In this document: piece after piece, positions 1-51,593 of the stretch | How the letters are laid out: each line of letters starts with the position of its first letter | How positions within the stretch are numbered: position 1 is the stretch's first letter | Assembly (NCBI GenBank): GCA_020349945.1 | Contig: CP070704.1 | Location: 1,532,058 to 1,583,650, forward strand | DNA length: 51,593 nt | Reading direction: 5' to 3' | Source of the DNA: Deltaproteobacteria bacterium | GTDB lineage: Bacteria > Desulfobacterota > DSM-4660 > Desulfatiglandales > B25-G16 | The notes under the pieces: model-generated | Seen by the model: only the letters and a program-made list of their open reading frames with translations | Database searches by the model: none | Told to the model about the DNA's origin: nothing | Position numbers and translations under genes: made by a program

Positions 1-240
1 AGGATAACCTCCTGAAATACGAGGATAATACTAGATTTAGCTCCCTCCTTAGGTCTGAACTTAGACAGTTCCCCTCTCTCGTTTCATGAGCTGGTGACAC
101 ATCAGGTAGAGCGGTTTTCTACAGCCACGTAAGGCAAACCCTTGCGTGGCTTCTTTATCGGCGTTCCTCGGCCTTGCCCATCCTGTTCCAAAATCAGGGC
201 TCCAGATATCTGGCATCGAAATTGCGTAATCGAAGTTAAT
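1..240 (+). repeat. Sigma-54 promoter/enhancer module, copy 1
   Basis: First of three related non-coding modules (others about 1268-1550 and 4665-4965). It contains a GTCT-N6-AGAC dyad at 53-66, a conserved stretch around 89-120, an 11-bp-arm dyad at 124-150 (arms 124-134 and 140-150, one mismatch, 5-base centre), and a -24/-12 promoter at 211-226. The distance from the second dyad centre to the -24 box is 74 bp here, 74 in copy 2 and 75 in copy 3. The layout is that of an activator-dependent promoter with upstream activator sites, which is inference. The left edge may extend beyond the window. Confidence 0.8.
211..226 (+). promoter_or_regulatory. Sigma-54 (-24/-12) promoter, copy 1
   Basis: TGGCAT at 211-216, five bases, then TTGC at 222-225. 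The GG and GC doublets are 12 bp apart, as RpoN promoters require. It would drive the small gene at 329 and probably the receiver gene at 694. Confidence 0.8.
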
Positions 241-328
241 ATCATCTTCAGTGACATTGAGAGCCTGGAGCGGAATTCCGGGGGCTCCTCTGTTTTAGCG
301 AGGTTGGATTGGAACAGGAGGGATATTC

Positions 329-604
329 ATGGAGCAAGCCCTGATTGTTAATCTGGATAGTGTGGCCTTGAGGTTTACGCCTGACGGTAAGGTTGCAGTT
401 GTTGATGCCATTCAGGCAGTGAGCAACTCGGATTCCCCATACTCCATATGGGAGAACTTGAAGGAGGAACACCCCGAAATTCTTATATATTGTGAGGATT
501 ACTCTTTTCAAGGAGAGAGTCCTGTTACGGTGATTAATAGTAATGGATGGGAAAGAGTTTGGATGTTATTACCGGATTACTTATCGGATCCAGATGTAAT
601 TTGA
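329..604 (+). CDS. Small conserved-looking hypothetical protein
   Basis: A 91-residue acidic soluble protein without signal peptide, membrane segment or cysteine cluster. The start is ATG at 329 behind a good ribosome site (AGGAGGG at 316-322). I do not recognise the family. The middle part (NSDSPYSIWENLKEEHPEIL) is compact and helical in look, reminiscent of small DNA-binding or antirepressor-type domains, but that resemblance is too weak to call. It lies about 90 bp downstream of a sigma-54 promoter and 89 bp before a single-domain response regulator, so the two may be co-expressed and act in the same signalling output. Confidence 0.7.
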   Translation: MEQALIVNLDSVALRFTPDGKVAVVDAIQAVSNSDSPYSIWENLKEEHPEILIYCEDYSFQGESPVTVINSNGWERVWMLLPDYLSDPDVI

Positions 605-693
605 GTGATGTAACACGAGAGGAATATTTCAGATATTTTGATAGTACATGATCAGGCGGAATTCTTAGAAGTGGCTGAATCAAGGAGGATAAT

Positions 694-1053
694 GTGAAGA
701 AGATCTTAATCGTCGATGATGAAAAGAACATTCGGGACATCCTCGCGAAGACGCTTTCTTTTATGGGATATGAGGTAGTTGCCGCCAGCGGCGGTGTTGA
801 AGGATTAAATCTGTTCCTAAAAGGCTCGTTCGATCTTGTCCTGACCGACCTGGAAATGCCTGGTTTGGACGGCTGGACGTTGGCCCTGCGTGTTAAAGGT
901 AAATCCCCCGACACGCCAGTTGTTCTGATCACGGGTTCAGAAAAAGAGGCCGTTATGGAAAAACTAAGCGAGAGTAGCGTTGACTCGGTTGTGTTTAAGC
1001 CATTTGTATTGGAGGATATTCAAGAAACAGTCCAGAAGATGTTACCCACCTGA
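694..1053 (+). CDS. Single-domain response regulator (CheY-like receiver)
   Basis: A 119-residue stand-alone receiver domain. The acidic pocket is D8-D9, the phosphoacceptor is D52 (in LTDLEMPG), and T80 and K102 complete the active site. There is no output domain, so it must act by protein-protein contact or in a phosphorelay. The start is GTG at 694, with AAGGAGG at 682-688 giving ideal spacing. It follows the small gene at 329 and probably belongs to the same sigma-54 transcript. No histidine kinase is in the window. Confidence 0.93.
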   Translation: MKKILIVDDEKNIRDILAKTLSFMGYEVVAASGGVEGLNLFLKGSFDLVLTDLEMPGLDGWTLALRVKGKSPDTPVVLITGSEKEAVMEKLSESSVDSVVFKPFVLEDIQETVQKMLPT

Positions 1054-1267
1054 CCCCTATGGAGGACGACGGTGGAAAGGGAAATGTATCATGGCAAGGC
1101 ATTTTCGGATCTCTTTCACAGAAATACGGAAAAGCCAACCTCCGGTCGCGCAATCTGGGACGTCTATTTCGGGCTTATCCCTCGTTGAATAGTGGCTCTC
1201 TGGATGAGGGGGTCAAGGGTTCCTGGGAGTCCTGGCATTGTCCCCACCGGAACTGTATGTACACAGA

Positions 1268-1550
1268 TAATACATATGAGCCTAAAATAAGACTATAAAA
1301 TAACTATCTGAAATAACTATGAAATATTGAACTTTTGCCCTTTCATTACGTCTCAATTTAGACAGACTCCCCGGTCTTTCGGTTAAAGAGCTGATAACAA
1401 ATGAGGCAAAATGATTTTTTAAGGCCACGCAAGCCGATCCCTTAAGTGGCTATTTTTATTTATTTTTTGGGATCTGACCTTGGTTGCCTAATATCAAGAC
1501 TTGGAATTTCTGGCACCGAAATTGCCAGATTAATTCTAAAAGGCTTCATC
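1268..1550 (+). repeat. Sigma-54 promoter/enhancer module, copy 2
   Basis: Second copy of the module. The GTCT-N6-AGAC dyad is at 1350-1363, the second dyad is at 1424-1450 (8 of 11 arm positions pair), and the promoter is at 1511-1526. An AT-rich lead-in from about 1268 matches the lead-in of copy 3. It stands before the sulfur/Fe-S operon 1574-4015. The stretch 1054-1267 holds no gene I can support; an open frame at 1059-1298 runs into the module and looks spurious. Confidence 0.8.
1511..1526 (+). promoter_or_regulatory. Sigma-54 (-24/-12) promoter, copy 2
   Basis: TGGCAC at 1511-1516, five bases, TTGC at 1522-1525. This is the closest of the four to the RpoN consensus. It is placed to transcribe the NifU remnant, TusA, DsrE, desulfurase homologue and IscU. 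Confidence 0.85.
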
Positions 1551-1573
1551 TTATCAAAAGCAAGGACGACAGA

Positions 1574-1717
1574 GTGTGGAGGTCATCGCCTAACGTAGAT
1601 CTGGGGGATGTAAAGTTGGTGGAGGTCGCTCCGGATGCAGAGGTGAAGGCAACATTGACTGACGCCTGTGGAGGATGGCCAACGGGTTAGATGACCTAGT
1701 AGGCAGATGGTCAAGAA
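1574..1717 (+). pseudogene. Remnant of a NifU C-terminal (Fe-S scaffold) domain
   Basis: The translated frame aligns by eye with the intact NifU domain at 24570-24797. The segment DLGDVKLVEV matches ADGGNVELVDV, and DACGGWPTG matches GACAGCPMS. The second cysteine of the CxxC cluster-binding pair is now Trp (TGG). TAG at 1688-1690 ends the frame, yet it continues with Met-Thr and then two more TAG codons before a GQE-like stretch, where NifU has its conserved MTL/GIE region. The N-terminal helix also seems shifted. This is a decayed first gene of the sulfur operon. Function is presumably lost or taken over by the intact copy. Confidence 0.65.
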
Positions 1718-1733
1718 AAACAATAAATGAGCA

Positions 1734-1982
1734 GTGACTATGGGTTCAGATATTGTCCCAGATGCAGAAGTGGACTGTGTTGGTCTCTATTGCCCGATGC
1801 CGATCGCCCAGACAAAGCAGGAGATAGATAAGCTCGAGGTAGGCCAAGTACTGAAAGTTGAGGCCGATGACCCGGCGGCAGAGGAGGATATCAAGCGGTG
1901 GGCTAAAAGAACTGGACATGAGATTGTGAAACTTGAAAAGGAAGGTACAGTGCTGACCTTTTACATAAGGAAGATGAAATGA
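1734..1982 (+). CDS. tusA: TusA/SirA-family sulfur carrier protein
   Basis: An 82-residue TusA-like protein. The signature CPMP motif is present with the persulfide-carrying cysteine at residue 20 (GLYCPMPI), followed by the usual two-layer alpha/beta pattern. The family passes sulfane sulfur between desulfurases, DsrE-type proteins and thiolation or Fe-S systems in the cytoplasm. The start is GTG at 1734, or ATG at 1740 two codons later; neither has a strong ribosome site. The neighbours DsrE, desulfurase homologue and IscU fit a sulfur-relay operon under the sigma-54 promoter at 1511. Confidence 0.92.
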   Translation: MTMGSDIVPDAEVDCVGLYCPMPIAQTKQEIDKLEVGQVLKVEADDPAAEEDIKRWAKRTGHEIVKLEKEGTVLTFYIRKMK

Positions 1983-2034
1983 GTGAGCTTGGCAGAGTAA
2001 TAACCGCCCCTAAGGCCAAAAGGGAGGATGCATA

Positions 2035-2397
2035 ATGAAAGACGAGAGATTCATATTGTACGTCCAAACAAGTGACGTGCCAGAACGGCAGTATTCACCG
2101 TTGGTATTGGCGCAAACCGCAAAAAACATGGAGCTCAACCCAACCGTATATTATCTTGGTCAGGCGCTGAGGATATTGGTCCCTGGTGAGGCAGAAAAGG
2201 TTAAGTTTGGAACATTCCCCAGCCTTGGAGAGATGATCGATAGGACCCTTGAAATGGGTATTGAGATTCTCGTGTGCGAGGCATCCAAGCAGATGTTAGG
2301 TTGGGAAAAGGTAGACCTGAGACCCGGGGTTAAGATAGTTGGCGCTGCCACACTGAACGATCTGGCGCTAGATGCCGCAGCAACAATGTGGTTTTAG
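2035..2397 (+). CDS. DsrE/DsrF-like sulfur relay protein
   Basis: A 120-residue protein with the DsrE fold pattern: an N-terminal beta strand, a helix 'LAQTAKNMELNP', and a conserved cysteine at residue 81 (ILVCEAS) in the position used for persulfide transfer by this family. The start is ATG at 2035 behind AGGGAGGA. It ends 10 bp before the desulfurase homologue, so the two are co-transcribed and possibly translationally coupled. It probably receives sulfur from, or delivers it to, TusA and the NifS-like protein. The exact donor is unknown. Confidence 0.88.
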   Translation: MKDERFILYVQTSDVPERQYSPLVLAQTAKNMELNPTVYYLGQALRILVPGEAEKVKFGTFPSLGEMIDRTLEMGIEILVCEASKQMLGWEKVDLRPGVKIVGAATLNDLALDAAATMWF

Positions 2398-2407
2398 GGA
2401 TGCAAAG

Positions 2408-3577
2408 GTGAAAAAGATATACTTAGATCATGTATCGTCGAAGCCTATCCATCCAAGGGTATTGGAGTTTGCAAAAGGGTACCTTAAACATGGCTATGGC
2501 AATCCATCCTCACTCTATTCTGTGGGGTTAGAGGCGAAACGTATCCTTGAAGATGCCAGGATAAAGCTTGCAGAGTTGATCAACGGGGAGAATGAGAACA
2601 GTATCATCTTCACTGCTAGCGCCACGGAAGCCAATAACCTGGCTATCAGGGGAACCGCACTGAGGAATGTAAGCAAGGGAAGGGAGGTAGCGGCAAGTAC
2701 TATAGAACACATATCAGTATTGAATCCCATGAAAGAACTTCAGAAAAATGGGTTTACACTCAATCTCATTCCAGTGGATTCAATGGGGGTAGTGGATCTT
2801 GCAAAGCTTGATGAAGTTCTGACGAAGAATACCACGGTAACCTCCATTATGTATGCAAACAATGAGATTGGGACGATAGAACCCATCAGAGAGATAAGCA
2901 CAACAGTTCATGACAAGGGTTTGTATCTGCACGTGGATGCTACGGCTGCCGCTGGATATATACCAATAGATGTCAAGGCGGATGGGATTGATCTGCTGAC
3001 CCTATCCTCCAACGATCTGTATGGTCCGCAGGGTGCCGGGGCACTATACGTAAAACCCGGTATAAAGCTTCAGCCCATACTTCTAGGTGGGGGCCAGGAA
3101 CGAGGGCTGAGGTCCGGGACGGAGAACCTATTCGCTGTTGCAGGCATGGGCGAAGCAGCTCGGATGGCGAAGGACGAAATGGCACAAGAAGCCCGGCGGC
3201 TCAAAGGGATGAGGGATAAATTAATTGAGGAGATAGTAACGATTGAGGGAGCATATTTGACGGGTGATCCTACCCAGCGGCTCCCGCATCATGCAAGTTT
3301 CCGGTTTGAGCATATTGAGGGTGAAAGCATACTACTGAACATGGATATGTACAATATACAGGTATCCACCGGCTCAGCATGCTCTTCGAAGACCTTGGAA
3401 CCATCACACGTACTCTTAGCAATAGGTTTGAAGCATGAAGAAGCTCATGGGTCAATGGTATTGACACTTGGAAGATCAAACAACATGGAGGAGATTCCTA
3501 CAATAGTTAAGGCGGTAAAGGAGACGGTCGAGAGATTGAGGAAACTCTCTCCGCTTTCTAATAAAGGCGTGATGTAA
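2408..3577 (+). CDS. NifS/IscS-family protein lacking the PLP lysine
   Basis: A 389-residue class-V aminotransferase-fold protein close to cysteine desulfurases. Retained features are TEANN (73-77), H101, NNEIG (151-155), the GGGQE/RSGTEN segments and the mobile-loop cysteine C324 in ACSSKTLEPSH. Lost features are the Schiff-base lysine (usual S-G-H-K is S-S-N-D, D203), the ring-stacking glutamine (DATA, A180) and the substrate-carboxylate arginine (usual HGSIRFS is HGSMVLT, V351). An archaeal IscS with the same SSND motif is known from Archaeoglobus fulgidus. It therefore probably does not release sulfur from cysteine with PLP, but may pass persulfide or cluster to the adjacent IscU. GTG at 2408 matches the family N-terminus better than an upstream ATG at 2372. 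Confidence 0.93.
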   Translation: MKKIYLDHVSSKPIHPRVLEFAKGYLKHGYGNPSSLYSVGLEAKRILEDARIKLAELINGENENSIIFTASATEANNLAIRGTALRNVSKGREVAASTIEHISVLNPMKELQKNGFTLNLIPVDSMGVVDLAKLDEVLTKNTTVTSIMYANNEIGTIEPIREISTTVHDKGLYLHVDATAAAGYIPIDVKADGIDLLTLSSNDLYGPQGAGALYVKPGIKLQPILLGGGQERGLRSGTENLFAVAGMGEAARMAKDEMAQEARRLKGMRDKLIEEIVTIEGAYLTGDPTQRLPHHASFRFEHIEGESILLNMDMYNIQVSTGSACSSKTLEPSHVLLAIGLKHEEAHGSMVLTLGRSNNMEEIPTIVKAVKETVERLRKLSPLSNKGVM

Positions 3578-4015
3578 ATGGCTCAGATAGGATACAGCAA
3601 AAAGGTAATGGAACATTTCATGAATCCGAGGAATGTAGGCACAATAAAAGACCCTGATGGATACGGCAAGGTGGGAAATCCTGTCTGCGGAGACCTGATG
3701 GAGATGTTTATCAAGGTAAAAGACGATGTCATCACCGATATGAAGTTTAAGACCTTCGGCTGCGGTTCGGCAATTGCAACAAGCAGTATGGTTACCGAGC
3801 TGGCAAAGGGGATGCATGTGGATGAGGCAATGAAGATAACACGCAATGATGTAGCTTCTGAGCTTGATGGCCTACCCCCACAGAAGATGCACTGCTCTAA
3901 TCTGGCGGCTGATGCACTGCATGAGGCAATTAAAGACTATAAGGGCAAAAAGAAATCCCCAGAAAGGGGCAGCAAACAGCAAAAGGAGGATACGAGAAAA
4001 GACTCAAAGCAATAG
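3578..4015 (+). CDS. iscU: IscU-family Fe-S scaffold with lysine-rich tail
   Basis: A 145-residue U-type scaffold on which [2Fe-2S] or [4Fe-4S] clusters are assembled. The ligand set is complete: C37 (VCGDLM, with D39), C62 (FGCGSA) and H105-C106 (KMHCSN). After about residue 120 there is an extra highly charged Lys/Glu/Arg tail without cysteines, not part of the core fold. The ATG directly follows the stop of the NifS-like gene, so translation is coupled. With that gene it forms a two-gene NifS-IscU system like the one called MIS in recent phylogenomic work (name recalled, not checked). Confidence 0.94.
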   Translation: MAQIGYSKKVMEHFMNPRNVGTIKDPDGYGKVGNPVCGDLMEMFIKVKDDVITDMKFKTFGCGSAIATSSMVTELAKGMHVDEAMKITRNDVASELDGLPPQKMHCSNLAADALHEAIKDYKGKKKSPERGSKQQKEDTRKDSKQ

Positions 4016-4664
4016 AACCGATCGAAACAATGCTCGAGGTTTCGATGGGGCATTTCCCTTTCTATTCGAATTTTGGAGGTTGCGTCCCAGACCGGCGCAG
4101 GGGGGGTTTTGTCCTCCTTTCACCCCCCCCTCCTCCCCCCTTGCAAATGACCTGCGGTGACGATCCTAAAAACATGGTACACATCATATCCGAAGCAAGG
4201 CCTCAGAGACCCAACACTGAGATATGATTAGTCCTGAATAAATTTACAGTCGATTCCCCTAGATATTGGCCTTTCCTTCCGATAACTACGATATCGACTC
4301 AGGTGGCCTTCCAGGCCTTACCTGAGTTGAGGGTGCACAGTCATTCTCTGTAAGAGATAAGGACGGAGTTCGCTGCTTGTCGTATCCATCAGGGTCAACA
4401 GACGAGACAAGGTCAGGGCCATTTTTGAGAACAAGACAGATTTAAATCACACCCAATGGCAATGATACCGGCATCTGGGTAACATAGCGAATCCGTCCAT
4501 GGGACAGTACCTTGCCTCCAGGATCGGAAACCATACAAGGGAACGAGATTATGGAATTATAAGATGATAGCGGTCAGGCTCATCGAGCCGGATGCAGCGT
4601 GTAGGGAATGTCGTGAGGACATGAGACTATAGCATCAGGGAAAAGTCCTTCTAGTCCGCTCGAA
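4016..4664 (+). other. Non-coding stretch with hairpins and G/C homopolymers
   Basis: No supported gene. A G7 tract near 4100 faces a C8 tract near 4122-4130 and could fold into a G:C hairpin downstream of iscU. A strong hairpin lies at 4298-4326 (arms CTCAGGT/ACCTGAG enclosing GGCC/GGCC) without a T tract. Short open frames here look like shadows. A stretch near 4570-4630 reads like a degraded protein in one frame, but I cannot assign it. Confidence 0.5.
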
Positions 4665-4965
4665 AATAATACATACAAGTCCAATACTGTACAACAGAAT
4701 AAGTTGCTGAAATTGACGCATAATACTAAGCTGCACTTTTCGCGTTAGGTCTAAACTTAAACAGTTCTTTTGCCCAAATAATTAGGCTGGTGGTGACAAA
4801 AGGGTCAAAATGATTGTTAAAAGCTTCTTAAGGTAAGCCCTTAAGTTACTTCTTGTAGTAGCATTTTTGGAATTTCACCCTCCCCATGTGACGCCAAAAC
4901 CCGTGATGTCTGGCATTAAAATTGCTCGATTAACCGTAAATACCTTTATCTTATAAGACCAAGGA
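4665..4965 (+). repeat. Sigma-54 promoter/enhancer module, copy 3
   Basis: Third copy. The first dyad is at 4749-4762 (right half degenerate, AAAC), the second at 4823-4849 with a perfect 7-bp inner core (CTTAAGG/CCTTAAG), and the promoter at 4911-4926. Similarity to copy 2 continues downstream of the promoter to about 4965, next to the start of the receiver gene at 4975. Confidence 0.8.
4911..4926 (+). promoter_or_regulatory. Sigma-54 (-24/-12) promoter, copy 3
   Basis: TGGCAT at 4911-4916, five bases, TTGC at 4922-4925. It lies about 50 bp before the response-regulator start at 4975. Confidence 0.78.
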
Positions 4966-4974
4966 TTAGATAGC

Positions 4975-5337
4975 GTGGGGGGAAGGATTCTCATAGTGGA
5001 CCAAGACCCGTTCGGTCGGGACTCTCTTCGAGTCTTACTGGAGAAAAGGGGTCATACGGTGACTGCACTAGAAGATGGTTACCAGATAAGTAATGTGGTT
5101 GAAAGCAAAGACTTTGATGTTATCTTCTTAGATAGCTCCACTGGGGGAATAAGGAATAAAGGTTTATTTGCTAAGATCAAAAGAAAATGCCCCAGATCCC
5201 ATATTATTCTCATGACCTCAAAAAGGGGTAATGGCTTTATCAAAGAGGCCATGGATGCCGGAGTTTATGGATGTATCGATAAGCCCTTTAATCCTGATGA
5301 GGTATTGACCATGGTCCGTCACATCATAAACACCTAG
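4975..5337 (+). CDS. Single-domain response regulator (second CheY-like receiver)
   Basis: A 120-residue stand-alone receiver. D9 and D11 (VDQDPF) form a slightly atypical acidic pocket, since the usual DD pair is split by Gln. D53 (FLDSS) is the phosphoacceptor, and T81 and K103 are present. The start is GTG at 4975; the ribosome site is modest (AAGGA at 4961). It is only distantly similar to the receiver at 694 although both follow copies of the same promoter module, so they may be alternative or additive partners of one signalling pathway. Confidence 0.9.
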   Translation: MGGRILIVDQDPFGRDSLRVLLEKRGHTVTALEDGYQISNVVESKDFDVIFLDSSTGGIRNKGLFAKIKRKCPRSHIILMTSKRGNGFIKEAMDAGVYGCIDKPFNPDEVLTMVRHIINT

Positions 5338-5441
5338 AAATCAAATGATCTTGAGTTCCCAGCGTCTTTTTTCGTGAAAAAGGGCATAGAATTAGAGATA
5401 TAGCTGGGAGCCCGGGATATTAAAAGTATTGGAGCAAGGCG

Positions 5442-6224
5442 ATGAAATGCCCGGGTCAGGACAGGCGTTACTGGAAGCCGGGGGCCATCTTTGAGGCCAA
5501 ATGCCCCAAATGCGGAAATGAAGTGGAGTTTTTTAAGGATGATACAAGCCGTACATGTAAAAAATGCGGTCAGCGTTTTCTGAACCCCGGTATGGATTTT
5601 GGTTGCGCCTCATACTGTCAGTATGCCGAGCAGTGCATCGGGAACCTTCCACCAGAACTCATAGACAGGAGGGAAGACCTACTAAAGAATCGGGTGGCGA
5701 TTGAGATGAAGCGCTATTTTAAGCAGGATTTTAAACGGATTGGCCATGCAACTCTGGTCGCCAGATATGCTGAGCAGATCGGGAAGGCGGAACGAGGCAA
5801 TCTGGCAGTGATTTTAACAGCTGCTTATCTGCACAACATCGGCATCAAAGAAGCCGAGGGGAAACATCAGATTACTGCTGCCAGGCATCAGAAGGAGGAA
5901 GAGCCATCGGTGGCAAGGGGGATACTGACTAGAGTGGGGGCTGGTGAGGAGTTGATTGAGGAGGTATGCGATATCGTCGGGCATCACCATCATCCGAGGC
6001 CAGAAGAGAGTGTCAATTTCAAGGCGGTCCATGATGCGGATAAGTTGGTGAACTTGGAGGAAAAACAGAAGGCTGCCCCAATAGGGCCTGAGAAGTTGGT
6101 CACTATCGTTGAGAGATCCTTTATGACCGAGAGCGGTCGGAGTCTTGCAAAGAGTGTTCTTTTGAGGGGAGGGCAGACTGGAGGAAGCCATGGAAGTCAA
6201 AAGAAAGATCATACAAATCGATGA
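5442..6224 (+). CDS. Zinc-ribbon plus HD-domain protein
   Basis: A 260-residue protein. Residues 21-43 form a zinc ribbon (CPKCG then CKKCG), and cysteines at 55, 59 and 65 may bind a second metal. Residues about 98-205 form an HD-type phosphohydrolase domain with H102, H131, a histidine run after G175 (GHHHHPRP) and HDADK. The eponymous HD pair reads H131-N132, so one metal ligand is changed; activity on nucleotides is therefore doubtful. Its last 35 bases overlap the start of the ferredoxin at 6190, indicating coupling. The substrate is unknown. Confidence 0.85.
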   Translation: MKCPGQDRRYWKPGAIFEAKCPKCGNEVEFFKDDTSRTCKKCGQRFLNPGMDFGCASYCQYAEQCIGNLPPELIDRREDLLKNRVAIEMKRYFKQDFKRIGHATLVARYAEQIGKAERGNLAVILTAAYLHNIGIKEAEGKHQITAARHQKEEEPSVARGILTRVGAGEELIEEVCDIVGHHHHPRPEESVNFKAVHDADKLVNLEEKQKAAPIGPEKLVTIVERSFMTESGRSLAKSVLLRGGQTGGSHGSQKKDHTNR

Positions 6225-6945
6225 AGAGCTCTGCGACGGATGTGGGCACTGCGTGCCCTTGTGCGCCGAAGGAGCCATAGTGATTGTGGATGGAAAGGCC
6301 AGACTGATTGCTGAGAAATACTGTGATGGGCTTGGAGCCTGTCTGGGAGAATGCCCAAATGGGGCGCTCACCATAGTGGAACGTGAAGCTGAGGAATTCG
6401 ATGAGGAGGCTGTGGAAGAATTTCAGCGTTCAAAAGGTCAAGACAAGAGGCCTGAAGAGGCGAGCATGGCCTGCGGATGTCCATCCTCTCAGATAAAATC
6501 CTTTGTTCCACCTGCATCTTGCCAGGAGTCCAATGAACCACCCGTTCAAGCGAGTGCTATTTCGGCGCTCTGCCATTGGCCGGTTCAGATCAGATTGGTG
6601 CCACCAGGTGCACCGTTTCTGAGAGGAGCAGATCTCTTGGTGGCAGCGGACTGCACACCGGTGGCCTATCCGAGTTTCCACCAGGACTTTCTCAAAGGGA
6701 AGGTGGTCATGGTGGGATGTCCGAAATTTGATAACATCCAGGATTATATTCAGAAGTTTGCTGATATCTTTAGTACGGCGGATATCAAGGGCATTACGGT
6801 GGTTGTGATGGAGGTGCCGTGCTGCCAAGGCCTGCCTATTATCGTCGAGAAGGGAATGGAGATGGCAGGCAGGAAAATTCCCACGGAAAAAGTGGTGATC
6901 AGCGCAAGGGGTGAGGTCCTGGGTAGGGAAAAATTAGCTGCATAA
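6190..6945 (+). CDS. 4Fe-4S ferredoxin-like protein with iron-sulfur tail domain
   Basis: A 251-residue cytoplasmic protein. The N-terminus carries two ferredoxin motifs (CDGCGHCVPLC near 15-25 and CDGLGACLGEC near 45-55). A Glu-rich linker with an extra Cys cluster (MACGCPSS) follows. The C-terminal domain has HWPVQ, AADCTP, GCPKFD and EVPCCQG motifs, probably further metal or cofactor ligands. This architecture is widespread in anaerobes next to hybrid-cluster or redox-sensing genes, but its partner is undefined. The ATG at 6190 has GGAGGAAG just upstream, inside the preceding gene. Confidence 0.85.
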   Translation: MEVKRKIIQIDEELCDGCGHCVPLCAEGAIVIVDGKARLIAEKYCDGLGACLGECPNGALTIVEREAEEFDEEAVEEFQRSKGQDKRPEEASMACGCPSSQIKSFVPPASCQESNEPPVQASAISALCHWPVQIRLVPPGAPFLRGADLLVAADCTPVAYPSFHQDFLKGKVVMVGCPKFDNIQDYIQKFADIFSTADIKGITVVVMEVPCCQGLPIIVEKGMEMAGRKIPTEKVVISARGEVLGREKLAA

Positions 6946-6989
6946 CATGGCTCATAAAAGTAGAACGTATGGGCGCTTTATGAGAGTCT

Positions 6990-7388
6990 ATGGCAAGCCG
7001 GAGGATTCATACCGACCTGATGAGTTTGATGCTGACCCATTTGCCCGTTGATCTTACGCTTGTTGATGAGAATGATAGGCTGGCGTATTACTCCCAAGGT
7101 AAGGAGAGGATTTTTCCCAGAAGTCCCGGCATAATCGGAAGAGAAGTACAAAGATGCGACCCCCCTAAAGGTGTTGATGTTGTTAATAAAATTCTAAATG
7201 AGTTTAAGGCTGCAAAGAAGGATATGGCTGAATTCTGGATTCAGGTCGACGGAAAATTAGTCCATATTAGATACCTTGCTTTACGATCTCCGGATGGCTC
7301 CTATAAGGGTTGTTTAGAGGTTAGCCAGGATATTACGGAGATTCGACAACTTGTGGGAGAAAGACGTCTGATGGACTGGGAGCACTAG
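6990..7388 (+). CDS. PAS-domain protein (DUF438 C-terminal type)
   Basis: A 132-residue protein consisting almost wholly of one PAS domain (LPVDLTLVDENDRLAYYS and DGSYKGCLEVSQDIT mark its ends). It matches the PAS part of DUF438 proteins but lacks the preceding helical DUF438 region. It is either a natural stand-alone sensor or a truncated remnant. Start choice is uncertain: ATG at 6990 has little ribosome site, while ATG at 7020 has GGAGG 15 bp upstream. The ligand, possibly haem or flavin, is unknown. Confidence 0.75.
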   Translation: MASRRIHTDLMSLMLTHLPVDLTLVDENDRLAYYSQGKERIFPRSPGIIGREVQRCDPPKGVDVVNKILNEFKAAKKDMAEFWIQVDGKLVHIRYLALRSPDGSYKGCLEVSQDITEIRQLVGERRLMDWEH

Positions 7389-7460
7389 ATTCCAAAATGA
7401 TATTCAGAGGAGGCTGCACACTTCCAGTTAATTCTCTCGCCACCATGCTGTCCACCCTGT

Positions 7461-7568
7461 CAAGGACGCCTGAAGGCAGCTGGCAATCACCATCCTGACA
7501 AGATTGACCCCTTAAATAGCAAAATTATCCATGATGCCGACCGGCTTGCAAATCTAAGGGACGAATAG
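7461..7568 (+). pseudogene. Remnant of an HD-domain protein
   Basis: The frame reads ..AAGNHHPDKIDPLN.. then IIHDADRLANLRDE before TAG at 7566. This parallels GHHHHPRPEE and VHDADKLVNLEEK of the intact HD protein at 5442. Only the C-terminal third of the domain survives, without its start. The rest of 7389-7833 has no gene; a frame ending at TAA 7769-7771 (AKYEGYNPTDVEDVAFRK) looks protein-like but I cannot assign it. Confidence 0.55.
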
Positions 7569-7833
7569 GATATGGAGGACAAGAAAGAGCTAAGAAACAT
7601 GGCAGAAAAGATGTATTTATGATAGTAACAGTTCATAGAGGGCATCCGGGCCCACTTTTGGGCTCTGTTGGGCCAATTTCCTCAAGGCCATATCAGTTGT
7701 TACAGATGGCGGTGGCCAAATATGAGGGGTATAATCCGACGGATGTGGAGGATGTCGCCTTTCGGAAATAACCCCAATCCTTGAAGATGGTCAACAGGTG
7801 CGAAACTCCATGCTTGGAAGACAAGGAGACAGC

Positions 7834-8628
7834 ATGGCAAGAAAATCGAACCAGCCAGAGAAAAAACTCTTGGTGATTGAGGATCTGAGAGTGTCGGTGG
7901 AGGAGAAGGAGATTCTTCATCACGTGGATTTAGAGATAAATCCAGGGGAAACCCATGCACTTTTCGGGCCAAATGGCTCTGGCAAGACTACTTTACTTAT
8001 GGCCGCCATGGGATTTCCCAGTTATCATATCACCGGAGGCAGGATACTTTTTAGGGGTGAGGATATAACCTACCTGCCTCTGGATCAAAGGGCCAATCTG
8101 GGTATTGGTCTTTCCTTTCAGAGACCGCCTACAATCAAGGGGGTTAAAATGAGGCAGATGTTAGAGATCTGCGGGAAGGGCGAAAAAGACCCTGAATCCA
8201 TGGCCCAGAGCCTCGACTTCGAAGAATTCCTAGACCGGGATTTGAATGACGGTTTTTCAGGAGGAGAGATAAAGAGGTCGGAACTACTGCAGCTTATGGC
8301 CCAGGATCCCGACTTTTTTCTTCTGGATGAACCGGAGTCTGGGGTTGACCTGGAAAGCATTGCCTTGATCGGAAAGGTTATCGAGGGGTTGCTGCAAAGA
8401 GAGACAATAACCCACGAAGGGAAGTCCCGGAAAGAGCTTAAGAGAGAGAGAAGAAAATCTGGTCTGATCATTACCCACACTGGATACATCCTCGACTATC
8501 TTGATGCTGATATCGGGCATGTGCTTATGGACGGAGAATTGGCTTGCAGCGGTAATCCTCGCGAGATTTTGAAAACTATCAAGGAACGGGGATATGATGA
8601 ATGTGTAAGGTGTTGTGTAAACCGATAG
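7834..8628 (+). CDS. sufC: SufC-like ATPase of a minimal SUF system
   Basis: A 264-residue ABC-type ATPase. Walker A is GPNGSGKT (45-52), the Q-loop is in FQRPPT, the signature is FSGGE (141-145), Walker B is FFLLDEPE (161-168), and the switch histidine is in ITHTG. It powers Fe-S cluster assembly on SufB. The start ATG at 7834 is preceded by AAGGAGA at ideal spacing; upstream starts lack one. An insertion rich in Lys/Arg follows Walker B, and the protein ends CVRCC. No sufD, sufS, sufU or sufE follows, as in the two-gene SmsCB arrangement. Confidence 0.95.
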   Translation: MARKSNQPEKKLLVIEDLRVSVEEKEILHHVDLEINPGETHALFGPNGSGKTTLLMAAMGFPSYHITGGRILFRGEDITYLPLDQRANLGIGLSFQRPPTIKGVKMRQMLEICGKGEKDPESMAQSLDFEEFLDRDLNDGFSGGEIKRSELLQLMAQDPDFFLLDEPESGVDLESIALIGKVIEGLLQRETITHEGKSRKELKRERRKSGLIITHTGYILDYLDADIGHVLMDGELACSGNPREILKTIKERGYDECVRCCVNR

Positions 8629-8667
8629 AGGCAGGTTGAGGAAAAATTTGAGAGAATAAGCAATAGA

Positions 8668-9894
8668 ATGGGATTAACACAGGAGGATAAAAAGGCTCTG
8701 GCAAAAGATGCGAGAGAGAAGGTGGCTACCTTTGGCAGCGATATCGATATGGACGCCTTTACCCCTGAAACAGATGAGCATCCGTATGTAGAAGATATAT
8801 CCTCATTTTCCCAAACTGAGCGGGAACAGATGCTCAAGGCCGGGGTGGATCTAGGGGCAAAAAACAGGTCTGGCACCTTTGTTCAAAAAAACCTCTCTGT
8901 AGTGCATGGCCGTAGCTCACAGGAGGGGATGGAGATCATGGATATAGAGGAGGCCCGGGACAAATATAACTGGCTCTACGATTACTGGTGGAAGGCCGTG
9001 CCCGTAGACATGGACAAATATACCGCCCGGGCGGAACTGCACCAGGAACACGGTTATTTTATCAGATCATTACCGGGGGTCAAGTCGATTTATCCTCTTC
9101 AGGCCTGTCTTTATTTGGAAGAGGATAACCTGGCCCAGGATGTTCACAATATCATTATTGCGGAGGAGGGATCTGAGCTCCACATTATTACTGGTTGTGC
9201 TACCGCACCTCATGTGAGGTCGGGTCTCCATGTGGGAATTTCAGAGTTCTATGTCAAGAAAGGCGCAAAGCTCACCTTTACCATGATCCACAACTGGGCA
9301 GGGAAGATGGCGGTACGTCCACGCAGTGCAACCATCGTAGAGCAGGGGGGTCTTTTTCTCTCCAATTACGTCTGTATGCAGCCGGTGGGTACCTTGCAGA
9401 TGTATCCGGTAACCCATCTGGTGGGTGAAGAATCCACTGCCAGGTACAATTCCATTCTGGTAGCCACCCCAGGATCAGAGATGGACGTTGGTTCCCGCGT
9501 CTTTTTGAAGGCTAAGGGCGCTCGGGCTGAGATTATCTCCCGGGCCATCACCACCGGCGGGAAGATTACTGCCAGAGGTCACATAAAAGGAGAAGTTCCG
9601 GGAATAAAGGCACATCTGGAGTGTAAAGGGTTAATCTTATCCGATAAGGGCATAATCCACGCTGTTCCTGAACTGGAGGGACACAGGATGGAGGTGGACC
9701 TCTCCCATGAGGCGGCAGTGGGGAAAATTGCCCAAGAGGAGGTAGAATACCTCATGGCTAGGGGATTAAGTGAGGAAGAGGCAACTTCTACAATCGTGAG
9801 AGGATTTTTACACGTGGAGATAGAAGGCTTGCCCCCGGAACTTAAGGCAGAAATGGATCGGGCAGTGGAGATCAGCGAAAAGAGTTTGTTGTAA
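8668..9894 (+). CDS. sufB: SufB/SufD-family scaffold of a minimal SUF system
   Basis: A 408-residue SufBD beta-helix protein, shorter than typical SufB (about 470-495). The C-terminal core keeps C319 in HLECKGLIL, H331 and the acidic pair E335/E337, matching the cluster-assembling Cys/Glu site of SufB rather than the non-catalytic SufD, although a single gene here must form both halves of the scaffold. It lies 39 bp downstream of sufC. With sufC it makes a SmsCB-type ATP-driven Fe-S assembly unit in the cytoplasm; the sulfur donor is not encoded beside it. Confidence 0.93.
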   Translation: MGLTQEDKKALAKDAREKVATFGSDIDMDAFTPETDEHPYVEDISSFSQTEREQMLKAGVDLGAKNRSGTFVQKNLSVVHGRSSQEGMEIMDIEEARDKYNWLYDYWWKAVPVDMDKYTARAELHQEHGYFIRSLPGVKSIYPLQACLYLEEDNLAQDVHNIIIAEEGSELHIITGCATAPHVRSGLHVGISEFYVKKGAKLTFTMIHNWAGKMAVRPRSATIVEQGGLFLSNYVCMQPVGTLQMYPVTHLVGEESTARYNSILVATPGSEMDVGSRVFLKAKGARAEIISRAITTGGKITARGHIKGEVPGIKAHLECKGLILSDKGIIHAVPELEGHRMEVDLSHEAAVGKIAQEEVEYLMARGLSEEEATSTIVRGFLHVEIEGLPPELKAEMDRAVEISEKSLL

Positions 9895-9944
9895 GACTTT
9901 CATTAAAGAAGCCGCAACCATACGTTTCGGGAAGTGGATATACA

Positions 9945-10901
9945 ATGACTGTTCACTATATTCATCAGCCAACAAAATCAGATAATCGGGCGTATTCATC
10001 TACTCAGCGGAATTTGCTGATTGTCTTATCAATTGCCTCTATGGTCATGATCGCGGAAGTAATCGGTGGTCTTCTGGCGAATAGCCTTGCCTTGCTGAGT
10101 GATGCAGGACATATGTTAACCGATATATTGGCCTTGGGCTTGACTATGTTTGCCATGAGATTCGCCCAAAAACCGCCTACAGCCTCAAAGACCTTCGGGT
10201 TTTATCGATTGGAAATTCTGGCTGCGTTTTTTAACGGTATGTTACTACTCTTCATCTCTTTTTACATATTCTATGAGGCATATAATCGCCTCCTTCATCC
10301 AGAGGAAATTAAGGGCTTATTTATGTTGGCCGTTGCCGCCATAGGGCTTTTAGCAAATGGCGTGGGTATAGTAATTTTGAAAAAGTCCGCCCACAAGACT
10401 CTGAATGTTAAATCCGCCTTTTACCACATAGTGGGCGATACCATTTCCTCTGGAGGAGTGATTCTAGGAGGTTTATTGATCCTTTATACCGGCTGGTATC
10501 CAGCAGACTCCTTAGTTGGTATTTTTATCGGGGTTTTAATCCTTAGAGGAGCCTATAGTCTTGTAAGGGAATCAATCGACATCTTTTTGGAGGCAACCCC
10601 TAAAGACATAAACATGGAGAAAATGTTAGACGATCTCCATAAAATCAAGGGGATAAAAGACATACATCACCTGCATCTATGGACCATTTCCTCTGGGATT
10701 TATGCCATGAGTGCCCATGTCTTGATCGAAGATCTATTAACCAGCAGGAGCGCTCAGATAATAAAGGAAATTGAAAAACTTCTCCAGGGTAGATACAGCA
10801 TTGAACATACTACTATCCAATTTGAGAGTGAATCTTGCGGGGATGATTTAGTGAAAGATAATATCTCCCAAGAATGTATTGGTCAAGAAGATGGGTATTG
10901 A
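9945..10901 (+). CDS. Cation diffusion facilitator (CzcD/ZitB-type efflux)
   Basis: A 318-residue inner-membrane CDF exporter with six predicted membrane segments. The metal-binding pairs are SDAGHMLTD in segment 2 and HIVGDTISSGG in segment 5. The cytoplasmic C-terminal domain (about 215-300) contains HHLHLWTI, a CDF dimerisation signature. The usual His-rich loop is nearly absent. Expected substrates are Zn2+, and possibly Fe2+ or Cd2+. Its 3' end overlaps the ZIP gene that follows by 11 bp when the latter starts at ATG 10891. Confidence 0.93.
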   Translation: MTVHYIHQPTKSDNRAYSSTQRNLLIVLSIASMVMIAEVIGGLLANSLALLSDAGHMLTDILALGLTMFAMRFAQKPPTASKTFGFYRLEILAAFFNGMLLLFISFYIFYEAYNRLLHPEEIKGLFMLAVAAIGLLANGVGIVILKKSAHKTLNVKSAFYHIVGDTISSGGVILGGLLILYTGWYPADSLVGIFIGVLILRGAYSLVRESIDIFLEATPKDINMEKMLDDLHKIKGIKDIHHLHLWTISSGIYAMSAHVLIEDLLTSRSAQIIKEIEKLLQGRYSIEHTTIQFESESCGDDLVKDNISQECIGQEDGY

Positions 10902-11631
10902 ATTTAGCATTATCTTCTATAGCACCATTGCTGGCTTATCAACCATTTTGGGAATTGCCATGATCCTAGTTAAGGAGAGATGGGTTCTTAAGCATTCCCA
11001 TTATGTAAATTCCTTTGCTGCCGGGTTACTTTTGGGGATTGCCTTCTTCCATCTCTTTCCCGAATCACTGGAACTTTCTGAAAATGCGTTGCTGTTCGTC
11101 TTTATGGGTTTTCTCCTCTTTTATGTGCTGGAAAATGTGATGGTAGTCCATTCAGGATCCGAGATACATTTTAAGGAGAAGCATAATCCCCAGCATACTA
11201 AGGGCCTAGTCATGTTTTCGGGTCTTTTTTTCCATTCTTTGGTTGATGGTTTCATCATTGGGGTTGGTTTTGAAATAGATCCAAAACTGGGTCTATTAAC
11301 CTCGCTAGGAGTTATCTCACATGAGCTTCCGGAGGGTGTTACCACCTTTTCTCTCCTGGTTAGCACCATAAAAAGGAAAACTGCCCTAAGGCTATCCATT
11401 GCCGTGGCTGTGGCTACTCCTTTAGGAGCTCTGACCGCCCTTACTTTTATCGGTAATCTGTCAGAAGCGATGGTAGGCTTGCTTTTAGCAATGGCCGGGG
11501 GATCTTTTCTCTATATTGGTGCCTCTGATCTAATCCCGGAAACCCATCAAAAAAAGGGATTCGCAAATGCCGGATTTCTGCTTTTGGGCGTTCTGCTTTT
11601 ATATTCATTATCGAGGACGATAGGAGTTTAG
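10891..11631 (+). CDS. ZIP-family metal transporter
   Basis: A 246-residue ZIP protein with about eight membrane segments. The transport site is visible in FFHSLVDGFIIG and VISHELPEGV, the histidine and glutamate motifs of segments 4 and 5. ATG at 10891 gives a normal N-terminus; an in-frame TTG at 10879 is less likely. ZIP proteins usually import Zn2+ or Fe2+, so the tight pairing with an exporter is curious. It could work in homeostasis, or the ZIP could run in the other direction. Confidence 0.9.
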   Translation: MGIEFSIIFYSTIAGLSTILGIAMILVKERWVLKHSHYVNSFAAGLLLGIAFFHLFPESLELSENALLFVFMGFLLFYVLENVMVVHSGSEIHFKEKHNPQHTKGLVMFSGLFFHSLVDGFIIGVGFEIDPKLGLLTSLGVISHELPEGVTTFSLLVSTIKRKTALRLSIAVAVATPLGALTALTFIGNLSEAMVGLLLAMAGGSFLYIGASDLIPETHQKKGFANAGFLLLGVLLLYSLSRTIGV

Positions 11632-11724
11632 TCCTCCCCTGCAGCCTGTACTCTCCTGCGACCATGAACAGGCCTATTTCGAACCGGTGATTAAGAATTG
11701 CTGAAGAAAAGGGGAGGAATCAAA

Positions 11725-11772
11725 ATGAAGAGATTTACGATACCTCAGGCTGTGGAAGCAAGAAAGAAGTGA
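11725..11772 (+). CDS. Possible 15-residue leader peptide
   Basis: ATG at 11725 follows a strong ribosome site (GGGGAGGAAT) and encodes MKRFTIPQAVEARKK before TGA at 11770-11772. It ends 18 bp before the cytochrome start at 11791. It may be a leader peptide coupling translation, or the 5' remnant of a lost gene. No homologue is recognised. Confidence 0.35.
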   Translation: MKRFTIPQAVEARKK

Positions 11773-11790
11773 TTGGAAGGGAGAATTACA

Positions 11791-13065
11791 GTGAAGAGAC
11801 CATTTGCTCTTTTTCTCACGGCCCTGGTTAGTCTTTTATTCGTAGTAACCACTGCCTCATCGGCAAAACAAGAGGTTTGTATAAAATGCCATCGCGCGGT
11901 TACTCGTCTACTGGTCAAGGATTGGCAGAGCAGTAAACACAGCGAGAATGATGTTACCTGTTCTGTTTGTCATGGATCTGAGCACAAGGCTAAAAAAACT
12001 GCACACCTGGCCAAGATGCCCACAGAGGCCACCTGTGCCGAGTGTCATGAGGAACAGTTTGATCAATTTTCTAAGGGAAAACACAATCTCGGCTGGACAT
12101 CAATGAATGCCCTGCCGGTTACCCACATGGAACCTGATGAGTTGATCGAAGGGGGAAAAGGCTGCGGTGGGTGCCACAACATGGGTATAAAGTCAGAGCA
12201 CCAGAGGAAGGAGTTGCGTGAAAAAGGCTATACCTATAGAACCAATTCCTGTGACGAATGTCATACCCGGCATACCTTCTCTAAAAAAGAGGCGCAGGAC
12301 CCCAAGGTATGCCAGCAATGCCATATGGGGTTTGACCATCCCCAGTGGGAGATGTACGAAAGCTCCAAACACGGAGAAAGATACGCTATGAAAGAGAAGG
12401 GTAGATTACCCGAGGATGCGGCTGCTCCTACCTGCCAGTTCTGTCATCTCCCTGACGGAACCCATACCAATAAAGTGGCCTGGGGGTTCTTGGCGGTACG
12501 GCTTCCCCTGCCTGAAGACAGGCAATGGGCCGAGGACCAGACTACCATCCTCAAGGCACTGGGGGTATTAGACCCAGAGGGTAAGCCGACTGCGAGATTG
12601 GATATTGTTAAGGCCGCTGATCTGGCCCGGCTGACCGAAGAGGACTGGAAGATCGAGCGCGAAAAGATGATCAAGCAGTGCAAGAAATGCCACTCTGAAA
12701 GCTATGCCCGAAAAGAGCTTGAAAGGGGCGATCAGATGGTCAAAAAGGCTGATCGCTTGATGGCAGAAGCCATCAACATTATAGCTGACCTTTACAAGGA
12801 TGGCATCCTGAAGAAGCCAGAGCATTATACTTACGCCTATCCAGACTTCTTACAGTTTTATCAGACCGGGGGGTCTCACATCGAGCAGGTTCTATTGAAG
12901 ATGTACTTGAAACACCGGATGAGGACCTATCAGGGAGGGTTTCATGTCAATCCCGATTATGCCTACTGGTATGGATGGGCTGCCATGACCAAGGACCTCG
13001 CCGAAATCAGGGAGATGGCCGTGGATTTGAGGTTTAAGGCTCAGTTTCAACAAAAGAGGGATTGA
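11791..13065 (+). CDS. Octaheme cytochrome c, hydroxylamine-oxidoreductase-like
   Basis: A 424-residue exported protein with a Sec signal peptide (about 1-24, ending SSA) and eight CxxCH haem motifs: CIKCH, CSVCH, CAECH, CGGCH, CDECH, CQQCH, CQFCH, CKKCH. Spacing and the C-terminal segment NPDYAYWYGWAAM fit the HAO/octaheme family. It acts in the periplasm; in anaerobes, relatives reduce or oxidise nitrogen compounds such as hydroxylamine or nitrite. I could not establish whether the haem-crosslinking tyrosine is present. The start is GTG at 11791 (GGGAG at 11779-11783). It precedes superoxide reductase. Confidence 0.9.
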   Translation: MKRPFALFLTALVSLLFVVTTASSAKQEVCIKCHRAVTRLLVKDWQSSKHSENDVTCSVCHGSEHKAKKTAHLAKMPTEATCAECHEEQFDQFSKGKHNLGWTSMNALPVTHMEPDELIEGGKGCGGCHNMGIKSEHQRKELREKGYTYRTNSCDECHTRHTFSKKEAQDPKVCQQCHMGFDHPQWEMYESSKHGERYAMKEKGRLPEDAAAPTCQFCHLPDGTHTNKVAWGFLAVRLPLPEDRQWAEDQTTILKALGVLDPEGKPTARLDIVKAADLARLTEEDWKIEREKMIKQCKKCHSESYARKELERGDQMVKKADRLMAEAINIIADLYKDGILKKPEHYTYAYPDFLQFYQTGGSHIEQVLLKMYLKHRMRTYQGGFHVNPDYAYWYGWAAMTKDLAEIREMAVDLRFKAQFQQKRD

Positions 13066-13145
13066 GATTTATTGAAAAGGAGATAGTTTGTGGGTTCTCT
13101 GCCTTATGGCGAAGGTAAACAAGAGATAGAAGAGGAGGTGAAAAG

Positions 13146-13520
13146 ATGACTGAGAGGCTACAGGTTTATAAGTGTGAGATTTGCGGGAATATCGTAGAGG
13201 TGCTCCACGAGGGCAAAGGGGAGCTGGTATGCTGTGGGCAGCCGATGAAGCTTCTGGTGGAGGGCGCGGTTGATGCGGCTAAGGAGAAACATGTGCCTGT
13301 GCTGGAAAAGACCACCGGTGGTATCAGGGTAAGAGTCGGCTCCGCTCCCCATCCTATGGAGGAGAAGCACTATATCGAATGGATAGAGGTTGTTGCGGAT
13401 GGAAAGGCTTACCGTCAATTTTTGAAGCCAGGAGACGCTCCGGAGGCTACCTTTAATATTGAAGCGGACAAGATAACGGCCCGTGAATACTGTAATATAC
13501 ACGGCTTGTGGAAAGGATAG
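13146..13520 (+). CDS. dfx: Desulfoferrodoxin (two-iron superoxide reductase)
   Basis: A 124-residue cytoplasmic superoxide reductase. The desulforedoxin domain holds Fe(SCys)4 via C10, C13, C29 and C30. The catalytic centre has H49, H69, H75, H119 and C116, plus the E47-K48 pair that shapes the open site. It reduces superoxide to peroxide with electrons from rubredoxin (encoded at 47305). The ATG follows AGAGGAGGTG. Its length is normal for this class. Confidence 0.97.
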
Positions 13521-13538
13521 TGGCCATTCAGAGGAGCC

Positions 13539-14042
13539 ATGACCATTGAAGAGGCACTCAAGACCGCCATCGAATTTGAAGACCAGGTTCGGGATATTTA
13601 TCATAGTGCCATGGGATGCATCTCTGGCCCTGTGGGAAAGCGCGTCTTCCGTATGCTGGCCAAAGAGGAGCAGGACCACCTGGATTACCTCCAAAGCAAG
13701 CTCTATGAGTGGAAGAGAGCCGGCACGATAACAGCAGAAAGACTGGACACCACAATTCCATCTGAAAAGGTCATCAGAGAAGGGATCAGCAAGCTCGGTA
13801 GTCACATAGCGGATAAGGCGCAGGGGGGCGAGCTCCAGATGCTAACCAGAGCCTTGGACGTGGAGGTCAAGACCAGTAACTTTTACAAGAACATGGTCAG
13901 AGAGCTGCCGCCAGAGGGCCAAGAGCTATTTGCTTACTTTGTGGAGATCGAGGAAGGACATCTGGCCCTCGTGCGCGCTGAGATAGACTACTTGAGCAAG
14001 ACAGGATATTGGTTCGACTTTAAGGAGTTTGATATGGAGTGA
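13539..14042 (+). CDS. Ferritin-like (rubrerythrin-type) diiron protein
   Basis: A 167-residue four-helix protein with two diiron half-sites: a glutamate near residue 14 with EEQDH at about 47-51, and E119/EIEEGH in the second half. There is no rubredoxin domain, so electrons come from elsewhere. The likely role is peroxide reduction or iron handling. It lies 18 bp after desulfoferrodoxin, so product peroxide of superoxide reductase could be removed by this enzyme. Its stop overlaps the following gene region. Confidence 0.88.
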   Translation: MTIEEALKTAIEFEDQVRDIYHSAMGCISGPVGKRVFRMLAKEEQDHLDYLQSKLYEWKRAGTITAERLDTTIPSEKVIREGISKLGSHIADKAQGGELQMLTRALDVEVKTSNFYKNMVRELPPEGQELFAYFVEIEEGHLALVRAEIDYLSKTGYWFDFKEFDME

Positions 14043-14047
14043 GACTT

Positions 14048-15766
14048 ATGAGCAGGGAAGAACCAATGAAGAACCATAGCGATAACAAGACCAGGCGCAT
14101 GTTGAACATCCTTATCGGTGGAGAGGCTGGTCAGGGATTGGTGACAGTCGGGCAGATACTTGCCAAGGCCCTTGTGCGGGGTGGTTATTCGATTGTGGTT
14201 ACCCAGAGTTACCAGTCTCGGATTCGGGGAGGGCACAACACCTTCGCCATCCGAGTGGGGGTTGATGAGGTCATAGCACCCCGTGAGTCGGTAGACCTCT
14301 TGGTTGCTCTCGACAGGGATACAGTCACTCTGCATAGCAAGGATCTCTTGCCTGATGGACTTGTCGTGCTTGACGGTGCCTCAGAGATTGATGGTGATTC
14401 CCTTCTAAAAGTGCCTTTCAAGGAATTGGCTCAGGAAAGGTTCTCAAACATCGCAGCCCTCGGTGTGGTCAGTTCCCTCCTCGGTTTGGACCAAGGCACG
14501 ATGGCAGGGACACTGGATGATTTCTTTGGAAAGAAGGATGCAACCTTGGCTGCAGAAAACGATCGTGTCCTTGCTGCAGGCGTTGGGTGGACGACCAGAC
14601 ATGGAACATCCAGCCACAAACTCTCAGCGGTTTCCGACCACCACAAGCGCTTGATGATGAATGGAAACGAGGCCATAGCATTTGGGGCCCTCTCAGCGGG
14701 TTTGCGATTATACTCCTTTTATCCCATGACCCCTTCCACCTCCATCGGCCTTGCCCTTGCGGGCCAAGCCAAGAGAATGGGCTTGATCGTTGAACAGGCG
14801 GAAGATGAGATTGCAGCCATTAACATGGCTATAGGGGCCTCTTTTGCTGGTGCTCCGAGCATGGTGGCCACATCCGGGGGTGGCTTTGCCCTCATGGTAG
14901 AGGGGGTCAGCCTGGCAGCCATGACCGAAACCCCTGTAGTTGTCGTGGTAGCCCAAAGACCAGCGCCAGCAACCGGCCTGCCTACACGGACCGAGCAGGC
15001 GGACCTCGAGTTTGTTCTGCATGCTGGCCACGGTGAGTTTCCTCGGGCCATCTTCACTCCCGGAAGTGTGGAAGAGTGCTTCCACCTCACGCGCAAGGCC
15101 TTTGAACTGGCAGAGCGATATCAGGGCCCCATGTTTCTCCTAACGGATCAGTTCCTTGCCGATTCCTACAGGGCAGTGAGGCCCTTTGAGCTAGAGGATT
15201 TAACACCTGTCCGTGCTGGGAAAGATGTGGCTGAATCACCACCGTATCAGCGATTTGCGATCACCGAATCCGGCATTTCACCCCGTTTGCTTCCAGGCAT
15301 GGCCGAACATCTTGTCGTAGCTGACAGCGATGAGCACACACAGGATGGCCACATTACCGAAGATCTTTCCATGCGCAGACAGATGGTGGAAAAGCGACTG
15401 AGAAAGGGGGAAGGGATTCGGGCCGAGGCCATGCCGCCTGATGTGGTAGGGGATCCGAATCCGGGCCTATTGCTGGTCTCATGGGGATCAAGCAAGGGGG
15501 CAGTGCAGGAGGCAGCCTCCCTTATGGAGTCTAAAGGGGAGAGGGTCGCTACGCTTCACTTCTCCCAGGTTTGGCCCCTGGTCCCGGATCAGTTCATGAG
15601 CCACCTTGAGTCGGCTCGGCAGGTGGTCTCAGTAGAGGGAAACGCCTCTGGGCAACTGACGCGGTTAATCCGGCGAGAGACGGGATTTGATATCAAAAAG
15701 AAGGTGCTTCGATATGATGGTCTGCCAGTGACACCGGAGTCGATCCTTGGGGAATTGAATCGGTGA
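14048..15766 (+). CDS. korA: 2-oxoacid:ferredoxin oxidoreductase, fused gamma-alpha subunit
   Basis: About 572 residues. The N-terminal part (to about 190) is the gamma domain (GGEAGQG near the start, QSYQSRIRGGHNTF). The rest is the alpha pyrimidine-binding domain (GNEAIAFGAL, YPMTPSTS, EQAEDEIAAINMAIGAS). It works with the beta subunit at 15792 to oxidise a 2-oxoacid, probably 2-oxoglutarate or a branched-chain keto acid, to an acyl-CoA with reduced ferredoxin. No delta (ferredoxin) subunit is present. The start is ATG 14048 (GGAGTGAG upstream) or possibly ATG 14066. Confidence 0.93.
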   Translation: MSREEPMKNHSDNKTRRMLNILIGGEAGQGLVTVGQILAKALVRGGYSIVVTQSYQSRIRGGHNTFAIRVGVDEVIAPRESVDLLVALDRDTVTLHSKDLLPDGLVVLDGASEIDGDSLLKVPFKELAQERFSNIAALGVVSSLLGLDQGTMAGTLDDFFGKKDATLAAENDRVLAAGVGWTTRHGTSSHKLSAVSDHHKRLMMNGNEAIAFGALSAGLRLYSFYPMTPSTSIGLALAGQAKRMGLIVEQAEDEIAAINMAIGASFAGAPSMVATSGGGFALMVEGVSLAAMTETPVVVVVAQRPAPATGLPTRTEQADLEFVLHAGHGEFPRAIFTPGSVEECFHLTRKAFELAERYQGPMFLLTDQFLADSYRAVRPFELEDLTPVRAGKDVAESPPYQRFAITESGISPRLLPGMAEHLVVADSDEHTQDGHITEDLSMRRQMVEKRLRKGEGIRAEAMPPDVVGDPNPGLLLVSWGSSKGAVQEAASLMESKGERVATLHFSQVWPLVPDQFMSHLESARQVVSVEGNASGQLTRLIRRETGFDIKKKVLRYDGLPVTPESILGELNR

Positions 15767-15791
15767 CGGGGCCAGGAGGAGAGGGTGAAAG

Positions 15792-16643
15792 ATGGTAACC
15801 ATTGATGATTATGGAGACTACGAGACAGCCTGGTGTCCGGGCTGTGGCAACTTCTCTATCCTAAAGGCAGTTAAACAGGCATTAGTGGCCAGCAACCTGA
15901 AACCCCATGAGCTATTGTTTGTCTCCGGTATCGGACAGGCTGCTAAGGCGCCCCACTACCTGAATGCCAATGTCTTCAATGGCCTTCATGGTCGATCACT
16001 TCCCGTGGCCACCGGCGCCAAGCTCGCCAACCCGAACCTCACTGTCATTGTTGAGAGCGGCGACGGGTGTAACTATGGAGAGGGTGGTAATCACCTTCTG
16101 GCGGCCATCCGTCGAAATATCGATGTAACACTTTTAGTTCACAATAACCAGGTATACGGTCTGACCAAGGGCCAGGCCAGCCCTACTTCTGCCGAAGGTT
16201 TTGTGACCAAGGCCCAGCCGCAAGGCGTGCCATCAGCGCCTTTCAACCCAATAGCAGTGGCCGTGGCCATGAAAGCTGGTCTGGTGGCTCGTGGATTTGC
16301 GGGCATGACCGATCATCTCTCTGAGCTCATTCAACAGGGCATCGCCCATCGCGGCTTTGCCCTGATTGACGTGCTACAGCCGTGTGTCTCCTTTAACAAG
16401 GTCAACACCTTTGGCTGGTACAAGGAGCGCTGTAAGACCTTGCCCCCGGGATATGATCCCACGGACTGGGAGGGAGCCATGAAGGTTGCTTTCGAATGGG
16501 GAGATAAGATCCCCATCGGTATCGTTTATCGGGGTAACCGACTAGCCTTTGAAGAGCACTTCCCTCCTTTACGTGAAGGGACTCTGGTTGGGCTAGATGT
16601 GGATCCCGTGATCCTCAAAAAGATCATGAATGGATACGGATAA
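15792..16643 (+). CDS. korB: 2-oxoacid:ferredoxin oxidoreductase, beta subunit
   Basis: A 283-residue thiamine-diphosphate subunit. The Fe-S ligands CPGCGNF are at 15-21 with a later cysteine in LQPCVSF. The TPP/Mg motif reads GDGCNYGEGGNH; the usual Asp after GDG is Cys here, a variant I have the impression recurs in related anaerobe proteins. It forms the catalytic core with korA 25 bp upstream and donates electrons to ferredoxin. Its placement between two octaheme cytochromes suggests, by inference only, that its reductant feeds stress or nitrogen-compound reduction. Confidence 0.93.
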   Translation: MVTIDDYGDYETAWCPGCGNFSILKAVKQALVASNLKPHELLFVSGIGQAAKAPHYLNANVFNGLHGRSLPVATGAKLANPNLTVIVESGDGCNYGEGGNHLLAAIRRNIDVTLLVHNNQVYGLTKGQASPTSAEGFVTKAQPQGVPSAPFNPIAVAVAMKAGLVARGFAGMTDHLSELIQQGIAHRGFALIDVLQPCVSFNKVNTFGWYKERCKTLPPGYDPTDWEGAMKVAFEWGDKIPIGIVYRGNRLAFEEHFPPLREGTLVGLDVDPVILKKIMNGYG

Positions 16644-16740
16644 GGAAGAAGGAGACCTTTGCGGGCGGATAGCCTCATCGATAATGATGCTAGATTATAA
16701 GAAGGTCTTGGAATAGGAGCTATGAGGTAGGGGATGTGTT

Positions 16741-18222
16741 ATGAAAAGGTGGCTCTTTACTCTGTTGATGGTGTTCTTTTCCACCCAGGTGGCAATTGGT
16801 GCGAGCGGCCGAATCAGTGAGGATACCAGGGCCTGTATTGAATGTCACAGCTCGCTTCATCCAGGGATTGTAGCCGACTGGAAAGAGAGCCGTATGGCCA
16901 AAATCAGCCCGGTTGAGGCCCTGAAAAAGCCAGGGCTTGAAAGGAGGATTTCAGTTGAGAAGGTGGCCGAAAGCCTGGCCGGTTTTGTCGTTGGCTGTGC
17001 CGAGTGTCACACCATGGGCGCTGAGAAGCATGGGGACACCTTTGACCATGAGGGTTACCAAGTCCACGTGGTAGTCACCCCGAAAGATTGTGCGACCTGT
17101 CATCCCGTTGAGGTGGAGCAATACGGTAAAAATCTTATGTCCCATGCATATGGGAACCTAAAGGAGAACCCTGTCTATCACAATCTGGCAGAGACAACCA
17201 ATGGGGTTCAGGCCTTTAAACATATGAAGACCGTGTATAAAGGGCCTGATGTCGAGACCGATGCCGGTTCTTGTTATTATTGCCACGGCACAAGGGTAAA
17301 GGTTGACGGTGTAAGGATGAGGGATACAGATTTTGGAGATATGGAGTTTCCCATTCTTTCTGGCTGGCCCAATCAAGGTGTGGGGCGTGTCAATCCCGAT
17401 GAGAGTGAGGGGTCCTGTGCTGCTTGCCACACGCGGCACCAGTTTTCTATCGAAATGGCCAGAAAACCGCATACCTGCTCCGAGTGCCACAAAGGGCCTG
17501 ATGTCCCGGCGCACAGGGTCTATATGGTCAGCAAACACGGAAACATCTATTCTGCACTGGGCAAGGGGTGGAATTACACGGCAGTCCCTTGGGCCGTCGG
17601 GAGGGATTTTACAGCACCTACCTGTGGTACCTGCCATGTCAGCCTTGTGGTCTCAGAAGAAGGTGGTGCGGTAGCAAAACGGAGCCACCAGATGAATGAT
17701 CGCATCCCTTGGAGGATATTTGGTTTGATTTACGCCCATGCTCATCCTAAATCTCCGGATACCACTATTGTCAAAAACAAGGCTGGATTGCCTCTGCCCA
17801 CTGAGCTGACTGGAGAGCCCGTGGTAGACTATCTGATCGATGAAAAAGAGCAAGGAAAGAGGCGAAAGACCATGCAAAAGGTTTGTCTTTCCTGTCATAG
17901 CCAAGGGTGGGTGGATGGCCAGTTTGGCCGCTTTGAAAGAACCATCAAGACCACCAATGAGATGACCTTGACAGCCACAAAGATCCTCCTTTCCGCCTGG
18001 GAGAAAGGGGCAGCCAAGGGGCTTGCCCAGAATGACAGCATCTTCAATGAGGCTATTGAAAAAAAATGGGTGGAGCAGTGGCTCTTCTTCGCCAATTCCA
18101 CCCGCTATGCCTCTGCAATGGCTGGGGCTGACTATGGTGTTTTTGCCAACGGGCGCTGGTATATGTCAAAGAACATCCAGGAGATGGCTGATTGGCTGGA
18201 ATTTAAGTTGAAGAGGAATTAG
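16741..18222 (+). CDS. Second octaheme cytochrome c, HAO-like
   Basis: A 493-residue exported protein with a signal peptide (about 1-21, AIGA). It has eight CxxCH motifs: CIECH, CAECH, CATCH, CYYCH, CAACH, CSECH, CGTCH, CLSCH. The C-terminal region ([24 protein letters not shown]) is typical of the larger HAO/epsilon-HAO group. It is longer than the cytochrome at 11791 and clearly a paralogue, not a recent duplicate. It would be periplasmic, acting on hydroxylamine or a related nitrogen species. No membrane quinol-oxidising partner is adjacent. Confidence 0.92.
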
Positions 18223-18299
18223 CTTCCCTGGCCACCTCCCTCTCAGCGAAAAGATATCTGCTATTAGTTTTTCTCATAACCTTTTGCTCAGAAGCAACT

Positions 18300-20390
18300 G
18301 TGAGCCTGGCTGATGAAAGACGAAAACGTGGTTCAAATCGTTTAATCCACGAAAAGAGCCCGTATCTCCTCCAACATGCCGAAAACCCGGTGGACTGGTA
18401 TCCCTGGGCTGAGGAGGCCTTCCAAGCAGCGAAAAAGGAGGATAAGCCAATCTTCCTTTCCATTGGGTATGCGACCTGCCACTGGTGCCATGTGATGGCA
18501 CACGAGTCCTTTGAGGATGAGGAAGTTGCGCGGCTTCTGAACAGATACTACATCGCCATAAAGGTAGATCGTGAGGAGCGTCCGGATATCGATAGGATCT
18601 ATATGTCTGTGTGTCAGGCGATGACAGGACGGGGAGGATGGCCCCTTTCCATCTTCATGACACCTGAGGGTAACCCCTTTTTTGCGGGTACGTATTTTCC
18701 AAAATCCAGCCGAATGGGCATGCCAGGTTTTATGGATGTCCTCAAGCAGATTGCGGCTATGTGCCAAAATGAGCGGGCGCGTATTATGAGGGTGAGCGAG
18801 GAGGTCACACGCGCTATACAGCCGGGGGCACATGCAAGCGCACCGGTTCATGCCCTGGGTTTGGAAACCTTGAGAAAAGGCTACATAGAACTTGAGAGGG
18901 CCTTTGATCCGAGCTGGGGCGGCTTCGGTGCTGCACCAAAATTTCCAACAGCTCACCATCTCGCCTTTCTTCTCAGGTGGCACAAGCGGAGCGCCGATTC
19001 CATGGCATTGGAGATGGTAGAGAAGACCTTGGACGCCATGAGGAGCGGGGGTATCTTCGACCACATCGGTTTTGGCTTCCACCGCTATTCGGTGGATGAG
19101 AGGTGGCTGGTTCCCCACTTTGAAAAGATGCTTTATGATCAGGCCCTGCTTGCCATGGCTTACACAGAGGCGTATCAAGCGACGGGCAAGGCCAAATTCG
19201 CCCAGGTCGCCCGTGAGATATTGACATATGTGTTGCGCGATATGACGGCACCTCACGGTGGGTTCTATTCAGCGGAAGATGCCGACAGTGAGGGCAAAGA
19301 GGGCCTGTTTTATCTTTGGACGCCCCAGGAGGTTAAGAGGCATTTAGGGGGAGAAGTGGGCGATTTCTTCTGTGGCTTCTTTGATATCAGCGATACTGGC
19401 AATTTTGAAGAGGGCCGCAGCATTCCCCATACGCGTGTGTCTCCTGAGATCTTTGCCAAAAAAGAGGGCATGAATCTCTCAGAGCTTGAGACCGCTCTTG
19501 AAGGCGCCAGGAGCAAGCTCTTTGGTATCCGCAAAGGCCGGGTTTACCCCCTTAAAGACGACAAGGTCCTGACTTCCTGGAATGGCCTCATGATTGCTGC
19601 CTTTGCAAAAGGATACCAGGTCTTTGGCGATCAAGTGTATGCGGACGCGGCCCGAAGGGCTGCCGGCTTCGTCCTGAGAAATCTCAGGACCGCCGAGGGC
19701 AGGCTGCTGCGCCGCTACAGGGAAGGGGAAGCAGCCTATCCAGGATATCTGGATGACTACGCCTTCCTGGTCTGGTGCCTAATCGAGTTGTATGAGGCCA
19801 CCTTTGAGGTTTCCTATCTTGAGGAGGCCACTGCCCTGAACGAGGCGATGATAGATATCTTCTGGGATAGGCAAGGCGGTGGGCTTTATTTTACGGGGAA
19901 GGGAAACCAGCCCCTTATTACGAGGAGCAAGGAGATTTACGACGGTGCGCTTCCCTCGGGGAACTCGGTTGCGGCCTTGAACTTTTTACGCCTCGGCCGC
20001 ATGACCGGCAATATCGCTTTAGAGCGAAGGGCTGAACAATTGCTTCGAGCCTTTTCCAGGCAGGTTGCGGATCAGCCCATGGGTCATACTCAACTATTGG
20101 TCGCCCTTGATTTCATGATCGGCCCGAGTCAGGAGATTGTAATTGCCGGGGATCCTTCCCTTGAGATCACGAGGGCTATGATCGAGACTGTCCAGAGGAG
20201 CTTTTCGCCGAACAAGGTGTTGCTGTTGCGCGCTCCAGGGCAGAGGTGCAAGAGACTTGTTTCGTTATCCCCTTTTGCGGGGCCTATGGGCTCCATAGAC
20301 AACAAGCCCACGGTTTATGTGTGCGAGGATTATGCCTGTAAGACACCTATAACAGACCTGGGTGTACTCAAGGCAATCGTTAACCGATAG
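18300..20390 (+). CDS. Thioredoxin-domain protein (DUF255/YyaL-SSP411 family)
   Basis: A 696-residue protein. An N-terminal thioredoxin-like domain ([19 protein letters not shown], then C60-x-x-C63 in ATCHWCHVM) is followed by an (alpha/alpha)6-barrel domain resembling N-acylglucosamine epimerases. The biochemical function of the family is unsettled. The start is GTG at 18300, without a clear ribosome site. The same frame is open upstream and encodes a hydrophobic, signal-peptide-like stretch from about 18246, but it has no ATG, GTG or TTG (see findings). The true N-terminus and location are thus uncertain. Confidence 0.9.
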
Positions 20391-20427
20391 ATCGTTATGA
20401 TTTTTCCTAATCCTAGGGGGGCCTGAG

Positions 20428-20856
20428 GTGCTTGCTGTTCATCCCATTATTCAATTTTTGGCCATACTGCTGGCCCTGTATGTATTCTCCCTCGGGCTAC
20501 AACGCTTTCGCTTCCTTCATCTTCAACAGAAGAGCATTTTTCGTTGGAAGTGGCATGCAGCTCTGGGGAAGATAGCTCTCGGTTTACTGCTGGCTGGTAT
20601 GCTTGGGGGCATGGCCATGGTGTATGTTTACTGGCATGGGTTCTTCGTAATGGGCATGCACGGCAAGGTGGCGCTTGCGATGGTGCCCTTTATTATTTTT
20701 GGAGTTGGGTCCGGTCTGTATATGGACCATAAGAAGAAGAATCGAAAGCTCCTTACCTTTATCCATGGCCTGAACAATCTCGTTGTTTTGGTTCTCGCCC
20801 TGACACAGGTCGTGAGCGGATGGGGGATCTACAGGTCATTCGTGCTGGGGGGCTGA
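20428..20856 (+). CDS. Four-helix membrane protein (DUF4079-like)
   Basis: A 142-residue integral membrane protein with four hydrophobic segments and histidines near their ends (HPIIQF, WHAALGK, MHGKVAL, FIHGLNN), a pattern like cytochrome b561-type b-haem proteins. It resembles DUF4079 proteins. The start is GTG at 20428 behind a GGGGGGCCTGAG stretch. It may be a quinone-linked haem protein feeding periplasmic partners such as the octaheme cytochromes, which is inference from proximity. Confidence 0.78.
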   Translation: MLAVHPIIQFLAILLALYVFSLGLQRFRFLHLQQKSIFRWKWHAALGKIALGLLLAGMLGGMAMVYVYWHGFFVMGMHGKVALAMVPFIIFGVGSGLYMDHKKKNRKLLTFIHGLNNLVVLVLALTQVVSGWGIYRSFVLGG

Positions 20857-20929
20857 CTATTTTTCCAGAACTCTCGCGTTGTTTTGCTAGAGTGAAGGAT
20901 AATCAGAAATCACCACAAGGAGGCTAGTT

Positions 20930-21787
20930 ATGGAGAAACAGGCACTGATTGATATGTTAAACCGGGATCTTGCCGATGAGCATGCAGCCATCATACGCTA
21001 TCTTGTCCATGGTTATATGGAGGGGGAAGATACACCTTTGGGATCGAGCCTTATTTCCATCTCCAGGGAGGAGATGTGGCATATGCACTGGCTGGGGATG
21101 ATCATTGGTGAATTGGAGGGGGAGCCTAACTTTACACCAGCTCGGTACCCCTATGATCCAACAAGCCGGACGACGATGCTCAAGTCCTACGTCGAATACG
21201 AGGAGAAGTTGATCCCTCACTACACCGGAGAGGCAGATAAAGTGAAGGGCCCCCATGTCAGGCGGGTCCTTCTAAGAGAAGCCTGGGAATCGGCCATCCA
21301 TGCCAGGAAGTTTCAACGAAGATTGGACAAATTAAATCCAGTAGAGGCAGCAGGTCTTCCGGCAAAGGAAAGTGAGTTGCCCAGGGAATTGTTAGATACA
21401 TTACAAGCAGAGGTCACGAATAAGTATACCGAGATGCTGCAACATATCAGAACTTCATGGGTGTTCCAGCAAGAAGAGATAATCGGCTGGAAGATCATGG
21501 ACCAGGCCATGGAAAAGATGAAACAGCTTGCCCACTTTGCTGAGAATATCGCCGAGGATGGTGTTGCCCCAAAATTTAAGCCTGGAAAGATAGATAAAAG
21601 TCATGCTGTTGGACTGGCCTTGAGTAGAGCGCTGGAGGATGCCCGGGCGGCTCGCGGGCGGCACTTGAAGTTGAGGGAAGACAATGAAGTCAAGAAGCAT
21701 TCCGGGTTTGTGATCAACCTAGACCTCACCACCCAACAGGAGGAATACCAAGGAGCTGAACTTGAAGACTGGCGTAAAAATAGGTAA
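20930..21787 (+). CDS. Ferritin-like protein with two helical domains
   Basis: A 285-residue protein. The first half has ferritin-like metal motifs (DEHAAIIRYL near 16-25, REEMWHMHWLG near 46-56, then EYEEKLIPHY and an ExxxH-type helix with REAWESAIHARKF). The second half is a long helical region (EMLQHIRTSWVFQQEEIIG) ending in a charged tail. Rubrerythrin-like diiron chemistry is likely but the substrate is unknown. The ATG follows AAGGAGGC. It is one of six ferritin-like proteins in this window. Confidence 0.85.
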   Translation: MEKQALIDMLNRDLADEHAAIIRYLVHGYMEGEDTPLGSSLISISREEMWHMHWLGMIIGELEGEPNFTPARYPYDPTSRTTMLKSYVEYEEKLIPHYTGEADKVKGPHVRRVLLREAWESAIHARKFQRRLDKLNPVEAAGLPAKESELPRELLDTLQAEVTNKYTEMLQHIRTSWVFQQEEIIGWKIMDQAMEKMKQLAHFAENIAEDGVAPKFKPGKIDKSHAVGLALSRALEDARAARGRHLKLREDNEVKKHSGFVINLDLTTQQEEYQGAELEDWRKNR

Positions 21788-21830
21788 AGCCTTCACGCGG
21801 AGTGCTGTGGTCATTTAACTGGAGTCTATC

Positions 21831-22232
21831 ATGCTCGAAGCAAAGATTCTGAACGAATACCGCACCGTTGCCATTGTTGGCCTATCACCAAATCCAAGCA
21901 GACCCAGCCACAGGGTAGCCAGCTATCTTGCTGGAAACGGCTACAAAGTGATTCCGGTCAACCCGCGTGCTCAAGAAATATTGGGTAAGCCCAGCTACCC
22001 CAACCTGAGTTCTCTGCCCGAACCCGTTGAGGTAGTGGACATATTCCGAAGATCGGAGGAAGTAATGCCTATTGTTGATGAGGCAATTAAAATCGGGGCT
22101 AAGGTGGTGTGGATGCAGGAAGGGGTTATTAATGAGGAAGCAGCATCAAAGGCCAGAGACGCCGGGCTGCTGGTGGTCATGAATAAGTGTATGCTCAAAG
22201 AGCATCAGCGTCTCGGTAAAAGGCTAGATTAA
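21831..22232 (+). CDS. CoA-binding domain protein (YccU-type)
   Basis: A 133-residue single Rossmann CoA-binding domain. It has the nucleotide loop VGLSPNPSRPSHRVASYL, NPRAQEILGKPSYP and the end motif VVMNKCMLKEH. The family is common and its role is poorly defined; a cysteine (in NKCML) is usually conserved. It starts at ATG 21831 with a weak ribosome site and is followed by wrbA on the same strand. Confidence 0.9.
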   Translation: MLEAKILNEYRTVAIVGLSPNPSRPSHRVASYLAGNGYKVIPVNPRAQEILGKPSYPNLSSLPEPVEVVDIFRRSEEVMPIVDEAIKIGAKVVWMQEGVINEEAASKARDAGLLVVMNKCMLKEHQRLGKRLD

Positions 22233-22300
22233 TTTTCCTTTAGCAAAAGGAGGAATTTTCCATGTAGCACTGCAGCTGGGACAAAAGAGGAGGTGTAGCC

Positions 22301-22933
22301 ATGAAGGTAAAAATAGTCTTTTATAGCATGTATGGTCATGTGTATAGGATGGCTGTAGCGGTAGCCGAAGGTGCCGGGGAGGTAGAAGGGGTCGAGGCGG
22401 AACTGCTTCAGGTCCCTGAGCTCGTCCCGGATGATGTATTAGAGAAGTCGGGCGCGAAGAGGGCGCGTGAGGCATTCGCGCATATCCCTGTAGCCAAGCC
22501 CGATGATTTGGCTGACGCCGATGCTATTATCTTTGGCATACCAACTCGCTTCGGCAACATGTGTGCTCAGATGCGAAATTTCCTCGACCAGACCGGAGGA
22601 CTATGGCAACAGAATGCCCTCGTCGGCAAAGTAGGCAGTGTCTTCACCTCAACTGCCACTCAGCATGGCGGACAGGAGACAACGATCATTTGCTCGTATA
22701 TTACCCTACTTCATCATGGCATGGTCATCGTGGGGTTGCCCTACACCGAGACGCGACAGTTCACGCTGGACGAGGTAACTGGTGGAAGTCCCTACGGTGC
22801 CAGTACCATTGCCGCTGGCGATGGCAGCCGTATGCCGAGTGAGAACGAACTAGCTATGGCCCGTTTCCAGGGACGACATGTCGCTACTATTGCCAAAAAG
22901 ATGGCCGGGCAAGATTCAAGAAGGTCAGGCTGA
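22301..22933 (+). CDS. wrbA: NAD(P)H:quinone oxidoreductase WrbA
   Basis: A 210-residue flavodoxin-like protein. The FMN-binding loop is in [35 protein letters not shown] is the family signature, and [12 protein letters not shown] follows. It performs two-electron reduction of quinones with NAD(P)H, avoiding semiquinones and superoxide, which suits the surrounding oxidative-stress genes. The ATG follows AGGAGGTGTAGCC. It ends 7 bp before the methyltransferase start. Confidence 0.95.
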
Positions 22934-22940
22934 GGATGAG

Positions 22941-23468
22941 ATGGCCCATATTTATAAGAGCGGTCTTGAGCCATCACAATTCTTGGTGGACAACATAGAG
23001 CTCTTGCCTAGGGGACGGGCCCTTGATGTTGCTATGGGTGCCGGACCGAATGCGATCTATCTAGCAAAGATGGGTTTTGAGGTGGAGGGAGTGGACATAT
23101 CACCTCAAGCAGTAAGTACTGCCGTTGAATCGGCACGAAAGTCTGGGGTCAATCTTAGAGCACAAGTGGCTGACCTGGAAGACAACTTTTATATTGAGAA
23201 AGGTGTCTATGACGTGATTATCTGCTTCAATTACCTGCAACGATCGCTTATTCCGCAGATGAAGGATGGGCTGTGCAAGGGCGGCATGGTAGTATATGAG
23301 ACCTTTACTGTTGAACAGGCACAGTTTGGTAAGCCAGAGAACCCAGACTATCTGCTGAAGCCCAATGAGCTCCTTTACATGTTTCGCGATTTCCGGTGTC
23401 TTCGGTATCGCGAGGGGATCATAGAAGCTCGAAGGGCTGTTGCTAGTATAATTGCGGAAAAGGTATGA
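22941..23468 (+). CDS. SAM-dependent methyltransferase (TehB-like)
   Basis: A 175-residue class-I methyltransferase. Motif I is LDVAMGAGPNAIYLA, followed by an acidic residue at VEGVDIS, and motif IV is in YDVIICFNYLQR. It resembles TehB-type small methyltransferases acting on metalloids or small thiols, but the substrate cannot be inferred. I chose ATG at 22941, preceded by GAGGATGAG and matching the family N-terminus; a longer frame from 22878 would overlap wrbA. Confidence 0.88.
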   Translation: MAHIYKSGLEPSQFLVDNIELLPRGRALDVAMGAGPNAIYLAKMGFEVEGVDISPQAVSTAVESARKSGVNLRAQVADLEDNFYIEKGVYDVIICFNYLQRSLIPQMKDGLCKGGMVVYETFTVEQAQFGKPENPDYLLKPNELLYMFRDFRCLRYREGIIEARRAVASIIAEKV

Positions 23469-23511
23469 GCAATGGTAACATTCTATAGGCATCCTAAAAG
23501 GAGGTGAAACA

Positions 23512-24066
23512 ATGGCAGGACTTTATAAATGCGAGTCTTGTAGAAGGATTGTGAACGTCGTATATGAGGGAAAGGGTGAGCTCATATGTTGCGGGCAGCC
23601 AATGAAACCGCTGACTGGGTTTAAATCCGTCGAGGAGGTTCTGGACTTTGCAGTTGAAAAGGAGGAAGAGGCCTACAGGTTTTATACCGAGTGGGTGAAA
23701 AAGCTGGATAAATCGCAAGTTCGTGAACATTTTGAGGATTTCGCCAGGGAAGAGTTAACGCATAAGGACAAATTACTTCAGGTAAAACAGGGAAGGACTC
23801 TGAGGCCGTCCCCTAAAAAAGTAGCAGATCTTAAGATTGCCGACTATCTTGTACATGTTGCTCCAACACCCCAGATGAATTACCAGCGGGCTCTTATTAT
23901 AGCGATGCAACGAGAAAAGGCGTCTTTTAACCTGTATAACCATCTTGCAGCAATAGCTGATGATGAAGGCCTGCGCTCCACTTTCCTCGCACTGGCGCAA
24001 GAAGAAGCAAAACACAAACTGGGGCTGGAGACAATTTATGACGAGGTGATCCTTAGCGAAAATTGA
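23512..24066 (+). CDS. Desulforedoxin-ferritin-like fusion (rubrerythrin-type)
   Basis: A 184-residue protein. Residues 1-36 are a desulforedoxin domain (C7, C10, C26, C27) nearly identical in pattern to the N-terminus of the desulfoferrodoxin at 13146. Residues about 38-180 are a ferritin-like diiron domain (EKEEEAYRFY, REELTHKDKL, REKASFNLYNH, QEEAKHKLGLE). The iron centre at the N-terminus probably passes electrons to the diiron site for peroxide reduction, as rubredoxin domains do in rubrerythrin. The ATG follows AAGGAGGTG. Confidence 0.92.
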   Translation: MAGLYKCESCRRIVNVVYEGKGELICCGQPMKPLTGFKSVEEVLDFAVEKEEEAYRFYTEWVKKLDKSQVREHFEDFAREELTHKDKLLQVKQGRTLRPSPKKVADLKIADYLVHVAPTPQMNYQRALIIAMQREKASFNLYNHLAAIADDEGLRSTFLALAQEEAKHKLGLETIYDEVILSEN

Positions 24067-24165
24067 GTACTTATTAAGGGAGCTCCAGGAAAGGTATTCT
24101 TAACCTGCAAGGCAAGACTTATATAACAGAGATCTAAAGATTATGCTGGTAAGAAAGGAAGTGCT

Positions 24166-24405
24166 ATGAAACGTTTTGAATATGAAATCACCCGCCATCC
24201 GGCGGACAGGTTCAATCAAGTAGTCTATTTCTGTTCGGAGGCTGGAGAATGCAGTCTGAATGAGGTCCCGGGTGATCAGATAAAAATCCTAGGGGACATT
24301 ATGAACGGGCGTGGAAAGCAAGGTTGGGAACTTGTACAAATCTCTTTTGGCAAGGATGGTGTGATTGCCTTTTGGAAACGTGAACTCAAGGGCAAGGAGA
24401 TATAG
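24166..24405 (+). CDS. Small DUF4177-like protein
   Basis: A 79-residue protein with the DUF4177 ending pattern (LGDIMNGRGKQGWELVQISF, then IAFWKR). Two cysteines (residues 23 and 29) are in CSEAGEC. The function of the family is unknown. The ATG follows AAAGGAAG. It stands alone between the desulforedoxin fusion and the inverted repeat at 24408. Confidence 0.8.
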   Translation: MKRFEYEITRHPADRFNQVVYFCSEAGECSLNEVPGDQIKILGDIMNGRGKQGWELVQISFGKDGVIAFWKRELKGKEI

Positions 24406-24407
24406 AA

Positions 24408-24476
24408 CAATACTAAATGGTCCGAGGCAAAAGTTGGGTCAAAACCCCTTGTCTCCGAGGGATAAATTTAGTATTG
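24408..24476. repeat. Perfect 11-bp inverted repeat enclosing a nested hairpin
   Basis: CAATACTAAAT at 24408-24418 is the exact reverse complement of ATTTAGTATTG at 24466-24476. Between them are a GGGTCAAAACCC hairpin (about 24436-24447) and two TCCGAGG copies in direct orientation. No T tract follows directly, so a simple terminator is unlikely. It may be a structured RNA element or a small palindromic repeat. Confidence 0.6.
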
Positions 24477-24569
24477 TGCCCTCGGTGCACCCCACTCACC
24501 ATTGTGGGGGATGGAGGGGATAGTAGTTGAGTTCCCTTCAATGATGGATGATAAATGAGGAGGTAGCTG

Positions 24570-24797
24570 ATGTTAAGGGAAAAAGTTGAGAGTGCTTTAA
24601 ATGAAGTGAGGCCTTCCTTGCAGGCAGATGGCGGTAATGTGGAACTTGTCGACGTTACTGATGATGGAGTGGTAAGGGTTAAACTGCAGGGGGCATGTGC
24701 CGGATGTCCGATGTCTCAGCTCACCTTGAGCCAGGGGATTGAGCGGCATCTGAAAAGTATCATTCCCGAAGTAAAGAGGGTAGAAGCAGTCTTATAG
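24570..24797 (+). CDS. NifU-like C-terminal domain Fe-S carrier
   Basis: A 75-residue stand-alone NifU (NfuA-type) domain. C43 and C46 (GACAGCPMS) bind a cluster at a dimer interface, and RPSLQADGGNVELV is the conserved N-terminal part. It carries assembled [4Fe-4S] clusters to apoproteins in the cytoplasm. The ATG follows TGAGGAGGTAGC. It is the intact counterpart of the decayed copy at 1574-1717, and so probably serves both Fe-S assembly systems in the window. Confidence 0.95.
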   Translation: MLREKVESALNEVRPSLQADGGNVELVDVTDDGVVRVKLQGACAGCPMSQLTLSQGIERHLKSIIPEVKRVEAVL

Positions 24798-25298
24798 AAA
24801 AATCCCCATTTGAGGAGTAATTCCGCTTATTTGCTCTAGACGGTCAATGCAAGAGTACCGCTATCCCTGCATGGGGGGTGCTGACTGCTGCACTGATAGC
24901 AGAGCATCTTCGTCTTTTTTTGGGCGTCCTAGTGGTCAGTAAGGTCACGCTTCCTTAGAATACCGAAGCCCCCTCGCCTCAGGCCTTCCGGTCGAAAGAG
25001 CATTTCCAGATGTCTCAAGACAACCAGTGGTCCAGGTCGACGATGCGTTTGCATCGAGCCCTTCTTGTATGGATCGAGGCCGTACGTAAGGCCAATGCTA
25101 GCTGGATTAGCCCCACCGGCCATTGGAATTCCGTGCAGATGACGGTCTCATCTAGCGACGGCTGTCTGCTGCGCCAGTATGCATTGGGGGACGGAATTTC
25201 GCGGTCGCTGATGCCTGTCAGACGTTGGCCGCTGTATCTAATGGGGGAGTGCTTAGAGGTATAACCAGCCTGAAGCATTAGGAGGAGAAAGATTTGAA
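24798..25298 (+). other. Gene-free stretch, possible relic
   Basis: About 500 bp with no convincing gene. Overlapping open frames on both strands (25010-25264 plus; 25015-25278 and 24929-25123 minus) have no recognisable domain. The composition looks more GC-rich than neighbouring gaps, so a decayed or foreign piece is possible. A ribosome site at about 25281-25287 belongs to the next gene. Confidence 0.4.
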
Positions 25299-26675
25299 AT
25301 GAATCTTATTTCGTCAAAAGAGCAGAGAGTCGATCTGACAAGGGGAAACCTTTGGGCAAATATCTGGCAACTCTCCTGGCCCATGTTGATCATCATGATC
25401 CTTAACTTCTTTGTGGGTTTCACCGATATTTATGTTGCTGGACTCATCAGTCATGAGGTTCAGGCCGCAGTCGGTTTCATTGGACAGCTTTATTTCCTTG
25501 TTATCATTATCGCCAATGCCACCAGCGTCGGAACGGTAGCGCTGGTCTCCAGAGCCATAGGTGCAGGGGATTTCCCAAAAGCTATGGAGAGCGCAAAGCA
25601 GTCCCTCATCTTTGGTACCATGATCGCCTTAGGGGTGACCATCACTGTCCTTACCTTCTGTCGAGAGATTATAGCCGCTGTCGGGTTCCCGCTGGAGATC
25701 AGACAGATTGCAGAAACGTTCTTAAGAATTTATGCCTTCTGCCTTGGACCAAACTACCTATTAATCATCTCAAATGCCGTTTTTCGAGCGAGCGGTGAGG
25801 TGCAAAAACCCCTTCTGACCATGTTCGTAGTCAGTGCTGTCAATGTGATTGGGGATTTCGGCCTCGTCTTAGGCATCCCACCCTTGCCAAAGATGGGCTA
25901 CACCGGCATTGCGCTTGCCACAGCCATTTCGGTAACGATTGGGATGGGTATTAATCTCGTCTCCTTCTCCCTTGATCGCTGGAGGTCCCTCTATACCAGC
26001 CCCTGGACCATTTCAGCAGCAGTTCTTAAGAAGATCGCAAGCCTGAGTTGGCCACCCGCTTTGCTGCAGATCGGCTGGAATGCCGGTAGCATCGTCCTTT
26101 ATAATATTCTTGGAAGGATAGGGGAGGCAGGCATCATCGCTCTTGCATCCATTACGAATGGTCTCAGGATAGAGGCCATCATCTTTCTACCTGCCTTCGC
26201 GCTGCATATGGCCGCATCGGTGCTTGTTGGCCAGAACCTGGGAGCTGGAAAAGCTGAAAGGGCGGTAAAGGTAGGATGGGAGATCGCTATGGTAGGAGTG
26301 GTCCTTATGAGTTCAATCGCCTCTGTCATATTTATTTGGGCAAAGTATCTTGCTTCTATTATAGCCAAGGAACCAGCCGTCCTCGCAGAGACTACCCGCT
26401 ATCTTAGAATCAATATGTTGTCCGAGCCCTTCATGGCATTGAGCCTTGTTCTTGGGGGTGGTCTTCAGGGAGCAGGAGACACCAGAGGGTCGATGTGGGT
26501 GATCATTATTGGGATGTGGTTGATCAGACTGCCCTTGGCCTTTTTCTTTGCCCTTGTTCTGGGCTATGGAGCAATAGGGGTCTGGATGGCAATGGTTATC
26601 TCTATGGCCTTTCAAGGCCTCCTTATGGTCAGGCGTTATCATAAGGGTAGCTGGAAGGAATTGAAGTTGTACTGA
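25299..26675 (+). CDS. MATE-family efflux transporter
   Basis: A 458-residue integral membrane protein with about twelve segments in two homologous halves (WPMLIIMILNFFVGFTDIYVAG and WPPALLQIGWNAGSIVLYNI). It exports cationic drugs or metabolites by H+ or Na+ antiport. The ATG at 25299 follows GGAGGAGAAAG. It ends 31 bp before the CysRS-like gene and probably shares its transcript, so a biosynthetic product of that enzyme could be its cargo (inference). Confidence 0.94.
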   Translation: MNLISSKEQRVDLTRGNLWANIWQLSWPMLIIMILNFFVGFTDIYVAGLISHEVQAAVGFIGQLYFLVIIIANATSVGTVALVSRAIGAGDFPKAMESAKQSLIFGTMIALGVTITVLTFCREIIAAVGFPLEIRQIAETFLRIYAFCLGPNYLLIISNAVFRASGEVQKPLLTMFVVSAVNVIGDFGLVLGIPPLPKMGYTGIALATAISVTIGMGINLVSFSLDRWRSLYTSPWTISAAVLKKIASLSWPPALLQIGWNAGSIVLYNILGRIGEAGIIALASITNGLRIEAIIFLPAFALHMAASVLVGQNLGAGKAERAVKVGWEIAMVGVVLMSSIASVIFIWAKYLASIIAKEPAVLAETTRYLRINMLSEPFMALSLVLGGGLQGAGDTRGSMWVIIIGMWLIRLPLAFFFALVLGYGAIGVWMAMVISMAFQGLLMVRRYHKGSWKELKLY

Positions 26676-26706
26676 CATCTTTACAACAGATTCATGAGGC
26701 AAAATT

Positions 26707-27924
26707 ATGTTACGACTTTTTAACTCATTAGGAAAAAGAATTGAGACATTTCGGCCGGCAGATGAGAAGGTTGTCAATATCTTCACCTGCGGTCCATCGG
26801 TCTATCAGAGGTCTCATATTGGAAATTTCAGAACGTTCTTGTTTGAAGACATCTTGCTTCGATACCTGGAATATTCAGGTTACACTGTCAAGAGAGGGAT
26901 GAATTTCACGGACATCGAGGACAAGGCAATTAAAGAGGCCAAAAACAGAGGGCAAAGCGTAACCCATCTTACAGAGGAAAATATCAGGAGATTTGTAGAG
27001 GAAATGGATCTTCTCAATATAAAGATGCCGGATTACCTTCCCAAGGCCTCCGATGCCATCCATGAAGCCGTTGAGATTATAGACTGCCTCCTCGACCTCA
27101 AGGTCGCATACCGGTATCGAGGAAGCGTTTATTTCGATCCGTTAAAATTCCCCGGATTTGGAGAGGTTTATGGAGTTGATATGGCCAAGTGGCCGGCCAA
27201 AAAGAGGCGGTTTCATAGGGATACGTATCCAGGAATGCGTTGGAACCTGGGGGATTTTATCCTCTGGCATGGATATGAGAGGGGTGATGCACTTTACTGG
27301 GAAACAGGGATTGGAAAGGGCAGGCCTTCTTGGAACATTCAGGATCCAAGTATGATCTACAAGCACTTTAATGGAACTCTCTCGATTTACTGTGGAGGAT
27401 ATGACAACCTTTTTCGTCATCATGACTATACACGGGCGATCCTGGAATCGATACGGCCATATCCCATGGCGAAATATTGGCTCCACTGCCATCATCTTTA
27501 TGTGGATGGCCAGAAGATGTCAAAGAGCAAAGGCAATATTTGTTACATAGATACACTCCTGGAACAGGGATACACGATCAATGAGATCAGGTTTTTTCTT
27601 ATATATGGCCACTATCGCCAAAAACTCAATTACTCAAATGAAAACATGCTTTCGGCAGTCGATAAACTGAGAAAATTTACCGAGATGCTCCACAACATCG
27701 AAAAGAAGGCAGATCGGAGTGCTTATCTTGGTGGAAGGATTGTCCAGAGACTCAAACAGACTTTCGTGGAGAAAATGAAAAATGACCTTGATGTAAAGGG
27801 GGCCTTTGACCGGTTGTACCAAATATTATTGGAGATTAATGTCAAGACGCTGGAGCGCGCGGAAGCTTCTGCAATCATAAATACTCTGCGTGAAATTGAT
27901 GGGGTCCTTAAGGTCGCCTTTTAG
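26707..27924 (+). CDS. Short cysteinyl-tRNA-synthetase-like protein
   Basis: A 405-residue class-I synthetase-fold protein with CysRS features: C28, an SHIGN version of the HIGH motif (36-40), and KMSKS (270-274). Bacterial CysRS is usually about 460-480 residues; this one stops soon after the DALR-type helical region, so the anticodon-binding end is missing. Zinc ligands differ: the usual HIEC is NIQD (D213) and HHEN is HHDY (D240). It may charge tRNA poorly or ligate an amino acid to a small molecule, as the CysRS paralogue MshC does. It is a deviant paralogue or a divergent CysRS. Confidence 0.88.
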   Translation: MLRLFNSLGKRIETFRPADEKVVNIFTCGPSVYQRSHIGNFRTFLFEDILLRYLEYSGYTVKRGMNFTDIEDKAIKEAKNRGQSVTHLTEENIRRFVEEMDLLNIKMPDYLPKASDAIHEAVEIIDCLLDLKVAYRYRGSVYFDPLKFPGFGEVYGVDMAKWPAKKRRFHRDTYPGMRWNLGDFILWHGYERGDALYWETGIGKGRPSWNIQDPSMIYKHFNGTLSIYCGGYDNLFRHHDYTRAILESIRPYPMAKYWLHCHHLYVDGQKMSKSKGNICYIDTLLEQGYTINEIRFFLIYGHYRQKLNYSNENMLSAVDKLRKFTEMLHNIEKKADRSAYLGGRIVQRLKQTFVEKMKNDLDVKGAFDRLYQILLEINVKTLERAEASAIINTLREIDGVLKVAF

Positions 27925-28130
27925 TCTCAGAGCTCTGTCGCTTATGCTTCTGCAAGTCCGGATTACCGCAGGAAAGATGGTTTTCTTCACCTGGACATCC
28001 TAAAATATTATCAATTTAGATACACATAATCCCTTTCCTTTCAGGAGAAGATAAAAAAGTATACATCAATATCAATCTTGGCTGTGCTTGACCTGGACCA
28101 TCTTCTGGAGCTCATAATGGACATAGCTGT

Positions 28131-28304
28131 CTGGATGACATAGGCCGAGGTCAGTTCTCTCGAACCTATTCGTTTGAGAAAAGCATGGAAGCCTATCCTA
28201 AACTGGGGTACAGTCTTGCAGAGCAAATACGAGAGTGGTTTCTCATGTGCATAATCGGACAATCCGGGAACTCCGTAATGATTGAGACTCGGAACAAGTC
28301 GTAG
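28131..28304 (+). pseudogene. Possible protein remnant without start
   Basis: The frame beginning LDDIGRGQFSRTYSF and ending IETRNKS at TAG 28302 has ordinary protein composition but no start codon or ribosome site. A preceding frame (LDLDHLLELIMDIAVWM) seems to join it by a +1 shift. I do not recognise it. The rest of 27925-28512 has nothing supported. Confidence 0.3.
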
Positions 28305-28512
28305 ATTTTTGAGAGTGTATGCTTTTTGATGCTATTTTCTGAGAGCCGTATAAAATATTAGACATAAAATACAGAAAAGGAGACAGAGGACCAGCATGCG
28401 ATAGGGCCTGGTAGCTATCTTGGTCAGGTAGATGGCCCGTGTACTGTGCTCTCATTGTATAGATATCATCTGATTTACCTGGGTTAGGGAGCTTCTTCAG
28501 GATGCCTTATTT

Positions 28513-28528
28513 TGGCATCAGTCTTGCT
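28513..28528 (+). promoter_or_regulatory. Sigma-54 (-24/-12) promoter before PilZ gene
   Basis: TGGCAT at 28513-28518, five bases, TTGCT at 28524-28528, with GG-GC spacing of 12 bp. It lies 41 bp before the PilZ-like gene at 28569. The upstream dyads of the triplicated module are not present here. Confidence 0.7.
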
Positions 28529-28568
28529 GAAATGTTGGACAAGGCAGTAGTCTAAGGGGGCTGTGCGC

Positions 28569-28928
28569 ATGAGAGAGTGTGCCGGGACAAACAAACTAGT
28601 TCAACGACGGTTCGAGCCCGAAAAACGAGCGGATCAGTATTACAGTGTAGAATTTGCGATACGTGGATGCGATTTTGTATATCAATATAAAATCTGGGAT
28701 ATATCATTGAGAGAAAAACGGGTATTTGTAAAGGAAGATTCAAATTTATTGAATTACCTAAAGGTTGGTGATATATTGAATTTGAAATACTACACAACTG
28801 ATTTATCAAGCCCTATCGAATACCTGAAAACACAGATCAGGAATATCCGGAAGGGAGATAAAGGACGATTTAAAGGGCTCTACTTAGTTGGACTGTCAAT
28901 CGTAGAAAATCAAAATCCTAATCAGTAG
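28569..28928 (+). CDS. PilZ-like small protein
   Basis: A 119-residue protein with the beta-rich pattern of PilZ or PilZ-like domains (QYYSVEFAIRG, YKIWDISLREKRVFVKEDS, LKVGDILNLKYYT, GLYLVGLSIV). The c-di-GMP-binding RxxxR and DxSxxG motifs are only partly visible (RRFEPEKRAD and WDISLREK), so binding is unsure. ATG at 28569 was preferred over GTG 28563. It probably links motility or surface behaviour to the sigma-54 promoter just upstream. Confidence 0.75.
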   Translation: MRECAGTNKLVQRRFEPEKRADQYYSVEFAIRGCDFVYQYKIWDISLREKRVFVKEDSNLLNYLKVGDILNLKYYTTDLSSPIEYLKTQIRNIRKGDKGRFKGLYLVGLSIVENQNPNQ

Positions 28929-29052
28929 AGTTTCTCATCAACAGTAACGTGTGGTGACCACGATCAGGTGCGAGACTATGCGCTACGCTTATAAGCAAGT
29001 ACTGGTTTTTATCCGTCTCTTTAAACACAAGAACAAGTGAGGTATTAGGGGT

Positions 29053-29763
29053 ATGGTAGAACTGGCAGGCTCAAGGAAAGATATTTCCATGTATCCTATA
29101 GCATCAGAAGAGACTTATAAGGATGGCCAGATTATCTTCGAAGAGGGAAGTTCCGGGGACTGGGTCTATGTGGTTCTGAGTGGTTCAGTAGAGATCTCTA
29201 AGACGATTGGGGGAAGGGAGTTTATCATAACGGTGCTTGAGCGGGGTGAGATATTTGGCGAACTCGGTTACCTAGGAGCTGTTAAGCGGATCGCTGCGGC
29301 CCGTGCTATTGGTAAGACAACCCTTGGCGTTATCGATCGCACGTTTATGGATCAGGAATTCAACAAACTCTCTGGATATTTCAGGAACATTCTCGTGGCC
29401 CTGGTGAAAAGATTCAGAGATCAGATCGATAGGGCTAGCGATTTTACCTCTCGAAGAGAGCCCCGTGTTCAAAAGACCTTATCCCTGACCTTTAAGGACC
29501 GTCAGTCCTTTGTTAGCGCTTACACGGGCAATGTTAGCAAGGGGGGGCTGTTCATCAGCACCCAACATCTCCTCAAGGAGGGTGAACGTTTTTTGCTCGA
29601 GCTGCAACTTCCAGGCCTTCGCGATCCAATAAGAGTCAAGTGTGAAGTGGCATGGACAAGGGAACAGAGTGATATCGAGAAAAGAGCATCTGGGATGGGG
29701 GTAAGGTTTTGTGATATGACCAGAAAGGATATTCAACTTCTGGACCAATACCTCCAACTTTGA
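29053..29763 (+). CDS. Cyclic-nucleotide-binding plus PilZ two-domain protein
   Basis: A 236-residue cytoplasmic protein. Residues about 18-125 form a cNMP-binding beta-barrel (IIFEEGSSGDWVYVVLSGSVE, GEIFGELGYLG). Residues about 138-235 form a PilZ domain (RREPRVQKTL, and GNVSKGGLFIST as the DxSxxG-like motif). It lacks a DNA-binding domain, so it may integrate two nucleotide signals through protein contacts. The start is ATG 29053 with a weak ribosome site. Confidence 0.9.
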   Translation: MVELAGSRKDISMYPIASEETYKDGQIIFEEGSSGDWVYVVLSGSVEISKTIGGREFIITVLERGEIFGELGYLGAVKRIAAARAIGKTTLGVIDRTFMDQEFNKLSGYFRNILVALVKRFRDQIDRASDFTSRREPRVQKTLSLTFKDRQSFVSAYTGNVSKGGLFISTQHLLKEGERFLLELQLPGLRDPIRVKCEVAWTREQSDIEKRASGMGVRFCDMTRKDIQLLDQYLQL

Positions 29764-29891
29764 TTAAGGGTGAAGAATAAGGCCGATAATAAATGTGCTC
29801 GCCTTCACCATTGGTCTTTCAATAATCCCTAATCCCTTTGCGGATAACACCGACCTTGGTTCCTCCAGCTCAGTCGATTTCCTAATCTTCT

Positions 29892-30019
29892 CTAAAACTC
29901 TTCCTCTGTGATTATCCCCTTCTCAATGAGCAATTGGGTGACCGTATCCGTTTGTATCATATTGCCCTTAGAAGTTCTTCAAAACCGACCGATTCTCTTT
30001 CAGTAAGTTTTTCTGCCAT
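29892..30019 (-). pseudogene. Frameshifted remnant of a small conserved protein
   Basis: On the minus strand ATG at 30019, with AAGGAAG upstream, begins MAEKLTERESVGFEELLRA. A shift then leads to MIQTDTVTQLLIEKGIITEEEF and TAG at 29892-29894, and a second shift would continue LEKIRKSTELEEP. Small proteins reading 'EELLMANMIQTDTVTQLLIEKG'-like are familiar from related anaerobes, but their function is unknown. The rest of 29764-30185 has no gene. Confidence 0.5.
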
Positions 30020-30185
30020 TGAATCTTCCTTGAAATAAGAACACCACCTCTTGATGTGAGAAATGGGGCTTAGATGTTAAGTCATAGCAACCTTAACCAA
30101 GGATTAATATTCTTAAGAGAAACTTACACTAAAATATTCTTCTAATCAAGGACTTACAAAGGTTACAGCTGATAAGGGCAGGAAT

Positions 30186-30224
30186 AAAAAAGCCCTTATA
30201 GATTTTCACACTATCCATAAGGGC
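30186..30224 (-). terminator. Rho-independent terminator (minus strand)
   Basis: Arms at 30192-30203 and 30213-30224 (12 bp, one mismatch) with a 9-base loop. The A run at 30186-30191 is a T tract on the minus strand. It ends transcripts of the minus gene 30344-30844. Confidence 0.75.
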
Positions 30225-30251
30225 CTCTTCCGGTTTTTTATCTTCTATGAG

Positions 30252-30320
30252 GCGACTGATTTTGCTTTAACAGGAATCATTAAATGAATTTGGTCAGGGA
30301 TGAAATCCCTTGTCAGCACG
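30252..30320. repeat. Dispersed 65-70 bp repeat, copy A
   Basis: First of three related segments in the same orientation (others 31191-31254 and 31802-31867). The shared core reads like GCGATTGAAGTTGCT then TAACAGGAATTATTAAAT and AATTTGGTT. This copy lies between the minus gene stop and its terminator. Confidence 0.65.
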
Positions 30321-30343
30321 TGGGTTAAGCCGTTCAGAAACTC

Positions 30344-30844
30344 CTATTTCTCCTTTTCCAGTCGCTCCAGATGAGGTTTCAGGTGGCTATCAATCTCCTT
30401 CCTTCCCTCTGGAGTTGGCTCAACCAGTGTGAAGTAGCATTCTCCTTCCCGGTATCCTTTGTAATCAAGTTCATAAACAAAAAGTTCACCGTCCTTGTAG
30501 TAAGCGCAGAGGGTTACTAATCGCCTCTCGGGATAATAGACCTTAAACAGAACATACTTGATTGAATGAGAAGTATCGGGATTCTTGGAAACTATAAAAT
30601 ACATTCCGTCACCTCGAACTGCTGTCGCTTCGACCACTTCCCAGGTGTATATCACCCTGGGGTCAATCTCACCTTCGTAGTTATAGGCCCGTGCTGAAGC
30701 CGCTAAGGAGAACATCAGAGCCAGTAGAGTAAGCAGTAGAGAAGCAATTGGCATCCATTTCCTGCTGGGCAGCAGACGTGGTTCATTGTGTATTGGCAGC
30801 TTTAGAGAAAGCGGTGGCCAGTGTCTTTTTTCTCTGTTTCTCAT
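30344..30844 (-). CDS. Exported or membrane-anchored protein of unknown function
   Basis: A 166-residue protein. The start at 30844 has AAGGAGG at optimal distance; a longer frame to 30904 lacks one. A basic N-terminus (MRNREKRHW) is followed by a hydrophobic segment (PIASLLLTLLALMFSLAASA), giving a signal peptide with an AxA-type site or an anchor. The mature part is beta-rich with many tyrosines (YVLFKVYYPERR, YELDYKGYREGE) and ends in a charged helix. No family recognised. The same frame stays open for 32 codons after the TAG stop, running through the repeat copy A. Confidence 0.7.
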   Translation of the reverse strand: MRNREKRHWPPLSLKLPIHNEPRLLPSRKWMPIASLLLTLLALMFSLAASARAYNYEGEIDPRVIYTWEVVEATAVRGDGMYFIVSKNPDTSHSIKYVLFKVYYPERRLVTLCAYYKDGELFVYELDYKGYREGECYFTLVEPTPEGRKEIDSHLKPHLERLEKEK

Positions 30845-31190
30845 TTGTTGTGACCTCCTTAAAACGAAAAGAGTAATCCTTGCATTTGAGCTGATTACCA
30901 GCAAACTAACAACCGTAGATGTGCGTACAGACGATACATACCCTTAATTTAATACAGTTCTAATTTTGTCAGGGTTGAGCATCTGCCTCGCCTCTTGGGT
31001 TTGATTTTCCATTCGAACCAGTCAATATCGTCAAGAGTTTCGGAAATGTCAAATAATATTTTTTCTTGCTGCCTGCCCAGCTACTCCAAATCTATTTCCA
31101 GACATTCAACTACCTTACGGTATATTATTCTGTGTAGCGGTAGGTATTCTCCAAGACTTCTTATTTGTGGTTTTGGCGCTCTTCTTAGCA

Positions 31191-31254
31191 GGGATTGAAG
31201 TTACCTTTACAGGGATTATTAGATTAATTTAGTTAGCGCCACATTTCTCCCACG
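31191..31254. repeat. Dispersed 65-70 bp repeat, copy B
   Basis: Same orientation as copies A and C. It lies 64 bp upstream of the promoter of the cold-shock gene. With copy C it brackets the whole cold-shock transcription unit as direct repeats. Confidence 0.6.
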
Positions 31255-31317
31255 CAAATGAAAAAAGGCCTCCCAGGTGACGTTGTTATTGTCTTCTTTG
31301 GGAGAGTCTGAAAAACC

Positions 31318-31346
31318 TTGACAATCTGTTAGAATACCTGTATAAG
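31318..31346 (+). promoter_or_regulatory. Sigma-70 promoter of the cold-shock leader
   Basis: TTGACA (31318-31323), a 17-bp spacer and TATAAG (31341-31346), a near-perfect housekeeping promoter. Transcription should begin at about 31353. Confidence 0.85.
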
Positions 31347-31352
31347 AGCCTA

Positions 31353-31437
31353 AATAAGTTTGGGTTGAAACTTTTTGGGAAGAGAAATTATCGAGACTAT
31401 TAAAGCTGTAACACCGACTTTAATAGTCTTTTTTTTT
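31353..31437 (+). ncRNA. Terminated leader RNA upstream of cspA (sRNA or attenuator)
   Basis: From the strong promoter an RNA of about 80-85 bases would end at an intrinsic terminator (31394-31437: 11-bp arms GACTATTAAAG/CTTTAATAGTC and nine T). No protein start lies inside. It is either a small RNA or a 5' leader whose terminator must be bypassed to express the cold-shock gene. No second promoter for that gene is evident. Confidence 0.6.
31394..31437 (+). terminator. Intrinsic terminator in the cspA leader
   Basis: Left arm 31395-31405, right arm 31418-31428 (perfect 11 bp), 12-base loop, T tract 31429-31437. It sits 52 bp before the cspA start, where a terminator would block the gene unless regulated. 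Confidence 0.85.
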
Positions 31438-31489
31438 GCCAAAGCGTTCACCCTGACTGTGTAGAAATTTTGGAAAGGAGGTGGCCGCC

Positions 31490-31690
31490 ATGGCAGAAGG
31501 AACCGTGAAGTGGTTTAACGGCCAAAAGGGCTACGGTTTTATTAGCCAGGATGATGGTCAGGATGTTTTCGTCCACTACACTGCCATCAACGGATCTGGA
31601 TTCAAAAGCTTGGAGGAAGGCCAGAGAGTCCGATTTGACATCGAGACAAGCCCAAAAGGGCCCCAGGCCAAAAACGTAGAGATACTATAA
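31490..31690 (+). CDS. cspA: Cold-shock domain protein
   Basis: A 66-residue single cold-shock domain with RNP1 (KGYGFI) and RNP2 (VFVHY) motifs. It binds single-stranded RNA/DNA and acts as an RNA chaperone. ATG at 31490 is preceded by AAAGGAGGTGG; a GTG at 31481 in frame is less likely. Expression appears to depend on the promoter at 31318 and readthrough of the leader terminator, a plausible temperature-sensitive switch. A strong terminator follows at 31709. Confidence 0.97.
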
Positions 31691-31708
31691 CAAAGTATGC
31701 TCTCAAGA

Positions 31709-31745
31709 AGGCGGCACCTCAAAAAGGTGCCGCCTCTTTATTTTA
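31709..31745 (+). terminator. Rho-independent terminator of cspA
   Basis: Perfect 11-bp arms AGGCGGCACCT (31709-31719) and AGGTGCCGCCT (31725-31735) with a short A-rich loop and a T-rich tail to 31745. Confidence 0.9.
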
Positions 31746-31801
31746 GATGCAGTTATTAGAGGTATAAGGTCCTCTTCTGGTTCTTGGTTATCTTCTAAGT
31801 A

Positions 31802-31867
31802 GCGATTGAAGTTGCTCTAACAGGAATTATTAAATAAATTTGGTTGGTGTCACATTCCCTGTTCACG
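31802..31867. repeat. Dispersed 65-70 bp repeat, copy C
   Basis: The best-preserved copy, immediately downstream of the cspA terminator. On the minus strand it has an open frame ending TNQIYLIIPVRATSIAT then TAG, comparable with copy A (PDQIHLMIPVKAKSVAS then TAG); copy B has a stop at the Gln position. The repeat may thus descend from a coding end. Confidence 0.6.
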
Positions 31868-31869
31868 CA

Positions 31870-32443
31870 TCTAGAATTGTTACCCAAGATTATTATTCAG
31901 GAGGAAGCCAGGAAAGACCATACGCCCTAAAGAATAAGGTGGGACCTCCGAGGGGTTACCCTATTGAAGAACGAGAAATAGAGGGCATTCGATATATGAA
32001 ACAAACCCGCTAGTGACAAACGAGAAAGGCACCTTGTATTAAACTTTGTCGTACTATCTTCAATTCTGTTCAAAGCTTATTTGCCGTTTGCATGTGCATG
32101 GGGTATTACTAACACATAAAGCCTTAAGAATGTCTGGGCATTTAGGTTTTCCCTCATTCATCTTCTGGAAAACAAAAAACTTCAATAGAAGATTCCTATT
32201 CCTAGGAGCACTGCTACTGAATCGAAAGTAGTGATAAATGGATTCATTTATTCTCCCCTCTCATCAATCAATTTAAATAAAGCTTATATCTGGCTGCCTG
32301 TCAACTATCCCTGTAAACAGGAGGGTATTTAACGGCAAGGGGTAAGTTGTTTTCCGAGCCATGCGTGATATCGCAGCCTGTCATCCTTGACATCCTGTTA
32401 TGAAGCGTTATTTTTCAAAGATAACCAAGAGGAGATAGGTACT
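31870..32443 (+). other. AT-rich non-coding stretch
   Basis: I see no supported gene in about 570 bp. Short frames (for example 32046-32231) lack ribosome sites and recognisable motifs. The region must contain the promoter of the copper genes that follow, but no clear consensus or CsoR-type operator was identified. Confidence 0.4.
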
Positions 32444-32650
32444 ATGGAAAAGATAACGCTGTTGATCCCCAATATATCCTGCGGTCACTGTATCATGACC
32501 ATTCAAAGAGAGCTGGGGGAGACAGAAGGGGTTTATAAAGTGGAAGGAGATCCCAAGACAAGGGAAATCACCGTGCAATGGGACGCGCCAGCGACGTTGG
32601 AAAAGATTAAATCCACCTTGAGGGAGATTAACTATCCAACTGCTGACTAG
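32444..32650 (+). CDS. copZ: CopZ-like heavy-metal-associated chaperone
   Basis: A 68-residue HMA domain. The metal-binding motif is ISCGHCIMTI (CxxC), in the first loop as usual. It would carry Cu+ in the cytoplasm to the P-type ATPase encoded 67 bp downstream. ATG at 32444 follows AGAGGAGATAGG; a frame opening at 32387 adds an implausible N-terminus. In place of the common 'GMTC' the protein has 'NISC'. Confidence 0.92.
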   Translation: MEKITLLIPNISCGHCIMTIQRELGETEGVYKVEGDPKTREITVQWDAPATLEKIKSTLREINYPTAD

Positions 32651-32717
32651 GCTCCATCCATTCCTCGTCAAAAGAGCTCCAATCTATTGATGAGGAGATA
32701 ATTCGAAGGAAGATCCG

Positions 32718-35165
32718 ATGTCTGATAGAAGTGTCACCCTGCCAGTGACCGGTATGACCTGTGCCAACTGCGCCCTTAATATCCAGAGAAACCTCAAAAA
32801 ACTTAAGGGTGTGAAGGAGGCGAATGTGAATTTTGCCACAGAACGTGCCTCTGTTTCCTTTGATCAGGAACAGGTTAAAATAGGGGATTTGGCAGACAAG
32901 ATCCATGACGCGGGCTACGGTGTTGCCATGGCAACCGTCGAAATCCCCGTAACCGGTATGACGTGCGCCAACTGTGCCATGACCATTGAAAGGGCCTTGA
33001 GCAAAAAGGTTCCCGGCGTGCTCAAGGCCTCAGTTAATCTTGCCACAGAGCGCGCCCGGGTGGAATATATCCCGACAATAACAACTATAGAGGATATAAT
33101 CTCCGCTATAGAAAGGGCAGGTTATGGTGCCATACGACCCGACGAGATCCTCGAGGGCGAAGATGCGGAGCTGGTCGCTCGAAAGGACGAGATAAGGAAT
33201 CAAACCCGCAAATTTCTCACGGGCATCCTGTTTACCGCACCCCTGTTCTTTCTCAGCATGGGAAGGGACCTGGGTCTTTTTGGGTTATGGTCTCATGCTG
33301 CATGGGTCAACTGGCTTTTCCTGACACTGGCGACACCCGTTCAATTTTACACGGGATGGGATTATTATACCGGGGGATGGAAAAGCCTCAAGAATGGCAG
33401 TGCCAATATGGACGTCCTGGTGGCTATGGGATCCTCGGTGGCCTATTTTTATTCCCTCGCCGTGCTTCTTTATTCCCCCCTTGGATCGCATGTCTATTTT
33501 GAAACCTCTGCTGTCATTATCACCCTCATCAAGTTAGGCAAGATGCTGGAGTCCAGAACAAAGGGAAGAACGGGCGGTGCCATCCGGAAGCTGATGGGAC
33601 TCCGGCCAAAAACGGCAACCATTCTTCAGGATGGAAAAGAAACGGAAATCCCGCTTTCCCAGGTCAGGGTAGGCGATGTCGTTATTGTCCATCCCGGTGA
33701 GACCATACCTGTGGACGGGGCGGTCCTGGAAGGTGAATCGGCCGTGGATGAATCTATGTTGACCGGGGAGTCCATTCCTGTAGATAAGCATCCCGGAGCC
33801 GAACTTGCTGGTGGCACTATTAATGGAGAAGGCCGTCTCAAGTTCGAGGCAAAGAGGGTCGGGAAGGATACGGTTCTTGCCCAGATCATCCGTCTGGTTC
33901 AGGAGGCTCAGGGGAGCAAGGCCCCCATCCAGGCCCTTGCTGATCGGATTGCAGCCTTCTTTGTCCCTGGCGTAATTGGGATCGCTTTCCTGACCTTCAT
34001 CCTCTGGTGGACAATCGGAGGGGATTTCGTCCCGGCGATGCTCCGATTGGTAGCGGTTCTTGTGATTGCCTGCCCCTGTGCCCTTGGACTGGCAACACCT
34101 ACGGCCATCATGGCAGGGACCGGGATTGGTGCGGAAAAGGGCATGCTCTTTAAAAACAGCGAGGCCTTGGAGATGGCTACAAAATTGGGAACGATTGTCC
34201 TAGATAAGACCGGGACCATCACCTTGGGCAAACCCGCTGTTGTCAATTTGATTCTGTTGGATCCTCACCTCAGAGACGAGGAAGAATTGCTGAGAATAGC
34301 GGCCTCGGTTGAGAGGGGCTCTGAGCATCCCCTGGGACGAGCCATCGTTAAGGAGGCAGAAAGGCGGGGCTTGGATCTGTTTGAGCCGAAGGGTTTCCGA
34401 GCCTCCGGGGGACTGGGGGTTTATGCAAGAATCAATGGGCAAAGGGTCTTTGTGGGCAAGCCCGACTGGTCTGAAGAGCTGCAAATGGACGCCTCAGATG
34501 CAAAGGAACAGATCCGGACTTTGCAGGGAGAAGGAAAGACCGCGATTGTGATAGTGATCGAAAAAAGGCTCGCGGGTCTCATAGCCCTCGCGGACACCAT
34601 CAAGATGGAATCCATAAAGGCCATTAACCATCTTCACAAGATGGATCTAAAGGTAGTTATGCTCACCGGGGACAATGCCCAGACTGCACAGGCCATTGCC
34701 TCAGAGGTAAATATTGATGAGATGGTAGCAGAGGTCCGGCCAGAGGAAAAGACCCTAAAAATCAAGGAGTTTCAGCAAAATAAGGAAAAGGTGGGAATGG
34801 TGGGCGATGGCATTAATGATGCTCCTGCCCTCGCCCAGGCGGATGTAGGTATAGCCATTGGCACGGGAACCGATGTGGCCATAGAGAGCGCCGATGTAAT
34901 CCTTGCAAGCGGGGAGCTCACCGGGGTGCCGAAGGCGATTCAACTCAGCCGGGCCACTATGAAGACCGTCAAACAGAACCTCTTCTGGGCCTTCTTTTAT
35001 AATGTGGTGCTCATTCCGGTAGCGGCTGGCGTGTTATATCCTCTGGAATTCCTGCCGGCACTCCTGCGGGAACTGCACCCCATCCTGGCTGCACTGGCAA
35101 TGGCCATGAGCAGCATCACCGTGGTTTCGAATAGCCTCCTGCTGTACAAGAAAAAAATATCGTGA
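32718..35165 (+). CDS. copA: Copper-exporting P1B-type ATPase
   Basis: An 815-residue Cu+ efflux pump. Two N-terminal HMA domains each carry TGMTCANC (first pair C15/C18, second near 83-86). Then follow the membrane domain with CPCALGLATPT, the actuator TGES, the phosphorylation site DKTGTIT, SEHPLG, and the hinge GDGINDAP. C-terminal membrane residues are in the YN and MxxSS pattern (FFYNVVLIP, MAMSSITVVSNS) typical of the Cu+ subclass. The inner-membrane exporter pairs with the chaperone upstream. Confidence 0.97.
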   Translation: MSDRSVTLPVTGMTCANCALNIQRNLKKLKGVKEANVNFATERASVSFDQEQVKIGDLADKIHDAGYGVAMATVEIPVTGMTCANCAMTIERALSKKVPGVLKASVNLATERARVEYIPTITTIEDIISAIERAGYGAIRPDEILEGEDAELVARKDEIRNQTRKFLTGILFTAPLFFLSMGRDLGLFGLWSHAAWVNWLFLTLATPVQFYTGWDYYTGGWKSLKNGSANMDVLVAMGSSVAYFYSLAVLLYSPLGSHVYFETSAVIITLIKLGKMLESRTKGRTGGAIRKLMGLRPKTATILQDGKETEIPLSQVRVGDVVIVHPGETIPVDGAVLEGESAVDESMLTGESIPVDKHPGAELAGGTINGEGRLKFEAKRVGKDTVLAQIIRLVQEAQGSKAPIQALADRIAAFFVPGVIGIAFLTFILWWTIGGDFVPAMLRLVAVLVIACPCALGLATPTAIMAGTGIGAEKGMLFKNSEALEMATKLGTIVLDKTGTITLGKPAVVNLILLDPHLRDEEELLRIAASVERGSEHPLGRAIVKEAERRGLDLFEPKGFRASGGLGVYARINGQRVFVGKPDWSEELQMDASDAKEQIRTLQGEGKTAIVIVIEKRLAGLIALADTIKMESIKAINHLHKMDLKVVMLTGDNAQTAQAIASEVNIDEMVAEVRPEEKTLKIKEFQQNKEKVGMVGDGINDAPALAQADVGIAIGTGTDVAIESADVILASGELTGVPKAIQLSRATMKTVKQNLFWAFFYNVVLIPVAAGVLYPLEFLPALLRELHPILAALAMAMSSITVVSNSLLLYKKKIS

Positions 35166-35183
35166 GCCCCCTATTGACCTTGC

Positions 35184-37679
35184 TCAAAAAGACGTTCCCT
35201 TCTTGACTTTCCCCCTTTTCCCTCTCTCCTTCGTCTTTTCTTCCTTTTCCTCTTCTTCACCAAACTTTTTCAACCCCTCGGCCAGTTCCCTCAACTTTTC
35301 GTTAACCAGGTAATTGATTGTCCCCTTGGGATAGGTTCCGTCAGACTGCTTCTCTCCGGACTTTTTATCGGTCAGGATCTCGATCCCTTCATCAATGGTT
35401 TTTACAGCATAGATATGGAAGTTGCCTTGTTTCACCGCCTCTACCACGTCTTTCCGCACCATAAGGTCTTTGACATTACTTTCCGGTATCATAACTCCCT
35501 GGTGACCGGTTAGCCCTATTTTACGGCAACAGTCGTAGAATCCCTCTATCTTTTGATTGACCCCACCGATGGCCTGTACCTCTCCCTTCTGGTTTACGGA
35601 ACCGGTAACGGCAATAGACTGTTTAAGGGGGACACCGGAGAGGCTGGAGACGAGGGCATAGATTTCAGTAGAAGAGGCGCTGTCTCCATCCACACCGCTA
35701 TAAGACTGCTCAAAGGCTATACTGGCGCTCATAGTCAGGGGTTTATCCTGGGCATACTTTTTTCTCAAATATCCGCTTAAGATGAGGACGCCTTTATTGT
35801 GGGTACTGCCTGACAGGTCCGCTTCCCTCTCGATATTGATGATGCCTGAACGACCCATAGAGGTGGAGGCGGTAATACGAGAAGGCTTTCCGAACATATA
35901 GTCTCCCAAGTTATAGACAGCAAGCCCATTAACCTGGCCAACCACCCCCCCATCTACATCGATCATTAAGGTCCCCCGATCGATCATTTCCTGAATATGC
36001 TCCTCAATCATGTTGGATCTATATACCCTGGCCTCAATGGCCTTATCCACATGCCCTTCCTGTATCACTGATTGGTTTTCCTGGCCGGCCCAGTAATCGG
36101 CCTCCCGGATGAGGTCTGTTATGGCAGGAAAACTGGTAGAAATCTTTTCCTGCCGGCCTGCCATACGAACCGCATGCTCTATCAATGCAGCCACTGCAGT
36201 TCTGTCAAAGGGCTTCAATGAATCGTCGTCTTTTTTCATTTTGATAAACTCTGCAAACTGATGGATGGACTCTTCGTTTTTGTCCATAGAGGTGTCAAAA
36301 TCTGCCCTCGCCTTAAAGATCTTTTTGACATCCTCGTCATAGGCCAGAAGCAGATGGTACAGGTACTCATCCGCGATGATGACAACTTTAATATCCATCT
36401 CAATAGGTTCTGGTTTTAGGCCCGTGGTGGTGAACAGATAAAAGGGGTCATAGGTCTGAATCTCCATTTTTTGTGTCTTTAGGGATCTCTTAAGGGCTGG
36501 CCATACACCCGGCTCCATAAGGGCATCGAGCAGATTCAGAACCAAATACCCACCATTGGCCTTAATAAAAGATCCCGCCCTAATCTTGCTGAAATCCGTC
36601 CTCCATACCCCGCTTCGATCAACAACTCTTTCAATGCTGCCGAAAAGATTTCGGTAAGTCGGATAGGATTCGATAATAACAGGAGGCCCCTTTTGGTCTC
36701 CATTATCCACCAGAAGATTGACCTGATAGGGTTGAAAAGGGTCGCCTTCAGGGAGCATAAAGGGGATCCCTGGAATAGCTTGCTGAGTCGGGCGTATAAA
36801 AATTTGTAGATTGTCGGTCATATCCTCAAGCATGTCATCGAAATAGGTATCGATCTCTTTGCTTTTATACTTATCCCTTATGGGTGCAGCCAGTTCTGTG
36901 GCCATTTTCGTGAACATCAAGCGGTCCATTTTCTCTACGTCTTCCTGGACCTCTTTTTGAAGACCCCTCAGTTCGAGAAAGATGTGGTCTATTTGCCCCC
37001 TTAGCCTTGCCTGCTTTTTTTTCAGTTCCTCAAATTCTTCCTTTGGGAACCTTGCCTTTTCCACCATTGCCTCAACCTGGTCAATATCCACAGGTTTTCC
37101 ATCAATCAAAGGCACGAGCTCCGGCCGCTTGATCTGTCCCACCTGTACATCCACGAGGGCAAATCCCTCCTCTCTTACTTTCTTATCCAGGCCCTTGAAG
37201 AAGTCCTTGCCCTTTTTCTCATATTCCTCCATGATGTCCTTTTTTCGGTTGAGATAATCCTGGCTCTCAAAAAGCTGCGGGATCTGCTTCTTCAGGGTTT
37301 CAACAAAATCGCGAACACCTTTCTTGAATTTGCGCCCCATCCCTGCCTTGAGTCGCAGTAAGATGGGTGCCTCGGGGTTCTTGAAGTTATTGACGTAGCA
37401 GAGTTCATCTGGCACGGTCCCCTTCTTCTTAGAGATCTCTTCAAGCAATTTTCGAACCATAGACATTCTCCCCGTGCCTGTGATCCCGGTGACAAAGACA
37501 TTGTATCCTGGTTTATCCATACCCATCCCAAATCGGAAGGCCTCTACGCCTCTCCTTTGGCCGATAATCTCTTTCAGAGGTTCAAGGTCTTCAGTGGTTT
37601 CAAATGGCAGGGTGGCTGGATCAAGTCGCCATCTGAGTTTATCAATGGGCAATTCTTTATCTGATTCTTTCAAGGGCAT
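35184..37679 (-). CDS. Lon-like ATP-dependent protease (LonB/LonC-type)
   Basis: An 831-residue protease. A long N-terminal region contains an ATP-binding loop GITGTGR (65-71), where the usual Walker lysine is Arg as I recall for this group. A coiled-coil region (about 160-270) and the AAA part (GGYLVLNLLDAL) follow. The C-terminal S16 protease domain has catalytic Ser in GDSASS and Lys in GGVNQKIEG. The tail is very rich in Lys/Glu. It degrades misfolded proteins in the cytoplasm. It converges with copA, 18 bp apart, and is followed on the same strand by neighbouring hsp20. Confidence 0.93.
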   Translation of the reverse strand: MPLKESDKELPIDKLRWRLDPATLPFETTEDLEPLKEIIGQRRGVEAFRFGMGMDKPGYNVFVTGITGTGRMSMVRKLLEEISKKKGTVPDELCYVNNFKNPEAPILLRLKAGMGRKFKKGVRDFVETLKKQIPQLFESQDYLNRKKDIMEEYEKKGKDFFKGLDKKVREEGFALVDVQVGQIKRPELVPLIDGKPVDIDQVEAMVEKARFPKEEFEELKKKQARLRGQIDHIFLELRGLQKEVQEDVEKMDRLMFTKMATELAAPIRDKYKSKEIDTYFDDMLEDMTDNLQIFIRPTQQAIPGIPFMLPEGDPFQPYQVNLLVDNGDQKGPPVIIESYPTYRNLFGSIERVVDRSGVWRTDFSKIRAGSFIKANGGYLVLNLLDALMEPGVWPALKRSLKTQKMEIQTYDPFYLFTTTGLKPEPIEMDIKVVIIADEYLYHLLLAYDEDVKKIFKARADFDTSMDKNEESIHQFAEFIKMKKDDDSLKPFDRTAVAALIEHAVRMAGRQEKISTSFPAITDLIREADYWAGQENQSVIQEGHVDKAIEARVYRSNMIEEHIQEMIDRGTLMIDVDGGVVGQVNGLAVYNLGDYMFGKPSRITASTSMGRSGIINIEREADLSGSTHNKGVLILSGYLRKKYAQDKPLTMSASIAFEQSYSGVDGDSASSTEIYALVSSLSGVPLKQSIAVTGSVNQKGEVQAIGGVNQKIEGFYDCCRKIGLTGHQGVMIPESNVKDLMVRKDVVEAVKQGNFHIYAVKTIDEGIEILTDKKSGEKQSDGTYPKGTINYLVNEKLRELAEGLKKFGEEEEKEEKTKERGKRGKVKKGTSF

Positions 37680-37818
37680 CTCTAAGATCTCCTCATTTTT
37701 TCTAAGTCATTTTACATAGCCTTGGTAACGGTCAAGCTCACTCAATATCTCCAGGTGAGGGGTTAAAATTTCCGCCAGGGCTGAGTAGAGGACCGGTGAT
37801 AATGATTTTAGTGATGAA

Positions 37819-38265
37819 TTACCTTATTTTGATTTTGAATGCACGAGCTCTCTCGGGCTTACATTTAGGCATAACGATATGTAATATACCCTTTGCATAG
37901 GTAGCCTTTACATCCTCGATCATGACTCGGCAGGGAAGCTGGAGAGTACGAGAGAAAGAGCCATATTGTCTTTCCATTCTGTGATAATTCTCACTTTCTT
38001 CTACGAACTCTTGTTTCATCTCTCCTTTAATGGTCAGGATATCCTCAGCAATGGAGATATCCAGATCTTCTGGATTTATGCCTGGAATCTCGGCATTAAC
38101 AATGAGATCGTCCTCTGTCTCTGATAGGCCAATAAAGGGAAGATCTCTGACAATTTTTGGGAGGTGAGGCATACCAAAATCGTCCCTTAGCCTGGCAAAG
38201 AGACGGTCCATGTCTCTCCTCAATTTATTGATTTCCTGATTCTTCCATATGGTTAGCCCCGGCAT
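37819..38265 (-). CDS. Hsp20/alpha-crystallin small heat-shock protein
   Basis: A 148-residue chaperone with an alpha-crystallin domain at about 45-140 (LIVNAEIPGINPEDLDISI, then GSFSRTLQLP and YAKGILHIVMPK). It holds unfolding proteins in a refoldable state. The start at 38265 is behind AAGGAGGTCG. It is upstream of the Lon-like gene on the same strand, 139 bp apart, making a protein-quality-control pair. No sigma-32 promoter could be recognised. Confidence 0.95.
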   Translation of the reverse strand: MPGLTIWKNQEINKLRRDMDRLFARLRDDFGMPHLPKIVRDLPFIGLSETEDDLIVNAEIPGINPEDLDISIAEDILTIKGEMKQEFVEESENYHRMERQYGSFSRTLQLPCRVMIEDVKATYAKGILHIVMPKCKPERARAFKIKIR

Positions 38266-38627
38266 GATTCGACCTCCTTATTCTCCGGAAAGTCTCCTAC
38301 GGATACTGACATTTTAAAAACTACCCCTCCAAGATGCAAGAAATTTCTCTGAACCATTGGATGGAGTTTCTTGAGGCTATTTTCCGTGCAAGGTATTGAA
38401 AATGCAAACACCCGCATCCGGCTGAGCTATTCAGTACTGTGGGCCGGAGGTATGTTGTGGATGATTCTGAGGCACCTATGGCACTCCTATGATAATATTC
38501 ATGAGATTCTAAAACCGTTTTACATACAGTTTGAAAGGGTGATATTGTATCTAACAACTTACTCAGGTTGGGTGATTGAAACAAATTATCCTGGTGAATT
38601 AGGTAGTTTTACATGGAGGGTTACAAC
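38266..38627. other. Divergent intergenic region between hsp20 and the Gdt1-like gene
   Basis: About 360 bp containing promoters for both directions; no consensus was confidently seen. An open plus-strand frame at 38371-38664 lacks a ribosome site and overlaps the real gene, so it is not supported. Confidence 0.5.
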
Positions 38628-38903
38628 ATGGATCTCAGGGTATTGCTCACAACTTTTGGGATGATATTCCTCGCTGAATTAGGAGACAAGACACAGTTGG
38701 CTACCTTTAGCTTTGCCGCTGAAAGCAAATCACGACTTGCTGTATTTATTGGGTCCGCTTGTGCACTGGCGCTGACCTCTTTGTTGGCCGTGGTCCTTGG
38801 ATCCGAAGTGAGCAAGTTAATTCCAGCAAATTATATTAAAACAGGGGCTGGGACGCTCTTTATTTTGCTGGGCCTATGGATGATAGTATTTCCGGGAAAG
38901 TAG
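38628..38903 (+). CDS. Half-size TMEM165/Gdt1-family membrane transporter
   Basis: A 91-residue membrane protein with three hydrophobic segments and the family motif AELGDKTQLATF (near 16-27), which lines the cation path. Full-length members have two such halves; here only one is encoded, so it must dimerise or pair with another half. Likely substrates are Mn2+ or Ca2+. ATG at 38628 follows GGAGGG at 38615-38620. Confidence 0.88.
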   Translation: MDLRVLLTTFGMIFLAELGDKTQLATFSFAAESKSRLAVFIGSACALALTSLLAVVLGSEVSKLIPANYIKTGAGTLFILLGLWMIVFPGK

Positions 38904-39043
38904 GTGGCAAACGGGAAGACCTTTAGGCTTTGGATAGTCAAGGGCATAGGGCTGAAATGAAGAGGCCGCGGAGCAAATCAGAGATATCTTGGAAAGAATT
39001 GGGGTGGACCAGGGGCCCTCATGGGTTCATGTTTATATCTGCA

Positions 39044-39688
39044 TTATAGTCTGAGCTTACGCAATTTTACCCAGTCTTCATGTGAAATAATAGCCTTCCT
39101 TCTGGTACCATGGATCGCTCGTTGAGCGACATGCTGAGCCGATTTTGGGATCAGGATGCCTGTTAGACTAATATGGTCAAGCTCCGGGAGTATTTTACCA
39201 TTATAGAGAAGAATTAGGCCATCCAGTAAAGGTGGGCTCAAGTGGGGTTGCAGAAATGTTGCCGCAAGCATATAGAACGTTGTCTGTCCTCCAGCAGAAC
39301 CTTGAAAAAAATACCTCATTGCAGCTCTCTTTGTATCAACCATATTAACAACAGCAATGCGCAGAGGACGAGACGGCGTAGCTATTTCATCTATTCTGAG
39401 TACCTCAAAGTGAATATCTGTTGCCTTGTCTATATATGTTTTGGAGAAGTAGTTCTGAGCCAGGTCTCGACCAAGCCTTTCAAGTGTGTCTTTGACCGAG
39501 GTGCTGGACGGCAATATAAGTGGCTCTGCGTCACTGAGAAGATATCGGTCGCTGGGTGAGAATGTATAGAGATCGACGTCTCCGATAATTTGAGCCGAAT
39601 CTTGGGGAGCTTTGCCAGAATTATTGAAACACCCTACATTCAACCATGTAGTGAGTATTATAAACAAAGTAAATATCAGACGCGACAT
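39044..39688 (-). CDS. Lipoprotein with GerMN-like domain
   Basis: A 214-residue protein. The signal peptide ends in a lipobox-like LNVGC, so it is probably lipid-anchored. The mature part (SVKDTLERLGRDLAQNYF, FEVLRIDEI, RIAVVNMVD, PLLDGLILLYNGK) resembles GerMN domains of envelope or spore proteins, a tentative match. The C-terminus is basic. The start at 39688 follows AGGAGGTCAAGCT. It points away from the CooS gene. Confidence 0.6.
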   Translation of the reverse strand: MSRLIFTLFIILTTWLNVGCFNNSGKAPQDSAQIIGDVDLYTFSPSDRYLLSDAEPLILPSSTSVKDTLERLGRDLAQNYFSKTYIDKATDIHFEVLRIDEIATPSRPLRIAVVNMVDTKRAAMRYFFQGSAGGQTTFYMLAATFLQPHLSPPLLDGLILLYNGKILPELDHISLTGILIPKSAQHVAQRAIHGTRRKAIISHEDWVKLRKLRL

Positions 39689-39963
39689 AGCTTGACCTCC
39701 TAAATTTGTCCGACTGGCTCAGGTCATTATAGGATAAAGGCGTTTATGCGTCAATGGAAAGGAATCTCAAGCCCTGAGGCGGGGTCATGCTGATAGGCCA
39801 TGGTGATTTTTCAAAAAACTTTATAATATATCATGCTCGTATTTAATGATTCTTGCCATACCCTACAATGAAATTTTGATACCCCGTATATCTTCTTCCA
39901 TTTGACAATCCGCTTCGGGTTTGCAGGAAGAAGGCATAATGAGACACTCACTGGATGAGTAAA

Positions 39964-39979
39964 GGATGTCTAGGGACAT
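39964..39979. promoter_or_regulatory. 16-bp palindrome upstream of the CooS homologue
   Basis: GATGTC (39964-39969), TAGG, GACATC (39974-39979): a perfect 6-bp dyad about 53 bp before the cooS start. It could be an operator for a dimeric regulator. The other parts of 39689-40031 show no gene. Confidence 0.4.
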
Positions 39980-40031
39980 CTCAGTTATTTTTTCAATCTA
40001 AGATAAATTGCAAAAAGACAGGAGGTATACC

Positions 40032-41936
40032 ATGGAAGGGAGAAGGATTTCTTATCATGAGTCAGTGCTAAGGGTATACGAACGGATCAAAAGGGACAAC
40101 ATGACGAATGTTTGGGATCGGTATGAGGCTCAGGGTTTGGGTAAGGACCCTGATAAGAGGTGCCCTTTCTGTATGGGAGGTGTGCGGTGTGACCTGTGTT
40201 CCAATGGGCCTTGTCGAGCAGATGCGGAAAAGGACAAGAGAGGAGTTTGCGGTATTACGGCCGACGGGATGGCAATGCGTATGATGGTTCTCAGAAATGT
40301 TATGGGTACATCTACTTACCATTATCATACGGAGCAAACGGTCAAGACGCTTCGAGCTACAGCAGAGGGTCTGACCTTATTTGAGATCCGAGAGCCTGAA
40401 AAATTGAAAGAGTTCGCCGGACGACTTGGTTTACGCACCACAGGATCGGTTAGTAAAGTTGCCCTTCGCCTCTGTGATTTTTCAGAGGAAGATTTCAACA
40501 GGAAGGCCAATGAACACAGCCACATCGTTGAGATCCTGGCCCCCAATGAGCGCAAGGAACTATGGAAAAAACTGGATATTTTCCCGGGCGGTATCTATGG
40601 TGAAATGATGAGGACCACCAGTTCATGCCTTACCAACGTTGATGGTTATTATGTGAGCCTGGCCCTGAAGGCCATGCGCCTTGCTATTGCCATGGCCTAT
40701 CAAAGCCAGATCGTCAATGAATACTGTCAGGATATTCTTTATGGTATACCACGACCGCATAAGATGCGTGTAAACTTGGGCGTATTAGATCCTGATTATG
40801 TTAATGTACTCCCCAATGGCCATGAGCCGTTCCTGGGATTTGCAATGGTGCAGTTAGCTAGGAAACCGGAATGGCAGGAAAAGGCGAAATCTTTCGGTGC
40901 CAGAGGTTTGCGGGTGATCGCTAGTATTGAAACAGGCCAGGAGATGATCCAGAGGTGGGAGGTAGATGATGTATTCTACGGTTTTACCGGGAACTGGATT
41001 ATGCAAGAAGCGGTATTAGCCAGCGGCTGCGTGGACTTATTCGCGGCAGATATGAATTGTTCGATGCCGGTTGACCCGATATACGCGGAAAGATATAAGT
41101 TCAAATTGGTACCAGTGAGTGAACTGGTGGCCTTTGAAGGTATTGCTGACCGCATCGACTATGTGCCTGAAAAGGCTGAGGCACAGGCCGGTCAACTATT
41201 GCAGATGGCGATCGATAATTTTAAGGAACGGCGAGCATCCATCGAACCCGTTATGCAGTTACCAGTGAATGAAGCAGTAGTGGGGTTCTCTACTGAAAGT
41301 ATCCTAGATGCTCTTGGCGGTTCACTTGAGCCTCTTCTGGCTGCCATAAAGGATGGTACTTTGCGCGGTGTCGCAGGACTTGTATCATGCACAACGCTGA
41401 GGGATACCGGTCAAGACGTGCATAGCGTGCGTGTGGCCAAGGAACTAATCAAGCGTGATATCTTGGTAATCTCTATGGGCTGCGGTAATGGTGCTATGCA
41501 GGTTGCGGGTCTCTGTAGCCTAGAAGCCAAGGGGTTTGCAGGACCGGGGTTGAAAAAGATATGCGAGAGACTTAACATCCCACCTGTGCTCAGCTATGGA
41601 ACATGTACGGATACTGGACGCATTGCAGATCTACTAGCGACCATCGCGAGTGCGTTAGGCGGTGTACCCATCACGGACCTACCTGTTGCTGCTGTAGCGC
41701 CTGAATACATGGAACAAAAGGCCACTATTGATGCGATATTCGCTCTGGCCTTGGGGCTTTATACCTATGTGAATCCTGTGCCGCCGGTTACCGGCGCTCC
41801 TAATTTGGTCAAGCTGTTGACTCAAGACTGTAAACAGGTGACTGGTGGAGAGCTGGATGTTGAGAAAGACCCGGTCAAGGCTGCAGAGGGGATTGTAAAC
41901 CATATTGAAATGAATCGGAAAAAATTAGGCATTTGA
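40032..41936 (+). CDS. CooS-like protein, deviant CO dehydrogenase (CooS-V type)
   Basis: A 634-residue homologue of Ni-containing CO dehydrogenase. Conserved C-cluster residues align at H264, C343, C453, C484, C525 and catalytic K563. The motif G-I-C-C-T-G-N-E that supplies Cys295 reads A-S-I-E-T-G-Q-E (I299-E300), so one active-site ligand is gone. N-terminal cysteines form RCPFCMGGVRCDLC, a rearranged D/B-cluster region. A CODH paralogue of Carboxydothermus lacking a cysteine of this motif (CooS-V) carries a Fe/S/O hybrid cluster, has no CO activity and slowly uses hydroxylamine. The same is inferred here. ATG 40032 follows AGGAGGTATACC; no Ni-insertion gene is nearby. Confidence 0.93.
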   Translation: MEGRRISYHESVLRVYERIKRDNMTNVWDRYEAQGLGKDPDKRCPFCMGGVRCDLCSNGPCRADAEKDKRGVCGITADGMAMRMMVLRNVMGTSTYHYHTEQTVKTLRATAEGLTLFEIREPEKLKEFAGRLGLRTTGSVSKVALRLCDFSEEDFNRKANEHSHIVEILAPNERKELWKKLDIFPGGIYGEMMRTTSSCLTNVDGYYVSLALKAMRLAIAMAYQSQIVNEYCQDILYGIPRPHKMRVNLGVLDPDYVNVLPNGHEPFLGFAMVQLARKPEWQEKAKSFGARGLRVIASIETGQEMIQRWEVDDVFYGFTGNWIMQEAVLASGCVDLFAADMNCSMPVDPIYAERYKFKLVPVSELVAFEGIADRIDYVPEKAEAQAGQLLQMAIDNFKERRASIEPVMQLPVNEAVVGFSTESILDALGGSLEPLLAAIKDGTLRGVAGLVSCTTLRDTGQDVHSVRVAKELIKRDILVISMGCGNGAMQVAGLCSLEAKGFAGPGLKKICERLNIPPVLSYGTCTDTGRIADLLATIASALGGVPITDLPVAAVAPEYMEQKATIDAIFALALGLYTYVNPVPPVTGAPNLVKLLTQDCKQVTGGELDVEKDPVKAAEGIVNHIEMNRKKLGI

Positions 41937-42224
41937 GTATGTAGTGTAATGCATAGTCCGTTCCTGTCTCCTCATAATTATAAAAGGGAGCTATCGGGAG
42001 CGATGATCTTCCCTTACTTAATCATCTCAAGGGAGGCATTATCCTTGTGTTCAAAAGCCGAGGTCTTTGACCGCGTAAAAAACTCGAAAAGGCCATTGCT
42101 AGGCATAAAAAATGATTGCCCCAAGCCGGCTGCATGTTGGCAATCCTTTTGTGTGTGGTTTATTGGAATTAGGGCCCAGTCTTGCTAGTCTCTCCTGGTG
42201 GTTGATCCTCACAATGGTAGTCCC
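41937..42224. other. Convergent intergenic region
   Basis: Just under 300 bp between the convergent CooS and metallo-hydrolase genes. I found no gene and no clear terminator; short frames at 41949 and 42198 are unsupported. Confidence 0.5.
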
Positions 42225-43649
42225 TCATTCCTGAGTTTGGAGCAACCATCTGGGAAGATGGGGAGCTTCGCAGAGAGGGCACTCTTCGGAATACCCGGCT
42301 GCCTGCCAGGCGGTCATCCCGCCGGTAACCACACTGAGATTAGTGAACCCATGCTGTTTGAGGATGCTTGCCGCCATACTGGAACGGTGGGCAGTATTAC
42401 AGAGAACGGCTATCGATTTCTTGTTATCCAGTTCCCTGTACCTGGTTCTGACATCTGGAGAGGGAATATGGACTGCCCCTTCGATATGAGCTTTATCCCA
42501 CTCCATTTGGGAGCGTACATCAAGCACTACCATGTCATCCCTTTGTTCCAGTTTTCTCTTAAGTTCATGAACTGATATATGGAGCAGATGTTCCAGGGGA
42601 AGGCCACTGGTCGCCCAGGCGTGGATGCCTCCCTCCGAATAGCCTACCACCTGATCTAGCCCTACCCGGCGAAGTTGTGTTGTTGCTCGCTGAACCTCTT
42701 CTTCAGTATTTCCTACCAGAAGCAAGGGTCTATCTGCCGGCAGTACCCACCCGGAAAAAGTGGAAAAATTCATAGAAAGATCTAGATTATATGCTCCAGG
42801 AACATGGGCACTGCCAAAGCCAGTATAATCGCGGACGTCGACGACTATATGATTATTATTCATCAGCCTCCAGAATTCCTCCGGAGCTAGAGGTCTCGGT
42901 ACCGTTAAAGTTCTTACCAGGGCTGGTCCCTTAGTATTAATAGCAGAGCAACGGCTGAAGTGGTCTGGGGCTTCAGGAATCCCGGTCAAAAGAGAATTCT
43001 TAAATTCTTCCTTGGTCCTATGCTGGAGGGCAGGATTATAACGTCGTTCATAGCCGATGGTGCTGGTTCGTTTGGCACCCATGGACCGTCCACAAAGGGA
43101 GCCTGCTCCGTGAGCCGGGTAGACTTCGCAGAAATCAGGGAGCTTAAGAAGCTTTTGGTGAAGATTATCATATAATGTGGAAGCCAACTCCTCTGCCCTG
43201 CCAGGAAAGAGGTCAGGTCTCCCCACATCTCCCACAAAGAGGGTATCCCCACAGAAAACCGCCACTGGTTCCTCACCCCGGGAGTTGTCGATAACTACAT
43301 AGGAAATGTGTTCCGGAGTATGTCCCCCAGTTCCCAACACCTTAAGCTCCATATCCTCGATTTGAATGACGTCTCCTTCTGCCAGCGGGACATGGTCAAA
43401 CTGGCAGTCCGCGGCCTTGGGGGCATAGATTTTGGCCCCTGTCAATTCCTTCAAATCTAGATGGCCGGATATGAAGTCCGCGTGGAGATGAGTCTCCATG
43501 ATATGTGTTATCTTCAGCCCCATAGCCTTGGCTATCCTGATGTAGTCGTTCACATCCCGCTTTGGGTCAATGACCGCGCAGGTCTGATTTCCACCCAGGA
43601 TATAGGAGCTGTGAGCTAGCCCCTCAACAAAAAATTGCTTTACATACAT
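42225..43649 (-). CDS. Metallo-beta-lactamase plus two rhodanese domains (persulfide dioxygenase-like)
   Basis: A 474-residue protein. The N-terminal beta-lactamase fold has THLHADFISGH, GTGGHTPEHISY, GDTLFVGDVGRPDL and YPAHGAGS, the ligand pattern of ETHE1-type persulfide dioxygenases. Two rhodanese domains follow: the first (about 265-355) has LLVGNTEEE where the catalytic Cys loop should be; the second (about 365-455) keeps it in VLCNTAHRSS. It probably oxidises glutathione- or low-molecular-weight persulfides to sulfite, with rhodanese handling sulfane sulfur. The start at 43649 follows AGGGAGGAAGAACT. Confidence 0.93.
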   Translation of the reverse strand: MYVKQFFVEGLAHSSYILGGNQTCAVIDPKRDVNDYIRIAKAMGLKITHIMETHLHADFISGHLDLKELTGAKIYAPKAADCQFDHVPLAEGDVIQIEDMELKVLGTGGHTPEHISYVVIDNSRGEEPVAVFCGDTLFVGDVGRPDLFPGRAEELASTLYDNLHQKLLKLPDFCEVYPAHGAGSLCGRSMGAKRTSTIGYERRYNPALQHRTKEEFKNSLLTGIPEAPDHFSRCSAINTKGPALVRTLTVPRPLAPEEFWRLMNNNHIVVDVRDYTGFGSAHVPGAYNLDLSMNFSTFSGWVLPADRPLLLVGNTEEEVQRATTQLRRVGLDQVVGYSEGGIHAWATSGLPLEHLLHISVHELKRKLEQRDDMVVLDVRSQMEWDKAHIEGAVHIPSPDVRTRYRELDNKKSIAVLCNTAHRSSMAASILKQHGFTNLSVVTGGMTAWQAAGYSEECPLCEAPHLPRWLLQTQE

Positions 43650-43802
43650 AGTTCTTCCTCCCTTTGTATACGTATCCCCAAAGCTCGTCTGTCACCCACC
43701 CGCACTCTTCAGGATAGCGCGAGCGCTTTGGGAACCGCCCTCCAGGGAGAGTGAGCTGCAACATGAGAGGTAAGGTTTGTTTATCATAGAAAACCTTCTG
43801 GA

Positions 43803-44621
43803 TCAGAGCAGCCGAGACAGTTTGTCTATATGTCCTCTCTCCTGTTCAGCCAGACTCCGGAAAACATCCCTCAAAGGCGGCTGCACGGTTTCTGCCATTC
43901 TCTGATAGAGGTCGTAGGCCTTGCATTCCTTCTCCAAGGCCAGCTCCAGGACGTCAATCCTTTCCTTGGGTGGCTGTTCTTCAATGGCCAAAAGACTCTG
44001 AGGAAAGGAGATGGCCCCTTCCATAAACTCCGATTCCTTGATTCCACCCAAAGGTGGGGCTTGCGCCCAGACCTTTTTCAAGCCCCTGTAAAGGACCTCC
44101 ATGTGTCTTCCTTCCATCTGGGATAGCTTCTTCAATAGGTCTACTATATGCTTTTCCTTCAACGTTTCAGCAGCCTGATGGTAAAAGGTTCGGCTTGCCC
44201 TCTCCATTTTTAGGGCAAAAAGGAGAAGATCCTTGATTTCCTTTGTTTCTTTGAAAAACGCCTCTGCCTCCTTCGGATGGCCCCTTACCGTCTCATGGGG
44301 CCAGCTCATGATCCCTCCGCGCATGCTATAGACTTCTTGGAATGCCTGATTACAAAGAAGAATAGCTGCCCCCATGCTTCTCCTTCCCGATCGGCAATAC
44401 GTAATAATCTTCCTTTCTCTGTCAAGCTCTGAACATCTTCTATCAAGCTCATTTAAGGGGATAAGCCTGGCTCCGGGAAGATGTTCCTCTTCATATTCTG
44501 CCTGAGTTCTCACATCCACCAGGAGATATTCTTCCTTTTTGTCTCCTCGGATGATATTCCAAACCTCCTCTGGGCCAATGTCCCTTACTGTATCTGTCGA
44601 ACAGGTAAATACCCTAGCCAT
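43803..44621 (-). CDS. Rhodanese-ferritin-like fusion protein
   Basis: A 272-residue protein. Residues about 12-110 are a rhodanese with active loop CRSGRRS. Residues about 120-272 are a ferritin-like diiron domain (KMERASRTFYHQAAE, QMEGRHMEVLYR, LEKECKAYDLYQRMAE, EQERGHIDKL). The fusion suggests sulfur transfer coupled with peroxide or iron chemistry. I placed the start at 44621, 8 bp from GGAGG; ATG 44627 would be too close. It lies 150 bp upstream of the persulfide dioxygenase-like gene on the same strand. Confidence 0.9.
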   Translation of the reverse strand: MARVFTCSTDTVRDIGPEEVWNIIRGDKKEEYLLVDVRTQAEYEEEHLPGARLIPLNELDRRCSELDRERKIITYCRSGRRSMGAAILLCNQAFQEVYSMRGGIMSWPHETVRGHPKEAEAFFKETKEIKDLLLFALKMERASRTFYHQAAETLKEKHIVDLLKKLSQMEGRHMEVLYRGLKKVWAQAPPLGGIKESEFMEGAISFPQSLLAIEEQPPKERIDVLELALEKECKAYDLYQRMAETVQPPLRDVFRSLAEQERGHIDKLSRLL

Positions 44622-45226
44622 ATCCATCGCCTCCTTTATTGAGAAAGGCAGACCGTCTTTACGCTCTTACCTTGTAAATGCCTGCCGAGCGCTAACTTAA
44701 AAGATAGTGTGTTATTACGAAATCCCTGATAATTCCGCCCTTCTATCCTTCTGACAGCTCAAAATACGTCTGCGTGTTATTCATCACTAATTCTTTATAA
44801 TAGCAGAAATAGACCACAAAATTTATGGAAAACCACCCTTTATTGCCTTTGATGAGTTAATCTTTCAAGGTTATTCACAATTCAGTCTGGAGTATTGGTA
44901 ACGGTGAATCTTCCCCCTATATCGAATGAATATCTTAATCTCAGAACTCCATCAAGCCTTTATGGAATGCAAATCCATTTAGCCAAGCGAGTTTATAGTT
45001 TCAGATAATCTGGGCGTTTTTTTTGGGTGCTGAGTTTTCGATAAAGAGAAAAAAGTATTGCCTGCGTCTCTTTTTAATGATTTTATGGGATAATCTCGAT
45101 GTTTCAACCCAAAATTTGGGCTAAAGCATTTATATAAAAATTTTTACGATCTTGTATTATGAGAATTCACGGCAGTGAGGAAAACCATTTCTAGGAAAAT
45201 AGCCATATAAAAAATGGGGCCACAAG
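44622..45226. other. AT-rich divergent intergenic region
   Basis: About 600 bp without a supported gene. Notable points are a CAGAT-A-ATCTG palindrome at 45002-45012 followed by a T8 tract, and CCCAAAATTTGGG at 45108-45120. Promoters in both directions are expected but no consensus is clear. Confidence 0.5.
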
Positions 45227-45817
45227 ATGTTTAAAATTCTTGCTATTTATGGCAGCCCCCGCAAAGAGGGAAATACATCCTTGCTACTCAAGAAGGCTAC
45301 TCAGGGGGCAATTGAAGCAGGCGCTGAGGTGGATGAGGTAGTTCTTCGTGATTTAAAGATATCTCCATGCCTTGAAATTTATGGCTGTAAAGAGACAGGT
45401 CGGTGCGTGATACAGGATGATTTTCAGAAAGTTTATGACCAGATTTTATCATGCAATGGTGTAATGCTGGCCTCTCCTGTGTTTTTTTATTCGGTAAGTG
45501 CGCATACCAAAATCCTTATGGATCGGTGTCAATCCCTGTGGGCCAAGAAATACTGGGTAGAAAAGACCCCCATTGGGAACCATAAGGCCAAACGCAGGGG
45601 ACTTTTTATTTCTGCGGGAGCTACCAAGGGAAAGAGACTCTTTGACGGGACCATTCTCAGCATTCGGTATTTTTTTGATGCCCTTGATGTGGAACTCTGG
45701 CGGTCCCTTCTATATCGCGGGTTAGATTTTGAGGGGGATGTATTAAAGCATTCGGAATTTCTAGAAGAGGCTTATCAGGCAGGAAAAGAATTGGTTTACT
45801 TTCAAGAAAATATTTGA
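45227..45817 (+). CDS. NADPH-dependent FMN reductase/flavodoxin-fold protein
   Basis: A 196-residue iron-sulfur-flavoprotein-like protein. The FMN loop is IYGSPRKEGNTSLLL, and ASPVFFYSVSAHTKILMDR is the second flavin contact. Two or three cysteines (ISPCLEIYGCKETGRCV) sit where related proteins have a cluster-binding motif, but spacing differs. It may reduce quinones, metals or protein partners with NAD(P)H or ferredoxin. The ATG at 45227 has a weak ribosome site. Confidence 0.9.
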   Translation: MFKILAIYGSPRKEGNTSLLLKKATQGAIEAGAEVDEVVLRDLKISPCLEIYGCKETGRCVIQDDFQKVYDQILSCNGVMLASPVFFYSVSAHTKILMDRCQSLWAKKYWVEKTPIGNHKAKRRGLFISAGATKGKRLFDGTILSIRYFFDALDVELWRSLLYRGLDFEGDVLKHSEFLEEAYQAGKELVYFQENI

Positions 45818-45964
45818 GAACCCTAGGATTGTGAGATTTGTGATCATTATTGCCAGTAATTCGCCTATGAAGATTACTTTGCTGCGATAAACCGCAATTA
45901 CTCAAAAATCCGTCATTTTCTTCTCATCTTTTAAGATAGAATAGGATAAATTAGGAGGTAGAGA

Positions 45965-46474
45965 ATGGATGAATTGAAGGGAAGCAAGACAGAGGAAAAC
46001 CTGTTGTTCGCCTTTGCGGGTGAATCGCAGGCCAACCGCAGGTACCTCGCCTTTGCGAAACAGGCTGAGAAAGATGGCTATCCTCAGGTTGCGAAACTTT
46101 TCAGGGCAGCCGCCGAGGCAGAAACTGTCCATGCCCATGCACATCTTCGCGCCCTTGGGGGAGTCAAAGGTACTGCCGAAAATCTCAAAGAGGCTATTTC
46201 CGGGGAAACCCATGAATTCAAGAAGATGTACCCTCATATGATTGAGGATGCTAAGGAGGAGGGGAATAAGGCGGCAGAGCGATGCCTCACCTACGCCAAT
46301 GAGGTGGAAAAGGTCCATGCCAGCCTTTACCAGAGGGCCCTAGACAGACTGGGCACTCTAGAAGAAGCAGACTACTATGTTTGCTCTGTGTGTGGCTACA
46401 CTTGTGAGAACGAGCCACCCGAGAGATGTCCTGTATGCAGTGCCAAATCCAGCGCATTTTTTAAGGTAGAATGA
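45965..46474 (+). CDS. rbr: Rubrerythrin
   Basis: A 169-residue peroxide reductase. The ferritin-like diiron domain has GESQANRRY, AEAETVHAHAH and YANEVEKVHASLY. The C-terminal rubredoxin-like domain has C140, C143, C155 and C158 (an extra C147 lies between). It reduces H2O2 to water in the cytoplasm with electrons from rubredoxin. The ATG follows AGGAGGTAGAG. It is followed by perR, its likely regulator. Confidence 0.97.
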   Translation: MDELKGSKTEENLLFAFAGESQANRRYLAFAKQAEKDGYPQVAKLFRAAAEAETVHAHAHLRALGGVKGTAENLKEAISGETHEFKKMYPHMIEDAKEEGNKAAERCLTYANEVEKVHASLYQRALDRLGTLEEADYYVCSVCGYTCENEPPERCPVCSAKSSAFFKVE

Positions 46475-46577
46475 AAGAGACGCCGCTTTGAGGCCTTGGT
46501 ATAATAAGAAGGCTTGAAAGGTCAGGGCAATGGGGTTACTTCCTTTTCAAGAATGCTATGGTGACCTAAAGGACTAA

Positions 46578-46606
46578 TTGACAGGTTAGAAACAAGTTGT
46601 TACTTG
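46578..46606 (+). promoter_or_regulatory. perR promoter with overlapping dyad
   Basis: TTGACA at 46578-46583 and a weak TACTTG at 46601-46606 with 17-bp spacing. CAAGT-TGTT-ACTTG (46593-46606) is a dyad overlapping the -10 region, so autoregulation by PerR or another dimer is plausible. Confidence 0.5.
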
Positions 46607-46637
46607 TAATAACATCGGTAACCATTCTCAATAAGCC

Positions 46638-47075
46638 ATGCCCTCAGAAGATATTTTTGGGTCCGACAGAAAGTACAGGATGACCCATCAGCGCCAGCTT
46701 ATTCTAGAGGAAATCCGACGGGTCAATACTCATCCTACGGCGGATGAGCTCTATGAAATGGTACGTAAAAGACTGCCCCGGATAAGCATGGGTACGGTAT
46801 ACCGTAACCTGGAGGTTCTATCCACATCAGGTGTGATACAAAAAATTGGACGTGAGTCCAGCCAAATGCGGTTTGATGGCAATACAAAAAACCATTATCA
46901 TATCCGCTGTACTCATTGCGGCAAGGTGGAAGACGCTCCGATCGAATCAGCGGAAAACCTCGGGCATGGCATTCGTGATGCAAGCGATTATACTATAATA
47001 GGGCACAGACTTGAGTTTATCGGGATATGTCCAGTATGCAGGAAAAAAGGGGATCTTTCTCACAAGAAAGCTTAG
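46638..47075 (+). CDS. perR: PerR-type Fur-family peroxide sensor
   Basis: A 145-residue repressor. An N-terminal winged helix is followed by the dimer domain. The Fe/Mn site residues known from Bacillus PerR all align with an offset of five: H32, D80, H86, H88 and D99. Structural zinc is held by C91, C94, C131 and C134. Peroxide oxidises a histidine ligand and releases DNA. The neighbours rubrerythrin, rubredoxin and ferritin-like genes are typical targets. The start is ATG 46638 with a weak ribosome site. Confidence 0.93.
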   Translation: MPSEDIFGSDRKYRMTHQRQLILEEIRRVNTHPTADELYEMVRKRLPRISMGTVYRNLEVLSTSGVIQKIGRESSQMRFDGNTKNHYHIRCTHCGKVEDAPIESAENLGHGIRDASDYTIIGHRLEFIGICPVCRKKGDLSHKKA

Positions 47076-47114
47076 GACCTCTTCCTTACCCTCTCTTGAT
47101 ACACCCGTCTGTGA

Positions 47115-47270
47115 GGTGTTTTGATAGAAGAACTGCGCCTGCTGGCAAGGGGCGTGTTCGTGGTGGATCGAGGGGGAAGGATCCAAGATATTCAGTTGGT
47201 TAGGGAGTTGACAGAGGAGCCTCAGCCCCTGCTTGTGGCCAACGATTACAGATTTTTGGGATATGTTTAA
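47115..47270 (+). pseudogene. C-terminal remnant of thiol peroxidase (Tpx)
   Basis: The frame reads GVLIEELRLLARGVFVVDR then IQDIQLVRELTEEP, the end of 2-Cys thiol peroxidases, and stops at TAA 47268. TGA at 47112 and loss of everything upstream, including the catalytic cysteine, show it is broken. The last about 15 codons also diverge. It lies in the PerR-rubredoxin block, so a peroxidase gene has decayed here. Confidence 0.7.
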
Positions 47271-47304
47271 CCTATGAGTCAGATGAAATAGGGAGGAGAG
47301 AATT

Positions 47305-47466
47305 ATGGATACGTACGTCTGTCAGGTTTGTGGTTATGTCTATGATCCGGCTGTGGGAGATCCAGATAATGGAATACCAGCTGGCACCAGGTTTGAAGAT
47401 CTGCCAGATGACTGGACCTGCCCAGTCTGCGGTGCCTCAAAGGATGATTTCGAAAAAGAAGAGTAA
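47305..47466 (+). CDS. rub: Rubredoxin
   Basis: A 53-residue standard rubredoxin. The iron is bound by two CxxCG motifs ([11 protein letters not shown] and [11 protein letters not shown]), with the aromatic core Y4, Y11, Y13, F30, W37 and a conserved GIPAGT loop. It is the electron donor for rubrerythrin, superoxide reductase and flavodiiron protein, all encoded in this window. The ATG at 47305 follows GGGAGGAGAG. It begins the block to 49235. Confidence 0.97.
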
Positions 47467-47491
47467 GGGAAGATAAAGAGAGGGCGTTGAG

Positions 47492-47995
47492 GTGATTTAC
47501 GGTTTTAATGCAAACGAGGTTTTTCAAATAGCTATCGACATAGAGAAAAATGGCAGGCGGTTTTACGAAAGTGCCATGGAGTTCATTGACAGTCCTGACG
47601 TAAAGGCCCTTTTGGCCTCCCTGGCTCAAGAGGAGGTAGAACACCTGAGGAGATTTACGGAGCTGAGGGCTCAGCTGCCGAAGGTAGCTAGCGAGGATAC
47701 CATCTGGGATCCTGAACATGAGATGAACCAGTATCTCAAAATGATGGCTGATATGAACGTATTCAGATCGGATGTGGATGTGCAAGAGGAATTATCTCGT
47801 TTGAAGGGCCTTGAAGATGCGCTGAAACTCGGGATTCAGTTTGAGAAGGATTCAATAATCTTCTTTCTTTCCGTACAAGAGGCTACCGAGGAGAAAAAAG
47901 GGCGGAAATTTATCGGTCAACTGGTTGATGAGGAGAAAAAGCACTTAAGAAGGCTTTCTCTGGAGCTGAGGAAACACACGGCATGGAAGAAATAG
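47492..47995 (+). CDS. Ferritin-like diiron protein (rubrerythrin core)
   Basis: A 167-residue four-helix protein with motifs DIEKNGRRFYESAME, AQEEVEHLRRF, FEKDSIIFF and DEEKKHLRRL, giving two ExxH-type half-sites. There is no rubredoxin domain, but rubredoxin is encoded 25 bp upstream and probably donates electrons in trans. Expected activity is peroxide reduction. The start is GTG at 47492. It is followed by the flavodiiron protein on the same strand. Confidence 0.9.
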   Translation: MIYGFNANEVFQIAIDIEKNGRRFYESAMEFIDSPDVKALLASLAQEEVEHLRRFTELRAQLPKVASEDTIWDPEHEMNQYLKMMADMNVFRSDVDVQEELSRLKGLEDALKLGIQFEKDSIIFFLSVQEATEEKKGRKFIGQLVDEEKKHLRRLSLELRKHTAWKK

Positions 47996-48041
47996 CCCAA
48001 CGGCCACTGCTCATCCTATGAGAATTTGATCGGAGAATAGC

Positions 48042-49235
48042 ATGCCACCGGTTGAAATCCTGAAGGATGTTTACTGGGTCGGCGCCATTGACTGGAATAT
48101 CCGTGACTTCCACGGCTATTCTATCTACCGGGGCACAACCTATAACGCCTTTCTGGTGAGGGATGAAAAGATTACCTTGTTCGATACGGTTAAGCATGGT
48201 TTTAAAGCCGAGCTGTTACACCAAATCAGTAGGATAATTGATCCCACCGCAATCGATTACCTTGTCGTAAACCATGTAGAAATGGACCACTCCGGCCTTC
48301 TCCCCGAGGTGGTGGATCTGGTGAAACCTGAGCGGATCTTCTGTTCTGAAAAAGGGGAAAAGGGGCTAACTGCACATTTTCGCAGAGAGGACTGGCCTTA
48401 TGAGGCTGTAAAAACTGGTGACAGCATCGGCCTTGGCAGCAGGACTGTTCAGTTTATTGAGACCAGAATGCTCCACTGGCCAGACAGTATGTTTTCATAT
48501 ATTCCTGAGGATCGCCTACTCATTTCCAGTGACGCCTTTGGGCAGCACTGGGCTACTGCAGAGCGGTTTGATGATGAGGTTGATCTGTCTCTACTTTTAG
48601 GCCATGCTGCCAAGTATTATGCCAACATTCTCCTCCCCTATTCCAATCTTGTCCAGAAACTCTTGTCCAAGATCAAGGAAATGGATCTCAAGGTAGACAT
48701 GATTGCCCCTGACCACGGCGTTATATGGCGTGGGAATCCTGGGAAGATCCTTGAATGCTATGATAAATGGAGTCAGCAGAGGGGCAGGCTCAAGGCGCTC
48801 GTTATCTATGATACCATGTGGCATAGCACTGAAATGATGGCAAAGGCCATTGTGGACGGACTGGTTCAAGAGGGTGTCAATGTTCAGCTCTTTGATCTCG
48901 CCACCAATCATCGGAGCGATATCATAGCGGAGGTTCTCGATGCAGGCGCACTTGTAATTGGTTCTTCAACCCTTAACAATGGAATGCTTCCACGGATGGC
49001 CGACCTCCTTCATTATATGAAGGGGTTGCGGCCTGCCAACAAGATTGGGGCAGCGTTCGGTTCATATGGATGGAGTGGGGAGGCAGTGAAGTTGATCAAG
49101 GCCATCATGGAAGAGATGGGATTCAGGGTCATCGATCCCGGGATCAGTGTCCAGTATGTGCCCGCACATGATGACCTGCAAAATTGCGTGGAGCTGGGTC
49201 GCAAGGTGGCTAAGGCAGTAAAGAAAGGAGGATAA
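48042..49235 (+). CDS. fprA: Flavodiiron protein (rubredoxin:O2/NO reductase)
   Basis: A 397-residue class-A flavodiiron protein. The beta-lactamase-like diiron domain has the ligand motif NHVEMDHSG, then MLHWPDSM and SSDAFGQH. The flavodoxin domain (about 255-395) binds FMN (YDTMWHSTEMM, SSTLNNGMLP). It reduces O2 to water or NO to N2O in the cytoplasm using rubredoxin. Its presence in the rubredoxin block and near HAO-like and hybrid-cluster-like genes fits combined oxygen and nitrosative defence. The start is ATG 48042. Confidence 0.97.
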   Translation: MPPVEILKDVYWVGAIDWNIRDFHGYSIYRGTTYNAFLVRDEKITLFDTVKHGFKAELLHQISRIIDPTAIDYLVVNHVEMDHSGLLPEVVDLVKPERIFCSEKGEKGLTAHFRREDWPYEAVKTGDSIGLGSRTVQFIETRMLHWPDSMFSYIPEDRLLISSDAFGQHWATAERFDDEVDLSLLLGHAAKYYANILLPYSNLVQKLLSKIKEMDLKVDMIAPDHGVIWRGNPGKILECYDKWSQQRGRLKALVIYDTMWHSTEMMAKAIVDGLVQEGVNVQLFDLATNHRSDIIAEVLDAGALVIGSSTLNNGMLPRMADLLHYMKGLRPANKIGAAFGSYGWSGEAVKLIKAIMEEMGFRVIDPGISVQYVPAHDDLQNCVELGRKVAKAVKKGG

Positions 49236-49264
49236 AGGGCCTTTCTTTCACCAGGCCTTTTGTT
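49234..49264 (+). terminator. Rho-independent terminator after fprA
   Basis: AAAGGGCCT at 49234-49242 pairs with AGGCCTTTT at 49253-49261 with one bulged G; a short T-rich tail follows. It overlaps the fprA stop codon. Confidence 0.65.
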
Positions 49265-49378
49265 AAACAAATATGGAATTCGAGACATGGGGTCCATAGG
49301 TAGCTGTAACCGTTCACCGGAAACAACCCCAGTCTTGATAGTAGGTGAAGGGTTGCCAATAGAGCAGGGAGGTATTGC

Positions 49379-50368
49379 ATGGATTTTCCTAGTTTTTCTC
49401 TGGATACTTCATTCTTAGAGAAGGCAAGCGGTCCGGAGCCGGGAGTTACCTATGATCTCCTCATCTTGGGCGGAGGACCGGCGGCCATGAGCGCGGCGGT
49501 TTATGCTGCCCGAAAGATGATGAACGTCGCTATTATCGCCAAGGACTTCGGAGGTCAGGTGCGAGAAACCTCGGAAGTCGAAAACTGGCTTGGGTTTCAG
49601 AGCATAAATGCCAAGGATCTCGCTGACAGTTTTGAGGAGCATGTGAGAAGTTTTGATATACCCGTCAGCCTAGGTAGAGCTATTACTCAGGTCAAGAAAG
49701 AGGCAGACACCTTTAAAATCTGGACAGATGATAGTAGCATTTTTTCAGGCCGCACCATGATCCTGGCAACTGGCAAACGCCACCGCCCTCTCAATGTTCC
49801 CGGAGAAAAGGAGTTGTTGGGGAGAGGGGTGGCGTACTGCGCCACCTGCGATGCACCGCTCTTCAAGGGGAAAAAGGTGGTAGTGGCCGGCGGCGGTAGT
49901 TCGGCCTTTACGACGGCTGTGGACCTGTTGAAGGTGGGGGCACAGGTGACCCTTGTGAACTTCGTGAAAGGCTGGCAAGCGGATGCAGCTCTTCAAGAAA
50001 GAGTGAAGCAGACTGACGGGGTGAGCTTACTCGATTACCACCAGGTTGTCAGGATCGAGGGCAAGGACAGGGTAGCTGGTGTTGTTGTGAAGAACCGGCA
50101 GAATGAAAAGCAATCGAGGCTGGATGCAGACGGTGTCTTCGTGGAGATTGGGCTTTTACCCAACAGCGAGCCGGTCAAAGGCCTCGTTGAGCTGAACGAG
50201 CAAGGCGAGGTGATCGTGGATTGCTCCTGCCGGACCAGTGTTGAAGGCCTCTTCGGTGCCGGTGACGTTACCACCGTCCCGCACAAGCAGATCGTAATTG
50301 CCGCTGGCGAGGGGGCAAAGGCCGCATTATCCGCATATAACTACCTTATCAACAAATCTTTACTTTAG
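49379..50368 (+). CDS. trxB: Thioredoxin-reductase-like flavoprotein
   Basis: A 329-residue FAD/NAD(P) oxidoreductase. The FAD loop is GGGPAA (31-36), the redox disulfide is C154-C157 (CATCDAPL), a second nucleotide site is GGGSSA (about 171-176), and GLFGAGDVT is near the end. It reduces a thioredoxin-fold partner. The gene immediately downstream (11 bp) encodes that probable partner, the selenocysteine disulfide oxidoreductase, so the two form an NAD(P)H-driven thiol-reducing pair. About 20 extra N-terminal residues precede the FAD motif. Confidence 0.95.
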   Translation: MDFPSFSLDTSFLEKASGPEPGVTYDLLILGGGPAAMSAAVYAARKMMNVAIIAKDFGGQVRETSEVENWLGFQSINAKDLADSFEEHVRSFDIPVSLGRAITQVKKEADTFKIWTDDSSIFSGRTMILATGKRHRPLNVPGEKELLGRGVAYCATCDAPLFKGKKVVVAGGGSSAFTTAVDLLKVGAQVTLVNFVKGWQADAALQERVKQTDGVSLLDYHQVVRIEGKDRVAGVVVKNRQNEKQSRLDADGVFVEIGLLPNSEPVKGLVELNEQGEVIVDCSCRTSVEGLFGAGDVTTVPHKQIVIAAGEGAKAALSAYNYLINKSLL

Positions 50369-50379
50369 AGAGGCGTGTA

Positions 50380-51024
50380 ATGGGAGTGCTGAAAGAAAAG
50401 GACAGGCAAAAACTAATAGGTGTCTTCAAGGATATTCAGAAGGATGTAAGGATGGTTATGTTCACCCAGGAGACAGAGTGCCAGCACTGTGAGATGACCA
50501 GGATGATGCTTGAGGAAGTCTCTGGCCTTTCAGACAAGCTCTCTCTTGAGGTGCACGACTTTGCAGCTGAGGCTGATCTGGCCAAGAAGTACGGGGTTGA
50601 CAAGATTCCGGCCATTGTTCTGTTAGGTGATAGGGACTATGGCATACGGTTTTACGGAGTCCCCGCGGGTTATGAATTTAATGTCCTGATACAGGACATT
50701 ATGGATGTGGGGAAAAGGAATCCTGGATTGAGCAAGGAGGTAATGACTGAACTGGCCAAGGTAGATCAGCCTGTGCACATGCAGGTCTTGATCTCTCCTA
50801 CCTGACCCTATTGTCCAAGTGCGGTTCGCACTGCCCACAGATTCGCCATGGCCAGCGACCATATCACCGCCGATATGGTGGAGGGCTCAGAATTCTCCTT
50901 TCTGGCGGTGAAGTACAATGTCCACGGAGTGCCCCATACCGTGATTAATGAGGAGCATAGTATAGTGGGTGCAGAGTCGGAGATGGAGTTTGCCCGTGGG
51001 GTACTCAAGGCTATCGGGAAGTAG
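50380..51024 (+). CDS. Selenocysteine-containing protein disulfide oxidoreductase (PDO/glutaredoxin-like)
   Basis: I read through the in-frame TGA at 50803-50805 to TAG at 51022, giving 214 residues, the normal size of two-thioredoxin-fold PDO proteins. The first fold has C34-x-x-C37 (ECQHCEM). The second has Thr-Sec142-Pro-Tyr-Cys145, where relatives have Cys-Pro-Tyr-Cys, followed by intact PDO sequence (AVRTAHRFA, ITADMVEGSEF, YNVHGVPHTVINEE). A SECIS-like hairpin follows the TGA. It probably reduces disulfides or peroxides using the adjacent thioredoxin-reductase-like protein. Ending at TGA would give a 141-residue protein without its second active site; simple nonsense mutation is the alternative. 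Confidence 0.85.
50803..50839 (+). promoter_or_regulatory. Candidate bacterial SECIS element
   Basis: After the UGA (50803-50805), AGTGC (50818-50822) pairs with GCACT (50828-50832) around a GGTTC loop. The first loop G is at 50823, 17 bases after the UGA, within the distance used by bacterial SECIS elements, and the loop has the GGU expected for SelB. TGT (50812-50814) and ACA (50837-50839) can extend the stem. Confidence 0.7.
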
Positions 51025-51211
51025 TCTTTTAGATCAGCAGTATCATTCAGGGAGCTTCTTACCTCTCAGAATCTCATCAAAACACGAGCGCCATCTGTTC
51101 AGTTCTTTCGGCTAACATTGCTTCCTCTGTCGTAAGCACCAAAGAAAACAGATCCCAGGATGGAGGGAATAAAACAGAGTATCCTGTCAAGTATAGTCTG
51201 AATTAAGGGCT

Positions 51212-51592
51212 TTAGCCCTCCTTTCCCGAGACCGTAATGCCGTGTTTTCTCAGCTTTCCATACAGGGTGCTGCGGGTAATGCCCAGTGTCTTTGCAGCCT
51301 GGTATTTGTTGCCCTTGGTCTGCTGGAGCACCTGGATGATAAGGTTTCTCTCGGTGTCCTTGAGGGAGGTGGTATCCGCCTCGGCACGGGGAAAGGTGTC
51401 CTTGATGTTCTGGGGCAGATCACCTGCTTCGATTACCTCCCCTTTGGCCAGGTTCACCGCATGCTCTATGACGTTCTGGAGCTCCCTGACATTACCCGGC
51501 CAGTCAAAGTCAAGGAAGATCTGCATGACCTCCTCGGAGAAACCCCTCACCGCCTTGCTGTTGGAAGTGGCATGGAGTTCAAGGAAGTGTTT
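51212..51592 (-). CDS. Sigma-54-dependent NtrC-type activator, C-terminal part
   Basis: Only the last about 126 residues are in the window; the gene continues past the right edge. Visible are the end of the AAA+ domain (FDWPGNVRELQNVIEHAV, the typical sigma-54 activator signature) and a Fis-type DNA-binding helix-turn-helix (KGNKYQAAKTLGITRSTLYGKL). It activates RpoN promoters from upstream sites. It is a candidate regulator of the sigma-54 promoters in this window but nothing proves the link. A short AGGGCT-TT-AGCCCT hairpin overlaps its stop. Confidence 0.92.
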   Translation of the reverse strand, partial: KHFLELHATSNSKAVRGFSEEVMQIFLDFDWPGNVRELQNVIEHAVNLAKGEVIEAGDLPQNIKDTFPRAEADTTSLKDTERNLIIQVLQQTKGNKYQAAKTLGITRSTLYGKLRKHGITVSGKEG

Positions 51593-51593
51593 G

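Follow-up and report, generated by a model that had tools for sequence, protein, structure and literature searches.

The gene at positions 50380-51024 of the window (here the whole stretch of DNA analysed, 51,593 nucleotides) almost certainly encodes a selenoprotein of the two-domain protein disulfide oxidoreductase (PDO) / AhpF-N-terminal-domain family, in which UGA codon 142 is read as selenocysteine (Sec) by SelB with the help of a SECIS hairpin, and for which the flavoprotein encoded upstream is the probable reductase. Sec at the second PDO site is the best reading since the TGA is conserved, relatives have Cys in its place, purifying selection persists past it, a SECIS-like hairpin follows, and selA, selB and selD are present in the genome; judged from this sequence evidence, the central claim of an earlier note on this DNA, i.e., Sec at the second active site of a two-fold PDO-like protein, is supported. 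The read-through frame, its conservation and selection, the hairpin, SelA/B/D and the gene pairing were computed; the actual insertion of Sec, the electron flow and the substrate are what we infer. The features concerned are:

49379-50368, forward strand: thioredoxin-reductase / AhpF-C-like flavoprotein, 329 aa, with CATC at residues 154-157; ends 11 nt upstream of the PDO gene
50380-51024, forward strand: predicted Sec-containing protein disulfide oxidoreductase (PDO / AhpF-N homologue), 214 aa; TGA at 50803-50805 read through, stop at TAG 51022-51024
50479-50490, forward strand: first active site, C-Q-H-C, residues 34-37, from translation and homologue alignment
50803-50814, forward strand: predicted second active site, Sec-Pro-Tyr-Cys, residues 142-145, from the TGA at 50803-50805 and homologue comparison
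50818-50832, forward strand: putative bacterial SECIS hairpin AGTGCG-GTT-CGCACT; loop starts 17-18 nt past the UGA with GG/GU

An ORF caller reports 50380-50805 as a 141-residue product ending at the TGA, as had been foreseen for standard gene calling. Past this codon the frame runs on for 72 further codons to the TAG, and the read-through protein of 214 residues carries SPT-U-PYC at its second site, with the putative Sec as residue 142. It matches the NCBIfam model TIGR02187 (PDO_seleno_TRX) over residues 6-210 with 266.2 bits against a cut-off of 185 (E 1.5e-79), and it has the two thioredoxin-like units with a redox site in each (CQHC, UPYC) that mark this family; Pfam places thioredoxin in the first half and Thioredoxin_3 in the second. 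The solved PDOs 1j08 (E 2e-43) and 1a8l (E 1e-42) match by sequence across the whole length, and in this alignment the first Cys of CPYC stands opposite the TGA, i.e., the gene has an in-frame UGA where homologues have Cys, as expected of a bacterial selenoprotein. The earlier note had placed the TGA exactly at this Cys, followed by 72 homologous codons, which is confirmed by TIGR02187, 1j08/1a8l and 12 homologues, and its full-length protein with the TGA restored is borne out by the translation and the span of the TIGR02187 match. An Rfam scan of the gene returned chance matches only, and the TGA-interrupted frames across the window, judged by eye, held no second convincing selenoprotein gene.

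A scan of genome contigs yielded 15 homologous loci, one of which (L036, matched only in the last 54 residues) was omitted. The TGA occupies codon 142 in all ten loci of the same broad lineage (L022-L031; 69-90% identity) and the identical codon in two Chloroflexota loci (L034, L035), and is thus common to 12 homologues with 46-90% identity to the window protein; on sequence grounds, its retention at one codon in 12 homologues is far beyond chance. Cys is found at this position in L032 and L033, and relatives without the TGA have TGC or TGT, so that the comparison at position 142 proposed in the earlier note gives a Sec-type TGA in 12 loci and Cys in the others. The first-site CxxC is retained in 14/14 full-length homologues. 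One lineage locus, L030, has an extra in-frame stop at codon 30; this copy is broken or contains a sequence error. Between the window gene and the ten lineage loci, dN/dS is about equal before (0.05-0.13) and after the TGA (0.047-0.106). The low values past the TGA imply a second half that is translated and under selection and thereby rule out a decaying pseudogene, and the relaxed selection after position 142 in close relatives that the earlier note had named as counter-evidence is not seen (dN/dS of about 0.05-0.11).

Bacterial SECIS elements have been modelled with a loop of 3-9 nt, a stem of 4-16 bp, a G in the first two loop positions, a spacing of 16-37 nt and a minimum free energy (MFE) of at most -7.5 (PMC13188914). 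The window hairpin lies within these limits, with an MFE of -8.5 kcal/mol for the 48 nt that begin at the UGA; the bare hairpin alone gives -6.3. The region is not more stable than its shuffles (z -0.21), so the energy is ordinary for the composition and the case for a SECIS rests on conservation. A SECIS-like hairpin of 5-7 bp, with its loop starting 16-18 nt past the UGA, is present in the window, in 12/12 TGA homologues, all with a spacing of 17-18 nt, and in three fused homologues. As background, only 1.5% of the TGAs in the window have such a hairpin 16-18 nt downstream; of 25 Cys relatives, L032 alone has it as its best hairpin. Stem changes between homologues preserve pairing, e.g., from CCGCAGC/GCTGCGG to CCACAGC/GCTGTGG, and the Chloroflexota loci have another stem sequence around the same GG loop. 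The Cys homologue L032 (2667-3263), which still has a SECIS-like hairpin past the codon, possibly represents a recent Sec-to-Cys change. A PDO homologue from the same order, L093, has a TGA at the site and no hairpin that satisfies the SECIS criteria used.

The genome of the window (G000) carries selA (443.6 bits), selB (361 bits) and selD (389 bits), the last with one in-frame TGA of its own in GAGUACKIGPGDLH and a strong hairpin after it. The genome search suggested in the earlier note thus recovered all three genes; the tRNA-Sec that it also listed was not found in G000, neither with RF01852 nor with a tRNA-Sec of the same genus as query, in an assembly that is gapped and 90.7% complete. 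Likewise, none was present in the regions around selA, selB and selD, nor detected at E 1e-10 in G003, G007 and G011, all of which have the TGA gene. The best RF01852 match in G000 is a tRNA-Trp; the other loci checked are tRNA-Leu, -Ser and -Tyr (ARAGORN), and matches to an anticodon-stem pattern in G011, G003 and G000 are not tRNAs. A canonical tRNA-Sec is present in G001 and G004, which belong to the same genus as G000. Its neighbour there is a gpmA-like gene. No close match to this gene is present in G000, G003 and G011, and contig edges truncate it in G002 and G007, from which an assembly gap, and not true absence, is the most likely reason for the missing tRNA-Sec in G000. Since the G000 chromosome was scaffolded across many 100-N joins and the assembly is incomplete, the negative result is weak counter-evidence. 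One such join interrupts selA (G000:C1:922647-923546; L001, L037:7081-8592); the sequence past the gap is unlike SelA, and this join may be wrong. In G004, an integrase-like frame adjoins the tRNA-Sec gene (L053:588-1490 and 1497-1594); the tRNA gene possibly serves as an integration site, and this would partly explain assembly breaks there.

A nonsense mutation or sequencing error that truncated the gene and left its downstream half to decay would agree with TGA being a stop in table 11 and with the 141 residues of a plain ORF caller, but the identical TGA in 12 other homologous loci and the strong purifying selection past it leave this explanation with practically no credence. The failure to detect tRNA-Sec in G000 and in three further carriers of the TGA gene might instead suggest that another residue is inserted at the UGA, or that ribosomes simply read through it without selenium. 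However, this is highly improbable: selA, selB and a Sec-type selD, which serve Sec use, are present; relatives have Cys at the site; the tRNA exists in the same genus (G001, G004), and its gpmA-like neighbour lacks a close match or is cut at contig edges, as where assembly is missing. Moreover, a 644-codon frame in the window terminates at a TGA (41934), so TGA is not reassigned throughout.

Termination generally competes with Sec insertion, and the first domain retains its CxxC in all homologues of the scan; both would suit a functional 141-residue product beside the full-length selenoprotein, with the UGA as a stop regulated by selenium supply. No evidence points to a separate role of the short product, and this quite unlikely arrangement would be compatible with Sec as the best explanation.

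For the predicted selenoprotein, the upstream thioredoxin-reductase-like flavoprotein is the probable electron donor, as far as gene order and gene fusions can tell. Its gene lies directly upstream of the PDO gene in 10/10 lineage loci; L041-L043 show the same order and probably stem from the same genomes as L024, L025 and L029. It was not found next to the homologues from Chloroflexota and WOR-3 or next to L032. Most of the other TIGR02187 matches in the phylum sample sit in frames of about 550-640 aa, and L103 and L104, which were printed in full, combine a PDO part and then a reductase part in one protein. Conserved adjacency and fused homologues thereby support the proposed electron route, which the earlier note had suggested from the window alone. 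The fused genes L103, L104 and L105 (three genomes of one genus in the same phylum) encode about 550 aa, with a TGA at the same second-site codon followed by a 7-bp SECIS-like hairpin, in which a G-C pair of L103 is changed to A-U in L104 with compensation. L103 and L104 no longer have the first CxxC (REGENDPFN), and the predicted Sec belongs to the sole site of the PDO portion. Just before the reductase-PDO pair, window positions 43803-49235 hold rhodanese-like, FMN-reductase-like, rubrerythrin, Fur/PerR-type regulator, ferritin-like and flavodiiron-type genes, an apparent oxidative-stress island that fits oxidative stress in an anaerobe.

The use of Sec in this scaffold is not, as the earlier note supposed, little described. 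A 2006 survey (PMC1794560) counted a "homolog of AhpF, amino-terminal domain" among the selenoprotein families, with Carboxydothermus and Symbiobacterium as its hosts, later catalogues link this AhpF-N family to TIGR02187 with UxxC (PMC9312934, PMC13188914), it has been reported from Asgard archaea (PMC11227280), and PDO_seleno_TRX is a curated NCBIfam model. The window protein shares with this family a full-length match above the curated cut-off and the same type of UxxC motif, with no distinguishing difference found. It resembles the solved PDOs 1j08, 1a8l and 2ywm in its two thioredoxin-like units and whole-length sequence match, whereas 1j08 and 1a8l have Cys where it has the predicted Sec. 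AhpF (TIGR03140) and a fused AhpF homologue (TIGR03143) consist of the same two modules, a two-fold thioredoxin part and a TrxR-like flavoprotein; in contrast, the window pair is two separate genes, reductase first, each below the cut-offs of those families (83.4 bits for the PDO and 347.3 for the reductase against the 502.9 required of a single fused protein by TIGR03140). The gene is therefore a sound new member of an already listed selenoprotein family, not a new kind, in a lineage known from metagenome assemblies. Literature searches turned up no biochemical study of the AhpF-N / TIGR02187 selenoprotein family.

In the proposed mechanism, SelB would decode UGA codon 142 as Sec with the hairpin just downstream, creating the Sec-Pro-Tyr-Cys second site; the flavoprotein, with its CATC, would pass electrons from NAD(P)H to the PDO, whose selenolate could then reduce disulfides or peroxide-oxidised partners. 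Together they would form a split AhpF-like or TrxR-Trx-like system in an oxidative-stress gene cluster of an anaerobe. A more tentative and on balance doubtful proposal is that the pair serves this anaerobic lineage as a dedicated Se-dependent module of oxidative defence, and that Sec entered the PDO scaffold more than once, in separate and in fused forms, each with its own SECIS sequence. The gene is a clear case of one that a plain ORF caller cuts at the catalytic residue. With it, a selenoprotein family catalogued by prediction gains well-supported members across the lineage, and the conserved reductase pairing and the fused forms make the electron donor testable.
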